Shown here one piece after another: positions 1 through 64,000 of a stretch of DNA of 64,000 nt (positions are counted from its first letter, which is position 1; each line of letters begins with the position of its first letter). The stretch lies in assembly GCF_001040705.1 (NCBI RefSeq), contig NZ_CVQP01000011.1, positions 186,248 through 250,247 of the forward strand, written 5' to 3'. Origin of the DNA: Rhodococcus sp. RD6.2 (lineage in GTDB: Bacteria; Actinomycetota; Actinomycetes; Mycobacteriales; Mycobacteriaceae). Position numbers and translations under genes: made by a program. The notes below the pieces were generated by a model. That model was given only the letters and a program-made list of their open reading frames with translations. It did no database searches and had not been told where the DNA came from.

Positions 1-1
1 G

Positions 2-610
2 GGGCCGTCCGGCTCCGGGAAGAGCACCTTCCTGCACTGCGCGGCAGGCCTCGACCGCCCCACGAGCGGGTCGGTGTGGCTCGGAGGCACCGACATCTCC
101 CGGCTGAAGCCGAAGGCGCTCACGCGGTTCCGCCGCGACCACGTCGGCTTCGTCTTCCAGGCTTACAACCTGCTCCCCGCACTGACCGTCGAGCAGAACG
201 TCACCCTGCCGCTGCTGCTCGCCGGCCGGTCCGCCGACCCCGCCTGGTTGGCCTTCGTGGTGGATGCCGTCGGCCTGACCGACCTCCGCGGGCGCAGGCC
301 CGCGGAGATGTCCGGCGGCCAGCAGCAGCGGGTCGCGATCGCCCGCGCCCTCGTCACCCGGCCCGACGCGGTCTTCGCGGACGAACCGACCGGAGCCCTC
401 GACTCGAGGACCGGCCGCCAGGTGCTCGACCTGCTGCGAAGGACCGCAACGGACCTCGACCAGACCGTGGTCATGGTCACCCACGATCCGGTCGCCGCCG
501 CGCACGCCGACCGGGTGGTGTTCCTTGCGGACGGTGCCTTCGTCGGTCACCTGGACCGGCCGACGCCGCAGCAGGTCGCCGACCACATGACGCACCTCGG
601 GGAGTGGTGA
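2..610 (+). CDS. ABC transporter ATP-binding protein, 5' truncated by window edge
   Basis: ATPase subunit of a MacB/LolD-type ABC system; it would energise the FtsX-like permease that follows. The reading frame is open from base 2 and begins inside the Walker A motif (GPSGSGKST), so roughly the first 40 residues lie outside the window. The Q-loop region (FVFQAYNLLP), the signature (MSGGQQQRVAIARAL), Walker B with catalytic Glu (AVFADEPTGALDS) and the H-loop (VMVTHDP) are all present, so the protein should be active. The stop lies 2 bp before the permease start, consistent with a two-gene operon. The LolD/MacB-like subgroup is inferred from the partner. Substrate is unknown. Confidence 0.93.
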   Translation, partial: GPSGSGKSTFLHCAAGLDRPTSGSVWLGGTDISRLKPKALTRFRRDHVGFVFQAYNLLPALTVEQNVTLPLLLAGRSADPAWLAFVVDAVGLTDLRGRRPAEMSGGQQQRVAIARALVTRPDAVFADEPTGALDSRTGRQVLDLLRRTATDLDQTVVMVTHDPVAAAHADRVVFLADGAFVGHLDRPTPQQVADHMTHLGEW

Positions 611-612
611 CG

Positions 613-3081
613 ATGAGGGCACTCGCCCGGGCCGGTGTTCGCGAGCACCGCGGTGGCTTCGTCGGCATGTTCGTCGCGGTCCTCTGCGCCGCGATGCTCG
701 TCACCGGACTGGGGGTGCTGATCGAGTCCGGCATCCGCGGCGGCGTGCCGCCGCAGCGCTACACCGGCGCCGATGTGGTCGTCGGCGCACCACAGAGCCT
801 CGACATCCGGGAGGACATCGATCCTGCGTTGCCCGAACGGGTGACTCTGCCCGCCGGTGTCGTCGACGAACTCGCCGCGCTGCCCGGTGTCGGGCGGACG
901 GTGCCCGACACGACCGTCCCGCTCTCGTGGGCGGGACGTCCGGTGCAGGCGCACGGCTGGTCCGCCGCGGCGATCACCCCGTACGACATCCGTCAGGGCC
1001 GGCCGCCCGAGAGCCCCGACGAGGTGGTCGTCGACGACCACCAGCCCGCCGGCGTCGGGGACCGGATCCCACTGGCGCACGGCGGCATCGGCGGCGACTA
1101 CACCGTCGTCGGCGTCGCCTCCGCGCACAGCGGCGACACCCCGGATCGCGCGGCGCACGTCTTCGTCACCGACGCGCGCGCCGCGGAGCTGTCCGCGCAC
1201 CCGGGCACCGTCGACGCGGTCGCCGTCACCGCCGCGGAAGGCACCTCGGTCGGCGATCTGGTCGACGAGATCCACCGGGCCGCGCCCGAACTCGACGTCC
1301 GCACCGGCGCCGCCCGCGGTGACGTGGAGTTCCTCGACTCCGGGGCCGCGCGCAGCGAACTCGTCATGATCGGAACCTCCTTCGCGGGCACCGCCGTGAT
1401 GATCGCGATGTTCGTCGTGGCCACCACCCTTTCGCTGATGATCGCCGGGCGCCGACGCGAATTCGCACTGCTGCGCGGAATCGGCGCGACCTCCCGGCAG
1501 ATCCACCGGCTCGTCGGCCACGAGGTACTGCTGGTCGGCGCTGTCGCGGCCGCCCTGGGCACGGTGCCCGGGTACCTGCTCGCCGGGCTGCTGCGGTCCC
1601 GGTTCGCCGCCGTCGGGATGCTGCCCACCGACTTCGGCCTGGCGTACAGCCCGCTTCCTGCGGTCGCCGCGATCGTCCTGAGCGTGCTGACCGCCCGCGT
1701 CGCGGCCGCCGTCGCCGCGCGCCGTCCCGCCCGGCTCGATCCGGTGGACTCGCTGCGGGAGGCGGCGGCCACCCCCGCCACGCTCGGTCGCGGTCGGGTG
1801 ATCACCGGGCTCGTCCTCGGCGCTCTCGGCCTCGGCACGTCGATGCTGCCGGCGGTCGTACCCGGCCCGGCGGCCGTCGCGGGCGCCGCGAGTTCGGCTG
1901 TGCTGCTGATGGTCGCCGTCGGACTGCTGGGGCCGCGACTGGTCGCGGTCGCGGTGACCGTGATCGGCAGACCGTTGCGCTGGTCGGGTCGGCCCGCGCT
2001 GTTCCTCGCGGCCGCGAACACCGACAGCAACGCCCGCAGGCTGGCATCGGCGATCACCCCGCTGGCACTCGCGATCGGACTGGGGTGCGTTCAGGTGTTC
2101 GCGCAGACCACGGTCGCGGCCGAGGCGACACACCAGTCGCGGGAGGGCGTCACCGCCGACTTCCTCGTCACCGCACCCGGATCGGGCCTCTCACCCGATG
2201 TCGGTGCCGCGGTCGCGGGGTTGCCCGGCGTGGCCGCCGCGACCCCGATCACCCGCAGCCAGGTGTTGATCCCCCACGGGACCGGTGACGGCGCGACCAC
2301 CGAGCGATACGCGCTGCAAGGCGTCGACCCCGCCACGACCGCGGAGACCATGGACCTGACCGTGATCGACGGCAGCCTCGATGGGCTCGCCGCCCCGGAC
2401 ACCGTGGCACTGAGCACCGATGCCGCCCAGACGATCGGGGCCCGCGTCAGCGAGACCGTCGACCTGCACCTCGGAGACGGCACTCCGGTCGCCGCGACGG
2501 TGGTCGCGACCTACGGTCGCGGGCTCGGATTCGGCGACGTCACGATGGCCAATGCCGTCGTCCGGGCTCACACCACGTCCGGGCTAGACGACTCGATCCT
2601 CGTTCGCACGGAACCCGGCAGGCAGTCCGAGGTCCGGCAGGAGCTGACCGCGGCCGGCCTCGACGCCGCTGATCGCGCCGCACTCGGCGCCGCCGGTGAG
2701 GAGCAGCGGGACGCGCAATCATGGACCAGCCTGATCGCGCTCGCCGTTCTCCTCGGCTACCTCGCGGTCGCCGTCGTGAACACCCTCGTGATGTCGACCG
2801 TCGAGCGGGGACGCGAATTCACCCTGCTGCGACTGGTCGGATCGAGCGGGCGGCAGGTGCGGGCGATGATGCGCGCCGAATCGGTGATCGTCGTCCTGAT
2901 CGCGTCGGTGGTCGGCACCCTCATCGCGCTGCCACCGCTGGTCGGGGTGAGCATGGGGATCTCCGGGCAACCCGTGCCGGCGATCTCCCCGAGCGTGTAC
3001 GGCGCGTTCATCGCGGCGACGGCCGTCCTCGGTGTCCTCGCCATCACCATTCCTACCCGAGTCGCGGTGAGACGGGCTTGA
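613..3081 (+). CDS. FtsX-family ABC transporter permease (822 aa)
   Basis: Membrane subunit of the same ABC system. There is one membrane segment near residues 15-37 and a long extracytoplasmic domain. A first FtsX block of three segments starts near residue 257, further hydrophobic helices follow in the middle, and a second FtsX block of three segments closes the C-terminus. This duplicated-FtsX layout is usual for actinobacterial permeases of about 800-850 aa. The ATG at 613 was chosen because GGGGAG sits about 10 bp upstream; an in-frame GTG at 607 is the alternative. Such systems often export lipids, peptides or antimicrobials, but nothing here fixes the cargo. Confidence 0.9.
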   Translation: MRALARAGVREHRGGFVGMFVAVLCAAMLVTGLGVLIESGIRGGVPPQRYTGADVVVGAPQSLDIREDIDPALPERVTLPAGVVDELAALPGVGRTVPDTTVPLSWAGRPVQAHGWSAAAITPYDIRQGRPPESPDEVVVDDHQPAGVGDRIPLAHGGIGGDYTVVGVASAHSGDTPDRAAHVFVTDARAAELSAHPGTVDAVAVTAAEGTSVGDLVDEIHRAAPELDVRTGAARGDVEFLDSGAARSELVMIGTSFAGTAVMIAMFVVATTLSLMIAGRRREFALLRGIGATSRQIHRLVGHEVLLVGAVAAALGTVPGYLLAGLLRSRFAAVGMLPTDFGLAYSPLPAVAAIVLSVLTARVAAAVAARRPARLDPVDSLREAAATPATLGRGRVITGLVLGALGLGTSMLPAVVPGPAAVAGAASSAVLLMVAVGLLGPRLVAVAVTVIGRPLRWSGRPALFLAAANTDSNARRLASAITPLALAIGLGCVQVFAQTTVAAEATHQSREGVTADFLVTAPGSGLSPDVGAAVAGLPGVAAATPITRSQVLIPHGTGDGATTERYALQGVDPATTAETMDLTVIDGSLDGLAAPDTVALSTDAAQTIGARVSETVDLHLGDGTPVAATVVATYGRGLGFGDVTMANAVVRAHTTSGLDDSILVRTEPGRQSEVRQELTAAGLDAADRAALGAAGEEQRDAQSWTSLIALAVLLGYLAVAVVNTLVMSTVERGREFTLLRLVGSSGRQVRAMMRAESVIVVLIASVVGTLIALPPLVGVSMGISGQPVPAISPSVYGAFIAATAVLGVLAITIPTRVAVRRA

Positions 3082-3105
3082 CTGTGACCCGTGGAGTCAA
3101 GGCAC

Positions 3106-3132
3106 TTGTCCACAGCCCGGAATTCATCCACA
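3106..3132 (+). promoter_or_regulatory. Two DnaA-box-like 9-mers upstream of yraN
   Basis: TTGTCCACA at 3106-3114 is identical to the DnaA box usually given for high-GC actinobacteria. A second near match (TCATCCACA, 7 of 9) lies 18 bp downstream at 3124-3132, in the same orientation. They sit between the permease stop and the yraN start. A role in DnaA-linked transcription is only an inference; a single 9-mer match is expected about once in a window this size. Confidence 0.35.
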
Positions 3133-3196
3133 GGACCCGGTGAAAACCCTGGTACGCCAGACGGTTCCGATGTCATCGGGGTGCAGAGTCGGGGGT

Positions 3197-3553
3197 ATGG
3201 CGCGAAATCTGGAGTTGGGGGCGCTCGGCGAGGACTTGGCCGTCGAGCATCTGGTGGCACGGGGTCTGGTGGTGCTGGCGCGCAACTGGCGGTGCCGGTA
3301 CGGGGAGGTGGACGTGATCGCCCAGGTGGGCGATGCGGTCGTGTTCGTGGAGGTCAAGACCCGCAGCGGTCGCGGCTACGGCACCCCGGCCGAGGCGGTG
3401 ACGCACGCCAAGCAGGTCCGGATCCGGCGGTTGGCGGCGTTGTGGCTGCGGGAGCAGGAGCGTCGGTGGCCGCGGGTGCGGTTCGACGTGGTGTCGGTGG
3501 TGCTGGCACCGGGGTGCCAGCCGGAGTTGACGCATCTCGAGGCGGTGTTCTGA
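3197..3553 (+). CDS. yraN: YraN/UPF0102 family nuclease-fold protein
   Basis: Small protein of the UPF0102 family, which has a restriction-endonuclease-like fold; its biochemical role is not settled. The conserved start (LGALGEDLAVEHL), the WRCRYGEVDVI block and the VFVEVKTRS block carry the family's D-ExK-type residues. At 118 aa it has the normal length. ATG 3197 was chosen because family homology begins there; the open frame extends upstream to a GTG at 3140 and an ATG at 3170. Its stop overlaps the yifB start by one base (TGATG), and dprA follows yifB, so the three genes are almost certainly co-transcribed. Confidence 0.85.
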   Translation: MARNLELGALGEDLAVEHLVARGLVVLARNWRCRYGEVDVIAQVGDAVVFVEVKTRSGRGYGTPAEAVTHAKQVRIRRLAALWLREQERRWPRVRFDVVSVVLAPGCQPELTHLEAVF

Positions 3554-5061
3554 TGGCGCTGGGGCGGGCGTACTCGGTCGCGGTGCGGGGTGTCGAGGGG
3601 GAGCTCGTCGAGATCGAGGCCGATCTGGGTCGCGGGTTGCCGGGGGTGCATCTGGTCGGGTTGCCGGACAGTGCGCTCAAGGAGTCCCGGGATCGGGTGC
3701 GGGCGGCGGTGACGAACACCGGCGAGAAGTGGCCGGATTCGCGGATCACGCTGGCGTTGTCACCTGCGACGCTGCCGAAGGGTGGCAGTGCCTACGACTT
3801 GGCGTTGTCGTGTGCGGTGTTGGCGGCGGCCGGTGTCGTTCCGGTCGGCGATCTGGACAAGAGCGTGCTGCTGGGTGAGTTGGCGCTCGACGGCCGGTTG
3901 CGGACCGTGCGGGGCATCCTGCCTGCCGTGCTCGCCGCGAAGCACGCGGGGTGGACGACGGTGGTGGTGCCGCACGTCGCTCTCGCGGAGGCGGGACTCG
4001 TCGAGGGCATGGACGTGCTCGGTGCGCGGGATTTGCGTGAGGTGGTCGAGTGGCTGCGCGGGGAGTTGGTGCTGTCCCGTCCGGTCGTGGTGGATCGGGA
4101 CGGTGCGCGTGCGGTGCCGGACCTGAGTGAGGTCGCCGGCCAGGACGAGGCGCGGCTCGCGTTGGAGGTCGCGGCGGCCGGGGCCCATCACCTGATGTTG
4201 ACGGGGCCGCCGGGGATCGGGAAGACGATGCTGGCGCAACGGCTTCCGGGGATCCTGCCCGCGCTGGGCGAAGAGGAGTCCCTGGAGGTGACGGCGATCC
4301 ATTCGGTCGCCGGGTTGCTGACCGCCGATCAGCCGCTGATCACGGAGCCGCCGTTCGTCGCGCCACACCACACCTGCTCGATCAGCGCGCTCGTCGGAGG
4401 TGGGTCGGGAATGGCGCGTCCCGGGGCGGTGAGCCGGGCCCACCGTGGTGTCCTGTTCCTGGACGAGTGCGCCGAGTTGGGCGTCAAGTCGTTGGAGGCG
4501 TTGCGAACCCCGCTCGAGGACGGTGAGGTACGGATTGCGCGGCGTGACGGCATCGCGCGGTATCCGGCGCGATTCCAGCTGATCCTCGCCGCCAATCCGT
4601 GCCCGTGCGCGCCGCCGCGGTCCGAGGACTGTGTCTGTGCGCCCGCCGCGCGCCGCCGTTACCTCGGCAAGCTGTCAGGTCCGTTGATGGACCGCGTCGA
4701 CCTCCGCGTGCAGATGTTCGCGGTGTCCGCGGGCGCCCTCAACGGGGACGCGGCGGAGAGCACCGCCGCGGTGCGGGCACGCGTCGAAGCTGCCAGAGCC
4801 GTCGCCGTCGACCGCTGGTCCGAATTCGGGTGGCGAACCAACGCCGAGGTGCCGGGCCCGGCTCTGCGGCAACGATTCCGACTCGGACGCGGTGCCCTCG
4901 CCGGGATGGAACGGGCCTTGCGGGCCGGGGAGATCACCGCACGCGGGGCGGATCGTGCACTCCGCGTCGCGTGGACGCTCGCCGATCTCGCCGGGCTTCC
5001 CGCGCCAGGGGAGGATCAGGTCGGCCTCGCTCTCGGCTTCCGGGACCGGTGGGGCGCATGA
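3553..5061 (+). CDS. yifB: YifB/ComM-family Mg-chelatase-like AAA+ ATPase
   Basis: AAA+ ATPase related to ComM, a helicase that promotes branch migration during natural transformation in Gram-negatives. The 502-aa protein has an N-terminal ChlI-like/Lon-S5-like domain (AYSVAVRGVEGELVEIE), then Walker A near residues 217-225 (GPPGIGKTM), the APHHTCSISALVGGGS block, Walker B (GVLFLDECAEL) and a cysteine cluster (NPCPCAPP...CVCAP) that may bind a metal. It lies between yraN and dprA, sharing one base with the first and four with the second. The context points to DNA processing or uptake rather than tetrapyrrole chelation. Confidence 0.92.
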   Translation: MALGRAYSVAVRGVEGELVEIEADLGRGLPGVHLVGLPDSALKESRDRVRAAVTNTGEKWPDSRITLALSPATLPKGGSAYDLALSCAVLAAAGVVPVGDLDKSVLLGELALDGRLRTVRGILPAVLAAKHAGWTTVVVPHVALAEAGLVEGMDVLGARDLREVVEWLRGELVLSRPVVVDRDGARAVPDLSEVAGQDEARLALEVAAAGAHHLMLTGPPGIGKTMLAQRLPGILPALGEEESLEVTAIHSVAGLLTADQPLITEPPFVAPHHTCSISALVGGGSGMARPGAVSRAHRGVLFLDECAELGVKSLEALRTPLEDGEVRIARRDGIARYPARFQLILAANPCPCAPPRSEDCVCAPAARRRYLGKLSGPLMDRVDLRVQMFAVSAGALNGDAAESTAAVRARVEAARAVAVDRWSEFGWRTNAEVPGPALRQRFRLGRGALAGMERALRAGEITARGADRALRVAWTLADLAGLPAPGEDQVGLALGFRDRWGA

Positions 5062-6176
5062 GCGCGCGGATGCTGGCCTGGGCGTACCTGTCGGAGGTGG
5101 CGCTCGGGCCGTGCGCGCCGCTGATCGAGCTCGTCGCGGCGGTCGGACCGGAGGAGGCTGCCCGCGCGGTCCGGGAGGCAGAGTTGCCAGAGGTACTGCG
5201 CACTCGTACCGAAGCGCGACGGAATCTCGACACCGCGGAACGGGACCTGGAGCGGCTCGAGCGGCTCGGCGGGCGGCTCCTCACTCCCGACGACGACGCG
5301 TGGCCGGCGTGGAAACTGTTGGCGTTCGAGGGCATCGACGCGCGCCGCGACCGGGAGGCGGCGGTCCCGCTGGCACTGTGGACGCTCGGCAGCGCGTCGG
5401 CGGCCGAGCTGACCGACCGCGCCGTCGCCGTCGTCGGCACCCGCGCCGCGAGCGGTTACGGCGAGCACGTGACGTCGCGGTTCGTCGACGACCTGTGCGG
5501 GGCCGGATGGACGGTCGTCTCGGGTGCGGCATACGGCATCGACGGGGTTGCACATCGGGCGGCGTTGGCCGCGGGCATGCCCACCGTCGCGGTGCTCGCC
5601 TGCGGTGTGGATCGTGCATATCCGGCGGGGCATGCCAGGATGCTCCGCGAGATCGCCGAGAACGGCCTGGTGGTGAGCGAGTATCCCCTCGGGGTGACTC
5701 CCGCGCGACACCGGTTCCTGGCCCGGAATCGGCTGGTCGCGGGACTGTCCGACGCGGTTCTGGTCGTGGAGGCGGGGGCGCGCAGTGGAGCGAGGAACAC
5801 GGCCGCGTGGGGGGCGCGGCTGGGTAGGCCGGTGCTCGCGGTGCCGGGGCCGGTCACGTCCGCGGCGTCGGTCGGGTGTCATCGCATGATCCGGGACGGT
5901 GACGCGCAATTGGTGGCGCGGGCCGCGGACGTGATCGCAGCGGCGGGTCCGATCACGTTGGGGGAGAACGAGTCCGGCCCGAAACGGCGGCTCGACGCGC
6001 TGTCCGTCACGGAGTCACGGGTCTACGAGGCGCTACCCGCGATCGGGGCGATCGGTGTTCGGGAGTTGTCGGAGCAGTCCGGGCAGACGATGGCCGCTGT
6101 GCGCGGCGCCCTGCCGATCCTCGAATTGGACGGGCTCGTCGGTCAGGACGAGACGGGGTGGTTTCGGTGTGGCTGA
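5058..6176 (+). CDS. dprA: DNA-processing protein DprA
   Basis: DprA binds incoming single-stranded DNA and loads RecA in transformable bacteria; in actinobacteria it is retained although competence is often unproven. The 372-aa protein has an N-terminal helical region and a Rossmann-like DNA-binding core with VVGTRAASGYGEHV, SGAAYGIDGVAH, ACGVDRAYPAGH and the RNRLVAGLSDAVLVVEAG block. A C-terminal winged-helix (DML1-like) domain covers about the last 65 residues. ATG 5058 overlaps the yifB stop in an ATGA arrangement, showing translational coupling. Confidence 0.94.
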   Translation: MSARMLAWAYLSEVALGPCAPLIELVAAVGPEEAARAVREAELPEVLRTRTEARRNLDTAERDLERLERLGGRLLTPDDDAWPAWKLLAFEGIDARRDREAAVPLALWTLGSASAAELTDRAVAVVGTRAASGYGEHVTSRFVDDLCGAGWTVVSGAAYGIDGVAHRAALAAGMPTVAVLACGVDRAYPAGHARMLREIAENGLVVSEYPLGVTPARHRFLARNRLVAGLSDAVLVVEAGARSGARNTAAWGARLGRPVLAVPGPVTSAASVGCHRMIRDGDAQLVARAADVIAAAGPITLGENESGPKRRLDALSVTESRVYEALPAIGAIGVRELSEQSGQTMAAVRGALPILELDGLVGQDETGWFRCG

Positions 6177-6219
6177 GGCCGCTCGACAGAAGTGTCCGCA
6201 CGTAGATCAGGAGGGGACA

Positions 6220-6747
6220 ATGGGACTTTCACGCAGCGATGTCGGGTGCTGGATCGTCAAGTGCAATCCGTCGGTGTGGGACTACTTCGGCGCTCGCGCG
6301 GAAACCGGATCGGATCCCCAGGTGCGCGAGAGCACCTGGAGCATGAGCCGAAGCTCGGCGCGTCCGGCTCTGGTCCGGAAGGGCGACCGAATAGCGCTGT
6401 GGGTGACCGGACCGAAGAGCCCGGGCATCTACGAAGTCGGGACGGTCACCAGCGACGGGGTGCTCGATTGGCCTGACGGGTTCGACACCGAGCACGCGGT
6501 GGATCGGGAGAAGATGTCGGCGCCCTGCCTCGGCGTCGAGTTCACGGCGGTGCGGTTGACCCCGACGACGTATGTTCCGCGGGCGGAGGTCACGGCAGCA
6601 CCCGAACTGCTGCGGTGCGAGCAGATTCGGGCGCCGCGGATGCCGAATCCCGGCTATCTCACCCACGACGAGACGGCGGCGCTGACCGAGTTGGTCGCGG
6701 CGCGGGTCGGCGCCGCCGAACTCGCGCGGGTGGGGTGGGATGGCTAG
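6220..6747 (+). CDS. EVE domain-containing protein
   Basis: 175-aa protein that looks like an EVE (PUA-like) domain, a fold that reads modified bases in DNA or RNA and is often found beside restriction or defence genes. The opening CWIVKCNPSVWDYF, the central GDRIALWVTG and the GIYEVGTVTS segment fit the EVE beta-barrel core. ATG 6220 has a good AGGAGGGG 6 bp upstream. It starts 43 bp after dprA on the same strand, so it may be read from the same transcript. No adjacent nuclease or methylase is visible. Its ligand is unknown. Confidence 0.75.
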   Translation: MGLSRSDVGCWIVKCNPSVWDYFGARAETGSDPQVRESTWSMSRSSARPALVRKGDRIALWVTGPKSPGIYEVGTVTSDGVLDWPDGFDTEHAVDREKMSAPCLGVEFTAVRLTPTTYVPRAEVTAAPELLRCEQIRAPRMPNPGYLTHDETAALTELVAARVGAAELARVGWDG

Positions 6748-7322
6748 GCGAACTGCGGGCAGACGTTCTCGAGGGCGGCGGAGTACAGCTGCTTCGCGTC
6801 GGCGGAGTCGTCGCCGCGGGTCATCATCTCCACGTAGCCCGGCCAGTCCGACCACGCACCGGTCGACTCGGCCGACGGCCGCAGCTGCTCGAACGTGTAG
6901 CAGAACGTCTGCCCGGCCGAGGCGATCGCTGCCCGCTGCCCACGGACGCTCGGGACGTCGACACCGTCCGGGGTCGTGGCGGCGTCCCACCGCGCCTGGC
7001 CGCAGACCGCTGCCGCGAATGCGGCATCGCCGCCTTCGGGGGTGGCGGTGAATACGCTGCTCGACTTCACTCGCTCGATCTCGGCGGACCGGTTCTGGTC
7101 GAACTGGGCAACCAGCTGGCGGTAGGTCTCGTCCTCCTCGCCCGCAGGCTGGGGCCGCAGCACGTCGACGATCTCCTCGGCCGTCGCGTTGGGCAGGGTG
7201 GCGTCCACGCATTCGGTGCTCGCGGCGGCGTCCGCGGATTCGGACGAACATCCGGTCAGAGCCGCGGCGAGCGCGGCTGCGGCGAGCACGACGGCGGGAA
7301 CGGTACGGCGGGCGAGCTTCAT
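6744..7322 (-). CDS. Putative secreted lipoprotein of unknown function
   Basis: 192-aa protein with a classic lipoprotein signal: a basic start (MKLARRTV), an alanine-rich hydrophobic stretch and the lipobox LTGC, predicting lipid anchoring at the outer face of the cytoplasmic membrane. Three further cysteines in the mature part (ECVD, AVCGQ, TFCYTF) and one near the end (NVCPQFA) could form disulphides. ATG 7322 was selected because the signal peptide starts there and GGAGGATC precedes it; the frame runs open upstream to 7445. It converges on the EVE gene with a 4-bp overlap and is divergent from the siderophore-interacting gene. I do not recognise the family. Confidence 0.75.
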   Translation of the reverse strand: MKLARRTVPAVVLAAAALAAALTGCSSESADAAASTECVDATLPNATAEEIVDVLRPQPAGEEDETYRQLVAQFDQNRSAEIERVKSSSVFTATPEGGDAAFAAAVCGQARWDAATTPDGVDVPSVRGQRAAIASAGQTFCYTFEQLRPSAESTGAWSDWPGYVEMMTRGDDSADAKQLYSAALENVCPQFA

Positions 7323-7473
7323 GATCCTCCGAGGTTCGGTGGTGCGGGTTTCGGTTGCGGGGAAGTTCGGTGGCGAGCGGGAACACGGGTACGACCGAAG
7401 GAGTATGTCAGTCGTCACCTCACGCCCGAGACCGGTTCTCGGCACCGCGCACGATCACCTGCTCGCGTACAGT

Positions 7474-7492
7474 TTAGGTAACCCTAATTAAC
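7474..7492. promoter_or_regulatory. Candidate iron-regulator (IdeR/DtxR) box
   Basis: TTAGGTAACCCTAATTAAC contains the inverted repeat TTAGG-TAAC-CCTAA and matches 12 of 19 positions of the IdeR consensus as I know it. It sits 12 bp before the start of the siderophore-interacting protein gene, next to its AGGAGG-like ribosome site, where a bound repressor would block transcription. It also lies in the divergent gap with the lipoprotein gene. The site is inferred from sequence and the function of the downstream gene. Confidence 0.5.
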
Positions 7493-7503
7493 GGAGGTTC
7501 AGT

Positions 7504-8280
7504 ATGGCGCGACCGACCGTCGCACTGACGGTGCAGCGCACCGAGCAGCTCTCGCCGCATCTGGTTCGCGTGCACCTCGGTGGACCCGGATTCGACGACT
7601 TCACGCCGAACGTCTTCACCGACGCGTACGTCAAGCTCGACTTCGGCACCGACGACGAGCCGTTGCTTCGGACGTACACGGTTCGAAGGGTGGATCCGGA
7701 GAATCGGGAGATCGCAGTCGATTTCGTGGTCCACGGCGACGAAGGTGTTGCCGGGCGCTGGGCGGCGTCAGCGACACCGGGCGACGAGCTGCGACTTCGC
7801 GGTCCGGGCGGCGCGTACAGCCCGAGAGCGGACGCGGACTGGCACCTCCTTGCAGGTGACGAGTCGGCAATCCCCGCCATCGCGGCGGCCCTCGAAGCGT
7901 TGCCCGTCGGTGCCCGAGCACAGGTGTTCGTCGAGGTCGCCGGGCCCGACGACGAGGTTGACCTGCGCACCGAGGCGGACGCGACGATCACGTGGATCCA
8001 CCGGGGCGGCGGTGCCGGCGAGGTCGGTGACGACCGTGCCGGCGACAACGCGCCGTTGGTCTCCGCGGTCAGGGAGGCGCAGTGGTGGTCCGGGCAGCCG
8101 CACGTCTTCATCCACGGCGAGGCGCAGGCCGTCATGCACGGCTTACGCCCCTACATCCGTAGGGAACGCGGCGTGGCCGCAGCCTTCGCATCGATCTCGG
8201 GGTACTGGCGGAGGGGTCGGACCGAGGAGGGCTTCCGGGAGTGGAAGTCCGACTTCGCAGCCGCCGACGCGGCCCGCTGA
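7504..8280 (+). CDS. viuB: Siderophore-interacting FAD-dependent protein (ViuB-like)
   Basis: Flavin reductase of the siderophore-interacting protein family, which releases iron from ferric siderophores in the cytoplasm using NAD(P)H. The 258-aa protein shows the FAD-binding RTYTVRRV motif, the DFVVHGDEGVAGRWA block, a GDESAIPAIAAALEALP nucleotide-binding segment and the family's C-terminal ISGYWRRGRTEEGF. It lies between dprA and xerC, the position of viuB in M. tuberculosis as I recall it. A possible IdeR box directly upstream suggests induction when iron is scarce. Confidence 0.9.
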   Translation: MARPTVALTVQRTEQLSPHLVRVHLGGPGFDDFTPNVFTDAYVKLDFGTDDEPLLRTYTVRRVDPENREIAVDFVVHGDEGVAGRWAASATPGDELRLRGPGGAYSPRADADWHLLAGDESAIPAIAAALEALPVGARAQVFVEVAGPDDEVDLRTEADATITWIHRGGGAGEVGDDRAGDNAPLVSAVREAQWWSGQPHVFIHGEAQAVMHGLRPYIRRERGVAAAFASISGYWRRGRTEEGFREWKSDFAAADAAR

Positions 8281-8285
8281 ATCGA

Positions 8286-9533
8286 CTACGCCGAGGACTG
8301 TTCCGACGCCACCCGTTCTGACGCCACACCTGCCGCCTCCGGATCGCCGGTGGCGGCAGGGTCGCGAGAGGGGCGGGCCAGTGCGAACAGCGCGAGAACG
8401 GCGACCGATCCGCATATGAGGATGCTGATCGCCATTCCGGCTGCAGAGCCGCCGGCAAGAGGGGAGACCAGGGCGCCCAGGCCGAACTGGCCCGCGCCCA
8501 TCACCGCGGAACCGGTGCCGGCCGCCTTCCGGACCTCGGACTGGGCGAGGGCCGTCGCATTGCCCATCGTGAAGCCGATCGCGACGGGAATCAGGAAGAG
8601 CAGTGGCAGAACGACCGCGCGATCGGCGGATCCCACCGTGGACTCGGCGGTCAACGCCGCTCCGGCCGCGAGCAGCAACAGGACCCCGAACCGCAGCATC
8701 TGCCGGGCGTGGAAGCGTCCGAGCAGACGGGTGTTGACGATGCTGGCCGCCATCAGTCCGAGCGAGTTCACCCCGAACACGATCGAGAACTGGCCCGCTG
8801 TCAGCCCGAGAACGTCCTGGACGACGAAGGGCGACGCCGCGATGTACGAGAACAGCGCGCCGAAACCGAAGACGAACGTCAACGCGTACCCGACGTACCG
8901 GCGATTGCCGAGCACGTAGCGCATGTTGTGGGCATGTGCGGCCAGGCCTCCGCCGTGTCTGCGCGCGGGCTCGAGGGTTTCGGGAATCACCGTGAGTACG
9001 GCGACGACCATCAGGATCCCGGTGCCGGTGAGGACCCAGAAGATGCCGCGCCAGCCGATGGGGTCGAGGAGGGCGCCGCCGAGGACCGGTGCGAGGACGG
9101 GCGCCACGCTTCCGATGATCATCAGGATCGAGAACAGCTTCGCGGCTTGGTCGCCGGAAGCGCGGTCGGCGATCACGGCGCGGGCCAGCACGATCGCGGC
9201 GCCTCCGCTGAGTCCCTGCAGCAGGCGCGCGGCGATCAGCAGTTCCACCGTGGGTGCGAGCGCGCACAGGAGGCCACTCACCGCGAACACCGCGGTGCCC
9301 GAGAGGAGAAGCCTGCGCCGACCCCACCCGTCGGAGAGCGGACCGACGATCAACTGCCCGATGCCGAGTCCCGCCATGAACGTGGTCAACGTCAGCTGGA
9401 TCGCGGACGTCGAGGTCCCTAGGTCGTCGGCGAGGGCGGGGAGTCCGGGGAGGTACATGTCGGTGGCCAGTGGCGCGATCGCGGACAGCAGTGCGAGTGC
9501 CAACAACATGGGAATCGAAATCGCGCGGGTCAC
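8286..9533 (-). CDS. Bcr/CflA-type MFS drug efflux transporter
   Basis: Twelve-helix drug:H+ antiporter of the Bcr/CflA subgroup, 415 aa. The diagnostic opening ([20 protein letters not shown]) and the loop 2-3 motif region ([16 protein letters not shown]) are clear, and hydrophobic segments continue to about residue 390, followed by a short polar tail. GTG 9533 is used as start; an ATG eight codons downstream (9509) is possible and no strong ribosome site separates the two. It converges with the siderophore gene (5 bp between stops) and is divergent from xerC. The substrate cannot be told from sequence. Confidence 0.88.
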
Positions 9534-9594
9534 ATCGGAGAGCCAGCGGCGCGGATGCTTGATTTATTCCGCAGCCCCGGCGAATGTTCGACAC

Positions 9595-10554
9595 ATGCCC
9601 TCTGCAGAGCAGCCTCGGTCCGGTGACGTAGCCGACCCGCTGCCGCCCCGACTGGTCGAGTTACTCGACGCGTATGCCGATCACCTACGTCTCGAACGGG
9701 GCAGGTCCGAGCACACGGTCCGGGCGTATCTCGGTGACGTGCGGTCGCTTCTCACGCACATCGCTGCCGTCGATCCCGATGTCCGGCTCGAAGATGTCGA
9801 TCTCGCGACCCTGCGTGCGTGGCTCTCCGCTCAGGCCGCCGGGGGAGTCGCGCGGACGACCCTCGCGCGGCGCACGGCGGCGGCCCGGACCTTCACCGCG
9901 TGGCTGACCCGCACCCGCCGGATCCCCCGGGACCCAGGGGTGCGGCTCGCGTCCCCGAAGACGCACCGGACCCTGCCTGCGGTTCTGCGGCAGGGGCAGG
10001 CCGAGGAGGCGATGCGCGCCGCGGAATCCGGTGCGGCACAACTCGATCCGGTGGCCGTCCGGGACCGGCTCGTGGTCGAGCTGCTCTATGCGAGCGGGAT
10101 TCGTGTCGGGGAACTGTGCGGCCTCGACCTCGACGACGTCGACCACGAGCGCCGCGTCGTCCGCGTCGTCGGCAAGGGCGACAAGCAGCGATCGGTCCCG
10201 TTCGGCGCACCTGCGGCGGAGGCTCTGGATGCGTGGCTCGAGGTGGGCAGGCCGGCGCTCGCCTCGCCGAAGTCCGGCCGGGCGCTGCTGCTCGGCAAGC
10301 GTGGGGGCCGCCTCGACCAGCGGCAGGCGCGCACCGTTGTCCACGAGGTTCTCGACGCGGTACCCGGTGCGCCGAGTCTCGGTCCGCACGGACTGCGTCA
10401 TTCGGCGGCGACACACCTGCTCGAGGGCGGTGCGGACCTGAGGGTCGTGCAGGAGCTGCTCGGCCACAACAGCCTCGCGACGACGCAGCTCTACACCCAC
10501 GTCTCCGTCGCGCGTCTGCGCGCCGTGCACGATCAGGCTCACCCGCGCGCCTGA
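9595..10554 (+). CDS. xerC: Tyrosine recombinase XerC
   Basis: Site-specific recombinase that, with XerD, resolves chromosome dimers at dif during division. The 319-aa protein has an N-terminal SAM-like DNA-binding domain ([23 protein letters not shown]) and a C-terminal catalytic domain with the first Arg near residue 168 (ASGIRVGEL), the beta-hairpin Lys ([13 protein letters not shown]), [15 protein letters not shown] near 265, the [13 protein letters not shown] block and nucleophile Tyr near 300. Length and residues are those of a functional XerC. ATG 9595 is the only good start near the family N-terminus. It converges with the M23 gene, 10 bp apart. Confidence 0.92.
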
Positions 10555-10564
10555 CCTCCGCACG

Positions 10565-11047
10565 TCAGCCGTGCAGCGGCTTGAGTCGGACCGGCGTCGC
10601 CCGGACAAGCGCCAGCGGGTCCAGGTATTCATCGCGGCCGCGCCGCACACCCCAGTGCAGACACGCGCCGGAACAGCCGGGGTGGCCCGCGACCAGCGTC
10701 CCGACTTCGAAGCCCGCCGAGACGCGTTGGCCGATGCGCACGCGGGCCGTCACCGGTTCGTACGTGGTGCGCAGGCCACCTGGGTGGTCGATCGACACCA
10801 CCGGCTTGTCCGCGACGACGCCCGCGAACGCAACGACCCCGTCTCCTGCTGCGAGGACGGGTTGGCCGGGTGTGCCCGCGAGGTCGACCCCGCGATGCCC
10901 GGACAGCCAGTCGCGTGCGGGTGGATCGAACGAGCTCAGTACGTGAGGCCGGGGGCGCAGCGGCCAGACGAATCCGGGCGCCGAGGATGCGGGCGGGCCG
11001 GCGACGAGGAGCAGTGCGCACAGCACGACAGCCGAGATCGTTCGCAT
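10565..11047 (-). CDS. Secreted M23-family peptidase
   Basis: Exported peptidoglycan endopeptidase-like protein, 160 aa, with an N-terminal signal sequence ([17 protein letters not shown], cleavage near ASSAPG). The LytM domain has the metal-binding HRGVDLAG motif and the final CLHWGVRRG motif, in which the usual HxH reads CxH: the second His is kept and the first is Cys. This variant may be common in actinobacteria, but activity should not be assumed. ATG 11047 was chosen for the signal peptide; the frame stays open to 11248. M. tuberculosis has an M23 gene beside rpsB in my recollection, so the position is ancestral. Confidence 0.85.
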
Positions 11048-11281
11048 GGGATCAACCGTCGGTGACGGCCTGTCCTTCCGGAACCCCCACTGCCCCGGTT
11101 GTGGATCATCGACTCGGCTCGTGCACAGGGCGGACGAGGCGATTGGGTTCGCGGCCCCTGCGGGCAGTACACTCGTTGGGCGGTCTGTGTTCGCGCAGTC
11201 CGACTTCGCGCGCCCGCGCATGAAAACAGCTCTCGGCTGGTCCCGCATCCGTGCAGGTCCGAGTGCTGTCGGGCGCCAGGG

Positions 11282-11300
11282 CAGGAGTCACCGACTCCTG
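11282..11300 (+). ncRNA. Hairpin in the rpsB 5' leader
   Basis: Perfect 8-bp inverted repeat CAGGAGTC-ACC-GACTCCTG ending 33 bp before the rpsB start. No T-run follows, so it is not a classical terminator. Its place in a 286-bp leader of a ribosomal protein gene suggests an autoregulatory or mRNA-stability element. This is inference; I cannot match it to a named RNA family. Confidence 0.4.
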
Positions 11301-11333
11301 CGACAACCGGCAATTGAAAGAGGTACAACAGCC

Positions 11334-12173
11334 ATGGCTGTCGTAACCATGAAGCAGATGCTCGACAGTGGTACCCACTTCGGGCACCAGACCCGTCGCT
11401 GGAACCCGAAGATGAAGCGATTCATCCTCACGGACCGCAACGGCATCTACATCATCGACCTGCAGCAGACCCTGACGTACATCGACAAGGCGTACGAGTT
11501 CGTCAAGGAGACTGTCGCGCACGGTGGCACCATCCTGTTCGTCGGCACCAAGAAGCAGGCGCAGGAGTCCATCGCCGAGGAGTCCACTCGCGTCGGCATG
11601 CCCTACGTCAACCAGCGTTGGCTCGGCGGCATGCTCACCAACTTCACGACCGTCCACAAGCGTCTGCTGCGCCTCAAGGAACTCGAGTCCATGGAGCAGA
11701 CCGGTGGCTTCGAGGGTCGCACCAAGAAGGAAATCCTCATGCTCACGCGTGAGATGACCAAGCTGGATCGCACCCTCGGCGGCATCCGGGACATGGCCAA
11801 GGTTCCGTCGGCCATCTGGGTCGTCGACACCAACAAGGAGCACCTGGCGGTCTCCGAGGCGCGCAAGCTGAACATCCCGGTCATCGCGATCCTGGACACC
11901 AACTGCGACCCCGACCTCGTCGACTACCCGATCCCGGGCAACGACGACGCCATCCGGTCCGCTGCACTGCTGACGAAGGTCGTCGCCTCCGCCGTCGCCG
12001 AGGGCCTGCAGGCCCGCGCCGGCCGCGGCTCCGCCGACGACAGCAAGCCCGAGGCCGGCGCCGAGCCGCTCGCCGAGTGGGAGCAGGAACTGCTCTCGCA
12101 GGCTGCACCGGCTGCCGAGGCTCCCGCCGCCGAGGCTGCACCCGCGACCGAGGCCGACGCACCGCAGGCCTAG
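11334..12173 (+). CDS. rpsB: 30S ribosomal protein S2
   Basis: Structural protein of the small ribosomal subunit. The N-terminus ([19 protein letters not shown]), [11 protein letters not shown], the [11 protein letters not shown] block and [25 protein letters not shown]-region residues are textbook S2. It is 279 aa with the alanine- and glutamate-rich C-terminal tail typical of actinobacteria. The AAAGAGG sequence upstream is its ribosome site. The leader holds a hairpin, and a terminator-like stem separates it from tsf, the conserved partner gene. Confidence 0.98.
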
Positions 12174-12179
12174 TCTCAC

Positions 12180-12230
12180 CGGCTCCGACCCGACAGCAGT
12201 ACGCGACGGGTCGGAGCCGTTCGACTTTTC
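12180..12230 (+). terminator. Intercistronic terminator or attenuator between rpsB and tsf
   Basis: A 13-bp perfect stem (CGGCTCCGACCCG at 12180-12192 with CGGGTCGGAGCCG at 12207-12219) with a 14-nt loop, followed by TTCGACTTTT. It would reduce but probably not abolish read-through into tsf and could set the S2 to EF-Ts ratio. The structure is visible directly; the partial attenuation is inferred. Confidence 0.75.
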
Positions 12231-12265
12231 CACCACCCGAACTTTTTCGAGGAGGCTCGTCCCCG

Positions 12266-13090
12266 ATGGCGAACTACACCGCCGCTGACGTGAAGCGGCT
12301 CCGCGAGCTCACCGGCTCCGGAATGATGGACTGCAAGAACGCGCTGACCGAGACCGACGGCGACTTCGACAAGGCCGTCGAGCTGCTGCGCATCAAGGGC
12401 GCCAAGGACGTCGGCAAGCGCGCCGAGCGTTCCACCGCCGAGGGCCTGGTCATCGCCAAGGACGGCGTCATGATCGAGCTCAACGCCGAGACCGACTTCG
12501 TCGCGAAGAACGCCGAGTTCCAGGCGCTCGCCGACACGATCATCGCCGCTGCCGCCGTCGCGAAGCCGGCCGACCTGGACGCGCTCAAGGCCGTCGACGT
12601 CGACGGCAAGACCGTTGACGCCCTGGTTCAGGAGCTGTCCGCCAAGATCGGCGAGAAGCTCGAGCTGCGTCGCGTCGTCTCGTTCGACGGCCCGGTCGCG
12701 ACCTACCTGCACAAGCGTGCCTCGGATCTGCCGCCGGCCGTCGGCGTCCTGATCGAGTACACCGGTGAGGGTGACGCGGCTGCCGAGGCCGCTCGCGCTG
12801 CCGCCATGCAGGTCGCCGCTCTCAAGGCGAAGTACCTGACTCGCGACGAGGTCCCCGCGGACATCGTCGAGAACGAGCGTCGCATCGCCGAGCAGACCGC
12901 GAAGGAGGAGGGCAAGCCCGAGGCTGCTCTCCCGAAGATCGTCGAGGGTCGCGTCAACGGCTTCTTCAAGGACGTCGTCCTGACCGAGCAGTCCTCGGTC
13001 ACCGACAGCAAGAAGACCGTCAAGGCGCTGCTGGACGAGGCCGGGGTCACCCTGGTTCGTTTCGCTCGCTTCGAGGTCGGCGCCAACTAA
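12266..13090 (+). CDS. tsf: Translation elongation factor Ts
   Basis: Nucleotide exchange factor that recharges EF-Tu with GTP. The N-terminal UBA-like domain ([18 protein letters not shown]) and the dimerisation/core residues ([14 protein letters not shown]) are exact family signatures. At 274 aa it has the usual actinobacterial length. A GAGGAGG sequence lies 11 bp before ATG 12266. It follows rpsB, the nearly universal arrangement, and is closed by a strong terminator. Confidence 0.98.
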
Positions 13091-13107
13091 GTCGCCTCAC
13101 GCTTCAC

Positions 13108-13150
13108 GGAACGGCCCCGTCACCGAGTTGGTGACGGGGCCGTTCCGTTT
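13108..13150. terminator. Strong terminator after tsf, probably bidirectional
   Basis: A perfect 17-bp stem (GGAACGGCCCCGTCACC, loop GAGTT, then the complement to 13146) followed by GTTT. It lies between convergent genes (tsf on plus, the dehydrogenase on minus) and, being symmetrical, could stop transcription from both sides. Confidence 0.85.
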
Positions 13151-13161
13151 GCGCAAGTACG

Positions 13162-13953
13162 TCACAGGTCGGGCAGGCCGAAGTCCAGGTTCGGGGTCTG
13201 CAGGCCGCCGTCGACCTCGAGGACCTTGCCGGTGAGGTACGACCCGGCAGGCGAGCACAGGTAGAGCACCGCTGCCGATGCGTCCTCGGGCTCACCGATG
13301 CGGTGCAGCGGGGTCGCGGACTCCATCGCGGTCTTGATCGACTCGTTCTGCGCGACGACGTCGAGAGCCGAGGTGAGCACCGAGCCGAGTGACACGCAGT
13401 TGACGCGGATCCGGGGCGACAGGTCGGCGGCTGCGAGTCGCGTGTAGTGCGCGACCGCCGCCTTCGCGGTGCCGTACGCGGCGTACCCGCGACCCCCCAC
13501 GCGTCCGACGACGGACGACACGTTCACGATCGCACCGCCGCCCGCGGTCTCCAGGATGTGCGGCACCGATGCTCGGACGAGTGCGTGCGCCGTCGAGACG
13601 TTGAAGTGGAAGGCGTCCTCGAGTTGACGCGTCGAGGTCTGCTGGAGCGGCGTCGGCATGGCGCCGCCCACGTTGTTGACGACGATGTCGAGCCGCCCGA
13701 AGGCCGAGACCGCCGCGTCGGCGAGGCTCGCCACCTGGTCGAGGTCGGAGAGATCGGCCGCGACGATGTGCGCTCGCCTGCCCGCGGCACGGACCTGGTC
13801 GGCCACCTTCTCCAATTGGTCCGTGGTGCGTGCGGCGAGCACGACGTCCGCGCCCGCCTCGGCGAGGGCGACCGCGGACGCGGCACCGACACCGCGTCCG
13901 GCGCCGGTGACCACGGCGACCTGATCGGTCACCAGGAAACGATCGAGAATCAT
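13162..13953 (-). CDS. SDR family NAD(P)-dependent oxidoreductase
   Basis: Classical short-chain dehydrogenase/reductase, 263 aa. The cofactor motif [10 protein letters not shown] (TGxxxGxG), the [10 protein letters not shown] block (NNxG), the catalytic Ser (VNVSSVVG) and YxxxK (YGTAK) are present. An Arg in the AARTTDQ segment hints at NADP(H) preference. The start at 13953 has GAAGGAGTG 5 bp upstream. It is inserted between tsf and pyrH on the opposite strand. The substrate is unknown; alcohols, 3-oxoacyl or steroid substrates are all possible for this class. Confidence 0.88.
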
Positions 13954-14126
13954 GACACTCCTTCGTCATCGGCGCGCTGACACGCGCGTCGCGCGAGCCT
14001 ACGGCCCCGAAGGTGGTGTGCGGGCCGGTATAAGGCAGGATGAAGGGGTCATCTGTGGCTGCACCGCCGACGATGGTCGATTCATGCTGGTCGCGTCACC
14101 CCGCGATCTGACGACGAAGGAGAGTC

Positions 14127-14885
14127 ATGACCGAATCCGCCCCAACCGACTCCTCACAGTCCGACACCGGGTCTCGCCGCGACGGCTTTGCCCGCGTCCT
14201 GCTCAAGCTCGGCGGAGAAATGTTCGGTGGTGGCGAGGTCGGACTCGATCCCGACGTCGTGCAGACGGTGGCCCGGCAGATCCGCGGAGTCGTCGAGAGC
14301 GGCGTGCAGGTCGCCGTCGTGATCGGTGGCGGCAACTTCTTCCGCGGCGCGGAGCTGCAGCAGCGCGGCATGGACCGCGCCCGCTCCGACTACATGGGCA
14401 TGCTCGGCACCGTCATGAACTGCCTTGCGTTGCAGGACTTCCTGGAGAAGGAAGGCATCGACACCCGCGTGCAGACGGCCATCACCATGGGGCAGGTCGC
14501 GGAGCCGTACCTGCCGTTGCGCGCCCGCCGACACCTGGAGAAGGGCCGCGTCGTCATCTTCGGCGCAGGCATGGGCATGCCGTACTTCTCCACCGACACG
14601 ACCGCCGCGCAGCGTGCGCTCGAGATCGGCGCCGACGTCGTTCTCATGGCGAAGGCCGTGGACGGCGTCTACACCGCCGATCCGCGCATCGACCCGACCG
14701 CCACGATGTACACCGAGATCAGTCACCGTGAGGTCATCGAGCAGGGTCTGAAGGTCGCGGACGCCACCGCGTTCAGCCTTTGCATGGACAACCAGATGCC
14801 GATCATGGTGTTCAACCTGCTCACCGAGGGGAATATCGCGCGCGCGGTGTCCGGTGAGAAGATCGGAACACTGGTGAGGTCGTGA
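14127..14885 (+). CDS. pyrH: UMP kinase
   Basis: Hexameric bacterial UMP kinase that makes UDP for nucleotide and cell-wall synthesis. The 252-aa protein shows [27 protein letters not shown], the [15 protein letters not shown] block and the SVDGVY-type region ([12 protein letters not shown]), all amino-acid-kinase-family signatures of PyrH. The N-terminus has a short Ser/Thr-rich extension common in actinobacteria. AAGGAGA precedes ATG 14127. The downstream frr gene starts 63 bp later, the conserved order. Confidence 0.97.
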
Positions 14886-14948
14886 CCGGCATCACCGCCT
14901 GCTTCACCCGCACCACCCGCAGCCATCCCGCGAGCCTGGAGGACCACC

Positions 14949-15506
14949 GTGATCGATGAAGCTCTCTTCGATGCAGAGGAGAAGATGGAGAAGACCGTCG
15001 CCTCGGCGAAGGACGATCTGGGCGGCATCCGAACCGGTCGCGCGAATCCGGGCATGTTCAACCGGATCGCCATCGAGTACTACGGCGCGATGACCCCGAT
15101 CTCGCAGCTCGCGTCGATCACCGTGCCGGAGGCCCGGATGGTCGTCATCAAGCCGTACGAGGCCGCGCAGCTCGGGCCCATCCAGAACGCGATCCGCAAC
15201 TCGGACCTCGGCGTGAACCCGACGGACGACGGCACCCTGATCCGTGTCTCGGTCCCGCAGCTCACCGAGGAGCGTCGCCGTGACCTGGTCAAGCAGTCGA
15301 AGGCCAAGGGTGAGGACGCGAAGGTTGCGATCCGCAACGTGCGCCGCAAGACGATGGACGAGCTGAACCGCATCCAGAAGGACGGCGAGGCGGGCGAGGA
15401 CGAGGTCGGCCGGGCGGAGAAGGAGCTCGACAAGACCACGGCCAAGTACGTCGCGCACATCGACGAGCTGGTCAAGCACAAGGAAGCCGAATTGATGGAG
15501 GTCTAG
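14949..15506 (+). CDS. frr: Ribosome recycling factor
   Basis: Splits post-termination ribosomes together with EF-G. The 185-aa protein has the family start ([16 protein letters not shown]), the GRANPGMF motif, [18 protein letters not shown] and the long C-terminal helix ([19 protein letters not shown]). The GTG start at 14949 has GGAGGACC upstream. It is 3 bp from cdsA, indicating one operon. Confidence 0.97.
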
Positions 15507-15509
15507 GCG

Positions 15510-16415
15510 GTGTCCACCGACAGTCCCACCGGCGCCGAGCGCCACGATGGGACGGATGGTCCCCACCCGGACCGTGCAGCCGCCGCGGCTGCCACCCCCT
15601 CGAAGGCGGGCCGGAACCTGCCCGCCGCGATCGGGGTGGGGGTGGCGCTCGGCGCGCTCGTCATCGTCTCGCTGTTCCTGGTTCCGAAGGTGTGGTTCGG
15701 GATCGTCGGCGCTGCGATCGCGATCGCGACCTGGGAGGTCGCGAAGCGGCTGCGGGAGAGCGACATCCTGGTACCGCGGATCCCCCTGATCCTCGGTGGC
15801 CAGGCGATCATCTGGCTGGGGTGGCCGTACGGCACCGCGGGTGTGCTCGGCGGGTTCGCGGCCACCGTGCTCGCGTGCATGGTCTGGCGCCTCCTCGACC
15901 AGGGCCTGCACACGGCGCCGCGGAACTACCTGCGTGACGTTGCGATCACCGTGTTCGTGGCGGCATGGTTGCCGCTGCTGGCGTCGTTCGCGACCCTCAT
16001 GGTCACGCACGACGGCGGCAACAAGTGGGTGTTCGTGTTCATGATCGGTGTCGTCTGCTCAGATGTCGGCGGATACACGGCGGGTGTTCTGTTCGGAAAG
16101 CACCCGATGGTGCCTGCGATCAGCCCGAAGAAGTCCTGGGAGGGATTCGCCGGGTCGCTGGTTTTCGCGATCGTCGGCTCGCTGCTGACGGTGATGCTGA
16201 TCCTGGACGCGAATCCGGTGGTCGGGGCGCTGCTCGGTGTGGTGCTGGTGCTGACCGGGACCCTGGGTGACCTGATCGAGTCGCAGGTCAAGCGCGATCT
16301 CGGGATCAAGGACATGGGCACGCTGCTGCCCGGGCACGGCGGCATCATGGACCGTCTCGACTCGATGCTGCCGTCGGCGTTCGTGACGTGGCTGGTGCTC
16401 ACGGCCCTGCTGTGA
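15510..16415 (+). CDS. cdsA: Phosphatidate cytidylyltransferase
   Basis: Integral membrane enzyme converting phosphatidic acid and CTP to CDP-diacylglycerol, the entry point to anionic and inositol phospholipids. After a polar N-terminus of about 40 residues there are about eight membrane helices, and the C-terminal CDS signature (GDLIESQVKRDLGIKD, then PGHGGIMDRLDS) is intact. It is 301 aa. The GTG at 15510 begins 3 bp after frr, and its stop overlaps the next gene in a GTGA arrangement. Confidence 0.96.
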   Translation: MSTDSPTGAERHDGTDGPHPDRAAAAAATPSKAGRNLPAAIGVGVALGALVIVSLFLVPKVWFGIVGAAIAIATWEVAKRLRESDILVPRIPLILGGQAIIWLGWPYGTAGVLGGFAATVLACMVWRLLDQGLHTAPRNYLRDVAITVFVAAWLPLLASFATLMVTHDGGNKWVFVFMIGVVCSDVGGYTAGVLFGKHPMVPAISPKKSWEGFAGSLVFAIVGSLLTVMLILDANPVVGALLGVVLVLTGTLGDLIESQVKRDLGIKDMGTLLPGHGGIMDRLDSMLPSAFVTWLVLTALL

Positions 16416-17137
16416 CGCGCCGACCCCCGCCGGGGCAGCCGATACCCAGCCCGAACATCTGGCACTGGCCTCAGATCTACGAGGTGGAGAACCGTGCGCA
16501 GGACGTCGACGGTGCCGTGTTCGCCGTCCTGCGCGAGGTCGCCGCATGGGCGGATCGCGACGTGGTCGACGTCGGCTGCGGCAGCGGTTACCACCTGCCG
16601 GAGTTCGCGCGTGAGGCGCGGTCGGTGATCGGGGTGGAACCACATCCTCCGCTCGTGGCGCAGGCCCGGGAGCGGACGGCCGGGTCGCTGGCGGTCCGTG
16701 TGCTGGAAGGTACCGCCGAGCATCTTCCCCTGCCCGACCGCAGTGCCGACGTCGTGCATGCTCGGACCGCGTACTTCTTCGGACCCGGCTGCGGTCCGGG
16801 GATCACCGAGGCGATGCGGGTGCTCAGGCCCGGGGGCACTCTCGTCGTGGTGGACCTCGATGCCACGGTCGGCGGCTACGGGCAGTGGATGCGAGCGGAC
16901 CTGCCGCACTACGACCCCGCGGTCGTGGAGTCGTTCTTCGCGGCGCAGGGATTCGACATCACCCGGGTGGTCACCCGGTGGGAGTTCGAGGACCGGCAGT
17001 CGCTGCGCGCCGTCCTCGGCATCGAGTTCTCCGAGAGAGTTGCGGAGCGCGCGTTCGGGCAGGTTCCCGGACTGTCCTTCGACGTCGGCTACCGAGTCCA
17101 CACGCGACGCGCACCAACCGGGCTCGTCGTCGGCTGA
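16412..17137 (+). CDS. Class I SAM-dependent methyltransferase
   Basis: 241-aa methyltransferase with motif I (VVDVGCGSGYHLPEF), an acidic post-I residue (VIGVEPHP) and motif III (RVLRPGGTLVVVDLD). Such enzymes act on small molecules, quinones or lipids; the target cannot be told here. GTG 16412 overlaps the cdsA stop by 4 bp, so it is translationally coupled to lipid synthesis. The gap before the converging LapA-like gene is only 15 bp. Confidence 0.85.
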   Translation: MTRRPPPGQPIPSPNIWHWPQIYEVENRAQDVDGAVFAVLREVAAWADRDVVDVGCGSGYHLPEFAREARSVIGVEPHPPLVAQARERTAGSLAVRVLEGTAEHLPLPDRSADVVHARTAYFFGPGCGPGITEAMRVLRPGGTLVVVDLDATVGGYGQWMRADLPHYDPAVVESFFAAQGFDITRVVTRWEFEDRQSLRAVLGIEFSERVAERAFGQVPGLSFDVGYRVHTRRAPTGLVVG

Positions 17138-17152
17138 CAGGTCGCGGACGGC

Positions 17153-17551
17153 TCAGCCCTGGGGCTTCGTCGCCCGCTTCGCGAGCCTGCGGATCTGCAC
17201 GATGCGCACGCCGCCCGCCAGCGCCATGACCAGTGCACCTGCGATCGCGGCCAACAGCAGCCCGATGCCGAGCGGAACCGAGAACTCCCACCAGAACAGG
17301 TTCAGCGTCACGCTGTCGAGGTTCTGGAGGATGAAGACCAGCAGCACTATCAGGACCAGGACGCCGATGACGAGGCCGCTCCAGGTGGCCGCCGCTTTCG
17401 TGTGGCCCATGCTCGTGTGCCTGCGCACCGCTTCGGTTTCCGGGCTGGACACCGGATTCGGTGGGACCGGAGGTTCGGCTGCGGCGGGTGGTTCGTCCAG
17501 CCGATCCACCGGGGCCAGGTCGTCGCGGTTGGGTCCGTCGGTGGTGGACAT
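17153..17551 (-). CDS. LapA-domain (DUF1049) membrane protein
   Basis: 132-aa protein with a proline-rich acidic N-terminal half and two hydrophobic segments: one in GLVIGVLVLIVLLVFILQNL and a second after SVPLGIGLLLAA. Between them lies QNLDSVTLNLFWWEFSVPLG, the LapA/DUF1049 hallmark. The short C-terminus is basic (RIVQIRRLAKRATK). The family is associated with envelope assembly, but its job in actinobacteria is unclear. An in-frame ATG at 17563 with GGGTGG upstream is an alternative start adding four residues. Confidence 0.8.
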   Translation of the reverse strand: MSTTDGPNRDDLAPVDRLDEPPAAAEPPVPPNPVSSPETEAVRRHTSMGHTKAAATWSGLVIGVLVLIVLLVFILQNLDSVTLNLFWWEFSVPLGIGLLLAAIAGALVMALAGGVRIVQIRRLAKRATKPQG

Positions 17552-17672
17552 GGAAATGATCATCGTCCACCCGACGGGGGATTGCACGCACCGCCGTGAT
17601 ATCGCGCGGGTTGTGTGAACCCGGTCGCGAATTCGTCCGTCGAGGTCATCGGATGGGACACTGGACGACACT

Positions 17673-18782
17673 ATGGCCGTTCCCGTACCCCTCGTGTTCA
17701 ACGCTCCGCGTCGTGGCATGCCCCCGACGCACCTCGCCGACCTCGATTCGGAGGGCCGCAAGGCCGCGGTGAAGGAACTCGGCCTGCCCGGCTTCCGGGC
17801 CGACCAGCTGGCTCGCCAGTACTACGGTCGCCTCGAGGCCGACGTGGACAAGATGACCGACCTGCCCGCGTCGATGCGCGAGAAGGTCGGCGAGGCGCTG
17901 TTCCCGACGCTGCTCACGCCGGTCAAGCACGTCGCGTGTGACGACGGCACCACGCGCAAGACCCTCTGGAAGGCGAACGACGGGACGCTCCTCGAGTCGG
18001 TGCTGATGCGGTACCCGGATCGGGCGACGCTGTGCATCTCCAGCCAGGCCGGCTGCGGGATGGCGTGCCCGTTCTGCGCGACAGGTCAGGCCGGGCTCAC
18101 CCGGAACCTGTCGACCGCGGAGATCGTCGACCAGGTCCGCTCGGCTGCTGCCGCCATGCGTGACGGCGATGTCGCGGGCGGTGAGGGCCGCCTGTCGAAT
18201 GTCGTGTTCATGGGGATGGGTGAGCCGCTCGCGAACTACAAGAGGGTCGTCGCCGCGGTCCGCCGCATCACCTCACCGGCTCCCGAGGGCCTCGGCCTGT
18301 CGCAGCGTTCCGTGACCGTGTCGACGGTCGGGTTGGCCCCCGCGATCCGCAAGCTGGCCGACGAGGGGCTGTCCGTGACTCTGGCGGTGTCGCTGCACAC
18401 GCCCGACGACGAACTGCGCGACACCCTGGTTCCCGTGAACAACAGGTGGTCGGTCAAGGAGGTGCTCGACGCGGCCCGCTACTACGCGGACAAGACCGGT
18501 CGACGCGTCTCGATCGAGTACGCGCTCATCAAGGACGTCAACGACCAGCCGTGGCGGGCCGACATGCTCGGCAAGAAGCTGCACAAGGCGCTCGGCTCCC
18601 TGGTGCACGTCAACCTGATTCCGCTGAACCCGACCCCGGGCAGTGAGTGGGATGCGGCGCCGAAGGACGTGGAGCGGGAGTTCGTGCGACGCGTCATCGC
18701 GCAGGGCGTCTCGTGCACGGTCCGTGACACCCGCGGGCAGGAGATAGCCGCGGCCTGCGGGCAGCTGGCTGCGGAGAACTGA
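17673..18782 (+). CDS. rlmN: Dual-specificity 23S rRNA / tRNA m2A methyltransferase RlmN
   Basis: Radical-SAM enzyme that methylates C2 of A2503 in 23S rRNA and A37 in some tRNAs. The CxxxCxxC iron-sulphur motif is at C128, C132 and C135 (CGMACPFC), followed by [11 protein letters not shown]. The later [12 protein letters not shown] segment carries the second catalytic cysteine used for the methyl-cysteine mechanism. It is 369 aa. ATG 17673 lies 121 bp from the divergent LapA-like gene and is followed by a hairpin terminator. Confidence 0.96.
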
Positions 18783-18808
18783 GCCGGAAGAGACGACAGC
18801 CGGAAGAA

Positions 18809-18858
18809 ACGACAACGGCCGCGCGGTTCCCGAAGGGGAGCGGCGCGGCCGTTGTCGT
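18809..18858. terminator. Hairpin terminator between rlmN and the DUF2631 gene
   Basis: A 15-bp perfect stem (ACGACAACGGCCGCG at 18809-18823 with its complement at 18844-18858) and a 20-nt loop. It lies between convergent genes. There is no T-tract, which is common for high-GC actinobacteria. Confidence 0.75.
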
Positions 18859-18868
18859 GAGTGCGTGG

Positions 18869-19117
18869 TTACCGCGGCTTGCGGCGACGAATGATGTCGC
18901 GAACCAGCATGAAGATCATGAAGAAGGAGATGCCGACGAGCCACAGGTCCTCGACCTTGCCCTCGTGGTTGCCGATCGTGTAGACGAGCAGGAACAGCGC
19001 GAAGAACCAGCCCAGGAAGCGGAACAGTCGGGGCGCCTCACCGCTCCAGCCCCATTCCGCAGAGGGCACCTCGGCGGTGTCGACTTTGCTGGTGACGATG
19101 GGCTCGCTGGCGGCCAC
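18869..19117 (-). CDS. DUF2631 small membrane protein
   Basis: 82-aa protein with a short polar N-terminus, the WGWSGEAPRLFRFLGWFFA motif and two hydrophobic helices, ending in a strongly basic tail (RDIIRRRKPR). This matches DUF2631, a family restricted to actinobacteria; a member lies near rlmN and dxr in M. tuberculosis as I recall. GTG 19117 is supported by AGGAGG at ideal spacing; the longer open frame upstream to 19696 is noise from the neighbouring gene. Function unknown. Confidence 0.82.
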   Translation of the reverse strand: MAASEPIVTSKVDTAEVPSAEWGWSGEAPRLFRFLGWFFALFLLVYTIGNHEGKVEDLWLVGISFFMIFMLVRDIIRRRKPR

Positions 19118-19219
19118 GGCCGATCCTCCTGCTCGTGCGGGTGTGCATATTGCTCGCATATCGTGGCATACGACCCGACGTCGTAGCGAGCGGGGTGGAC
19201 ATGTGGGAGGGCGTTTCTC

Positions 19220-19735
19220 ATGACCGTCACACCGACCGGACGGGTCGTGCGCACTGCGAGCGGCGCGGACCTCGTCATCGACCGCCTGTTTTCCGTGTCG
19301 GCCGAGCAGATGTGGGCCGCCGTCACCGAATCCGACCGCACCGCAGCCTGGTTCGGTCCGTGGACGGGAACGGGGGCCGCCGGCAACGCGATTCGCGTGC
19401 AGATGGTCTTCGAGGAGGGGGAGCCGTGGATGGACATGACCATCGAGGTGTGCGAGGCACCGAGCCGGTACGTGGTGTCCTCGACGGACGATTTCGGGTC
19501 GTGGCTGATGGAGGTTCAGGTGGCGTCCGACGGTGACGGGTCTCGGGTGCGCCTCATCCAGCACCTCGACGCGGCGGCCGCGGCGCTCGCCGTCGACACC
19601 GGCCCGGGCTGGGAGTACTACCTCGATCTGCTGGTGACCGCGCAGTCGGGTGAGCCGCGTCCACGATTCGACGACTACCTGGCGCTGAAGGGGCATTACG
19701 AGTCCGAGGTGGCGCGGCTCGCCGGAGACAGCTGA
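19220..19735 (+). CDS. SRPBCC (AHSA1-like) domain protein
   Basis: 171-aa protein of the START/Bet-v1 superfamily with the AHSA1-type pattern: an entry strand ([20 protein letters not shown]), the AWFGPWTG segment typical of activator-of-Hsp90-like proteins, a central [11 protein letters not shown] strand and a long C-terminal helix ([12 protein letters not shown]...ALKGHYES). Members bind hydrophobic ligands; no specific role is known. It lies 102 bp from the divergent DUF2631 gene. Confidence 0.82.
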
Positions 19736-19812
19736 GTGCCGTTTCGCACGAACGAGTGCGCGGGGGTCGGCCTGTCAGGTTGCTCTCAGGTCGGATCGGG
19801 AACAATGGACGG

Positions 19813-20964
19813 GTGACAGAACCTACGCGCGTGCTGCTGCTGGGCAGCACCGGCTCGATCGGCACCCAGGCTCTCGATGTCGTCGCGGCGAATCCGGACA
19901 AGTTCACCGTCGTCGGGTTGGCCGCCGGTGGCGGCAACATCGACCTGCTGGCCGAGCAGATCCGGGCGACGGGAGTGTCCCGGGTCGCGGTCGCCGACCC
20001 TGCGGCCGCGGCGCGGCTCGACCTGCCCGGGGTCCTGTCCGGACCCGGTGCCGTCACCGAACTCGTGCGCACCACCGAGGCCGACGTCGTCCTCAACGCG
20101 CTGGTCGGCTCGCTCGGCCTCGAACCCACGCTCGCGGCGCTCGAATCGGGCGCCCGTCTGGCACTGGCGAACAAGGAGTCCCTCGTCGCGGGCGGCCCGC
20201 TCGTCACCGCCGCCGCGGCGCCCGGCCAGATCGTGCCCGTCGATTCCGAGCACTCGGCGCTCGCGCAGTGCCTGCGCGGCGGACGCGCCGACGAGGTCGA
20301 CCGGCTTGTGCTCACCGCGTCGGGCGGGCCGTTCCGCGGCTGGACGTCGGCCGCACTCGAGGCCGTGACACCGGAGCAGGCGGGTGCGCATCCGACCTGG
20401 TCGATGGGCCCGATGAACACCCTGAATTCGGCGTCGCTGGTGAACAAGGGGCTGGAACTGATCGAGACGCATCTGCTGTTCGGCGTCGACTACGACCGCA
20501 TCGACGTGACGGTGCATCCGCAGTCGATCGTGCATTCGATGGTCACTTTCACCGACGGCTCCACCCTCGCGCAGGCCAGCCCGCCGGACATGAGGCTGCC
20601 GATCGCCCTCGCCCTGGGCTGGCCGGACCGGGTACCCGGAGCCGCCGCGGCGTGCGACTTCGCCACGGCGTCGACCTGGACGTTCGAGCCCCTAGACAAC
20701 GCGGTGTTCCCGGCCGTCGACCTGGCTCGCGAGGCCGGCAAGGCGGGCGGTTGCATGACCGCCGTGTACAACGCCGCGAACGAGGTAGCTGCCCAGTACT
20801 TCCTCGACGGGGTCGCGTCGTTCCCGTCGATCGTGCGGACGGTCGAGAAGGTTCTCGCAGGTGGCGGGCAGTGGTCCGCGGCACCGGCTACCGTGGACGA
20901 TGTGCTCGCCGCGGACGGCTGGGCGCGGGCGCGAGCACACGAGCTCGTCGAGCGAAGGGGCTAG
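19813..20964 (+). CDS. dxr: 1-deoxy-D-xylulose 5-phosphate reductoisomerase
   Basis: NADPH-dependent enzyme of the non-mevalonate isoprenoid pathway making MEP. The 383-aa protein has the NADPH motif [14 protein letters not shown], the active-site [10 protein letters not shown] and [10 protein letters not shown], the flexible loop [15 protein letters not shown] and the [11 protein letters not shown] segment. GTG 19813 is the only plausible start near the family N-terminus. It is followed 6 bp later by rip1, and ispG of the same pathway follows rip1. Confidence 0.96.
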
Positions 20965-20970
20965 AACCGC

Positions 20971-22176
20971 ATGTTGATCCTCGGAATCGTGCTGTTCGCC
21001 CTCGGCATCACCATCTCTATCGCGCTGCACGAGGCCGGCCACATGTGGACGGCACGCGCGCTCGGCATGAAGGTCCGCCGCTACTACATCGGCTTCGGCC
21101 CGAAGATCTTCTCGTTCCAGCGCGGTGAGACCGAGTACGGACTCAAGGCGATCCCCGCGGGTGGCTTCTGCGATATCGCGGGCATGACGATGCACGACGA
21201 GCTCGCGCCCGACGAGGTCGATCGCGCGATGTACAAGCAGAAGACGTGGAAGCGGCTCGTCGTCATGTCCGGCGGCATCGCGATGAACTTCGTCCTCGGC
21301 CTGGTGTTGGTCGTCGTACTCGCCGTCGGGTGGGGGCTGCCCAACCTGAACCAGCCGCCGGAAACCCAGCTGGGCCCGATGAGTTGCGTGTCCGACCAGC
21401 AGTCGGACGGAACGCTCGCGGAATGCGACGGGGTCGGGCCGGCCGAAGCCGGTGGCCTGCGCGAAGGTGATCTGGTTACCGCGGTCGGCGGTGTCCCGGT
21501 CGAGACCTGGACCGAGTTCCAGACGCAGACCCGCACCCACGACGGCCCCGTCGACTACACACTCGAACGCGGCGGGGAGACGTTGACCGTGACGGTCGTC
21601 CCGCAGGAAGTGCAGCGCCTGATCAAGAACGCCGACGGCACCGTGACGACCGCGACGGTCGGCGCGATCGGCGTCGTCCCCGACTACTACGCCCCGACGC
21701 AGTACAACGTGCTGTCGGCGGTCCCCGCGTCGGTGGCGTTCACCGGCGACCTGATGGTCGAGTCCGTCAAGGGTCTCGCGCAGCTGCCGAGCAAGGTGGG
21801 CGACCTGTGGACCGCGGTCACGGGTGGTGAGCGTGCCCAGGACACCCCGATCAGTGTCGTGGGCGCGTCGGTGATCGGCGGTCAGGCCGCCGAGCAGGGA
21901 CTGTGGGAGATGTTCATTCTCCTGCTCATCAGCCTGAACTTCTTCCTCGGCATCTTCAATCTGCTGCCGTTGCTGCCCCTGGACGGCGGCCACATGGCCG
22001 TCACCATCTACGAGAAGATCCGCAACTCCCTGCGCATCCGGCGGGGCCAGCCTGCGGGCGGTCCGGTCGACTACATGAAGCTGATGCCGCTGACCTATGT
22101 GGTGATCGTGATCGGCGGCGCCTTCATGCTGCTCACCCTCACCGCCGACATCATCAATCCGATCAAGATCTTCTAG
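20971..22176 (+). CDS. rip1: Site-2 intramembrane metalloprotease Rip1 (M50 family)
   Basis: Zinc protease that cleaves anti-sigma factors within the membrane. The HExxH motif is at residues 20-24 (HEAGH) in the first membrane helix, and the second metal ligand is D338 in LLPLLPLDGGHM. A PDZ domain lies between (GLREGDLVTAVGGVPVETW). It is 401 aa with about four membrane segments. The dxr-rip1-ispG order is the mycobacterial one. No anti-sigma factor gene is in the window. Confidence 0.93.
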   Translation: MLILGIVLFALGITISIALHEAGHMWTARALGMKVRRYYIGFGPKIFSFQRGETEYGLKAIPAGGFCDIAGMTMHDELAPDEVDRAMYKQKTWKRLVVMSGGIAMNFVLGLVLVVVLAVGWGLPNLNQPPETQLGPMSCVSDQQSDGTLAECDGVGPAEAGGLREGDLVTAVGGVPVETWTEFQTQTRTHDGPVDYTLERGGETLTVTVVPQEVQRLIKNADGTVTTATVGAIGVVPDYYAPTQYNVLSAVPASVAFTGDLMVESVKGLAQLPSKVGDLWTAVTGGERAQDTPISVVGASVIGGQAAEQGLWEMFILLLISLNFFLGIFNLLPLLPLDGGHMAVTIYEKIRNSLRIRRGQPAGGPVDYMKLMPLTYVVIVIGGAFMLLTLTADIINPIKIF

Positions 22177-22226
22177 ACCAGAGGTCCTAGACTTTCCTGG
22201 TACCGAATAACGAAAGAAGGCAGACC

Positions 22227-23381
22227 GTGACCAGCCCCGTCGGTTTGGGCATGCCCGATGTTCCCGCCGTCCTCGCGCCGCGTCGCAAGACCCGTCAGTT
22301 GATGGTCGGGGGAGTCGGAGTCGGCAGCGATCATCCGGTGTCGGTGCAGTCGATGTGCACCACCAAGACGCACGACGTCAACGCCACCTTGCAGCAGATC
22401 GCCGAGCTCACGGCGTCGGGTTGCGACATCGTCCGCGTCGCCTGCCCTCGGCAGGAGGACGCCGACGCGCTCGCGACGATCGCGAGGAAGAGCCAGATCC
22501 CGGTGATCGCGGACATCCACTTCCAGCCGCGCTACATCTTCGCCGCGATCGACGCCGGTTGCGCGGCGGTGCGCGTCAACCCCGGCAACATCAAGGAGTT
22601 CGACGGTCGCGTCAAGGAGGTCGCGAAGGCGGCCGGTGACGCCGGTATCCCGATCCGGATCGGCGTCAACGCCGGTTCCCTCGATCCGCGTCTGATGCAG
22701 AAGTACGGCAAGGCCACCCCGGAGGCACTGGTCGAGTCGGCGCTGTGGGAGGCGGGCCTGTTCGAGGAACACGGCTTCGGCGACATCAAGATTTCCGTCA
22801 AGCACAACGATCCGGTCGTCATGGTCGAGGCCTACCGGCAGCTCGCGGCGCAGTGCGACTACCCACTGCACCTCGGCGTGACGGAGGCGGGACCTGCGTT
22901 CCAGGGGACGATCAAGTCGGCGGTCGCGTTCGGTGCGCTGCTCTCGGAGGGCATCGGCGACACCATCCGTGTGTCCCTGTCCGCGCCTCCTGCCGAGGAG
23001 ATCAAGGTCGGCACGCAGATCCTGCAGTCGCTGAACCTGCGTCCCCGCAAGCTGGAGATCGTGTCGTGCCCGTCGTGCGGACGCGCCCAGGTGGACGTCT
23101 ACACCCTCGCCAACGAGGTCAGCGCGGGGCTCGAGGGCATGGAGGTGCCGCTGCGCGTCGCGGTGATGGGATGCGTCGTCAACGGCCCCGGTGAGGCACG
23201 GGAAGCGGACCTCGGTGTCGCATCGGGCAACGGCAAGGGCCAGATCTTCGTGAAGGGACAGGTCATCAAGACCGTCCCCGAGGCGCAGATCGTCGAGACG
23301 CTGATCGAGGAGGCGATGCGTATCGCCGAGGAGATGGGCAACGATTCCGACTCGGGATCACCTGTCGTGACCGTGAGCTGA
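22227..23381 (+). CDS. ispG: 4-hydroxy-3-methylbut-2-enyl diphosphate synthase
   Basis: 4Fe-4S enzyme of the MEP pathway, converting MEcPP to HMBPP. The 384-aa protein shows [13 protein letters not shown], an IADIHF segment, RVNPGN and the cluster ligands SCPSCGR and [11 protein letters not shown]. The GTG at 22227 is preceded by GAAAGAAGG. It is co-oriented with dxr and rip1 (50 bp after rip1), which places two MEP steps in one transcription unit. Confidence 0.97.
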
Positions 23382-23484
23382 TCGCGACCCGTATCCTGTC
23401 GGCAAGCCCACCGCTGTGATCGGTCACACATCGCGCGCGGTGGATTCTCTGTCCGTTGGTTCGACGAGACCCGGGGGTGACTGG

Positions 23485-24321
23485 GTGCTCAAATTGCTCG
23501 GTGCCAGGCAACTCGGCGCGCGGGACCGTGCCGATGTGCTGCGGGTACTCGACGCCGACCCGATTGCCACGTGCATGGTCGCCGCACGCGTCCAGGATCT
23601 GGGTGTCGAGCCGCGGTCGATCAACGGGGAGCTCTGGAGTCGTGGCGGACCCGCGGAGTCACTGTGCTTCTCGGGTGCGAACCTGGTTCCCCTGCGGGGC
23701 GGCCTGGGGGATCTGCGGGCGTTCGCGGATCGAGCGACCCGATTTCCGCGGATGTGTTCATCGCTCGTCGGGCGCGCGGAGTTGACGCTGCCGCTGTGGG
23801 AGATGCTGGAGTCGGACTGGGGTCCGGCTCGCGAGGTCCGCGACGACCAGCCCCTTCTCGCACTGTCGGCGCGGCCGCTGGTCGAACCGGATCCTCTGGT
23901 CCGGCTCGTCCGGATGGACGAACTCGACAGGTACCTCGTCGCCGCCGTCGAGATGTTCATCGAGGAGGTCGGCATCGACCCGCGTTCCGGTGACGGTGGG
24001 CGCGGGTATCGGCGGCGCGTTGCCGGGCTGATCGCGTCGGGCCGCGCGTTCGCGCGGTTCGAGGACGGTGAGGTCGTCTTCAAGGCGGAGATCGGGTCGG
24101 CGTCGCGTCAGGTCGGGCAGATCCAGGGGGTCTGGGTGCACCCGGACCATCGTGGTGGCGGGCTCGGCGCTACCGGTACCGCCGCGGTCGCGGTGGCCGT
24201 CATGGACGCCGGACGCACGGCGAGCCTCTACGTCAACAGCTTCAACCACGCCGCGCGCCGCGCCTACGAGCGCGTCGGCTTCACCCAGGTCGCCACGTTC
24301 TCGACGATCCTGCTGGACTGA
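23485..24321 (+). CDS. GNAT family N-acetyltransferase with N-terminal DUF4081-like domain
   Basis: 278-aa protein. The C-terminal half is a GNAT domain: the acetyl-CoA P-loop region reads IQGVWVHPDHRGGGLGATG, followed by ASLYVNSFNHAARRAYERVGF. The N-terminal half (LLGARQLGARDRADVLRVLDADP) matches the partner domain found in actinobacterial proteins of this type. GTG 23485 fits the likely family start and has GGGGGTG upstream; an in-frame GTG at 23416 would add 23 unconvincing residues. In M. tuberculosis a GNAT gene also follows ispG. Its acceptor is unknown. Confidence 0.85.
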   Translation: MLKLLGARQLGARDRADVLRVLDADPIATCMVAARVQDLGVEPRSINGELWSRGGPAESLCFSGANLVPLRGGLGDLRAFADRATRFPRMCSSLVGRAELTLPLWEMLESDWGPAREVRDDQPLLALSARPLVEPDPLVRLVRMDELDRYLVAAVEMFIEEVGIDPRSGDGGRGYRRRVAGLIASGRAFARFEDGEVVFKAEIGSASRQVGQIQGVWVHPDHRGGGLGATGTAAVAVAVMDAGRTASLYVNSFNHAARRAYERVGFTQVATFSTILLD

Positions 24322-24376
24322 GTTCGGGCCCGTCGGTCGGTGGAATCCCGGCCGAGCGCCCCTACTATGGGCAGCG

Positions 24377-26185
24377 ATGAAATCGCGTCTCGCCCATCGT
24401 GTCCGAACGTCGCTGACGCTCGTCGTGTCGAGCGCGCTCGCGGTGACGCTCGCCGCCTGCACGCCCAAGCCCGACGGACCGGAACCCGCGGCGGAGCACT
24501 TCGTGTCGCTGCTCGCGGACCAGGACACCGCCTCGGCGGCGGCGCTGACGGACCGGCCCGACGTCGCTCGGACCGCACTCGAGTCGGCGTGGGAGAACCT
24601 GCAGGCCGAGTCGATGACGGCAACCGTGGGGTCGGCGCGAGTCACGGGAGACACCGCCACCGTCCAGTACACCTACGAGTGGCACCTGCCGAAGGACCGC
24701 GTGTGGACCTACACCGGGGACCTGCAGATGGGGCGCCGCGACGGCGAGTGGGCGGTGCGCTGGAACTCGACGGACCTGCATCCGAAACTCGGTGACACCC
24801 AGACCATGTCGTTGCGTTCGGTGCCTGCGCCGCGGGCGAGGGTCAACGAGCGCTCCGGTACCGACGTGCTGGTGCCCGGCAGCATCGAGCGGATCGCACT
24901 CGACGCCCGAAACGCGGGGAACCTGGGTGCGGTGTCCGCGTCGCTCGCCCGGATTCTCGCGCCGTTCGCGCCGTCGCTCACGGCGCAGTCGATCGCGGAG
25001 TCGGCGTCGAGTGTCAACGGCGCGTACCAGGTGGCGAGCCTGCGGCAGGACGACTACGAGTCCGTTGCGGCGTCGCTCGCCGAACTGCCCGGTGTCACCG
25101 TCGAGGAGGAAGCCGACCTGGTGTCCACCGACCGCGACTTCGCGCCGGACCTGATCGGTCAGGTCAAGAAGCGCGTCATCGACGAGGTCGACGGAACCGC
25201 GGGCTGGAGCGTGGTCACCGTCAATCAGAACGGCGTCGACACCGACGTCCTGACGGAGGCGAAACCGCAACCTGCGCCGTCGTTCTCGGTGACACTCGAC
25301 AGGAACATCCAGGTCGCGGCGCAGAACGCGGTGAACGCGCGCACGGATCAGGCGATGACGGTGGTGATCCAGCCGTCGACCGGCGCGATCCTCGCGGTCG
25401 CGCAGAACAAGGCCGCCGACCGAGACGGACCGGTCGCGTCGACGGGCCTGTACCCGCCCGGGTCGACGTTCAAGATCATCACGGCGGGCGCTGCCATCGA
25501 CAGCGGCCTCGCGGACCCGGACACGATGGTCCCGTGCCCCGGCCGGATCGTCATCGGTGAGCGGTCCGTACCGAACTACAACGAATTCGCGTTGGGGACG
25601 GTGTCGATGACCACGGCGTTCGCCCGGTCCTGCAACACGTCGTTCGCGAAGCTCGCCAGCGAGATGGAACCCGACGCGCTGACCGTCGCGGCCGCGCAGT
25701 TCGGAATCGGCCCGGATTACGAGGTGCCCGGTCTGCCGACCGACTCGGGGTCCGTGCCGCCGGCCGAGGATCTGGTTCAGCGCACCGAGGACGGGTTCGG
25801 GCAGGGCAAGGTGGTGGTCAGCCCGTTCGGGATGGCGTTGGCGGCGGCGACGGTGGCGAACGGGTCGACGCCGACTCCGCACCTGATCGTCGGCGACGAG
25901 ACCACCGTCACCGGAGACCGGACGGCGATCACGCCCGCCATGGTCGACGGCCTGCGCGGGATGATGCGCGAGGTGATCACGTCCGGCACCGCCCTGCGGA
26001 TCGCCGGCCAGGGTGAGGTGTACGGCAAGACAGGAGAGGCCGAGGTCGACGGCGGCTCGCACGCCTGGTTCGTCGGCTACCGCGGCGACATCGCATTCGC
26101 GACGCTCGTCGTGCGTGGCGGCAGTTCCGACAACGCCGTGGCCGTGACCACCGACATGTTCGCGGCACTTCCCGAGGGGTACTGA
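24377..26185 (+). CDS. Lipoprotein class B penicillin-binding protein
   Basis: 602-aa peptidoglycan transpeptidase anchored as a lipoprotein (signal ending ALAVTLAACTP). An NTF2-like MecA-N domain occupies about residues 35-150, then a PBP dimerisation region, then the transpeptidase domain with SxxK at S363-K366 (GSTFK), SxN at S418-N420 (SCN) and KTG at 551-553. All catalytic motifs are intact. It resembles the PBP-lipo of mycobacteria, which has the same position after ispG and the GNAT gene. ATG 24377 starts the lipoprotein signal. Confidence 0.93.
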   Translation: MKSRLAHRVRTSLTLVVSSALAVTLAACTPKPDGPEPAAEHFVSLLADQDTASAAALTDRPDVARTALESAWENLQAESMTATVGSARVTGDTATVQYTYEWHLPKDRVWTYTGDLQMGRRDGEWAVRWNSTDLHPKLGDTQTMSLRSVPAPRARVNERSGTDVLVPGSIERIALDARNAGNLGAVSASLARILAPFAPSLTAQSIAESASSVNGAYQVASLRQDDYESVAASLAELPGVTVEEEADLVSTDRDFAPDLIGQVKKRVIDEVDGTAGWSVVTVNQNGVDTDVLTEAKPQPAPSFSVTLDRNIQVAAQNAVNARTDQAMTVVIQPSTGAILAVAQNKAADRDGPVASTGLYPPGSTFKIITAGAAIDSGLADPDTMVPCPGRIVIGERSVPNYNEFALGTVSMTTAFARSCNTSFAKLASEMEPDALTVAAAQFGIGPDYEVPGLPTDSGSVPPAEDLVQRTEDGFGQGKVVVSPFGMALAAATVANGSTPTPHLIVGDETTVTGDRTAITPAMVDGLRGMMREVITSGTALRIAGQGEVYGKTGEAEVDGGSHAWFVGYRGDIAFATLVVRGGSSDNAVAVTTDMFAALPEGY

Positions 26186-26224
26186 CACTCAGGCCTCCGA
26201 CCCGAACGACGAAAGGGCTTCGCC

Positions 26225-26872
26225 ATGACGCAGCTGGTACGCGTGCAGAACTTCTTCCTGTCCAGCGACGGGTTCGGAGCTGGGGAGGGTCAGACCGAGG
26301 AACGCCCGTTCGGGCACGCCGACCCGGCGGCGTTCGCGTCGTGGGCCGGGGCGACCGCACACTGGCCGAACCGCACCGAGCCGGGCGGGACGTACGGTCT
26401 CGACGACTACATCACCCGCGACTACGCGAACAACATCGGCGCCGAGATCATGGGGCGCAACAAGTTCGGTCCGCAGCGCGGACCGTGGGAGAACCTCGAC
26501 TGGCAGGGCTGGTGGGGCGACGAGCCGCCGTTCCACACCCCCGTGTTCGTCCTGACGCACCACCCCCGTCCCTCGTTCACGCTGGGTGAGACGACGTTCC
26601 ACTTCCTCGACGCGTCACCGGAGGAGGCGCTGGCGCAGGCGTTCGCCGCCGCCGACGGCAAGGACGTCCGGATCGGCGGCGGCGTGCAGACGGTGCGCGC
26701 GTTCCTCGACGCCGACCTCGTCGACCAGATGCACGTGGCCGTCGTCCCGTCCGTCGTACTCGGGCGCGGCGAGCGGCTGTGGACGAGCCCTGACGAGCTC
26801 ACCGACCGGTTCCACCTCGAGCGGATTCCCAGTCCGAGCGGCGTCGTCCACCACTTCTTCTGGAGGCGTTGA
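26225..26872 (+). CDS. Dihydrofolate reductase (RibD C-terminal) family protein
   Basis: 215-aa protein of the RibD-C/DHFR-like fold. It shows the opening strand (VRVQNFFLSSDGFGAG), IMGRNKFG, the FVLTHHPRPSF block and a nucleotide-binding glycine motif (RIGGGVQTVRAFL). These proteins bind NADPH, but true DHFR function is unlikely because the classical DHFR N-terminus is absent. ATG 26225 follows a GAAAGG site. It lies 39 bp after the penicillin-binding protein gene on the same strand. Confidence 0.82.
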   Translation: MTQLVRVQNFFLSSDGFGAGEGQTEERPFGHADPAAFASWAGATAHWPNRTEPGGTYGLDDYITRDYANNIGAEIMGRNKFGPQRGPWENLDWQGWWGDEPPFHTPVFVLTHHPRPSFTLGETTFHFLDASPEEALAQAFAAADGKDVRIGGGVQTVRAFLDADLVDQMHVAVVPSVVLGRGERLWTSPDELTDRFHLERIPSPSGVVHHFFWRR

Positions 26873-26876
26873 CCTT

Positions 26877-27656
26877 TCAGGCCGCGCCGACGGGTGCGTA
26901 CACCACGGCCCTGGCCACTTCGTAGGTCTTGCGATCGAGGTAGCAGCACAGCAGCGCGGGCGCGCCGTCGGCGGTGCACGACGCGGTGACGGCGTCGCCC
27001 GCGGCGATCACCTTGGTCAGGTCGGTGACGTCGCGGCCGCCGAGCAGTCGCCGTGCGGCGGGGTCACCCGCCGCCGCTGCCGCGACGAGTTGCGCGACGG
27101 CCTGCTTGCCGCGCTCGCCCACGCTGCGGACGGCCGCGCCGAACGCGATCGACCCGCCGAGGCCCTGGTTGCGCAGCATCCGTGCCGCCATCGACATGCC
27201 GACCTTGAGCTTCGCCGGGTCGAGGCCCGCGACCTGCGCGAACATCGGCGCGACCTCCCAGTGCGCTGCGATCCGGCGGATACGGGGTTCGCCGTCGTCG
27301 AGGGTGGTCTCGTACAGCAGGTGCATGGGCGCGCGGGCGACGACCCCGCCCCCGAGTCGGGTCTCGATGGTGACGTCGCGGACGACGGTGAGCCCGTCGA
27401 CGATGTCATCTCGTTCGATGTGGAAGCGAATGTCGTTGGGCGCGATGAAGGTGTCGTAGAACCGGCCGAGCGAGTTGCCGCCGCGCCGATGGCTGCGTGT
27501 GTCGTAGAGGCCACCGACGACGGGGCGCCCGCCGACGGGATCCTCGACGACGTGGTGTCTGGCGAACAGCCCGAGCCAGGCGTCCCGGTCGTGTGCGGCG
27601 ACCGCGGCGGGGGAGGCGTGTGCGAGCGCGAGCAGGTCGGCGGGGTCGGCAAGCAT
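26877..27656 (-). CDS. NTF2-like (SnoaL/ketosteroid-isomerase-type) protein
   Basis: 259-aa protein whose N-terminal part reads as an NTF2-like domain (AAVAAHDRDAWLGLFARHHVVEDPVGG, then FYDTFIAPNDIRF and a MHLLYETTLD strand). A second, less recognisable part of about 110 residues follows. The fold is used by ketosteroid isomerases, polyketide cyclases and many unknown enzymes. A perfect TnnAACnnGTTnnA box, the KstR consensus for sterol catabolism, lies 24 bp upstream, which makes a steroid or lipid link worth testing. It converges on the DHFR-like gene, 4 bp apart. Confidence 0.7.
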   Translation of the reverse strand: MLADPADLLALAHASPAAVAAHDRDAWLGLFARHHVVEDPVGGRPVVGGLYDTRSHRRGGNSLGRFYDTFIAPNDIRFHIERDDIVDGLTVVRDVTIETRLGGGVVARAPMHLLYETTLDDGEPRIRRIAAHWEVAPMFAQVAGLDPAKLKVGMSMAARMLRNQGLGGSIAFGAAVRSVGERGKQAVAQLVAAAAAGDPAARRLLGGRDVTDLTKVIAAGDAVTASCTADGAPALLCCYLDRKTYEVARAVVYAPVGAA

Positions 27657-27679
27657 GCCGCGGAGTATGCCAGATCAGG

Positions 27680-27693
27680 TGGAACGCGTTCTA
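27680..27693. promoter_or_regulatory. KstR-like operator (TetR family) upstream of the NTF2-like gene
   Basis: TGGAACGCGTTCTA fits TnnAACnnGTTnnA at every fixed position and contains the 10-bp palindrome GAACGCGTTC. It sits in the 41-bp gap between the permease stop and the NTF2-like start, so that gene may have its own promoter under TetR/KstR-type control. Consensus recalled from mycobacterial and rhodococcal KstR; binding is inferred. Confidence 0.5.
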
Positions 27694-27697
27694 GAAA

Positions 27698-29137
27698 TTA
27701 GTTGGAGGGGCCGTGGTGGGTCGACGGATCGTCATCCGTCAGGAACTCCGGATGGATCTCGCCCTTCACTCCGAGCTTGGTGTTGACCAGGTGGTTGACA
27801 CCCCACAGCACAACGCCGATGGCCAGCAGTACGCCTGCGATCGCGTACTGGTCCGGGTTGCGGTCGGTGAACGGCGTCGCGAGAAATCCGCACGCGACAG
27901 CGCCGACCACCGGGAGCGCGGTCGGTGCCCGGAAGTGCTTGTGCTCGACCGGATCTTTGCGCAGGACGAGCACGGCGACGTTGACGATCGTGAACACGCA
28001 CAGCAACAGCAGGGCGGTGGTGCCGCCGAGCTGCGGGACCTCGCCGACGAACGTGATGAGGCCGAGGGCGAGGAATGTGGTGAACCCGATCGCGATGTAC
28101 GGGGTCCGACGGGACCGGTGCACGCGACCCAGTTGCGGCGGCAGGACGTGCTGGCGGCTCATGCCGTACAGCAGACGGCTCGCCATCAGCATGTTGATCA
28201 GTGCGGTGTTCGCGACCGCGAACATCGTGATGAACGCGAAGATCCCGATCGGGAAGCCTGGGGCGCCCGCCTGCACGACCTTGAGCAGTGGGGTGTCGCC
28301 TTCGCCGAGCTCGTCGGCGGGCACCAGCGCGATCGCCGTCACCGACACCAGGACGTAGATCAGGCCGGTGAACAGGAGTCCGGTGAGCAACACCTTCGGG
28401 AAGATGCGGCTCGGGTCCTTGGCCTCCTCGGCCATGTTCACGGAGTCCTCGAACCCGACCATCGCGTAGAACGCGAGGGTCGTCGCGGCGATGACCCCGC
28501 CGAGGGCGCTGCGGTCGCCGGTGTCGAAGGTCGTCGCGCGGGAGAAGTCACCCTCGCCGATGCCGAGCGCCCACATGCCGATGAAGATGATGATCAGCAG
28601 GCCGGACAGTTCGATGCAGGTCAGGACGACGTTGATCTTCACGGACTCGCCGACGCCGCGGAAGTTGACGGCCGCAACGATCAGCATGAACGCGATCCCG
28701 AGCAGTGTGATGCCGATCCCGGCCTGCAGGTCGATCTCGAATGCTTCGGCGAAGTTCGCGGCGAAGGCACGGGACGCGGTCGCCGCCGAGGTGATGCCCG
28801 AGCACATCACCGCGAACGTGACCATGAACGTGAGGAACTGGATCCCGAACGCCTTGTGCGTGTACAGCGCGGCACCCGCCGCCTGCGGATACTTCGTGAC
28901 GAGTTCGAGGTAGCTGAACGCCGTGATGAGCGCGACCGTGAACGCCACCAGGAACGGCAGCCACACGACGCCGCCGACGTCGTTCGCGACCTGACCGGTA
29001 AGGGCGTAGATGCCGGTGCCGAGGATGTCGCCGATGATGAACAGCAGCAGGAGCCATGGTCCCATCACGCGTTTGAGCGTCGGTTCCTCGGGAGGATTGG
29101 ATCTGTGCGCCCCGCCGGTACCAGGCGATGTGCTCAT
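27698..29137 (-). CDS. APC superfamily amino acid permease
   Basis: 479-aa amino acid/polyamine transporter with about twelve membrane helices. The first helix carries the unwound glycine motif (IIGDILGTGIYALTG), and VGFEDSVNMAEEAKDPSR and MSRQHVLP are typical of the APC family. GAGGAGGGATC precedes ATG 29137. It lies 30 bp downstream of the LuxR-type regulator on the same strand, suggesting that the regulator controls or is co-expressed with it. Substrate not determinable. Confidence 0.88.
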   Translation of the reverse strand: MSTSPGTGGAHRSNPPEEPTLKRVMGPWLLLLFIIGDILGTGIYALTGQVANDVGGVVWLPFLVAFTVALITAFSYLELVTKYPQAAGAALYTHKAFGIQFLTFMVTFAVMCSGITSAATASRAFAANFAEAFEIDLQAGIGITLLGIAFMLIVAAVNFRGVGESVKINVVLTCIELSGLLIIIFIGMWALGIGEGDFSRATTFDTGDRSALGGVIAATTLAFYAMVGFEDSVNMAEEAKDPSRIFPKVLLTGLLFTGLIYVLVSVTAIALVPADELGEGDTPLLKVVQAGAPGFPIGIFAFITMFAVANTALINMLMASRLLYGMSRQHVLPPQLGRVHRSRRTPYIAIGFTTFLALGLITFVGEVPQLGGTTALLLLCVFTIVNVAVLVLRKDPVEHKHFRAPTALPVVGAVACGFLATPFTDRNPDQYAIAGVLLAIGVVLWGVNHLVNTKLGVKGEIHPEFLTDDDPSTHHGPSN

Positions 29138-29167
29138 GATCCCTCCTCGTGGCAGAACCCGATGGAT

Positions 29168-30037
29168 CTATGGAAGCAAACCGAGCCGCCGTGCGCTCAC
29201 AACCGCCTCGTGGCGAGAATGCGCGTCGAGCTTTCCCATTGCACTGCGCAGGTAGCTCTTCACCGTTTCCGGACCGAGCGAGAGACGATGTGCCACTTCG
29301 TTGTTCGTGCACCCCAGCGCAATGTGGGCGAGGACGTCGAGTTCCCGCGGTGACAGCGCGACGGCCGTCGATTCGGGCTCCTCGGACAGTAGCCCGGCCA
29401 GCTTCTCCGCCACCGCCCGCAGCCTGCCGCGCAGTGCGTTGTCGGGTACCTCCTGCGCGAGCCTCCGAAGTTCGGCGTGTGCGTCACGGATACCTTCCGA
29501 CACGGCGGCGTCGCCCGTTCCGGCAGCGGTGTCGCGGGTGTCGAGCATCCGTAGTCGCCGGTCCACCTCGTCGCGGATGGCGATCTCCGCGGCGAGTCGA
29601 CGACCGGAAAGCGTCAGGAGCTCCGCGGTTCGATCGCCGATCGGGGTTGCTTCGCGGATGGCCGCGTAGAGGACCGCGCGGGAGATGCCGTCGACCACAA
29701 CCGGAACGGCGATCACCGAACGCAGTCCCTCGCCGATCACCGGCGCGTCGAAGTGGTGGGTGATGTTCAACGCGGTGCGGTAGTCGGGTACCGAGGCGGG
29801 CCTGCGCTGGTGCGATACCCGCCCGCCCAGCCCCGACGCGGCAGGCACCGTGAGGCCCTTGAGGCCGTTCGTTCGCGTTCCCAGGAACTCGCTGAGCAGC
29901 AGGTTGCCGCCGTGTACCTCGCCGCCGAACAGCACCGGTACGTCGGTGAGGCTCGCGGTGTGGCGGAGCTCGGCTCTGAGTGCGTCGCCGTCGCGGGGGC
30001 GGAGCAACGCCGCTCGGGGACTCGTCGGAATCGGCAT
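29168..30037 (-). CDS. GAF-LuxR transcriptional regulator
   Basis: 289-aa regulator with an N-terminal GAF-like sensor region (LKGLTVPAASGLGGRV, GLRSVIAVPVVVDG) and a short helical linker. A C-terminal LuxR winged helix-turn-helix follows (LSPRELDVLAHIALGCTNNE, then VAHRLSLGPETVKSYLRSAM). GAF-LuxR proteins of this kind in rhodococci often control catabolic genes. It is divergent from the acyl-CoA ligase gene (107 bp gap) and followed by the APC permease, so either could be its target. Confidence 0.85.
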   Translation of the reverse strand: MPIPTSPRAALLRPRDGDALRAELRHTASLTDVPVLFGGEVHGGNLLLSEFLGTRTNGLKGLTVPAASGLGGRVSHQRRPASVPDYRTALNITHHFDAPVIGEGLRSVIAVPVVVDGISRAVLYAAIREATPIGDRTAELLTLSGRRLAAEIAIRDEVDRRLRMLDTRDTAAGTGDAAVSEGIRDAHAELRRLAQEVPDNALRGRLRAVAEKLAGLLSEEPESTAVALSPRELDVLAHIALGCTNNEVAHRLSLGPETVKSYLRSAMGKLDAHSRHEAVVSARRLGLLP

Positions 30038-30144
30038 CGGTGCGGCTACCCCTTTCCGGGGGTGGTGGGCAGGTCTTGTGAGTTAGATCATAAGTCCAGT
30101 GAAGTGTCCGGTGTCATGCCGGTGTGATGTGGGAAGGAACCTCC

Positions 30145-31773
30145 ATGGTCGACGACAGTGCCCAGCGAGTTCGAGAACTGCTCGGTCGGTACGACACCGC
30201 CGACGCGTGTGCGGCCGAGTTGCTGTGCGACCGGCACCCTGCCGATGCCGTCGCGTTCACCGTCGTCGAGGCCGATCTGACCTCCCACGACCTCACCTAC
30301 GGTGAGCTCCGTGCCGAGTCGACGAAGTTCGCGGCCGCGCTCGCCGATCTGGGTGTCGAGCCGGGTGACTGTGTCGCCACCCTCATGGGCAAGTCGTCGG
30401 AACTGGTCGTGGCTCTGCTGGGCATCTGGCGTCGCGGAGCCGTGCACGTGCCGCTGTTCACGGCGTTCGCGCCGCCCGCGATCGCGTTCCGGCTGACGTC
30501 GTCGGGCGCGAAGGTCGTGGTCGCCGACCGCAACCAGCTCGACAAGCTCGCTCCGGGGGAGGACATCCCCGCCGACGCGCCGTGGACGGTGATCGTCGCG
30601 GCCGGCGAGCCGGCGTCCGACACGCAGTTGCGGTTGTCGGACCTCCTCGCCTCCCATGCTGCCGACGACCCTAAGGGCGCCGCGGTCGCGGTCGGCGCGA
30701 ACGGCCCGCTGGTGCAGCTGTTCACGTCCGGCACGACGGGTACCCCGAAGGGCGTCCCCGTACCGGTGCGGGCACTCGCCTCGTTCCACGGCTACGTGGA
30801 GTTCGGTCTCGACGTCCGCTCCGACGACGTGTTCTGGAACGCGGCCGACCCGGGCTGGGCGTACGGGCTGTACTACGCGCTCCTCGGACCGCTCGCCGCG
30901 GGGATCCGCAGCCTGCTCCTGCACGCCGGGTTCTCCGCCGAGCTGACGTGGAAGGTGATCGAGACGTTCGGCGTCACCAACTTCGCGGCCGCACCGACCG
31001 TGTACCGGAGCCTGCGCGCCGACACCGGTCCCGTGCCCGCCGGGCTGTCCCTGCGCCGCGCGTCGTCGGCCGGTGAGCCGCTGACGCCCGACGTCGTGGC
31101 GTGGTCACAGACCACACTGGGGTGCGAGGTCCGGGACCACTACGGGCAGACCGAACACGGCATGTTCATCGTCAACGCGTGGGCCGACGGGCTTCGTGAG
31201 GATGTGCCCGCCGGGTCGATGGGTCGTGCACTTCCGGGCTGGTCGTGCGCCGTCCTGCTCGACGACTCCGACGAGGTCGCACCGCCGCGCACCGCGGGCC
31301 GGGTCGCGATCGACACGCACAACTCTCCGCTGATGTGGTTTGCCGGCTACGTCGACGCCCCGGAGAAGACGAAGCAACGGTTCACCGAGGACGGCCGGTG
31401 GTACGTCACCGGCGACGCGGGCAGCACCGACGAGGACGGGCACTTCTTCTTCAGCTCCCGCGACGACGACGTCATCATCATGGCCGGTTACCGGATCGGC
31501 CCGTTCGATGTCGAATCGGTGCTGGTGATGCACGAGGACGTCATCGAGGCAGCCGTCGTCGGCATGCCCGACCAGCTGCGCGGCGAGGTGCTCGAGGCAT
31601 TCGTCGTGCTCCGCGACGGAGTCGACGGCACCGACGAACTCGAGGTCGAACTGCAGACGCTGGTGAAGAAGAAGTTCGCGGCGCACGCTTACCCGCGGAC
31701 CGTGCACTTCGTGCCGTCGCTGCCGAAGACCCCCAGCGGCAAGGTGCAGCGCTACATCCTTCGCAAGGGCTGA
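30145..31773 (+). CDS. AMP-binding acyl-CoA synthetase (acetyl-CoA synthetase-like)
   Basis: ATP-dependent carboxylate-CoA ligase, 542 aa. The P-loop-like motif LFTSGTTGTPKGVPVP, the HYGQTEHGMF motif, the TGDAG motif, the FSSRDDDVIIMAGYRIGPFDVES hinge segment and the C-terminal catalytic Lys in PKTPSGKVQRY are all present. The sequence is closest to short/medium-chain acyl ligases of the acetyl- or propionyl-CoA synthetase group. ATG 30145 has GAAGGA upstream; an ATG at 30127 is possible. It is divergent from the GAF-LuxR regulator. The acid used is unknown. Confidence 0.88.
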   Translation: MVDDSAQRVRELLGRYDTADACAAELLCDRHPADAVAFTVVEADLTSHDLTYGELRAESTKFAAALADLGVEPGDCVATLMGKSSELVVALLGIWRRGAVHVPLFTAFAPPAIAFRLTSSGAKVVVADRNQLDKLAPGEDIPADAPWTVIVAAGEPASDTQLRLSDLLASHAADDPKGAAVAVGANGPLVQLFTSGTTGTPKGVPVPVRALASFHGYVEFGLDVRSDDVFWNAADPGWAYGLYYALLGPLAAGIRSLLLHAGFSAELTWKVIETFGVTNFAAAPTVYRSLRADTGPVPAGLSLRRASSAGEPLTPDVVAWSQTTLGCEVRDHYGQTEHGMFIVNAWADGLREDVPAGSMGRALPGWSCAVLLDDSDEVAPPRTAGRVAIDTHNSPLMWFAGYVDAPEKTKQRFTEDGRWYVTGDAGSTDEDGHFFFSSRDDDVIIMAGYRIGPFDVESVLVMHEDVIEAAVVGMPDQLRGEVLEAFVVLRDGVDGTDELEVELQTLVKKKFAAHAYPRTVHFVPSLPKTPSGKVQRYILRKG

Positions 31774-31787
31774 CGCAACCGATCGCG

Positions 31788-31820
31788 AGTCCGGTGGCCG
31801 GCTGTCCGGCCACCGGACTT
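31788..31820. terminator. Bidirectional terminator
   Basis: A perfect 14-bp stem (AGTCCGGTGGCCGG, loop CTGT, complement ending at 31819). It lies between the acyl-CoA ligase gene and the convergent dienelactone hydrolase-like gene. Confidence 0.85.
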
Positions 31821-31822
31821 CG

Positions 31823-32647
31823 TCATCGCGTGCGGACGAGTCGCTCGGTGAGGAACGCGAGGATCTCGTCGCGGGCCGCGAGTGTCGGCTCGCCTGCCGC
31901 ATCGATCAGGTGCGCGGTGACGACGCTGTGCGGGCTCGCAACGACGTCCGCGAAGAATGGTGGTGGTGTCGAGTCGGCGGCGCTGTCCGGAAGCACGGTG
32001 CTCACGAACCGATCGCCCAGCGCCGCAGAATAGGCGGCGAAACGTTCGGCCCGGCACCACTTGTCGCCGGCGAACCGGTATGCCCGCACGGTCAGGTCGT
32101 CCCGGTCGAGCCGGTCGCGGACCGCGCGGAGATCGTCCGGGGCGATCTCCAGTCCTGCCGGGTCGTCGAGCGGCAGCGACGGCTGGCAGAGGACGGGTGC
32201 GAGCACGGAGTCCTCCAGAGTCATCGTCAGCGCGAAGTTGCCCGTGAAGCACATTCCGACGGCGCCGATGCCCGGGCCCCCGCACTCCTCGTGGGCGGCG
32301 GCGGCCAGTGCCCGCAGCCACCGGGTCACGGGGCTGGTGCGGTTCGCGCCGAATGCCCGGAACTCGGCGCTCACGCATGCCCGTTGCATGACGGCGCTGC
32401 CGTCCTCGGTTGTGGGCACCGCGCCGTCACGGCCGAACAACGACGGCAGGTACACCGTGAAGCCGGCGTCGCGGACCCACCGCGCGAACCGGGCGACGTG
32501 CGGGCTGATTCCGGGCATCTCCGGCATGACGACGACAGCCGGGCCGTCCCCCGAGACGAGTACGACCTTCGTGGCCGACCCGAACGTGAAGTCACGGGTG
32601 TCGAAGTCGTCGAGCGGATCGTCCACGCTCGTGTCGTGAAGGGTCAT
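31823..32647 (-). CDS. Dienelactone hydrolase family protein
   Basis: 274-aa alpha/beta hydrolase of the dienelactone hydrolase family, which uses a Cys nucleophile. GMCFTGNF places the nucleophile at C133, and the early segment VVVMPEMPGISPHVARFARW is the family N-terminal core. The later acid and histidine regions (AGDKWCRAERF) diverge, so the substrate may differ from dienelactone. ATG 32647 fits the family start although the frame runs on upstream to 33199. It lies downstream of the GlxA-like regulator gene on the same strand. Confidence 0.82.
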   Translation of the reverse strand: MTLHDTSVDDPLDDFDTRDFTFGSATKVVLVSGDGPAVVVMPEMPGISPHVARFARWVRDAGFTVYLPSLFGRDGAVPTTEDGSAVMQRACVSAEFRAFGANRTSPVTRWLRALAAAAHEECGGPGIGAVGMCFTGNFALTMTLEDSVLAPVLCQPSLPLDDPAGLEIAPDDLRAVRDRLDRDDLTVRAYRFAGDKWCRAERFAAYSAALGDRFVSTVLPDSAADSTPPPFFADVVASPHSVVTAHLIDAAGEPTLAARDEILAFLTERLVRTR

Positions 32648-32656
32648 CGGTGCGTT

Positions 32657-32684
32657 CCTGTTCGTCGTCGCGTCACTGAACAGG
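32657..32684. promoter_or_regulatory. Inverted repeat upstream of the dienelactone hydrolase gene
   Basis: CCTGTTC at 32657-32663 and GAACAGG at 32678-32684 form a 7-bp inverted repeat with a 14-nt spacer, starting 10 bp before the hydrolase start. The spacing (about two helical turns between half-sites) would suit a dimeric repressor. Confidence 0.35.
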
Positions 32685-32774
32685 TCGAGTCTCGCGGCCG
32701 GTGGGCCGGGCGAGGAGGGGCGTGATCGCCACCTTCCGGGTAGATCCCGCCAGAGGACGGCCCAGCCGGCGCGG

Positions 32775-33749
32775 TCAGCGACTGCGAAACCGTCGGCGAT
32801 AGTCAGCGGGGCCGATTCCGACCCGCTCCACGAACATTCGCCGGAGGGTGCCGGTGTCCTGGTATCCGACGCGACGCGGAATGTCGCCGATCGGAACGTC
32901 CGTGTCGGCGAGAAGCCTTTTGGCGGTGGCGATCCGCGCCTCCTGCAGGAAGGCCAAGGGAGGCCGACCGTCCTCCTCTCCGTACCGGCGCAGCAGGGTC
33001 CGGGTACTGACGTGCAGCGCGTCGGCCAGTCGGGGCAGGCTGTAGGGCTCCGCGAGGTGATCGACCAGCCACCGCTGGACTGCGGTCGCGAACGGACCGG
33101 ACGTCGTCTGCACCATCGACTCGACGACGTAGGGTGCCTGACTCCTCCGGTTCTCGGACACGAGCGTGACGCGGGCGGTCGCCCGGGCGACCCCGGCACC
33201 GAGATGGTCGCGGACGATCGCGGTGGTGAGATCGAGCGACGCGCTGAACGCCGCGCTCGTGGTGACGAGCCCGTCGCTGACGATCAGCGACTCCGCGCAG
33301 ACGGTGGATCGCGGGTACCGCCGGGTGAGTTGCGATGCGAACAGCCACGATGTCGTGGAACGTCGTCCGTCCAGCAGTCCGGCCTCGCCCAGCAGGAACG
33401 CTCCGACGCACACCGACGCGATGCGGATTCGGCGGCTCGCCGCCTCTCGGAGGAAGGCGACCTCACGGCTCCGGTCGGCGAGTCGGGCGCTCAGGTCGTC
33501 GGTGGGGGACACGTCGAATCCCGGCACGACGATCAGATCGAACCTGTGATGCCAGCGGTGGGCCCCGATCGTGAATCCACCGGCGGCGACGACCGGCGTG
33601 GGCGATGCCGCGATCACCGACACCTGGAACCGGGTGGCGGAGTCGATTCCGTTCTCGTGCGCGACCCGGTTGGCGATGCGGAGAAGGTCGGTGACCGCGA
33701 ACACCTCGGTCGCGAAGCATCCCTCGTAGGCGAGGATCCCGATCCGCAT
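32775..33749 (-). CDS. GlxA-type AraC family transcriptional regulator
   Basis: 324-aa regulator with an N-terminal DJ-1/PfpI-like domain (IGILAYEGCFATEVFAVTDLL; ASVCVGAFLLGEAGLLDG at the nucleophile elbow) and a C-terminal AraC DNA-binding domain with two helix-turn-helix units (SLPRLADALHVSTRTLLRRY and IGDIPRRVGYQDTGTLRRMF). The layout is that of GlxA-like regulators. ATG 33749 has AAGGTGGG upstream; an ATG at 33773 is the alternative. A 13-bp palindrome lies in its upstream region. Its target may be the adjacent hydrolase. Confidence 0.88.
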   Translation of the reverse strand: MRIGILAYEGCFATEVFAVTDLLRIANRVAHENGIDSATRFQVSVIAASPTPVVAAGGFTIGAHRWHHRFDLIVVPGFDVSPTDDLSARLADRSREVAFLREAASRRIRIASVCVGAFLLGEAGLLDGRRSTTSWLFASQLTRRYPRSTVCAESLIVSDGLVTTSAAFSASLDLTTAIVRDHLGAGVARATARVTLVSENRRSQAPYVVESMVQTTSGPFATAVQRWLVDHLAEPYSLPRLADALHVSTRTLLRRYGEEDGRPPLAFLQEARIATAKRLLADTDVPIGDIPRRVGYQDTGTLRRMFVERVGIGPADYRRRFRSR

Positions 33750-33789
33750 GACACCCACCTTCGAGACGACCATCGGCGGGGTGGCCGCC

Positions 33790-33802
33790 AGCCTGCCAGG
33801 CT
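33790..33802. promoter_or_regulatory. 13-bp palindrome in the GlxA/ChaB divergent gap
   Basis: AGCCTG-C-CAGGCT is a perfect inverted repeat with a single-base centre. It lies 41 bp upstream of the GlxA-type regulator start and 114 bp before the ChaB-like gene. It is a candidate operator for the regulator; the assignment is inference. Confidence 0.35.
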
Positions 33803-33915
33803 ACCGAGGTGTCGCGCCTGCTCGCCGCCACGCCGGGAATCCTGGGGGGTGTTGTCTCGGAGCCGGCCGACGGACAATGGTGCCAACTGTTGAGCACCGA
33901 CGAAGGGTGAGCGGA

Positions 33916-34104
33916 ATGGATCGGTTCGAGCTCCCGCATACGTTGCGTCGATCGTCGAAGGAGGTGCAAGAGGTCTACGCCACGGCCCACGAGTCCGCCG
34001 TCAAGCGGCTGGGCGAAGGTGAGGAGGCCGAGCGGGCCGCCTACGGGGCCGTCAAGGAAAGCTACGAACTCGCGGTCGACCACTGGGTACCCAAGCAGGA
34101 TTGA
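33916..34104 (+). CDS. ChaB family protein
   Basis: 62-aa protein matching the ChaB domain: FELPHTLRRSSKEVQEVYATA and the C-terminal AAYGAVKESYELAVDHW. ChaB was first linked to cation transport regulation in E. coli, but small stand-alone actinobacterial members have no proven role. GAAGGGTGAG lies before ATG 33916. It converges with the rhodanese gene (23 bp between stops). Confidence 0.75.
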   Translation: MDRFELPHTLRRSSKEVQEVYATAHESAVKRLGEGEEAERAAYGAVKESYELAVDHWVPKQD

Positions 34105-34127
34105 CTTCCTGCGCGGCGTCGACGCGA

Positions 34128-34472
34128 TCAGGTGGTGGGCGCGGTGCCCTGCAGGGCACCGCCGGCGGCCCGCCAGTCGATGAGACCCTTCGACATGTTC
34201 TTGGCCTCGAAGCCGAACTCGATGAGCATGTTCGCTGCGCCGTAGGAACGAAGGCCGCCGGTGCAGAACGTGATCAGCAGGCGGTCGTCCGGGAGTTCCT
34301 CGCAGCGTCTCGGTAGGTCCTCGAGTGGGATGTGTATCGAGCCGGGGATGTGGTTCCGAGTCCACTCGAACTGCCTGCGCACGTCGACGATGAGCGCGCC
34401 GTCGGCGGCCAGGCGGATCGCCTCCGCGGCCGTGACCGACGGTGCGCCGTGCAGATAGTGTCGAATCTTCAT
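34128..34472 (-). CDS. Single-domain rhodanese-like protein
   Basis: 114-aa sulphurtransferase-type domain. LIVDVRRQFEWTRNHIPGSIHIP is the CH2A-type signature and the active-site loop is FCTGGLRS with the catalytic Cys. Single-domain rhodaneses move sulfane sulphur or act in persulphide detoxification. It is divergent from a MarR-type gene with a perfect 9-bp inverted repeat between them, so it is probably repressed by that regulator. Confidence 0.88.
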   Translation of the reverse strand: MKIRHYLHGAPSVTAAEAIRLAADGALIVDVRRQFEWTRNHIPGSIHIPLEDLPRRCEELPDDRLLITFCTGGLRSYGAANMLIEFGFEAKNMSKGLIDWRAAGGALQGTAPTT

Positions 34473-34492
34473 GGCAACGGGCCTCTTTCGCG

Positions 34493-34515
34493 CAGTTTCA
34501 GTTAGTCTGAAACTG
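34493..34515. promoter_or_regulatory. MarR-type operator between rhodanese and marR genes
   Basis: CAGTTTCAG-TTAGT-CTGAAACTG, a perfect 9-bp inverted repeat with a 5-nt spacer. It sits in the 62-bp divergent gap, 20 bp from either start codon. This is the position and symmetry expected of an autoregulatory MarR operator controlling both genes. Confidence 0.7.
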
Positions 34516-34534
34516 ACGAACGGGAGTTGTCAAG

Positions 34535-34984
34535 ATGACGAATGCGGGCCCACCGCCGAGCGCGGCGTTCCTCGTGATGGCCGTGGGTCGCCGCATGCGC
34601 GAACGCGTCGAGCGGACCCTGAAGAGTGAGGGGATCACGATGCGGCATCTGTCCGCACTGGGTCACCTGTCCCGGGACGCGGGAATGGGAATCTCCTACA
34701 GCGAGTTGGCGCGTCGCGCATCGGTCACACCGCAGAGCATGCAGGCGACGCTGGCGAAGCTCGAAGAGTGCGGGGCCGTGTCGAGGACCACCGATTCCGG
34801 TCGGGGGCGTACCGCGCGACTCGTCGTCACCGACGAGGGAATGCGCCTGCTCGGGTTGGGCCGGGACGCGATCGGCGAACTCGACGAGGTGCTCGGCCGC
34901 CACCTGGACGCGGACACGCTCGAGAAGTTGATGCCCGGACTCCTGCGGACGATGCACGCGCTCGGCGGCGACGAGCGGGGGTGA
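34535..34984 (+). CDS. MarR family transcriptional regulator
   Basis: 149-aa winged-helix repressor. The recognition-helix region reads YSELARRASVTPQSMQATLAKLE and the wing TTDSGRGRTARLVVTDEG, both standard for MarR. ATG 34535 has GGGAG upstream. Divergence from the rhodanese gene and the shared palindrome suggest it responds to sulphur or oxidative stress; this is an inference from context. Confidence 0.88.
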   Translation: MTNAGPPPSAAFLVMAVGRRMRERVERTLKSEGITMRHLSALGHLSRDAGMGISYSELARRASVTPQSMQATLAKLEECGAVSRTTDSGRGRTARLVVTDEGMRLLGLGRDAIGELDEVLGRHLDADTLEKLMPGLLRTMHALGGDERG

Positions 34985-34993
34985 CTGCGCGAG

Positions 34994-35413
34994 TCAGGTC
35001 GCGAGCACCCCGGCGCCGAGCGCCGCACAGATCAGCATGAGCGTGAACAGTGCCCATCCTGCGCCGTGCCACGCCGGCCAGGTGCCGCCGCGCTTCCACA
35101 CCGCGTAGGTCTCGGCGAACGCGCCGACTCCGCCGAGCATGAGTATCGCCGCGGGCACGATCGCGAGCAGATAGCGGTCGGCGGTCCCGCATACCGGGGT
35201 CGGGGAGTCGACGCAGTTGCTCCGACCCAGGTACGCCCACAGCCCCAGGAGGGCAGTAGACGCCAGGGTCAGGGCAACCACTACGACCGTGTACCTGGTG
35301 GCGCGCCGGATCTCCGGTGGGTCGTCCCAACTCTTCTCGATGTCTCGGCGGGCGGAGTCGCGCCGGGCGGCGTCACGCCAGTCGGCGTCGCGTCTGGTGG
35401 AATCGTCTGCCAT
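34994..35413 (-). CDS. Small membrane protein with an Arg-Asp-rich N-terminal repeat
   Basis: 139-aa protein of unknown function. The N-terminus has repeated RRD units (TRRDADWRDAARRDSARRD). Three hydrophobic segments follow: YTVVVVALTLASTALLGLWA, YLLAIVPAAILMLGGVGAF and WALFTLMLICAALGAGVLA. Two cysteines (NCVDSPTPVC) in the first external loop could form a disulphide. ATG 35413 has GAGGGGAGG upstream; the frame stays open to 35440. It converges with the MarR gene, 9 bp apart. No family recognised. Confidence 0.7.
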   Translation of the reverse strand: MADDSTRRDADWRDAARRDSARRDIEKSWDDPPEIRRATRYTVVVVALTLASTALLGLWAYLGRSNCVDSPTPVCGTADRYLLAIVPAAILMLGGVGAFAETYAVWKRGGTWPAWHGAGWALFTLMLICAALGAGVLAT

Positions 35414-35466
35414 CGTGCGCCTCCCCTCGGCCGCGGGCACGTCAGGCTGGAGCGCTGCCTTCCACG

Positions 35467-35928
35467 CTACGCGCGGGGCGCGGAGGCGTCGGCCGGGCGC
35501 GGCCAGGGATGGCCCGTGCGTCGCTCGATGTCGTTGTTGAACCGTTCGAGGTAGGTCGCGAAGGCGGCACGGTCAGCCGGGTCCCAGTCCTCGATGACGA
35601 CGTCGAGGCCGCGCACGTTGCCTGCTCGTTGTTGTTCGAGACGTTTCCGGCCCTCGTCGGTGACGAGGAACTTGCGTGCCATGCCGCCGTCGGGGTCGGG
35701 AATGCGCTTGACCAGGTCGGCATTGAGCATCGCGGTGGTTTGCCGACTGATGGTCGAGGTGTCGAGGTCGAACGCCTCGCTGAGCTCGCCGACGGACATC
35801 GGCCCCTGGATGCTGATGCGGCTGAGCAGGAGGTAGGCGCTGGACTCGAGGTTGCCTTCGCCGCGCCGGGGGCGAGCAATGTGTCGTGCGAGAAGCATCG
35901 TCTCGAACTCGATTCGGTTCGCGTCCAC
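35467..35928 (-). CDS. MarR family transcriptional regulator
   Basis: 153-aa winged-helix regulator. The DNA-binding region SVGELSEAFDLDTSTISRQTTAML and the wing DPDGGMARKFLVTDEGRKRL are clear. GTG 35928 has GGAAGGGACAAGG just upstream; the open frame reaches 35988. It is divergent from the MFS exporter, and the gap holds four regularly spaced TTGCAT-type palindromes, so it most likely represses the exporter and itself. Confidence 0.87.
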   Translation of the reverse strand: MDANRIEFETMLLARHIARPRRGEGNLESSAYLLLSRISIQGPMSVGELSEAFDLDTSTISRQTTAMLNADLVKRIPDPDGGMARKFLVTDEGRKRLEQQRAGNVRGLDVVIEDWDPADRAAFATYLERFNNDIERRTGHPWPRPADASAPRA

Positions 35929-35998
35929 CCTTGTCCCTTCCGTGAATCCTGCGTCGAGGGTACGTCGAGATTGTCCGGATCCAGGCAACTCCTGTGTT

Positions 35999-36064
35999 AT
36001 GCATCATACATATCAATTGCATGCAGCAACTTGCTTGCATGATACAAATAGTTGCATCGCACAA
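35999..36064. promoter_or_regulatory. Array of four imperfect palindromes in the MarR/MFS gap
   Basis: Four 13-mers, ATGCATCATACAT (35999-36011), TTGCATGCAGCAA (36017-36029), TTGCATGATACAA (36035-36047) and TTGCATCGCACAA (36052-36064), share TTGCAT-N3-RCAA-like ends. Their centres are 18, 18 and 17 bp apart. The region is AT-rich against its surroundings. Tandem spacing near 1.7 helical turns suggests cooperative binding by the adjacent MarR protein over the divergent promoters. Confidence 0.6.
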
Positions 36065-36115
36065 TCTGTGCTCGGGCTCCGGGGGGTCCGGTGGTGAAAT
36101 ATGTGAGGAGCTTCC

Positions 36116-37561
36116 GTGAGAAGTAGTGGTTCGGCTGTGAACCCGAACGCGTTGGTCGGCGTGCTGGCGTTCACCGGCATCGTGGCGGCCCTGATGCAAA
36201 CCTTGGTCGTCCCGCTCATCGGTGACCTGCCCGTGATCCTGAACACGACCGCATCGAACGCGACGTGGGTCATCACGGCGACACTCGTCGCGGGAGCCGT
36301 GTGCACTCCCATCACCGGACGCCTCGGCGACCTGTACGGCAAGCGCCGCATGCTGCTGATCTGCACGGTGCCCCTCATCGCGGGCTCCGTCACCTGCGCG
36401 CTCGCGACCTCCGTCGTCCCGATGGTCACAGGCCGCGCACTGCAGGGCATGGGCATGGGCCTGATCCCGATCGGGATCAGCGCCATGCGCGATCTCGTTC
36501 CCGCGGAGCGCCTCAACTCGTCGATCGCCATGATGAGCGCGTCGATGGGCATCGGCGGAGCCCTCGGGCTTCCGCTCGCCGCGGCCGTCGTGCAGAACGC
36601 GAACTGGCGTGTGCTGTTCTGGGGCGCCGCCGCGCTCAGTGTTGTCATCGCTGCGCTGATCTGGAAGTTCGTCCCCGCGACACCGGTCGACCCCGCCGCC
36701 GGAAAGTTCGACCCCATCGGCGCGGTCGGCATCGCCATCGGTCTCGTGTGCCTGCTGCTCGGCGTCTCGAAGGGTGCCGCCTGGGGCTGGACCAGCGGCG
36801 CCATCATCGGTCTGTTCGTCGCTGCCGTCGTGGTCCTGATCGTCTGGGGCTGGTGGGAACTGCGCACGACCGATCCGCTCGTCGACCTGCGGACGACCAT
36901 TCGCCCGCAGGTGCTGTTCACCAACATTGCCGGCCTGGTCATCGGATTCGCGATGTACGCCCAGTCGCTGATCCTGCCGCAGTTGCTGCAGCTGCCCGAG
37001 TCCACCGGCTACGGACTGGGGCAGTCCATGATCATGATGGGCATCTGGATGATCCCCGGCGGCCTGGTGATGATGGCGCTCGCACCCGTCGGAGCGGCAC
37101 TGTCCTCCGCTCGCGGGCCCAAGGTGACGCTGATCCTGGGCGCCCTGATCATTGCCGCCGGGTACGGCTCGGCGATGGTGTTGATGGGCTCGGCCTGGGG
37201 CCTCATGATCGTCGCGGCCATCTGCGGCGCGGGCACCGGATTCGCCTACGGCGCGATGCCCGCCCTCATCATGGGTGCGGTCCCGCTGTCGGAGACCGGC
37301 GCCGCCAACGCGTTCAACACGCTCATGCGGTCCCTCGGGACCTCCATCGCGGCCGCCGTCGTCGGTGCCGTGCTCGCACAGATGAGCGTCCAGGTCGGCG
37401 AGTACACGCTGCCCACCGAGAGTGGCTTCCGCACCGGCCTCCTGATCGGTTGCGGAGTCGCACTCGCCGCCGCCGTTGTCGCCTCGTTCATCCCATCGCG
37501 CCGGCCGTCGGCCGGGGTGCCCGACGTGCACGCAACGGAATTGGTGCCGGCGCGGAGCTGA
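36116..37561 (+). CDS. MFS transporter, DHA2 (EmrB/QacA-like) drug efflux
   Basis: 481-aa proton antiporter with about fourteen membrane helices. Motif A ([13 protein letters not shown]) and motif C-type glycines ([18 protein letters not shown]) mark the DHA2 subgroup. The GTG at 36116 has GAGGAG 5 bp upstream. Its promoter region carries the four-palindrome array and it is divergent from a MarR gene, the classic arrangement for an inducible multidrug exporter. Substrate unknown. Confidence 0.88.
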
Positions 37562-37607
37562 CCGGGCTCGTCCGTGGAGCGAGGGGGTGGCGCGTAACCT
37601 GGACCGC

Positions 37608-38465
37608 ATGTCTGTGCGCGCACCCCTCGTCCCCGGAACCGTCTCTCCGACCCTCGCTGTGCCGGCGAAGATCGAGCGCCCCGAGTACGCGTGGAAGCCC
37701 ACCGTCAACGAGGGCAACGAGCCGTGGGTGCAGACCCCCGAGACCATCGAGAAGATGCGCCTCGCGGGCCGCATCGCCGCGCAGGCACTCGAAGCCGCGG
37801 GCAAGGCCGTCGCACCCGGTGTCACGACCGACGAACTCGACCGGATCGCGCACGAGTACATGATCGACAACGGCGCCTACCCGTCCACCCTGGGCTACAA
37901 GGACTTTCCGAAGTCCTGCTGCACCTCGCTCAACGAGGTGATCTGCCACGGCATCCCGGACTCGACCGTGATCCAGGACGGCGACATCGTCAACATCGAC
38001 GTCACCGCCTACATCGACGGCGTGCACGGCGACACGAACGCCACTTTCCTCGCCGGTGACGTCTCCGACGAGAACCGACTGCTCGTCGAGCGCACCCGCG
38101 AGGCCACGATGCGCGCCATCAAGGCCGTGAAACCGGGCCGCGAGCTCAACGTCATCGGCCGGGTCATCGAGGCCTACGCGAACCGCTTCGGGTACGGCGT
38201 CGTTCGGGACTTCACCGGCCACGGCATCGGCGAGACCTTCCACAACGGGCTCGTGATCCTGCACTACGACCAGCCGAACGTCGACACGATCATCGAGCCC
38301 GGCATGGTCTTCACGATCGAGCCGATGATCAACCTCGGCACCGTCGACTACGAGATCTGGGACGACAACTGGACCGTCGTCACGCAGGACCGCAAGTGGA
38401 CCGCCCAGTTCGAACACACCATCGTGGTCACCGAGTCGGGGGCGGAAATCCTCACGCTGCCGTGA
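37608..38465 (+). CDS. map: Type I methionine aminopeptidase
   Basis: Removes the N-terminal Met from new proteins; a dinuclear metalloenzyme. The 285-aa protein has the ligands in [18 protein letters not shown] (two Asp), [13 protein letters not shown] (His), FTIEPM (Glu) and QFEHTIVV (Glu). The N-terminal extension of about 40 residues with a proline-rich segment is typical of the mycobacterial MapB form. ATG 37608 starts it. Its stop overlaps cobQ by 4 bp. Confidence 0.95.
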
Positions 38466-39997
38466 CGCAGCGGGACGCGGTTCGGGGGGCGTTGCTCGTC
38501 GCAGGAACCACCTCCGATGCGGGCAAGAGCGTCATGGTGGCCGGACTGTGCCGGCTGCTCGCCCGCCGCGGAGTCTCGGTCGCGCCGTTCAAGGCGCAGA
38601 ACATGTCGAACAACTCCGTCGTCACCCTCGACGGCGGCGAGATCGGCCGCGCGCAGGCGTTGCAGGCACGGGCATGCGGGCTCGAACCGAGCGTGCGGTT
38701 CAACCCGGTGCTGCTCAAGCCGGGCAGTGACCGCACCTCACAGCTGGTGGTCCGCGGCAAGGCCGTCACCTCCGTCGGTGCCCGCGACTACATGACGCAC
38801 CGGCAGTGGTTGCGCGGTGTGGTCGCCGATGAACTGGCCTCGCTGCGTTCCGAGTTCGATGTCGTGATCTGCGAGGGCGCCGGGTCGCCCGCCGAGATCA
38901 ATCTCCGCGCCACCGACCTCGCGAACATGGGACTTGCTCGTGCCGCGAACCTTCCGGTCCTGGTCGTCGGTGACATCGACCGCGGGGGAGTGCTCGCGCA
39001 CCTGTTCGGCACCGTCGCTGTCCTCGAACCCGAGGACCAGGCGCTGATCGCGGGGTTCGTGATCAACAAGTTCCGCGGCGACGTCGGGCTGCTCGAACCG
39101 GGCCTGGTTCAGCTCCGGGAGCTGACGGGCCGGCCGACGTTCGGCGTCGTCCCGTTCGCGGACGGTCTGTGGATCGACGCCGAGGACTCGCTGTCGACGG
39201 TCGTCGACGCCCCGGTCGGCAGGCCCGCGGCGCCGCGGGGCCGGGACTGGTTGCGGGTCGCCGCGATTCGGTTGCCCCGGGTGTCCAACGCGACGGACGT
39301 CGAGGCGTTGGCCTGTGAGCCGGGCGTGTCGGTGCACTGGGTGAGCGACCCGTCCCGCCTGGCGGACGTCGACCTGGTCGTGATTCCGGGTAGCAAGTCG
39401 ACGGTGTCCGACCTCGCGTGGTTGCGGACGTCGGGACTCGCGGAGGCGCTGTCTGCGCGCGCGAAAGCGGGACGTCCCATCCTGGGGATCTGCGGCGGGT
39501 ACCAGATGTTGGGTCGCCGCATCGTGGACGACGTCGAGTCCGGCTCCGGTGTCGTCGACGGACTCGGCCTGCTGGACATGGACATCGAGTTCGGCGCCGG
39601 CAAGGTCCTCGCTCGGTCCGAGGGGACGGCCGAGGGGATTGCGGTGTCCGGCTACGAGATCCATCACGGACGCGTGACCCGCACCGGCGACCTTCCGCTC
39701 CTGCACCACACCGACGGCACACCCGAAGGCAGCGTTCGGGGTGCTGTCTTCGGCACGCACTGGCACGGACTTCTCGAGTCGGATGCCTACCGGCGCGTGC
39801 TTCTCGGCCGGGTCGCCGCGGCCACGGGTCGGCAGTTCACCATCTCTCCCGACACCTCGGTTGCTGCTGAGCGGGATGCCCAACTCGACCTGCTGGCCGA
39901 CCTCGTCGAGCAGCACGTGGCCGTCGACGAGGTCATGGCGTTGATCGAACGGGGTGCACCGCAGGGACTCCCGGTCGTGACGAGCGCCATCAGCTGA
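38462..39997 (+). CDS. cobQ: Cobyric acid synthase CobQ
   Basis: Glutamine-dependent amidase that amidates adenosylcobyrinic a,c-diamide at positions b, d, e and g. The 511-aa protein has an N-terminal P-loop-like ATPase domain ([31 protein letters not shown]) and a C-terminal class-I-like glutaminase domain with the nucleophile in [13 protein letters not shown] and His in [13 protein letters not shown] 38462 overlaps the map stop (GTGA). It is separated from the other cobalamin genes at 52-58 kb, so it lies outside the riboswitch-controlled unit. Confidence 0.95.
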
Positions 39998-40010
39998 CGC
40001 TCGTCTCGGA

Positions 40011-40748
40011 TCACGGTGTGGCGCGCCGCAACCCACCCCACGTTCCCGCGAGCGCGGCAGCCGCGAGCACGAGCGGCAACACGACCATGGTCACCATCCT
40101 CGGGGTGTCGACGAACCACGACCCGATCTCCGGCCACCAGTGCGCCCACGTGACGAGGATGGCGGAGACACCCAGTCCTCCGAACGCGGTGACACCCGCG
40201 GCGAGCAGTCCCGTGGTGCGCCACCGCTGGTAGATCGCACCTGCGAGCATCGCGATGCCGGTCGTCAGCAGCAGGATCGCGAAGAGTGACAGGAGTTCGA
40301 CGGCGAGGCTGTCCGTGAAGTAGCGGGCCAGGCCGAACATTCGCATGTGCACGCCCCAGCCGCCGGTCGCGGATTCGACGACGGCCAGGATCTGCAGCGC
40401 GACGGCGAAGACGGCGGACTGGGCGAGTGCCATGACGAGTGTGGCCCGGTAGAACTCGCGGCGGGTGACGCTGAGTCCGAGCGCGAACGGGAAGCTCTGG
40501 TTCATCGCCTGGAGATAGAAGGCGACGACGAATCCGAGGAGGGCCGACACCGCGCCGGTGAAGCCTTCGCCCTCCTCGTTCTGGACGAGGAAGTAGATGG
40601 TCCAGCAGATCGCGAACGAGACGGCGAGGATGCCGACGGGCCACGCGACCAGCAGGGGCCATGCGACGGTGTGCAGGCGCAGTACCGCGCCCACACGGGA
40701 CGGGGGAGCGCTGCGGACGGGTGCGATGGGAGCGGTGGCGGTGGTCAT
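40011..40748 (-). CDS. ABC transporter permease
   Basis: 245-aa membrane protein with about six hydrophobic segments: after a polar N-terminus, PLLVAWPVGILAVSFAICW, a segment around AVSALLGFVVAFYLQAMN, and four more to the C-terminus. It lacks conserved permease motifs beyond the ABC-2-like layout. Its ATG overlaps the ATPase stop by 4 bp (ATGA). With the ATPase and a GntR regulator it forms a YtrA-type module. Cargo unknown. Confidence 0.82.
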   Translation of the reverse strand: MTTATAPIAPVRSAPPSRVGAVLRLHTVAWPLLVAWPVGILAVSFAICWTIYFLVQNEEGEGFTGAVSALLGFVVAFYLQAMNQSFPFALGLSVTRREFYRATLVMALAQSAVFAVALQILAVVESATGGWGVHMRMFGLARYFTDSLAVELLSLFAILLLTTGIAMLAGAIYQRWRTTGLLAAGVTAFGGLGVSAILVTWAHWWPEIGSWFVDTPRMVTMVVLPLVLAAAALAGTWGGLRRATP

Positions 40749-41713
40749 GACGTCGGCTCCGTGTGGGTCGATACCGAGTGTGTCGGTGCGGCGGTGGTCG
40801 TGCGGATGACGAACTCCTGCAGCGAAGCCGGTTCGATGGTGCCACCGGCGTCGATGAGGCGGCCCCGGTCGAGGTCGTCGGCGCCGGCGGTGTGGACCGT
40901 CGCGCGGGTGTGGGAGCCCAGTGATTCCCGGTGCAGAACAATGCCTTTCGCAGCGAACGCGTCGACGGCTGCCGTCGGCCCCGTGACGATCACCGCGCGC
41001 TGGCGCAGTGCGTCGGCGTCGGCGTCGACGACGATTCGTCCGCGATCGACGACCAGGACGTGCTCGAGCAGGTTCGCCACCTCGTCGATGAGGTGTGTGG
41101 ACAGCACGACGGTCCGGGGGTGTTCCGCGTAGTCGGCGAGGAGACGGTCGTAGAAGAGGTGGCGCGCGACTGCGTCCAGTCCCAGGTAGGGCTCGTCGAA
41201 CAGTGTCAGAGGCGCCCGTGACGCCAGCCCGATCGTCACGCCGAGCGCCGAACGCATGCCGCGGGAGAGCTTCTTGACCTTGCGGCGACGCGGCAGTTGG
41301 AAGTCGTCGAGGAGTTGGTCGGCGAAGTCCTGGTCCCAGCGTTCCATCAGGTGTCCGGCGGCGGTGACGACATGCCCCACGCACAGGTCGTCCGGGTAGG
41401 TCTGGCTCTCCTTCACGAAGCAGACGGACCGCAGGACGCCCGCGTTCTCGAAGGGAGCGGATCCGAACACGGTTGCCTCACCGGTGGTCTGGATCGCCTG
41501 CCCGGTGAGGATGGACATGATCGTGGTCTTGCCTGCGCCGTTGCGGCCGAGCAGGCCGTAGATCTTGTCGCGGCAGACGTCGAAGGAGACGTCGGTGAGT
41601 GCGTCGAGGTCTGCGTATCGTTTGCCGATCCCGCGCATCGACGCGACCACATCGGTGTCGTCATGCGCGTCGCGCGTCGGCAGGGACGAGATCCGTGCAA
41701 GGCCACTGGTCAT
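40745..41713 (-). CDS. ABC transporter ATP-binding protein
   Basis: 322-aa ATPase. Walker A is GLLGRNGAGKTT, the signature is LSRGMRSALGV (LSRGM rather than LSGGQ, as in several CcmA/YtrB-like ATPases), Walker B is LTLFDEPYLGLDA and the H-loop is VVLSTHLIDE. About 95 C-terminal residues beyond the ATPase fold form an extra domain. It overlaps the GntR gene and the permease at both ends (ATGA on each side), so the three genes are translated as one unit. Confidence 0.9.
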   Translation of the reverse strand: MTSGLARISSLPTRDAHDDTDVVASMRGIGKRYADLDALTDVSFDVCRDKIYGLLGRNGAGKTTIMSILTGQAIQTTGEATVFGSAPFENAGVLRSVCFVKESQTYPDDLCVGHVVTAAGHLMERWDQDFADQLLDDFQLPRRRKVKKLSRGMRSALGVTIGLASRAPLTLFDEPYLGLDAVARHLFYDRLLADYAEHPRTVVLSTHLIDEVANLLEHVLVVDRGRIVVDADADALRQRAVIVTGPTAAVDAFAAKGIVLHRESLGSHTRATVHTAGADDLDRGRLIDAGGTIEPASLQEFVIRTTTAAPTHSVSTHTEPTS

Positions 41714-42087
41714 CGGGCCACCTCGCTGTTCTCGACTCGCGAGGTGTCGAGCATGGACCTGAGCTCGTCGTGGGGAATGCCGAGACGGGCGGCTTCCGCG
41801 ACGAGTGGTTCGACGTACTGGCGGGCGAACGCCTCGCGGCGCCGGGATCGGAGCGCTTCGCGCGCCCCGGCGGTGACGAACATTCCAATTCCCCGTTTCT
41901 TGTAGAGGATTCCCTCTGTGACGAGCTGATTCAGGCCCTTGGCTGCGGTCGCAGGGTTGATCCGGTGGAACGCGGCGAGTTCGTTCGTGGACGGGACCTG
42001 CGCCTCCTCGGGCAGCGAGCAGTCGATGATCGCGCCCTCGATCTGCTCGGCGATCTGCTGGAACAGCGGCCTGCCGTCGTCGATCAT
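41710..42087 (-). CDS. GntR family regulator, YtrA type
   Basis: 125-aa regulator with the winged helix of GntR (PLFQQIAEQIEGAIIDCSLP, NELAAFHRINPATAAKGLNQL, GILYKKRGIGMFV) and only a short helical C-terminus, the YtrA subfamily layout. YtrA regulators repress the ABC transporter operon they head, and here the ATPase and permease follow with overlapping codons. No earlier in-frame start is available, so ATG 42087 is firm. A TTAC-N4-GTAA palindrome lies 31 bp upstream. Confidence 0.88.
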   Translation of the reverse strand: MIDDGRPLFQQIAEQIEGAIIDCSLPEEAQVPSTNELAAFHRINPATAAKGLNQLVTEGILYKKRGIGMFVTAGAREALRSRRREAFARQYVEPLVAEAARLGIPHDELRSMLDTSRVENSEVAR

Positions 42088-42117
42088 CGCGACCGACCGC
42101 CGAGGCTCACTGGTTCA

Positions 42118-42129
42118 TTACTCATGTAA
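42118..42129. promoter_or_regulatory. Candidate GntR/YtrA operator
   Basis: TTACTCATGTAA, an imperfect palindrome with perfect TTAC/GTAA arms, lies 31 bp upstream of the GntR start in an AT-richer patch. Autoregulation through this site is inferred from position. Confidence 0.4.
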
Positions 42130-42213
42130 CTAACCGTAGAACCTGTTGGTGAGCTTGGCAACCCTTGCGTTTCTCGTTCCCGGACCCGACGGCGCCCCGT
42201 GTACCGTCCGGGC

Positions 42214-42759
42214 ATGGAGTTGACGGAAGTGTCGGTCGGCCAGGTGTCCTACAACGTCCGGGTCGACGGACCCGAGAGCGCACACATCGTGGTGCTGCTG
42301 CCCGGATCGGGTGAGGACGCGACCGTCTTCGACGCCGTTTGTGAGCGCCTCCACGGCTCCGACCTACGCACCGTCGTCCCCGACACCGTCGACGGACTCG
42401 ACGTCGCCGGGCTGCTCGCCCTCCTCGACGGTCTCGGCCTCGCGTACGTGAACCTCGCGGGCAACCGGGAGGGCGCCGAGCTCGCCTGGCAGGCCGCCGC
42501 CCGTACGTTCGGCCGGTTCAAGAGCCTCGTCGTCGCCGACACCCCGCACCCCGCCGTCGTCGGAGGCGACTGCCCGGCGCTGGAGATACCCGCCACCATC
42601 GTGGTCGGCGGCGCGCTCGCCCGTGCGGACGCCGAGGCCAGCGGGCGGCGCTGCTATTCCGACTTCCGTGTCGTCGAGGTCGACGGCGTCGAGTCGGTAC
42701 CCCGCGACGCGCCCGCGGCCCTCGCGACCGAGATCTCTCTGCGCACCAGCATGTGGTGA
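42214..42759 (+). CDS. Alpha/beta hydrolase-like protein lacking the catalytic triad
   Basis: 181-aa protein with the alpha/beta-hydrolase layout: VSYNVRVDGPESAHIVVLLPGSG at the oxyanion strand, then DGLGLAYVNLAGNREGAELAWQ where the nucleophile elbow belongs. The elbow reads G-N-R-E-G, not G-x-S-x-G, and no catalytic His is seen in the C-terminal segment (VESVPRDAPAALATEI). The protein is also shorter than usual (about 250 aa). It is likely a non-catalytic homologue or a diverged remnant. ATG 42214 is preceded by a GTG option at 42199. Confidence 0.65.
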   Translation: MELTEVSVGQVSYNVRVDGPESAHIVVLLPGSGEDATVFDAVCERLHGSDLRTVVPDTVDGLDVAGLLALLDGLGLAYVNLAGNREGAELAWQAAARTFGRFKSLVVADTPHPAVVGGDCPALEIPATIVVGGALARADAEASGRRCYSDFRVVEVDGVESVPRDAPAALATEISLRTSMW

Positions 42760-42805
42760 CGTGGGAACACGAGTTCACGTGGTGCGGTAGCAGACTCTCG
42801 TGGCG

Positions 42806-42833
42806 GATCGCGAAGGGTCTTCCCTTCGCGATC
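42806..42833. terminator. Hairpin after the hydrolase-like gene
   Basis: GATCGCGAAGGG-TCTT-CCCTTCGCGATC, a perfect 12-bp stem with a 4-nt loop, in the gap before the SulP gene. There is no T-run. It probably ends transcription of the hydrolase-like gene. Confidence 0.65.
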
Positions 42834-42887
42834 GCTCACCGAATGCTCGACATCAAGATGTCGGGCGACACGCCCTAGACTCCTTCG

Positions 42888-44369
42888 GTGCTCGACACCA
42901 GCCCCAGTTCCCCCGACGTCACCTCGGTGCGCGCGGCAGTCCGATCCCCGCGACGCCTGACGACCGAAGTACTCGCCGGCCTCGTCACCTCGCTCGCGCT
43001 GATTCCCGAGGTGATCTCGTTCGCGGTCATCGCGGGCGTCGACCCGAAGGTCGCGCTGTACACGTCGTGCATCATGGCGATGACGATCGCCTTCGTCGGC
43101 GGCAGGCCCGCGATGGTGTCCGCGGCAGCAGGTGCGACGGCTCTGGTCGTCGCACCGCTCGTCGCCTCGCATGGCATCGACTACCTGATCGCCGCGGTGT
43201 GGCTCGCGGGTGCACTGCAGATCGCTTTTGCCGCAGGGGGACTCGCGCGCCTCGTCCGCTACATCCCGCGGTCGGTGATGATCGGATTCGTCAACGCGCT
43301 CGCGATCCTCATCTTCAGTGCGCAGGTGCGACACCTGATCGACGTGCCGTGGCTGGTGTACCCGCTCGTCGCGGGCGGGATCCTGATGGTGATCGCGATC
43401 CCGAGGCTCACGACGGTGGTGCCCGCGCCGCTGATCGCGATCGTCGTCCTCACCAGCGTCGTGACCCTCTTGCACCTGGACGTCCCCGACGTGGCCGACC
43501 AGGGGGAGCTGCCGTCCGGGCTGCCGACGTGGATGATCCCCGACGTTCCCATGACCTGGGAGACGCTGACGATCATCGCGCCCTTCGCGCTCGGCCTCGC
43601 CCTCGTCGGCCTGCTCGAGTCGTTGCTCACCGCGAAGCTCGTCGACGACATCACCGACACGCCCTCCGACAAGACCCGCGAGGCGTGGGGGCAGGGTGTC
43701 GCGAACATGGCAGGCGCACTGTTCGGCGGTATGGGCGGCTGCGCGATGATCGGCCAGACGATGATCAACGTCAAGGAAGGTCGGGCCCGCACCCGCATCT
43801 CGACGTTCCTCGCGGGACTGTTCCTGCTGGTCTCGTGCGTGACGATCGGTGATGTCGTCGGGGCGATCCCGATGGCGGCGCTGGTGGCCGTCATGGTGGT
43901 GATCGCCGCGACCACCTTCGACTGGCACAGCATCGCCCCGCGCACCCTGCGACTGATGCCGCGCAGCGAAACCCTCGTCATGCTCGTGACCGTGGTCGGC
44001 ACCCTCGCCACCGAGAACCTCGCGGTCGGCGTCATCGCGGGAGTGCTGACGGCGATGGTCGCGTTCGCCAGACGCGTCGCGCACATGGCCGAGGTGACCG
44101 TGAGTGGTGACGACGAACGGGTGTACCGGGTCACCGGCCAGTTGTTCTGGGCGTCGAGCAACGACCTCGTGCACCGTTTCGATTACGTCGGCGACCCGAA
44201 CGAGGTCGTCATCGACCTCACCGATGCCGAGGTGTGGGACGCCTCGACCGTCGCGACTCTCGACACGGTGCAACACAAGTACGCGGAGCGCGGGAAGTCC
44301 GTGCGCATCGTCGGTCTCGACGGGGCAAGTCTGGATCGTCTCCAACGGTTGTCCGGCCGACTGGGTTGA
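42888..44369 (+). CDS. SulP family anion transporter with STAS domain
   Basis: 493-aa transporter. About twelve membrane helices follow an N-terminal cytoplasmic segment, with the SulP core features SLALIPEVISFAVIAGVDP, FVGGRPAMVSAAAGA and YIPRSVMIGFVNALAIL. The C-terminal cytoplasmic STAS domain (YRVTGQLFWASSNDLVHRF, then EVVIDLTDAEVWDASTVATL) is intact. The family carries sulphate, bicarbonate or other anions; which one is unclear here. The start is the GTG at 42888. Confidence 0.9.
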   Translation: MLDTSPSSPDVTSVRAAVRSPRRLTTEVLAGLVTSLALIPEVISFAVIAGVDPKVALYTSCIMAMTIAFVGGRPAMVSAAAGATALVVAPLVASHGIDYLIAAVWLAGALQIAFAAGGLARLVRYIPRSVMIGFVNALAILIFSAQVRHLIDVPWLVYPLVAGGILMVIAIPRLTTVVPAPLIAIVVLTSVVTLLHLDVPDVADQGELPSGLPTWMIPDVPMTWETLTIIAPFALGLALVGLLESLLTAKLVDDITDTPSDKTREAWGQGVANMAGALFGGMGGCAMIGQTMINVKEGRARTRISTFLAGLFLLVSCVTIGDVVGAIPMAALVAVMVVIAATTFDWHSIAPRTLRLMPRSETLVMLVTVVGTLATENLAVGVIAGVLTAMVAFARRVAHMAEVTVSGDDERVYRVTGQLFWASSNDLVHRFDYVGDPNEVVIDLTDAEVWDASTVATLDTVQHKYAERGKSVRIVGLDGASLDRLQRLSGRLG

Positions 44370-44423
44370 TCGGGCCCGCGGCGTAACCTGAGGTCGAGTA
44401 ACACGCGAAAGGAACCTGGGCCG

Positions 44424-45452
44424 ATGGCTGCTCATTCTCGTCCCACCTCGTCGCTCCCGATCATCGATCTGGAAGACGTCGACATCGATGCGCTGCGAAC
44501 GGTGACGCACGAGATCGGGTTCTTCCATCTCACCGGTCACGGGATCGATCAGCGACTCACCGACGAACTGATCGCGACCGCGCGCACCTTCTTCGCCCTA
44601 CCCGAGGCGGAGAAGCTCGCGATCGAGAACTCCCACTCGCCGCAGTTTCGCGGATACACGCGCGTCGGTGGCGAGCGCACGCAGGGTTACGTCGACTGGC
44701 GCGAGCAACTCGACATCGGTCCCGAACGCGTCGCCGTCGACCAGGTCGATCCCGACCGCCCATGGGAGGTCCTCCACGGTCCGAACCTGTGGCCCGAGGG
44801 CGTCCCCCAACTACGCGCCCTGGCGCTGGAGTGGATGGCACAAGCCCAGGACGCCGGTCTGCGGCTGATCCGCGGCTGGGCTTCCTCGCTCGGGGCCCCG
44901 GCGGACTTCTTCGACGCCGCGTTCGCCGACCCGGACCCCTTGTTGAAGATCGCCCGCTACCCCGGCCACGACGGCTCGGTCACCGGGCAGGGCGTCGGCA
45001 GTCACAAGGATGTCGGCGCGCTCACCCTGCTCTACCCGGAGGCGACGAGCACCGGGTTCCAGGTCGACATCGGCACCCCGGACGGCGGACCGGCGTGGCT
45101 CGGCGTCGACCCGATCCCCGGACATTTCCTCGTCAACATCGGCGAACTGCTCGAGGTGGCGACGGGTGGCTACCTCCGTGCCACCGTGCACCGGGTCCTG
45201 CCGCCCGCCGCGGGCACCGACCGCGTTTCGCTGCCCTTCTTCCTCAACCCCGGCTACGACGCGGAGCTGCCGACGGTGCCGCTGCCGCCCGAGCTGGCGG
45301 CAGCGGCAGCGGGTGTCGGTTCGGACCAGCACGGCGGCACCCTCCACGCGCGCTACGGGCTCAACGCCCTCAAGTCCCGCCTGCGCGCGCACCCGAATGT
45401 CACGGAGCGCTACCACCGCGACCTTCTGGACCTGCCGGTCCTGAGAGGCTGA
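44424..45452 (+). CDS. 2-oxoglutarate-Fe(II) dioxygenase, isopenicillin N synthase-like
   Basis: 342-aa non-haem iron oxygenase of the IPNS/2OG family. The DIOX-N region (LPIIDLEDVD, HEIGFFHLTGHGI) and the jelly-roll core are clear. The iron ligands are HxD in GSHKDVGALTLL and a distal His in ATVHRVLPP, and RVSLPFFLNP supplies the RxS co-substrate motif. An AAAGGAACC site precedes ATG 44424. Substrate unknown; such enzymes hydroxylate or oxidatively modify small molecules. Confidence 0.88.
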   Translation: MAAHSRPTSSLPIIDLEDVDIDALRTVTHEIGFFHLTGHGIDQRLTDELIATARTFFALPEAEKLAIENSHSPQFRGYTRVGGERTQGYVDWREQLDIGPERVAVDQVDPDRPWEVLHGPNLWPEGVPQLRALALEWMAQAQDAGLRLIRGWASSLGAPADFFDAAFADPDPLLKIARYPGHDGSVTGQGVGSHKDVGALTLLYPEATSTGFQVDIGTPDGGPAWLGVDPIPGHFLVNIGELLEVATGGYLRATVHRVLPPAAGTDRVSLPFFLNPGYDAELPTVPLPPELAAAAAGVGSDQHGGTLHARYGLNALKSRLRAHPNVTERYHRDLLDLPVLRG

Positions 45453-45465
45453 CCGCCGTCCTCCG

Positions 45466-46161
45466 TCAGGTTCGGCTCGGTATCCGTCCGGTGGTCGCCT
45501 GTCCGAGAACCGATCTGAATCCCGCCGTCGTCTCGTCGGCGATCGCTTCGTCCTCCCCGGCCTCCAGTGCGTCGAGGATGCGGCCGACGATGACGGCGGG
45601 ATCCGACTTGGGTACGTCGAGGTTCGCGGTCATCGGGGTGTCGGTGTACGCGAGGTGTGCCCCGAGGACCTGTGTGCCCTGCCCGGCCAGTTCGATCCGC
45701 AGAGCGTTCGTCACGCCCCAGAACGCCGCCTTCGAGGGGCTGTAGGCGCCGGGTGCCGCGAGCCAGCTGAGCACCGAGTGCACGTCGACGACGGCACCGC
45801 CGCCACGGTGCGCGAGGATCGGGGCGAACGCGCGAACCAATTCGAGCGGGGCGAACACGTTCGTCTCGAACGTGTACCGGATCTCGTCCATCGGAGATTC
45901 GAGAAGTGAGGCCGCGCCGGTGATTCCGGCGTTGTTCACGAGTACGTCCACGTCGCGGGCCGCCGCTGCGGCGGACGCCACCGACTCCGTGTCGGTGACG
46001 TCCAGACGCAGCGGGATGACCCGATCGTCGTGCCAGTCGTGGTCCCGTCGCGCGGCGGCGTAGACCGTGCTCGCGCCCCGGGTGAGGGACTGGCTGACGA
46101 ACTCGCGGCCGAGTCCGCCGGTGGATCCGGTGACGAGAACGGTGCGTCCTTGCAGGTTCAT
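45466..46161 (-). CDS. SDR family oxidoreductase
   Basis: 231-aa short-chain dehydrogenase. TGSTGGLGREF is the cofactor motif, followed by the NNAGITG block, catalytic Ser in VDVHSVLSW and YSPSK. The cofactor-binding residues (AAARRDHDW) suggest NADPH. AGGAGGAAC sits upstream of ATG 46161. It lies 44 bp downstream of the thiolase gene on the same strand and converges with the dioxygenase gene, so thiolase and SDR are probably one unit. Confidence 0.88.
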   Translation of the reverse strand: MNLQGRTVLVTGSTGGLGREFVSQSLTRGASTVYAAARRDHDWHDDRVIPLRLDVTDTESVASAAAAARDVDVLVNNAGITGAASLLESPMDEIRYTFETNVFAPLELVRAFAPILAHRGGGAVVDVHSVLSWLAAPGAYSPSKAAFWGVTNALRIELAGQGTQVLGAHLAYTDTPMTANLDVPKSDPAVIVGRILDALEAGEDEAIADETTAGFRSVLGQATTGRIPSRT

Positions 46162-46205
46162 CGGTGTTCCTCCTGTTGATGGGTGAGGCCGGCGGGTGTT
46201 CGCGG

Positions 46206-47390
46206 TCAGAGCCGCTCGATGATGGTGGCGTTCGCCAATCCACCTGCCTCGCACATGGTCTGGAGCCCGAACCGGCCGCCGCGCTCGTGCAGGGCGTGCG
46301 TCAGCGTGGTCATCAGGCGGGCGCCGCTCGCGCCCAGCGGATGGCCGAGTGCGATCGCGCCGCCGTGGACGTTCACCTTGTCCAGGTCGGCACCGACCTC
46401 CTTCGCCCAGGCGAGCACCACCGACGCGAAGGCCTCGTTGACTTCGAACAGGTCGATGTCGTCGAGCGTCAGACCTGCGCGTTCGAGTACCTTGCGGGTC
46501 GCGGGGATGACGGCGGTCAGCATGTAGAGCGGGTCGTCGCCCGCGACCGCGACACTGTGGATCCGTGCCAGTGGTCGCAGTCCCAACTGCTCGGCGCGTT
46601 CGCTGGTGGTCATCAGCAGTGCGGAACTGCCGTCGGTGACCTGACTCGCGTTGCCCGCCGTGACGTTCCATCCGATCTGCGGGAAGCGCTGCGCCATCGC
46701 CTCGTCGTAGTAGGCCGAACGCAGTCCGTCCATCGTCTCCAGTGTGCTGCCGACGCGGATTCCCTCGTCCGTACGGAGCTCCCCGACCGTCCTGAGTTCG
46801 GCGTCGAACAGCCCGTTCTTCGTCGCGTGTGCGGCCTTGGCGTGGCTGGCGAGCGCGAACTCGTCCATCTGCGTGCGGGTGATACCCCAGCGCGCGGCGA
46901 TCAATTCGGCGCTGATGCCCTGGGGGACGAGGCCGTCGGGATAGCGTTCCGCGAACGCGACGCCGCTCGGGTCGGTCGTCCCGAGCATGCTCGAGCCCAT
47001 CGGCACGCGGCTCATGGACTCGACGCCGCCCGCGACCACGATGTCGTAGGCGCCCGAGATGAGGCCCTGCGCCGCGAAGTGCACGGCCTGCTGGCTGCTG
47101 CCGCACTGCCGGTCCACGGTCGTCGCGGGCACGGATTCCGGGTAGCCGGCGGCGAGCGTTGCCCGCCGGGTCATGTTGGAGCCCTGCTCGCCGACCGCGC
47201 TGACCACGCCACCGATGACGTCGTCGATCAGGGTCGCGTCGATGCCGCTGCGGTTCACGACCTCGCGGAGGCTGTGGGCGAACAGGTCCACCGGATGTAC
47301 GTCGTGCAGGGCGCCGGTGGCCTTTCCTCGGCCCAGGGGAGTGCGGACCGCTTCGACGATTACTGCGTCCCTCGTGCTGCTGATGCTCAT
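46206..47390 (-). CDS. Acetyl-CoA acetyltransferase (thiolase)
   Basis: 394-aa thiolase. The acyl-enzyme Cys is C96 (TVDRQCGSSQQAVHFAAQG), the acid/base motifs are FEVNEAFA, GGAIALGHPLGASGAR and the C-terminal LQTMCEAGGLANATII. Both catalytic Cys and the His are present. It could act in beta-oxidation (fadA type) or acetoacetyl-CoA formation. It is divergent from an HxlR regulator with operator-like repeats between, so it is probably controlled by it. Confidence 0.9.
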   Translation of the reverse strand: MSISSTRDAVIVEAVRTPLGRGKATGALHDVHPVDLFAHSLREVVNRSGIDATLIDDVIGGVVSAVGEQGSNMTRRATLAAGYPESVPATTVDRQCGSSQQAVHFAAQGLISGAYDIVVAGGVESMSRVPMGSSMLGTTDPSGVAFAERYPDGLVPQGISAELIAARWGITRTQMDEFALASHAKAAHATKNGLFDAELRTVGELRTDEGIRVGSTLETMDGLRSAYYDEAMAQRFPQIGWNVTAGNASQVTDGSSALLMTTSERAEQLGLRPLARIHSVAVAGDDPLYMLTAVIPATRKVLERAGLTLDDIDLFEVNEAFASVVLAWAKEVGADLDKVNVHGGAIALGHPLGASGARLMTTLTHALHERGGRFGLQTMCEAGGLANATIIERL

Positions 47391-47464
47391 CGTGTGTCCC
47401 TCTCCGTTTGGAGGACCCGGTGGTCCTCTGGCAGTTCAAACGTTCTAGCTATGCAAAACCATAC

Positions 47465-47483
47465 CCAGCTGCCGCGCAGCTGG
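47465..47483. promoter_or_regulatory. Inverted repeat in the thiolase/HxlR gap
   Basis: CCAGCTG-CCGCG-CAGCTGG, a perfect 7-bp inverted repeat with a 5-nt spacer. A second partly symmetrical sequence centred on AACGTT lies in the preceding 30 bp. The gap between the divergent starts is 131 bp, and the repeat is 39 bp before the HxlR start. It is a candidate HxlR operator; not proven. Confidence 0.4.
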
Positions 47484-47521
47484 CTACATATATTCGAAGT
47501 CAGTACCCTGGGCTCGTGGCG

Positions 47522-47992
47522 ATGAAGTTGCAGGGACCCCTCGCGGACCGTTCGGCCTGGGATGCCGACGAGCGGTGCTCGATCAGCCGCGCCATGGGTG
47601 TCGTCGGCACCCGGTCCGCGATGCTGCTGCTCCGTGAGGCCTACTACGGCACCACGCGCTTCGACGACTTCGCGCACCGCGTCGGAATCACCGACGCCGT
47701 CGCCTCGGCGCGACTCAAGGAACTCGTCGAGGCGGGCCTGCTCGTCAAGAGTCCCTACCGCGAACCTGGGCAGCGCACCCGCTACGAATACGTCCTCACC
47801 GACATGGGCCGCGACCTGCTGCCTGCCGTGGTTGCGCTCATGCAGTGGGGCGACAAATACCTCCAACGCGACGGCGCGCCTCTGCAGGTCGTCGACGACG
47901 CCACCGGCGCACCCGTCAGCGTGCGCGTGCGCACCGACGAAGGCGACGACGTCGAGCTCGACGGCCTGCGGCTACGGGTGAATCGCGAGTAG
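47522..47992 (+). CDS. HxlR family transcriptional regulator
   Basis: 156-aa winged-helix regulator. The family pattern is clear: CSISRAMGVVGTRSAMLLLR, then YYGTTRFDDFAHRVGITDAV, RLKELVEAGLL and the wing YREPGQRTRYEYVLTDMGRDL. HxlR proteins often sense aldehydes or redox changes. ATG 47522 is used; GTG 47516 would add two residues. The divergent thiolase and SDR genes are its likely targets. Its 3' end overlaps a minus-strand open frame by 21 bp. Confidence 0.87.
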   Translation: MKLQGPLADRSAWDADERCSISRAMGVVGTRSAMLLLREAYYGTTRFDDFAHRVGITDAVASARLKELVEAGLLVKSPYREPGQRTRYEYVLTDMGRDLLPAVVALMQWGDKYLQRDGAPLQVVDDATGAPVSVRVRTDEGDDVELDGLRLRVNRE

Positions 47993-48139
47993 GGGTACAC
48001 GCACGCTCACGCGCGTCGGGATCGTCACCACCTCGGTGAACTGATCGCCGAGGTACTCGGCCACGCCCGCCGCCGCGAAGCCGAACTGCGTCGCAACAGA
48101 AGCCAAGAGCGCGGCGGGCGGGGTGGTGGGGGAGACGAC
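47972..48139 (-). pseudogene. Short coding-like tail without a start codon
   Basis: A 55-codon open stretch with strong third-position GC, ending at a stop that overlaps the HxlR gene. It includes the segment TQFGFAAAGVAEYLGDQF and ends VRVPLLAIHP. No ATG or GTG lies near its upstream end; a TTG would leave 44 residues and has no ribosome site. An AGGGGAGG sequence sits just before the first GTC codons. It is either a remnant of a lost gene, a gene with an unusual start, or a chance open frame. No family recognised. Confidence 0.35.
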
Positions 48140-48165
48140 GGCCTCCCCTGACGGAAGGGCCCGTC

Positions 48166-49554
48166 CTATTCGTCGCGGCAGACGTCGAGGCCGAGCAGTG
48201 CGTTCTCCACGACCTCGGTGAGGGCAGGGTGAATCCAGTACTGGCCCAACGCCATCTCGCGTGCGGGCAGACCGAAGCTCATCGCCTGGATGAGGGGTTG
48301 GAGCACCGTCGACGCCTGCGCACCGATCACGTGCGCGCCGACGAGTTGCCCGGTGGCGCGGTCGGCGATGACCTTGCACAGGCCCTCGTCGTCCTCCATC
48401 GCCCATCCGTACGCGACATCGGCGTACCGCTGGACCTTCACCGAGATGTCCAGGCCCTGTTCGCGGGCTTGCGCCTCGGTGAGTCCGACCGACGCGATCT
48501 GAGGATCGGTGAACACCGCAGCCGGAACGAACCGGTGATCGGTGCGAACCAGGTCGGCGCCTGCACTCCACGCATCTCGCAGCAGGTTGGCCTGCACGAC
48601 CCGCGCCTCGTGGTTCGCGACGTGCTTGAGCTGATGCGGCGATGACACGTCGCCGAGCGCGAACACGCCCTCGGCGGTGGTGCGCTGGAACTTGTCGACG
48701 ACGACACGTCCGCGGTCGTCGACATCGACGCCCGCGGCCTGCGCGTTGAGCCGGTCCCCGTTGGGTGTGCGTCCGGTGGCGACGAGCAGGGTGTCGCCCG
48801 CGACCACGGTGCCGTCGGCGAGGACCACCTCCACCCTCAACGCGTCGCCGCGAACCTCGGCAACCGGATTGCCGAGGTGCACATCCCACTTGGAGCGTGC
48901 GAGGTCGGTGAACTGCTGCGAGATGTCGTCGTCGAGGTCGCGGAGCAGTCGTGGCCCGCGGCCGATGACGGACACCTTGCTGCCGAGCGCCGAGAACACG
49001 TGCGCGAACTCGGAGGCGATGAAGCCGCTGCCGATGATCACGAGGTGCTCGGGTTGCGTTGGCAGTCGCATGATGTCGTCGTTGGTGTGGAACGGAACAC
49101 CGGATCGGGTGACCTCGTCGGGGATCACGGGCCGCGACCCGGCGGCGATCACCACCTGGTCTGCTGTGATCTCTTCGCCGCTTCCGGTGCGGATCCGCTT
49201 CGGTCCGGTGAAGGTGGCGTACCCGGAGAACAGCGTGGTGCCCGGGTTTCCGTCACGTCGGTAGCGCTCGCCGCCTGCCGAGATCGGATCGATACGGTCG
49301 AAGACCCGGTCCACGATGTCGGACCAGCGGACATTCTCGATCCGGGCGTCGACGCCGTAGCGGGCGGACTCCCGGATCGTCCGCGCCACCTCGGCAGCGA
49401 AGACAAACATCTTCGTCGGGATACAGCCCACGTTCAGGCACGTGCCACCGAAGGTGCCGCCCTCGCAGATCGCGACCTTCATGTCAGCGAAGCGGTCGTC
49501 GAGAATGGTGTTGCCGGAACCGGATCCGATGATAGCCAGATCGAAGTGCGTCAT
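48166..49554 (-). CDS. mtr: Mycothione reductase
   Basis: FAD/NADPH disulphide oxidoreductase that reduces mycothione to mycothiol, the actinobacterial glutathione substitute. The 462-aa protein has the FAD motif [10 protein letters not shown], the redox pair C39 and C44 ([13 protein letters not shown]), the NADPH motif [34 protein letters not shown] and the C-terminal active-site His in [14 protein letters not shown]. The WIHPALTEV ending and GSGSGN opening separate it from lipoamide dehydrogenase. Its ATG overlaps the upstream hydrolase stop (ATGA). Confidence 0.92.
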
Positions 49555-50558
49555 GCTCGCCCCTCCGAAAGTCCGTGTCCCGCGAGCCATTCCAGCCACA
49601 GGTCCACCTCGTCCAGTGCTTGTTTGCGGGGCACCTCCCGAGACAGGAACACATCGTGCCGGGCTCCCTCGATCGGCACGATCGTCGTGCGGTCGCCGAG
49701 GCATCCAGCCCAGCGGGCGATCTGCCGCACGTCGAGTACCAGGTCGGCTGCCTCCGACTTGTCGGTGTAGCGCATGGAGTAGTGCGTCGCCTTCGACCGC
49801 AGGACCAGCGACGGAACACCGATGTCGAGCCCGCGGTGCAGGACAGCCTGCCCACGACGGACGGCGCGCAGCCATCCGAAGGTGACGCCGAACCCGCGCA
49901 GCGGCTTCCATTCGAGGTCGTAGTCCCATTCGCCGCCGTGGTCGCGGTGCAGGGTGCGCCCGTAGACGTCGATGGGCGGCTGCTTGAGTTCGAGCTTGTC
50001 CTTGACACGTCCGATCGTGCGGATCGCGACGGTGCCGACGCTGCGAACGTACGAGGGGCCCTGCAGGTCGAACCAGGGGCTGTTCAGGATCAGCCCGACG
50101 ACGCCCGCGCCCGCGGTGCCACCCGGTCGACGGTTCACTCGATCCAGCCACAGCGGCACGATCAGTCCGCCCGTGGAGTGCGCGGTCAGCAGGACCGAAC
50201 CGCCCTGCATCTGCTCACGCACCGTCTCGAGGGCCCAGTCGAGTTCGCGATCGTAGAGTGCGAGATCCGTCACGAAATGGGGAGTCTGATCGGGACGCCG
50301 GGAACGTCCGCACTTGCGCAGATCGAGTGCGAAGAAGTCGTAACCCTGATCGTGGAAGTGCTCGGCGACGTGCTTCTGGAAGAAGTAGTCGGTGAAACCA
50401 TGAACGTAGAGCACGGCTTTGCGCCGCGGAGCCGAGCCCGACGGCTGGTAGCGGACGAGGGTCGCGACGATCTGGCCCTCGCCGTCGGGGTCCTCACCGA
50501 GCGCGAGCGTGGTCTGTTCATAGCCGTCGCCGAGGAGGTCGGGAGCCCAGGTAGTCAC
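49551..50558 (-). CDS. Alpha/beta hydrolase (lysophospholipase-like)
   Basis: 335-aa alpha/beta hydrolase. Motifs are the oxyanion HGF segment ([16 protein letters not shown]), the elbow [14 protein letters not shown] with Ser nucleophile, and a possible His in [12 protein letters not shown]. It belongs to the Hydrolase_4 (serine aminopeptidase/monoacylglycerol lipase) group. The start is GTG 50558. Coupling to mtr (4-bp overlap) matches a gene pair I recall from M. tuberculosis, suggesting an old partnership. Substrate unknown. Confidence 0.87.
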
Positions 50559-50653
50559 AGATCACAATCCTACGTGTGCAATCCTGACGCATCGGAGGAG
50601 CACAATTGATGCGAGGTGAACTGCGCGGGTACGCGCGGGTAACCTATCCGCTT

Positions 50654-50670
50654 GCAGTCGGCGCGACTGC
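50654..50670 (+). promoter_or_regulatory. Hairpin and short direct repeats upstream of mqo
   Basis: GCAGTCG-GCG-CGACTGC is a perfect 7-bp inverted repeat 33 bp before the chosen mqo start. Just upstream, GCGCGGGTA occurs twice (50623-50631 and 50633-50641) at a 10-bp period. These lie in the 145-bp gap with the divergent hydrolase gene and may be operator or leader elements. Confidence 0.35.
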
Positions 50671-50703
50671 CCACTGCCAATGGACAAGGAAGTCGATTTT
50701 CCA

Positions 50704-52218
50704 GTGTCAGACAACACCGCGGTACAGAAGGCCGATGTAGTTCTCGTGGGAGCGGGCATCATGAGTGCCACGCTCGGGTCGATCCTTCGGCAGTTGCAGC
50801 CGGACTGGTCGATCAGTGTGTTCGAGCGGCTCGACGCCGCAGCAGCCGAGAGCAGCGACCCGTGGAACAACGCGGGTACTGGCCACTCGGCGCTCTGTGA
50901 GCTCAACTACACCCCACAGAACAAGGACGGCTCCGTCGACGTCGCCAAGGCGGTCAACGTCAACGAGCAGTTCCAGGTCTCGCGGCAGTTCTGGGCCCAT
51001 GCGATCGAGAACGGCATCCTCGCCGAGCCCAAGGAGTTCATCAACCCGGTTCCGCACGTCAGCTTCGTGCACGGGGCCGACAACGTGAAGTACCTGCGGG
51101 CCCGCTACGACGCGCTCGCCGGCCACCCGCTGTTCGCCGGGATGGAGTACACGGAGCGCCCCGAGGAGTTCACGAAGCGTCTGCCGCTGATGGCCGCGGG
51201 TCGTGACTTCTCCGATCCCGTCGCCCTGAACTGGACCGATGGCGGCACCGACGTCGACTTCGGCGCCCTCACCAAGCAGCTCCTCGGTCACATCGGCGCC
51301 TCCGGTGGCAGCGTCTACTTCGGCCACGACGTCCGCAACCTCACCCAGCAGTCCGACGGCAGCTGGCTCGTCAAGGTCGAGAACCTGCGGACCGGTGCGA
51401 AGAAGACCGTCAACGCGAAGTTCGTCTTCGTCGGCGCGGGCGGCGGGGCGCTGCACCTGCTGCAGAAGTCCGGCATCAAGGAGGCGAAGGGCTTCGGCGG
51501 CTTCCCGGTCAGCGGCCAGTTCCTGCGCTGCACCAACCCCGAGCTGATCGACCAGCACAGCGCGAAGGTCTACGGCAAGGCCGCGGTCGGCGCGCCTCCG
51601 ATGTCGGTTCCGCACCTCGACACCCGCGTCATCAACGGCAAGAAGGGCCTGCTGTTCGGCCCGTACGCCGGTTGGTCGCCCAAGTTCCTCAAGCAGGGCA
51701 AGGTCACCGACCTGCCCGGTTCCGTCAAGCCCAACAACCTCATGTCGATGCTCGGTGTCGGCGTCACCGAGTTGGGTCTGACCAAGTACCTCATCGGTGA
51801 GCTGCTGCAGGGCGCCGACGATCGCATCGAGACGCTGCGCGAGTTCGTTCCCCGCGCGACCGGTGGCGACTGGGAGCTCATCACCGCAGGTCAGCGCGTT
51901 CAGGTCATTCGTAAGAAGGGCAACGGCGGCGTTCTCGAGTTCGGTACCGCCGTCATCAACGCGGCCGACGGCACCATCGCGGGTCTGCTCGGTGCGTCGC
52001 CCGGTGCGTCGACCGCCGTCCCCGCGATGCTCGACGTGCTGCAGCGCTGCTTCGGTGACCGCTGGGCGTCGTGGGAGCCGCAGCTCAAGCAGATGGTGCC
52101 CTCGCTCGGCGTCAAGCTGTCCGACAACGAGTCCCTCTTCCGTGAGGTGTGGGACTGGAGCAACAAGGCGCTCGAGCTCGAGGCGGACGCCCCCGTCGCG
52201 GCAGGCGCGAACGCTTAA
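50704..52218 (+). CDS. mqo: Malate:quinone oxidoreductase
   Basis: FAD-dependent peripheral membrane enzyme oxidising malate to oxaloacetate and passing electrons to quinone. The 504-aa protein opens with [20 protein letters not shown] (FAD motif), then [18 protein letters not shown], the substrate-binding [10 protein letters not shown] and [17 protein letters not shown], and [17 protein letters not shown] near the C-terminus. GTG 50704 (VSDNTAV) follows AAGGAAG and matches the mycobacterial N-terminus; ATG 50680 would add eight residues. Confidence 0.95.
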
Positions 52219-52290
52219 TCTCCAGGCAGGCGTACACGGCCGTCACCGGACCCGCACGGGTCGTGGTGGCGGCCGTGGCCTATTGTTCGG

Positions 52291-52415
52291 GACGAACTCG
52301 ACGTTCCTCGCCGCGGGAAAGCCTGTGCAATTCAGGCACGGTCCCGCCACTGTGACGGTCGACGGGCATTCGCCGTCGCCGGAAGTCAGATCGCCGCGGC
52401 AAGGAATCAACGACC
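52291..52415 (+). ncRNA. Cobalamin riboswitch
   Basis: The conserved B12-riboswitch core is plain: GGGAA (52315-52319), a GCCTG/CAGGC stem (52321-52337) around TGCAATT, then GTCCCGCCACTGTGAC, and GCCGGAAGTCAGA later. Outer stem arms are less certain, so the limits are approximate. A CCCCGG/CCGGGG hairpin (52419-52438) follows, next to the purine-rich ribosome site, and may be the expression platform that hides translation of the chelatase gene when cobalamin binds. Confidence 0.9.
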
Positions 52416-52456
52416 GACCCCCGGCGCGGAAACCGGGGAGTGAGGGGACTGGGGCC

Positions 52457-54376
52457 GTGGCACACCAGGATTCGGATCCGGGCTTCCCGTTCGGTGCGAT
52501 CGTCGGACAGGACCAGCTGCGGCTGGCGTTGACCCTCTGCGCGGTGCACCCCGGTATCGGTGGGGTGCTGGTGCGCGGCGAGAAGGGGACCGCGAAGTCG
52601 ACGGTGGTTCGGGCCCTCGCCGCGCTGCTGCCCCCGACGTCGGACGGTACGGCCGCGCGCCTGGTCGAACTTCCGGTCGGTGCCACCGAGGACCGCGTGA
52701 TCGGCTCGCTGGACCTCGAGAAGGTGCTGCGGGACGGGGAGCGTGCCTTCCAGCCCGGCCTGCTCGCTGCCGCTCACGACGGCGTCCTCTACGTCGACGA
52801 AGTGAACCTGCTGCACGACCACCTGGTGGACGTACTGCTCGACGCCGCCGCGATGGGCCGCGTTCACGTCGAGCGGGACGGCGTCTCGCACTCCCACCCG
52901 GCGAAGTTCGTGCTCGTCGGCACGATGAACCCGGAGGAGGGTGAGCTGCGACCGCAGCTCCTCGACCGGTTCGGGCTCGCCGTGGACGTCGCCGCGTCCC
53001 GGGACGTCGACGTCCGCATGCAGGTGGTCCGGCGTCGGCTCGACTTCGAGGCCGATCCCGTCGCATTCGCCGCCCGATACGAGGCCGTCGACGCCGACAC
53101 CGCCGCACGGATCGCCGAAGCCCGCGTCGCGCTGGCCGGTGTCGCGCTGCCGGATCGTGAGCTGCGCCGGATCGCGGCTCTGTGCGCGTCGTTCGACGTG
53201 GACGGGATGCGCGCCGACCTGGTCCTCGCGCGCACCGCCACCGCGCACGCCGCGTGGCGCGGCGCGAGCGAGGTCGTCGAGGAGGACGTGCGGGTCGCGG
53301 CCGAACTGACGTTGCCGCACCGGCGTCGCCGCGATCCGTTCGACGAACCGGGACTCGATCCGCAGCAACTCGACGATGCAATGCGTGACGCCGCCGAGCA
53401 GGCCGCCCAGGAACCGGACCCCGACACCGATCCCGACCCGGACACGGATCCCGACGGCCCGGGCGGCGGGGCACCGCAGCCGCAGGACGGCGGCGCTCCG
53501 GCGCCGTCCGCCGACGGGGACGAGGCGGCCGACGACAGTCCCGCAGCGCCGGGACCGGGGCAGGAACGCCCCGTCGGCGCTCCGGCCGCACAGTTCCGCA
53601 CGCGCCTGCTCACCATCCCCGGCGTCGGCGAGGGTGCGCCCGGTCGCCGGTCGCGTTCCCGTTCGCCGCGGGGGCGTACGGTCCGCGCCACGACGGAACC
53701 GGGTCGCGGCCTGCATCTGGTCGGGACCCTGTTCGCCGCTGCCGAGCACCAGGTGTCCCGCGGCCGGACCGACGGTCGAATGTTGTTGGCGCCGAGCGAT
53801 GTTCGCGGTGCGATCAAGGAGGGACGCGAGGGCAACCTGATCGTCTTCGTGGTCGACGTGTCGGGGTCGATGGCCGCCCGCGACCGACTGTCCGCCGTGA
53901 CGGGCGCGGTGGTGTCCCTGCTGCGCGACGCCTACCAGCGCCGAGACAAAGTCGCCGTCATCACCGTCCGGGGCTCGTCTGCCGACGTCGTCCTGCCACC
54001 GACGTCGTCGGTGGACGTCGCGGTGCGGCGACTGAAGTCGCTGCGCACCGGCGGTAAGAGTCCGCTGGCGCAAGGGTTCTTGAAGGCACGCGAGGTGGTC
54101 CTGCGGGAGCGGGTCCGTGACCCGCAGCGTCGCGCGATGGTGGTGGCGCTCACCGACGGCCGGGCCACCGGCGGCACCGATCCGGTGCACCGGGCGAAGG
54201 TCGCGGCGGGCCTGCTCGCCGACACCGCTGTCGCCGGTGTCGTCGTCGACTGCGAATCGGGGATGGTGCGCCTCGGCTTGGCGCCGGAGCTCGCGATCGC
54301 GATGCGGGGTGCGTGTGTCCGACTGACCGAACTGTCCGCGGAGCAGGTGGCAGGCGTCGTCCGCGCCGCCGCCTGA
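52457..54376 (+). CDS. Magnesium/cobalt chelatase-like protein, ChlI-ChlD fusion
   Basis: 639-aa protein joining an AAA+ domain (Walker [10 protein letters not shown] at 41-49; Walker [16 protein letters not shown]) to a C-terminal VWA domain with the MIDAS motif DVSGSM from D467. A Pro/Asp-rich linker with repeated DPDTDPD units lies between, as in ChlD. The riboswitch and following cob genes point to cobalt insertion for cobalamin rather than chlorophyll-type magnesium insertion. The large CobN/ChlH-type subunit is not in the window. GTG 52457 has GAGGGG 9 bp upstream. Confidence 0.9.
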
Positions 54377-54421
54377 CGTACCGCCTCCGGTAGATCACCC
54401 GCCTGAAAGAGGAGCTCGACC

Positions 54422-55036
54422 ATGCCCCAGGGAGTCCCTGTCAGCGTCCCCGACGACGGTCTGACCACCCGGCAGCGCCGCAACGCACCCGTGCTCGCCG
54501 TCCACACCGGCCCCGGCAAGGGCAAGTCGACCGCCGCGTTCGGGATGGCGCTGCGCGCCTGGAACCAGGGCTTCGACATCGGCGTCTTCCAGTTCGTGAA
54601 GTCCGCCAAGTGGAAGGTCGGCGAGGAGGCCGCGTTCCGCGCGCTGGGCGAGTTGCACGAGAACACCGGGGTCGGCGGGCCCGTGCAGTGGAACAAGATG
54701 GGCGACGGCTGGTCGTGGACCCGGAAGAAGGGTGACGACGAGGACCACGCCCGCGTCGCGCTCGACGGCTGGCGTGAGGTGGCTCGGCGAATCGCGAACG
54801 AGGAGCACCGTTTCTACGTTCTCGACGAGTTCACCTATCCGCTCAAGTGGGGGTGGGTCGACGTCGACGAGGTCGTCGACGTCCTGGTGAACCGGCCCGG
54901 AACCCAGCACGTGGTGATCACCGGCCGGGACGCGCCGCAGGCGTTGCTCGACGCCGCGGACCTGGTCACCGAGATGACGAAGGTGAAGCACCCGATGGAC
55001 GCCGGACGCAAGGGGCAGCGGGGCATCGAGTGGTGA
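54422..55036 (+). CDS. cobO: Cob(I)yrinic acid a,c-diamide adenosyltransferase
   Basis: CobO/CobA-type corrinoid adenosyltransferase, 204 aa. The P-loop reads VLAVHTGPGKGKSTAAFGMA, followed by GVFQFVKSAKWKVGEEAAF, and the acidic FYVLDEFTYPLKWGW motif and TEMTKVKHPMDAGRKGQRGIEW end are family signatures. It attaches the adenosyl group to the corrin ring. AGAGGAG precedes ATG 54422, and the stop overlaps cobB by 4 bp. Confidence 0.95.
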   Translation: MPQGVPVSVPDDGLTTRQRRNAPVLAVHTGPGKGKSTAAFGMALRAWNQGFDIGVFQFVKSAKWKVGEEAAFRALGELHENTGVGGPVQWNKMGDGWSWTRKKGDDEDHARVALDGWREVARRIANEEHRFYVLDEFTYPLKWGWVDVDEVVDVLVNRPGTQHVVITGRDAPQALLDAADLVTEMTKVKHPMDAGRKGQRGIEW

Positions 55037-56427
55037 CTCCCGGTACCGTGACGCCCGCGGTGGTCATCGCGGCGCCGGCATCGGGTAGCGGAAAGACCAC
55101 CATTGCAACGGGTTTGATCGGCGCGCTGCGGGCCGCCGGTGACCGGGTCGCTCCGTTCAAGGTCGGCCCCGACTACATCGACCCCGGATACCACGCACTG
55201 GCGGCAGGCCGGGTCGGCCGCAACCTCGATCCGGTCCTGGTCGGCGCGGACCGCATCGGGCCGCTCTACCGGCACGGCAGCACCGGCTGCGACATCGCCG
55301 TCGTCGAGGGTGTGATGGGTCTGTTCGACGGCAAGATCTCCGAGCCGGCCCCGGAGGGCGCGGCGGAGGGATCGACGGCGCAGGTCGCGGGTCTGCTCGG
55401 CGCTCCGGTCGTCCTCGTCGTCGATGCCCGCGGCCACAGCCAGTCGCTGGCGGCGGTGCTGCACGGTTTCGCCACGTTCGATCGCGGCGTGCGGATCGGC
55501 GGCGTGATTCTCAATCGCGTCGGCAGCGCCCGGCACGAGCAGGTGCTGCGGCAGGCCTGCGAGAAGGTCGGCGTCCCCGTGCTCGGTGTGGTGCCGCGGC
55601 TTGCCGAACTCGCGGTACCGTCGCGGCATCTCGGTCTCGTGACCGCCGTCGAGCACGGCGGCGCGGCGGCGGCTGCGGTCGACGCGATGACGGAGTTGAT
55701 CACGCGGCACGTCGACCTGGACGCCGTGCGCGCACTCGCGGCGGCCTCCGTCGCGGCGCCTGCGTGGGATTCTCACGCCGAGGTGGGTGGGCAGGTCGCC
55801 GGCTCACCGCTGGTCGCCGTCGCGGGCGGTGCGGCGTTCACCTTCGGCTATGCCGAACACCGCGAACTGCTGGAGGCGGCGGGGGCGCGTGTGGTCGTGT
55901 TCGATCCCGCGGCGGACGTGTTGCCCGACGGGGTCGCGGGACTGGTGTTGCCGGGCGGGTTCCCGGAGGAACACGCGACCGCGCTCGCTGCGAACACCGC
56001 GCTGCTGACATCGGTGCGGGAGTTGGCGCGCCGCGGACTTCCGATCCATGCGGAGTGCGCGGGCCTGCTGTACCTGACGCGCGCCCTCGACGGGCATCCG
56101 ATGGCGCGGGTGATCGACGTCGACTCGACGTTCGGGTCGGCGCTGACCCTCGGCTACCGCGAGGCGGTCGCACTGGAGCCGTCCGTGCTGTTCGAATCGG
56201 GGGAGCGCGTCGTCGGGCACGAGTTCCATCGCACGGTGCTGGCCGAGCAGTCCGCGGCGGGCTGGGCGCCCGCGTGGGGCTGGCACGTGAGCGGGTCCGC
56301 GGCGAAGGAAGGATTTGTGGGCGGCAACGTGCACGCGTCGTACCTGCACACCCACCCGGCGGGAAACCCGGCGTCCATTCACCGATTCGTTTCTGCCGCA
56401 GCGACATTCGCGGAGAGGCATGGCTGA
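55033..56427 (+). CDS. cobB: Cobyrinic acid a,c-diamide synthase / hydrogenobyrinate synthase
   Basis: Glutamine-dependent amidase acting on the a and c side chains. The 464-aa protein has an N-terminal ATPase domain (VVIAAPASGSGKTTIATGLI, PFKVGPDYIDPGYH), VVEGVMGLFDG and a C-terminal glutaminase domain with the nucleophile in IHAECAGLLYLTR and His in HASYLHTHPAGNP. GTG 55033 overlaps the cobO stop. The order cobO-cobB matches M. tuberculosis as I recall. Confidence 0.95.
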   Translation: MTPGTVTPAVVIAAPASGSGKTTIATGLIGALRAAGDRVAPFKVGPDYIDPGYHALAAGRVGRNLDPVLVGADRIGPLYRHGSTGCDIAVVEGVMGLFDGKISEPAPEGAAEGSTAQVAGLLGAPVVLVVDARGHSQSLAAVLHGFATFDRGVRIGGVILNRVGSARHEQVLRQACEKVGVPVLGVVPRLAELAVPSRHLGLVTAVEHGGAAAAAVDAMTELITRHVDLDAVRALAAASVAAPAWDSHAEVGGQVAGSPLVAVAGGAAFTFGYAEHRELLEAAGARVVVFDPAADVLPDGVAGLVLPGGFPEEHATALAANTALLTSVRELARRGLPIHAECAGLLYLTRALDGHPMARVIDVDSTFGSALTLGYREAVALEPSVLFESGERVVGHEFHRTVLAEQSAAGWAPAWGWHVSGSAAKEGFVGGNVHASYLHTHPAGNPASIHRFVSAAATFAERHG

Positions 56428-56782
56428 CCTGGTGGTCGGTGTCGGACTCCGCGACGGTGTCGGCGCGGACGCGGTGCTCGGCGCGGTCGCGCAGATCGTC
56501 GACGATCCGACCGAACTCGTCGCGTTGGCCACGCTCGACCGAAAGGTCACCGAGTCGTCGGTGGCGACCGCGGCTGCCGAACTCGGGGTCCCCGTTCTCG
56601 GTTTCTCCGCCGAGGAGCTGTCCGCCGTACACGTCCCGAACCCGTCGGGCCGCGTCGCCGCGGAGACCGGGACGCCCAGCGTTGCCGAGGCAGCGGCGGT
56701 CCTGGGATCGGACGGCGGCGACCTCGTCGTGCACAAGCGTGCCCGCAATGGCGTCACCGTCGCGCTCGCCCGTACTGTTTGA
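56420..56782 (+). CDS. CbiG/CobE C-terminal domain cobalamin biosynthesis protein
   Basis: 120-aa protein covering only the CbiG_C/CobE domain: LVVGVGLRDGVGADAVLGAV, the VALATLDRKVTESSVATAAA segment, then PSGRVAAETGTPSVAEAAAV and the HKRARNGVTVALAR end. CobE is required in the aerobic pathway and CbiG in the anaerobic one, and a lone C-terminal domain fits CobE. It overlaps the end of cobB by 8 bp. Confidence 0.8.
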   Translation: MADLVVGVGLRDGVGADAVLGAVAQIVDDPTELVALATLDRKVTESSVATAAAELGVPVLGFSAEELSAVHVPNPSGRVAAETGTPSVAEAAAVLGSDGGDLVVHKRARNGVTVALARTV

Positions 56783-56810
56783 ACATCCCGCCCCATGAAG
56801 GAGAAGTGAA

Positions 56811-58025
56811 GTGGCTGCAGACGAGACGAATTACCTCGTCGGCCTGAATCTGACCGGCCGACGCGTGGTCGTCGTCGGCGGCGGCACCGTCGCCCAGCGT
56901 CGTCTCGGCCTGCTCGTTGCGTCGGGCGCCCAGGTCCATGTCATCGCCCGCACAGTCACCCCCGCAGTCGAGGGCATGGTTACTGGCGGTCAGATCACCG
57001 CGGAGCTGCGCGACTACACCGACGGCGACCTCGAGGGCGCCTGGTATGCGATCGCGTGCACCGACGAGCCCGGCACCAACGCCGCGATCGTCGCGGAAGC
57101 GGAGCGTCGCAGGATCTTCTGCGTCCGTGCCGACAGTGCCAAGCAGGGCACCGCCGTCACCCCGGCCAGTGCCTCGTTCGACGGCCTCGAGATCGGTGTC
57201 CTCGCAGGGGGAGCGCATCGTCGGTCCGCTGCGGTCCGCACCGCCATCGTCGAAGCGCTCCAGGCCGGTTCGCTCACCGACGACGAGCCACACGCGGCGG
57301 GCGTCGCGCTGGTCGGCGGCGGTCCCGGCGACCCCGACCTGATCACCGTCCGCGGACGCAGGTTGCTCGCCCGCGCCGATGTCGTCGTCGCCGACCGGTT
57401 GGCGCCGCCGGAGCTGCTCGCCGAGCTCGGCCCGCAGGTCGAGGTGATCGACGCAGCCAAGATTCCGTACGGCCGGGCGATGGCGCAGGAGGCCATCAAC
57501 GCCGCGCTCATCGACAATGCCAAGGCGGGCAAGTTCGTCGTCCGGCTCAAGGGCGGCGACCCGTACGTGTTCGGGCGCGGCTTCGAGGAATTGGAGGCGT
57601 GTGTCGAAGCGGGCGTTCCGGTCACGGTCGTGCCCGGCATCACCAGTGCGATCGCGGTCCCGTCCGCCGCGGGTATCCCGGTCACGCACCGCGGGGTCAC
57701 CCACGAATTCGTTGTCGTGAGCGGTCACGTCGCCCCCGACCACCCCGACTCGCTGACCGACTGGTCGGCACTGGCGAAGCTGCGCGGGACCCTCGTGATC
57801 CTGATGGGTGTCGAGCGGATCGAGAAGTTCGCCACAGCGCTCGTCGAGGGCGGTCGCAGCGCGGACACGCCCGTCACTGTGGTCCAGGAGGGCACCACTC
57901 GCGGGCAGCGTGAGCTGCGGGCCGATCTCGGCACCGTCGCCGCGCGGGTCCGCGAGGAGGGCATCCGTCCGCCCGCGATCATCGTCGTCGGTCCGGTGGC
58001 GGGGTTCTCGGTAAACGGTCGGTAA
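56811..58025 (+). CDS. cysG: Siroheme synthase/uroporphyrinogen-III C-methyltransferase
   Basis: Bifunctional 404-aa protein. The N-terminal third is a precorrin-2 dehydrogenase/ferrochelatase (VVVVGGGTVAQRRLGLL). The rest is a SUMT domain (VALVGGGPGDPDLITVRG, PYGRAMAQEAIN, VVRLKGGDPYVFGRGFEE, VVPGITSAIAVPSAAGIPVT). It makes precorrin-2, shared by siroheme and cobalamin. The CysG fold lacks the dimer-extension domain, so the protein is shorter than E. coli CysG (457 aa). The GTG at 56811 has AAGGAG upstream. Confidence 0.92.
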   Translation: MAADETNYLVGLNLTGRRVVVVGGGTVAQRRLGLLVASGAQVHVIARTVTPAVEGMVTGGQITAELRDYTDGDLEGAWYAIACTDEPGTNAAIVAEAERRRIFCVRADSAKQGTAVTPASASFDGLEIGVLAGGAHRRSAAVRTAIVEALQAGSLTDDEPHAAGVALVGGGPGDPDLITVRGRRLLARADVVVADRLAPPELLAELGPQVEVIDAAKIPYGRAMAQEAINAALIDNAKAGKFVVRLKGGDPYVFGRGFEELEACVEAGVPVTVVPGITSAIAVPSAAGIPVTHRGVTHEFVVVSGHVAPDHPDSLTDWSALAKLRGTLVILMGVERIEKFATALVEGGRSADTPVTVVQEGTTRGQRELRADLGTVAARVREEGIRPPAIIVVGPVAGFSVNGR

Positions 58026-58036
58026 CGTGGACTCTC

Positions 58037-59518
58037 GTGTCTGACTCCACCGCCGTGAAGTACCCCGTGACGACGCGGGCGTTCGGTCTCGCGATCGTCG
58101 TCCTCAGCGGAATGCAGCTGATGATGGTCCTCGACGGGACGGTGGCGTCGCTGGCACTGTCCCGGATCCAGGAGGACCTCGGCCTCAGCGACGCCGGCCG
58201 CAACTGGGTCATCACGTCGTACGCACTGACGTTCGGTGGACTGATGTTGCTGGGCGGCCGCCTCGGCGACGCCTTCGGTCGTAAACGGGTGTTCATCGCA
58301 GGTGTCGCGATCTTCACCGTCACCTCGCTGCTGTGCGGACTCGCGTTCAACGAGGCGACACTCGTCGCGGCGCGGGCACTACAGGGCGTCGGCGCCGCGA
58401 TCGCGTCACCGACCGCGTTGGCGCTCGTCGCGACCACGTTCGCTCCCGGCCCGGTCCGCAACCAGGCCATCGCGATCTTCGCGGCCATGACCGGTGTCGG
58501 ATCGGTCACCGGACTGATCGCGGGCGGCGCGCTCACCGAGGTGTCGTGGCGGTGGATCTTCCTGATCAACGTGCCCATCGGCCTCGTCATCCTCGCGTTC
58601 GCGTTCAGTTCGCTGACGGAGACCAACGCCGAACGGCTCAAGCTCGACGTGCCCGGAGCGATTCTCGCGACACTGGGCTGTACCGCCGTCGTGTTCGGAT
58701 TCACCGAGGGACCCGAGATGGGCTGGGGGAGTCCGCTCGTGCTCGCCGGGCTGATCGGTGGTCTCGTGCTGCTCGGTGTGTTCCTGATGGTGGAACGGCG
58801 CGCAGAGAACCCCTTGTTGCCGTTCTCCCTGTTCCGCAGCAGAGACCGTGTCGCGACGTTCATCGCCATCGCCCTCGTCGGCATGGTGATGTTCTCGCTG
58901 GCACCGTTCGTCGCGCTGTTCGTGCAGGACGTGCTCGGATACACCCCGCTGCGGGCGGGCCTGGCGTTCGTGCCGTTCGCGTTCGGGCTCGGTGCTGCCG
59001 CGTTCGTCGCGTCGAAACTGGCGGTCCGCGTCGCGCCGCGATGGCTGGTCGCGACCGGCACCCTGCTCACCTTCGCCGGCCTCCTGTACGGCTCCACCCT
59101 CGACACGTCCACGACCTACATCGCGCACCTGCTCGGGCTGGTGATCGGCGTCGGATTCGGCGTCGGTTTGGCGGTCGTGCCGCTCCCGTTGTGCGCGATC
59201 TCCGGAGTCGGGCCGCACGAGATCGGGCCGCTCGCCGCGATCGCGCAGGTCGCCAATGTGCTGTTCGGTCCCATCGGTCTCGCGATCGTCGGCGCCATGG
59301 CGACGTCGAAGACCCTCTCGCTCGGTGGTGTCTCGGGTGTGCCCGCCGCGGAGATGGACGCGGCCCAGCTCGACGCTCTCAGCCAGGGCTACACGTTCGC
59401 GTTGCTCGGGTGTGCGATCCTGGCCGCCTTGGCGACGGTGGCCGCACTGTTCATCCGGTTCACGCCGGAGCAAGTGGCGCAGGCGCAGGCTGCGGAGAAG
59501 GCAGCCCAGGAGGCCTAG
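58037..59518 (+). CDS. efpA: EfpA-like MFS efflux transporter
   Basis: 493-aa, fourteen-helix DHA2-type drug exporter. Sequence segments such as LSDAGRNWVITSYALTFGGL, LLGGRLGDAFGRKR, SPTALALVATTF and GGALTEVSWRWIFLINVPIG closely match mycobacterial EfpA, and it occupies the same place after cysG. It lacks the roughly 40-residue N-terminal extension I recall for EfpA. GTG 58037 is preceded by no strong ribosome site. Its substrate range is not known here. Confidence 0.85.
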   Translation: MSDSTAVKYPVTTRAFGLAIVVLSGMQLMMVLDGTVASLALSRIQEDLGLSDAGRNWVITSYALTFGGLMLLGGRLGDAFGRKRVFIAGVAIFTVTSLLCGLAFNEATLVAARALQGVGAAIASPTALALVATTFAPGPVRNQAIAIFAAMTGVGSVTGLIAGGALTEVSWRWIFLINVPIGLVILAFAFSSLTETNAERLKLDVPGAILATLGCTAVVFGFTEGPEMGWGSPLVLAGLIGGLVLLGVFLMVERRAENPLLPFSLFRSRDRVATFIAIALVGMVMFSLAPFVALFVQDVLGYTPLRAGLAFVPFAFGLGAAAFVASKLAVRVAPRWLVATGTLLTFAGLLYGSTLDTSTTYIAHLLGLVIGVGFGVGLAVVPLPLCAISGVGPHEIGPLAAIAQVANVLFGPIGLAIVGAMATSKTLSLGGVSGVPAAEMDAAQLDALSQGYTFALLGCAILAALATVAALFIRFTPEQVAQAQAAEKAAQEA

Positions 59519-60342
59519 GCGGATCCGGCCCAGAATTCGACGAGCACCTTCGTGAGTTCTGCGGGCTTCTCCTCGTTCGGTGTGTGGGCGGCGCCGGCGA
59601 TGATCTCGAATCGCACGCCGAGCCGGGACGCGGCGTCGGCCTGGACGTCCACCGGAATGACGTCGTGTTCACCCGCGACGACGAGGATCGGCACGCCGGC
59701 CGCGGCGAGTTCCTCGACACGGTCGGGCTCGGCACTCATGGACACGGCGATGCCAGCGATGTTCGCGGTGCGGGTAACCATGATGCGGTGGTGCAGGAAC
59801 TCCTTCACCGGCGCCGGGAAGATCTCCTCGAACGCGCCGAACATCGCCTGCCACAGCGCCTCGTTGCCGCCCGCCCACAGCAGGTCCGGGATCCGGGCCG
59901 GGTCCACGGGCATGCCCAGGCTCTGGCCGCTCGGCGGCGAGTCGAGGATCGTGTAGTCCAGGAAGCGCGCCGGATCGGCGAGGATGGCGGCCCGGGTGAC
60001 GAGTCCGCCGAAGCTGTGGCCGACGAGGTGCACCTTCTCCGCGGGCGCCACCTTGTCCAGCACCTCCGCGAGGTCGAGGGCGAACTTGGCCACCGTGTAC
60101 TCGCCGACCGCATCGCGGCCGTCCGGTCCGTCCGAGTCGTACTGGCCGAGCTGCGAGTACGAGATCAGTCGGTACCCGGCGGCGGTCACGTACGGGGCCA
60201 TCGGCAGGAAGTCCTCGCGGGAGCCGGTGAAGCCGGGGACCATGACGACGGTTCCCAGCACGTCCGTACCCGCGTCGGGAACCGCCTCGAAGAAGGACAG
60301 TTCGCCGCGTGAGATCGCGAGTCGGGACAGGGTGACGGTCAT
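59515..60342 (-). CDS. Alpha/beta hydrolase
   Basis: 275-aa alpha/beta hydrolase with a complete triad: oxyanion VVMVPGFTGSREDFL, nucleophile elbow VHLVGHSFGGLVTRA (GHSFGG), acid in VVAGEHDVIPVD and His in IAGAAHTPNEE. The layout is that of small ester or epoxide hydrolases. ATG 60342 follows AGGAGAGC. Its stop overlaps the efpA stop by 4 bp from the opposite strand. Substrate unknown. Confidence 0.88.
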   Translation of the reverse strand: MTVTLSRLAISRGELSFFEAVPDAGTDVLGTVVMVPGFTGSREDFLPMAPYVTAAGYRLISYSQLGQYDSDGPDGRDAVGEYTVAKFALDLAEVLDKVAPAEKVHLVGHSFGGLVTRAAILADPARFLDYTILDSPPSGQSLGMPVDPARIPDLLWAGGNEALWQAMFGAFEEIFPAPVKEFLHHRIMVTRTANIAGIAVSMSAEPDRVEELAAAGVPILVVAGEHDVIPVDVQADAASRLGVRFEIIAGAAHTPNEEKPAELTKVLVEFWAGSA

Positions 60343-60471
60343 GTGCTCTCCTGGTGCCGGGTGATCGACAGGCTACGTCGCCATTCGGCGAGCCACCGGC
60401 CGCCACGCCCGGTAGCCGCCACGCATGTAAATGCCTCGCCGAACAACCTCGTCACAAGTACCGTCCGATCG

Positions 60472-61866
60472 GTGCACCTCTCACTGACCGCAACGGCGTC
60501 CGCCGACTTCCCGGACGCCTCGGACCTCGGCCACCTCCTGCACAAGCACCCCGACCGGGTGCAGACCTTCGATCTGTCGGTGGGCACCGCGACCGTCGTG
60601 TACCCCGAGGTGTCGACGTCCCGGTGCACGGTGACGTTGCTGCTCGACGTCGATCCGGTGGAGATGGCGCGCGGCTCGTTCCGTGGTGGCGCCGACGGGT
60701 TCGCGCTGGGCCAGTACGTCAACGACCGCCCGTACGCGGCGTCGTCGATGCTTGCGGTCGCGATCTCGCGGGTGTTCAAGTCGGCTCTCGCCGGGACGCT
60801 GACGTCCCGGCCGGAGCTTCCCGGAACCCCGGTCTCCCTGACCGTCGAGGTGCCGGTGACGCCCGCCCGCGGCGGAGCCGACCTGCCCGCCCGGCTGTTC
60901 GGTCCACTCGGGTGGACGGTGACATCGATGCCCGTGCCGCTGGACGAGACGGTCCCACGGTGGGGCGACTCGGACTACGTGCGCCTGACCCTGGACGGAA
61001 CGCTCACCGTGTCGGAGGCGCTGCGCCACCTCTACGTGCTGCTTCCGGTGCTCGACGACGTCAAGCACTACTGGGTAGGCGACGCCGAGGCGGACAAGCT
61101 GGTGCGGATGGCGGGCGAGTGGCTCGCCGACCACCCCGAGCACGAGCTGATCGCCGCCCGCTACCTGGCGCACCGGCGTGAATTGGTGGCGTCGGTGGCC
61201 GATCGGCTCGCCGACGGCGCCGCGGCTCCGGCCGGCGAACCGCGGGTCGCGAGCGCGGGTCTTGCTCGACTGCGCCAGGAGGCGGTCCTGGCGACGCTGG
61301 AGGACCTCGGCGTTGCCCGCGTGGTCGACGTGGGCTGCGGTGAGGGCAAGCTGCTGCGGGAGCTGCTCGCCCGGCCGGCCTTCACCGAGATCGTCGGCGT
61401 CGACGTCGGAGACATGGCGCTGCGCAGGGCCGAACGCCGGCTCGGACTCGCCGAACTGCCCGACCGCCAACGGGCACGGATCTCGGTGCTGCAGTCGTCG
61501 GTGACCTACCGGGACGCGCGCCTGCGCGGCTTCGACGCGGCCGTGCTGATGGAGGTCGTCGAGCATGTCGACGAGGACCGCCTACCCGCGCTGGTTCGCT
61601 CGGTGTTCGCCGACATGCGGCCGCGGTTCGCACTGGTGACCACTCCCAACGCCGAATACAACGTGCTGTACCCGAATCTCGAAACCGGCATGTTCCGCCA
61701 TCCGGATCACCGGTTCGAGTTCACCCGAACACAATTCGAGGCCTGGGCCACCGACGTCGGTGAGGCGCACGGCTACGACGTCCGGTGCACCGGGATCGGC
61801 GATCTCGATGCGATCCACGGTGCGCCGACCCAGATGGCCGTTTTCACACGAAGGGAGGAGGCGTAG
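60472..61866 (+). CDS. hen1: Hen1: 3'-terminal RNA ribose 2'-O-methyltransferase
   Basis: 464-aa bacterial Hen1, which 2'-O-methylates the 3'-terminal nucleotide at a broken RNA end before ligation. The N-terminal Hen1-L domain opens with DLGHLLHKHPDRVQTFDLS; the SAM domain has VVDVGCGEGKLLREL at about 284-298. The Mn-binding residues E361, E364 and H365 (EVVEH) and the His pair 410/413 (RHPDHRF) are present. GTG 60472 matches the family start; the open frame reaches 60343. It is directly followed by pnkp, its functional partner. Confidence 0.93.
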   Translation: MHLSLTATASADFPDASDLGHLLHKHPDRVQTFDLSVGTATVVYPEVSTSRCTVTLLLDVDPVEMARGSFRGGADGFALGQYVNDRPYAASSMLAVAISRVFKSALAGTLTSRPELPGTPVSLTVEVPVTPARGGADLPARLFGPLGWTVTSMPVPLDETVPRWGDSDYVRLTLDGTLTVSEALRHLYVLLPVLDDVKHYWVGDAEADKLVRMAGEWLADHPEHELIAARYLAHRRELVASVADRLADGAAAPAGEPRVASAGLARLRQEAVLATLEDLGVARVVDVGCGEGKLLRELLARPAFTEIVGVDVGDMALRRAERRLGLAELPDRQRARISVLQSSVTYRDARLRGFDAAVLMEVVEHVDEDRLPALVRSVFADMRPRFALVTTPNAEYNVLYPNLETGMFRHPDHRFEFTRTQFEAWATDVGEAHGYDVRCTGIGDLDAIHGAPTQMAVFTRREEA

Positions 61867-64000
61867 ATGAGCGACACGGAAGTGCTCGAGATCCCGGCAG
61901 CGTCGCTGGTCGTCCTCGTCGGCATCAGCGGATCCGGCAAGTCGACATTCGCCGCCCGGCACTTCGGGCCCTACGAGGTGATCTCGAGTGATCACTGCCG
62001 AGGCCTGGTCAGCGACGACCCCAACTCGCAGGCGGCGACGGCCGACGCGTTCGAGGTGCTCGAGTTCATCGCGTCCACCCGGCTACGTGCGGGCAGGCTG
62101 ACCGTCGTCGACGCGACGAGCGTGCAGCCCGCGGCGCGGCGCACACTGGTCGATCTGGCCCGCTCGCAGGACATGCTCGCGGTGGCGGTCGTGCTGAACG
62201 TCCCCGAGTCGGTGTGCGCGGAGCGCAACGCCGCGCGCGGGGAGCGGGCGTTCGACCGGGCCGTCCTGCGGCGTCAGCACCAGCAGCTCACCCGGTCCAT
62301 GCGCGGGCTTACCCGCGAGGGCTTCCAGGTCGTGCACGTCCTGGACGGCGTCGACGCGGTGGAGCAGGCGCGGATCCTGCGGCGACCGCTGCGGAGCGAC
62401 CGCCGCGACCTGCGGGGCCCGTTCGACGTCGTCGGCGACATCCACGGCTGCCTCGGTGAACTCGAAACCCTGCTGACGACACTCGGTTACGACATCGTCC
62501 GGGACGAGTCGGGTCGCTCGGTGGATGCGCGTCCGCCGGAGGGGCGGACGGCACTGTTCCTCGGCGACTACGTGGACCGGGGTCCCGACGCTCCGGGCGT
62601 GCTGCGTCTGGTGATGGGCATGGTCGCCGCGGGTCACGCACTGGCCCTTCCGGGCAACCACGAGAACAAGCTGGTCAAGGCGCTGCGCGGGCGGAAGGTC
62701 GCCGCCACACACGGCCTCGATCGGACCCTCGAACAACTCGGGAACGAGACCGAGGAGTTCCGCCGCGAGGTGGCGCAGTTCTGCGACGGGCTCGTCGCGC
62801 ACCTCGTGCTCGACGAGGGACGGCTCGTGGTGGCACACGCGGGCCTCAAGCAGGAGTACCACAACCGGGCGTCGGGCCGGGTGCGCAGTTTCGCCCTGTA
62901 CGGCGAAACCACCGGTGAGACGGACGAGTTCGGGCTTCCCGTTCGCTATCCGTGGGCCGAGGAGTACCGCGGTGACGCGATGGTGCTCTACGGGCACACA
63001 CCGGTGCCCGAGGTGCGGTGGGTCAACAACACCGCCTGCCTGGACACCGGGTGCGTCTTCGGCGGCGCGCTCACCGCGCTGCGCTATCCGGAACGGGAGG
63101 TCGTTTCGGTTCCCGCGCAGCGGGAGTGGTACCCGCCGATCCGGCCGCTGCACGTCTCCGACACCGATCCGCAGGCGCTCGACATCGCGGACATCATGGA
63201 AGTCGGGGGAGTGGAGACGTCGCTGCGCGGGCGGGTCACGGTGCGCCCGGAGAACGCGGCGGGGGCGCTCGAGGTGATGAGCCGCTGGGCGGTGACGCCG
63301 CAGTGGCTGACGTACCTGCCCCCGACCATGTCGCCGTGCCCGACCTCCTCGCTGCCGGGCCTGCTCGAGCACCCGACCGAGGCCTTCGCTGCGTACCGGA
63401 AAGCGAAGGTGGACAGTGTGATCTGCGAGGAGAAGCACATGGGGTCGCGGGCCGTCGCGCTCGTGTGCCGCGACGCCGCCGTCGCCGCCGAGCGGTTCGG
63501 AGTCCGGGACGGTCTCTCCGGAATGGTGCACACCCGCACCGGCAGGCGCATGTTCGACGCGGAGCAGACCGAGCGCCTGGTCTCGATGATCGCCGGCGCG
63601 GTTACGGCGGCCGGGCTGTGGGACGAACTCGGCACCGACTGGCTGCTGCTGGACGCGGAGCTGCTGCCCTGGTCGGCGAAGTCGGAGGGGCTGCTGCGGT
63701 CGCAGTACGCAGCGGTGGGGGCGGCGGCCCGCGCCGACCTGTCGGCCAGGGAACGAGTTCTGGAAGCCGCGGCCGCTCGCGGCCTCGATGTCGCCGCGCT
63801 GCGGGAGAGTGCCCGGTCCCGAGCGGACGACGTGGCGCGCTACGTCGGCGCATACCGGCGCTACGTCTGGCCGACCGAGGGACTGAGCGGGGTGCAGATC
63901 GCCCCGTTCCAGCTGCTCGCCACCGAGGGAACCGGATACGCCGACCGCGATCACGGCTGGCATCTCGCGGTCGCGGACCGGCTGGTCGAGGTGGCGCCGG
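61867..64000 (+). CDS. pnkp: Pnkp: polynucleotide kinase-phosphatase-ligase, 3' truncated by window edge
   Basis: RNA end-healing and adenylyltransferase partner of Hen1. The 711 codons visible show three modules in order. The kinase has Walker A at 19-27 (GISGSGKST) and D82 in VVDATS. The binuclear metallophosphatase has GDIHG at 190-194, GDYVDRG at 233-239 and GNHEN at 263-267. The ligase-like domain has the nucleotidyl Lys K523 in EEKHMGSR. Full-length Pnkp is about 850 aa, so roughly the last 140 residues are cut off. ATG 61867 begins at the hen1 stop with GGGAGGAGG upstream, so the pair is co-translated. Confidence 0.94.
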   Translation, partial: MSDTEVLEIPAASLVVLVGISGSGKSTFAARHFGPYEVISSDHCRGLVSDDPNSQAATADAFEVLEFIASTRLRAGRLTVVDATSVQPAARRTLVDLARSQDMLAVAVVLNVPESVCAERNAARGERAFDRAVLRRQHQQLTRSMRGLTREGFQVVHVLDGVDAVEQARILRRPLRSDRRDLRGPFDVVGDIHGCLGELETLLTTLGYDIVRDESGRSVDARPPEGRTALFLGDYVDRGPDAPGVLRLVMGMVAAGHALALPGNHENKLVKALRGRKVAATHGLDRTLEQLGNETEEFRREVAQFCDGLVAHLVLDEGRLVVAHAGLKQEYHNRASGRVRSFALYGETTGETDEFGLPVRYPWAEEYRGDAMVLYGHTPVPEVRWVNNTACLDTGCVFGGALTALRYPEREVVSVPAQREWYPPIRPLHVSDTDPQALDIADIMEVGGVETSLRGRVTVRPENAAGALEVMSRWAVTPQWLTYLPPTMSPCPTSSLPGLLEHPTEAFAAYRKAKVDSVICEEKHMGSRAVALVCRDAAVAAERFGVRDGLSGMVHTRTGRRMFDAEQTERLVSMIAGAVTAAGLWDELGTDWLLLDAELLPWSAKSEGLLRSQYAAVGAAARADLSARERVLEAAAARGLDVAALRESARSRADDVARYVGAYRRYVWPTEGLSGVQIAPFQLLATEGTGYADRDHGWHLAVADRLVEVAP

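Follow-up and report, generated by a model that had tools for sequence, protein, structure and literature searches.

The window, the 64,000-nt stretch of Rhodococcus sp. RD6.2 DNA analysed here, ends in a canonical Hen1-Pnkp operon for which WhiB7 is the most likely activator and which would give a leaderless hen1 mRNA. This reading is held with good though not full confidence. The novelty appears to sit upstream of hen1, in the promoter, rather than in the enzymes. The promoter is absent from the first-pass annotation of this DNA and bears on what the pair responds to.

The hen1 and pnkp genes

The gene hen1 (60472..61866, + strand) encodes a 3'-terminal RNA ribose 2'-O-methyltransferase of 464 aa, starts with GTG and has no Shine-Dalgarno sequence. 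A longer frame (507 aa, opening at 60343) was rejected because resemblance to the N-termini of other Hen1 proteins starts only at 60472. Its stop adjoins the pnkp start in TAGATG at 61864-61869, as the first-pass annotation had claimed in describing a gapless junction; the sequence upstream of the pnkp start is GGGAGGAGG. The pnkp gene (+ strand) covers 61867..64000 in the window and encodes an 845-aa kinase-phosphatase-ligase. The contig continues past the window edge, where the full gene (L009 4115-6652) ends at the equivalent of position 64404. The C-terminus to the right of 64000, which the earlier annotation had left to be confirmed, is present, runs to the equivalent of 64404 and ends LESEPVDPRL like solved protein 4drf.

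Hen1 matches TIGR04074 with 631.8 bits (cut-off 340) over positions 7-462 of 462, and Pnkp matches TIGR04075 at positions 3-851 of 851 with 1352 bits, both well above the curated cut-offs, which places both in their families, Pnkp at full length, and bears out the claim of a complete pair with all domains. The N-terminal ligase-activating region of Hen1 is matched by Pfam Hen1_L (PF12623, 335.8 bits), and the protein aligns with solved Hen1 domains. Pnkp has matches to solved domains of the kinase, phosphatase and ligase in that order, again as described before. The sequence blocks, which we take to be catalytic elements, are DVGCGEG at 286, EVVEH at 361 and RHPDHRFE at 409 in Hen1; GISGSGKST at 19, GDIHGC at 190, GDYVDRGP at 233, GNHE at 263, YGHTP at 375, EEKHMGSR at 521 and GEGMVVKP at 745 in Pnkp. 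Nine Hen1 residues (D286, G288, C289, G290, E361, E364, H365, H410 and H413) are invariant in an alignment of 13 sequences; these are presumably the metal and SAM ligands that the annotation had reported as kept.

A same-strand pnkp is next after hen1 in all 96 actinobacterial loci, and judged by adjacency the two genes qualify as one operon. In excerpts of PMC4411300, hen1 and pnkp are always in a single operon, in about 250 species. By its sequence the window pair is an intact, canonical bacterial Hen1-Pnkp and, as enzymes, of a known kind: domain order, adjacency and sequence blocks equal those of the bacterial system, and no enzyme difference was found. The Pnkp1-Rnl-Hen1 system of Capnocytophaga, as the excerpted text of PMC4411300 describes it, has the same four activities but divides them among three proteins, whereas a single fused Pnkp is found here. 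The pair is missing from three of six genus genomes, which could suggest that in this lineage it is in decay or no longer functional. Such decay is hardly credible, however, since both proteins are full length with their blocks intact, are 76-83% identical to those of both carrier congeners, and have the promoter site in all three carriers.

Predicted promoter ahead of hen1

The predicted promoter lies on the + strand and consists of a WhiB7/WblC box GTAAAT (60427..60432; 5/6 against GAAAWY), a -35 element TCGCCG 3 bp past the box (60436..60441; 3/4 against TKGM) and, after a 17-bp spacer, a -10 element TACCGT (60459..60464) that ends 7 nt before the GTG. The whole site, 60427-60464, reads GTAAAT-gcc-TCGCCG-N17-TACCGT and agrees with the published WblC/WhiB7 promoter at 11 of 13 positions, with two mismatches. 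That promoter is given for S. coelicolor WblC, in excerpts of PMC7157823, as GAAAWY, 3 bp, TKGMNN, 16-19 bp and TANNNT, with transcription starting 7-8 bp further on. Box, 3-bp gap, TKGM-type -35 and a spacer of 16-19 bp are thus alike in hen1 and in the regulon of S. coelicolor and M. abscessus, as far as excerpts of these papers describe it. The hen1 promoter differs in that its predicted transcription start falls on the start codon. Since hen1 has no ribosome-binding site and the -10 element lies 7 nt ahead of the GTG, the mRNA is probably leaderless. Sites scoring at least 11 number four in 72,002 strand-bases around hen1, its own included. From its sequence, the hen1 promoter is predicted to be a target of WhiB7 control.

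A second promoter class, with the -10 about ten bases nearer, is described for M. abscessus in excerpts of PMC10727445. This rarer short spacing fits the hen1 sites of genus genome G004, Nocardia stercoris, two Oerskovia and two Planosporangium.

Recurrence of the site among actinobacterial hen1 genes

The site was scored at 13 consensus positions with the -10 ending 5-8 nt ahead of the start codon; the six spacings allowed were chosen after two published promoter papers. The first set holds 96 actinobacterial hen1 loci (16 plus 80 among the matches listed), of which L132 was left out for want of a start, giving n=95. Another 81 hen1 genes from the class served as a held-out set, which came to n=79 after removal of L186 and L196 as duplicates.

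In 67 of 90 hen1 loci a -10-like NANNNT ends 6-7 nt ahead of the start codon, against a background of 2.4% per offset, and 64 of the 81 held-out genes have it at the same place. A Shine-Dalgarno match of at least 4 is found in 88/95 pnkp genes vs 20/90 hen1 genes. When the hen1 promoters are aligned on the -10, an AAA block and a TGG-type -35 appear at fixed distances; the AAA block emerged de novo, before comparison with the published WblC motif. AAA stands at the box position in 44 of 79 hen1 genes; among the other leaderless-like genes at those loci it does so in 13 of 344. A score of at least 9 is reached by 64/95 hen1 genes and 58/79 held-out ones; among the remaining genes at the first-set loci 6% pass it as well (85/1354), a share that rises to 156/1354 when the best of all nearby in-frame starts is taken. 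With the long spacing alone, scores of at least 10 occur in 36/95 hen1, 0/95 pnkp, 12/1364 other genes and 1/1900 shuffles, and decoy spacings give only 1/95 and 2/95 hen1. The hen1 sites in the three genus genomes with the pair score 11-12.

The site is not universal. A Streptomyces subclade scores below 9 and has an SD-like GGAGAGG in its place, and a rescue site of at least 11 was not found ahead of the Streptomyces oxidoreductase gene. Likewise, the 31 hen1 genes scoring below 9 have no site of at least 11 within 300 nt. Eight non-actinobacterial hen1 genes score 6-8, none reaching 9 with both spacing classes allowed. They come from a set of twelve plasmid regions, in which the hen1 of Deinococcus ficus, cut off at its start, and that of Rhizobium, lacking annotation, were left unscored. 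The plasmid hen1 of Rhodococcus aetherivorans, which is outside the 95, scores 6 at its annotated start and counts against the WhiB7 reading; that of R. ruber scores 7 at its annotated start, its conserved start not being scorable.

Co-occurrence with whiB7

The genome of the strain has nine WhiB-family matches. Among the eight sequences inspected, one (L170 1435-1725) has both an EPW turn (EPWGVWGG) and an AT-hook (RGRPRK) and is therefore identified as whiB7. The gene is present in all six genus genomes, and in each the 1,500 nt preceding it contain one site of 11-12, located 401-483 nt before the match. The whiB7 gene is autoregulated and has a long leader, and a single site far upstream is expected of such a promoter.

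The search for whiB7 covered the genomes of 50 of the 80 listed loci and 80 of the 81 held-out genomes (G396, 85% complete, was left out); for the other 16 first-set loci it covered three, from this genus, which stand outside the 116 positive genomes counted below. The gene was found in 41/50 first-set genomes (one without the AT-hook end) and 77/80 held-out genomes. A hen1 site of at least 9 is present in 89/116 whiB7-positive vs 0/12 whiB7-negative genomes (Fisher p 1.6e-7, kinship ignored). The negative genomes are not independent, as seven of the first nine are Microbacteriaceae of one Pnkp group. Quadrisphaera (L116) was counted as positive on its match without the AT-hook end, and its hen1 site scores 6.

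These counts also bear on whether the site is an ordinary housekeeping leaderless promoter, its A-rich block being a generic UP-like element with WhiB7 uninvolved. Taken alone, the placing of the -10 relative to the start codon is compatible with sigma-A; 27 of the 116 whiB7-positive genomes score below 9, and just 13 of 67 -10 elements begin with T. However, the distance between box and -10 does not vary, the box is rare among other leaderless-like genes, and every one of the 12 whiB7-negative genomes scores below 9 although at least four of them (L103, L157, L231 and L232) keep the -10. A housekeeping promoter is therefore unlikely, and WhiB7 control is the preferred reading.

Genomic context

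The MFS transporter at 58037..59518 (+ strand), named EfpA in the first-pass annotation, is the left border of a variable interval in all six genus genomes. Between it and hen1, and adjoining the latter, lies a divergent alpha/beta hydrolase gene (59515..60342, - strand) that has no DNA match in this interval of any of the other five genomes. The six genomes, including that of the strain, comprise three with both hen1 and pnkp and three with neither, and the efpA-yaaA interval differs among all of them. In the nearest relative, G001 (efpA 91% identical), 0.68 kb separates the matching blocks vs 4.97 kb here, where the interval consists of the hydrolase, hen1 and pnkp. In G003 and Prescottella defluvii hen1 comes straight after efpA, and in G004 and P. 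agglutinans other genes lie between them. The Pnkp proteins of these four and of the strain form one group (support 95). The genus of the strain is probably Prescottella or one near to it.

From these comparisons the efpA-yaaA interval is a site of gain and loss. The earlier proposal of a lineage-specific insertion point stands as far as the interval is variable and three of six genomes have the pair. Since the carriers share the interval and a single Pnkp group, repeated loss from an old site fits as well as fresh insertion; an old site with losses is the simplest reading, and gain is a plausible alternative.

Another reading considered is that hen1 and pnkp travel as passengers on a mobile or defence island and mend damage from a linked ribotoxin. 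The pair is patchily distributed (the genus split above; 85/296 class genomes at E 1e-80), the interval is variable, and 17 plasmid records have a Pnkp match; in one case the copy is flanked by two RelE-type toxin-antitoxin pairs. However, PADLOC found no ribonuclease toxin in the pair and eight neighbours (two left, six right), the matches there being to generic methyltransferase and HTH regulator models alone; the absence of a visible toxin reported earlier agrees with this. Clustering of neighbours at the 96 loci, with genes called by a simple script and those of <50 aa uncalled, gave no linked toxin either. The commonest cluster (17/96 loci) is a gene that we take from its sequence to be oxidoreductase-like, not a toxin, and the location of the pair is common to congeners. 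A passenger origin is thus quite improbable.

The oxidoreductase-like gene precedes hen1 in Streptomyces, Streptantibioticus and Nonomuraea, and a relative is downstream in three Oerskovia loci. It was rejected as a partner because it changes side in Oerskovia, which suggests local synteny. Genes named from their sequences as EF-Tu lie directly upstream in six Rhodococcus loci, with fusA, rpsG and rpsL ahead of EF-Tu in five. RlaP, a repair nucleotidyltransferase family, accompanies some plasmid copies and is absent from all six genus genomes. A phage origin was rejected, since no Pnkp was found in 50,697 phage records (E 1e-30); a jumbo-phage paper naming both proteins exists. Rfam gave no match in the 18-kb locus.

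Proposed role

Taken from its family, the window pair would repair RNA and 2'-O-methylate it. In the preferred reading, WhiB7 control of hen1, translation stress by ribosome-targeting antibiotics or toxin-cut tRNA would raise WhiB7, cleaved tRNA acting by stalling ribosomes. WhiB7 would then bind and activate the hen1 promoter, and Hen1-Pnkp would be made upon its rise. Pnkp would heal the RNA ends, Hen1 would methylate the terminal 2'-OH and the Pnkp ligase would seal, the 2'-O-methyl guard leaving the same site uncuttable. The first links of this loop are published in another species and the promoter link is predicted here. According to excerpts of PMC10287673, no transcript of M. abscessus increases more than whiB7 when the tRNA-cutting toxin VapC5 is expressed, an effect tied there to ribosome stalling. 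Since VapC leaves a 5'-phosphate, this precedent shows the alarm, not ends needing healing by Pnkp. Because the alarm is ribosome stalling, induction and substrate would be linked, and RNAs that stall ribosomes when cut, tRNA first among them, would be the likeliest substrates.

A regulated RNA repair operon has a known likeness in RtcR-RtcBA, which is regulated by damaged tRNA according to excerpts of PMC7790460; there the regulator, RtcR, carries a CARF-type domain and is not related to WhiB7. In the literature searched, a WhiB7-type leaderless promoter for Hen1-Pnkp was not met. RNA repair genes are not named as WblC/WhiB7 regulon members in the portions of published text examined, and Hen1, RNA repair and RNA ligase do not occur in the main text of the S. 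coelicolor paper on WblC (PMC7157823). The open-licence literature, supplementary gene tables being outside its scope, gave no paper on WblC with Hen1 or Pnkp, none on WhiB7 with Pnkp among the matches listed, and a sole co-mention of WhiB7 with RNA repair, unrelated in the excerpt available. It also gave no WhiB7-Hen1 link, which may already sit in such tables.

RtcB occurs elsewhere in the genome of the strain and in three of the six genus genomes, this one included. Its ligase chemistry is unlike that of Pnkp.

A wider reading joins these points: Hen1-Pnkp of Actinomycetota would be a repair arm of WhiB7, ribosome stalling (cleaved tRNA included) would sense RNA damage, and a leaderless hen1 may allow translation after a ribotoxin removes the 16S anti-Shine-Dalgarno end. 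It is offered tentatively, with slightly more doubt than belief, and the help from a leaderless mRNA when that end is cut is speculation.

A WhiB7-type promoter names an alarm for Hen1-Pnkp in living cells, stalled ribosomes, and conditions in which to seek the RNA mended there. If true, RNA repair joins the translation-stress response, and a start region common to many relatives suggests how cells may time RNA repair.

Another predicted WhiB7 site is located at position 27694 of the window. The site matches 12 of the 13 consensus positions with long spacing, and it is the sole long-spacing site within the window to reach this score. At six Rhodococcus loci (L086, L087, L088, L090, L091 and L095), the gene immediately upstream of hen1 encodes EF-Tu according to our reading of the sequences. 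In five of these loci the EF-Tu gene is itself preceded by fusA, rpsG and rpsL, the exception being L088. One hen1 match, in genome G189 (G189:C1:1556578-1557966), contains a single in-frame TAG stop.

Near yaaA lies an array whose proteins match neocarzinostatin or are IPT/TIG-like in their matches, and this array and hen1-pnkp occur in one interval. The array spans positions 10451-12340 of L009, the stretch of the window's own contig that continues beyond the window edge, 12200-15636 of region L067 and 10925-14231 of region L068. It is variable, and its composition differs from congener to congener.

The hen1-pnkp pair is also carried by two Rhodococcus plasmids (L177 and L178) that are typed as conjugative, and in one of these, the R. 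ruber plasmid, two Phd/RelE-type toxin-antitoxin pairs flank the copy. Two nucleotidyltransferase genes are inside or adjoining hen1-pnkp on Deinococcus plasmids (L174 and L179) and an Asticcacaulis plasmid (L180). The nucleotidyltransferases of L174 and L180, the two loci included in the scan, match RlaP, an RNA-repair nucleotidyltransferase family. A Skermanella plasmid (L173) carries an RtcB-family ligase and prfH approximately 2 kb from hen1-pnkp; two systems related to RNA repair and translation adjoin each other at this locus.
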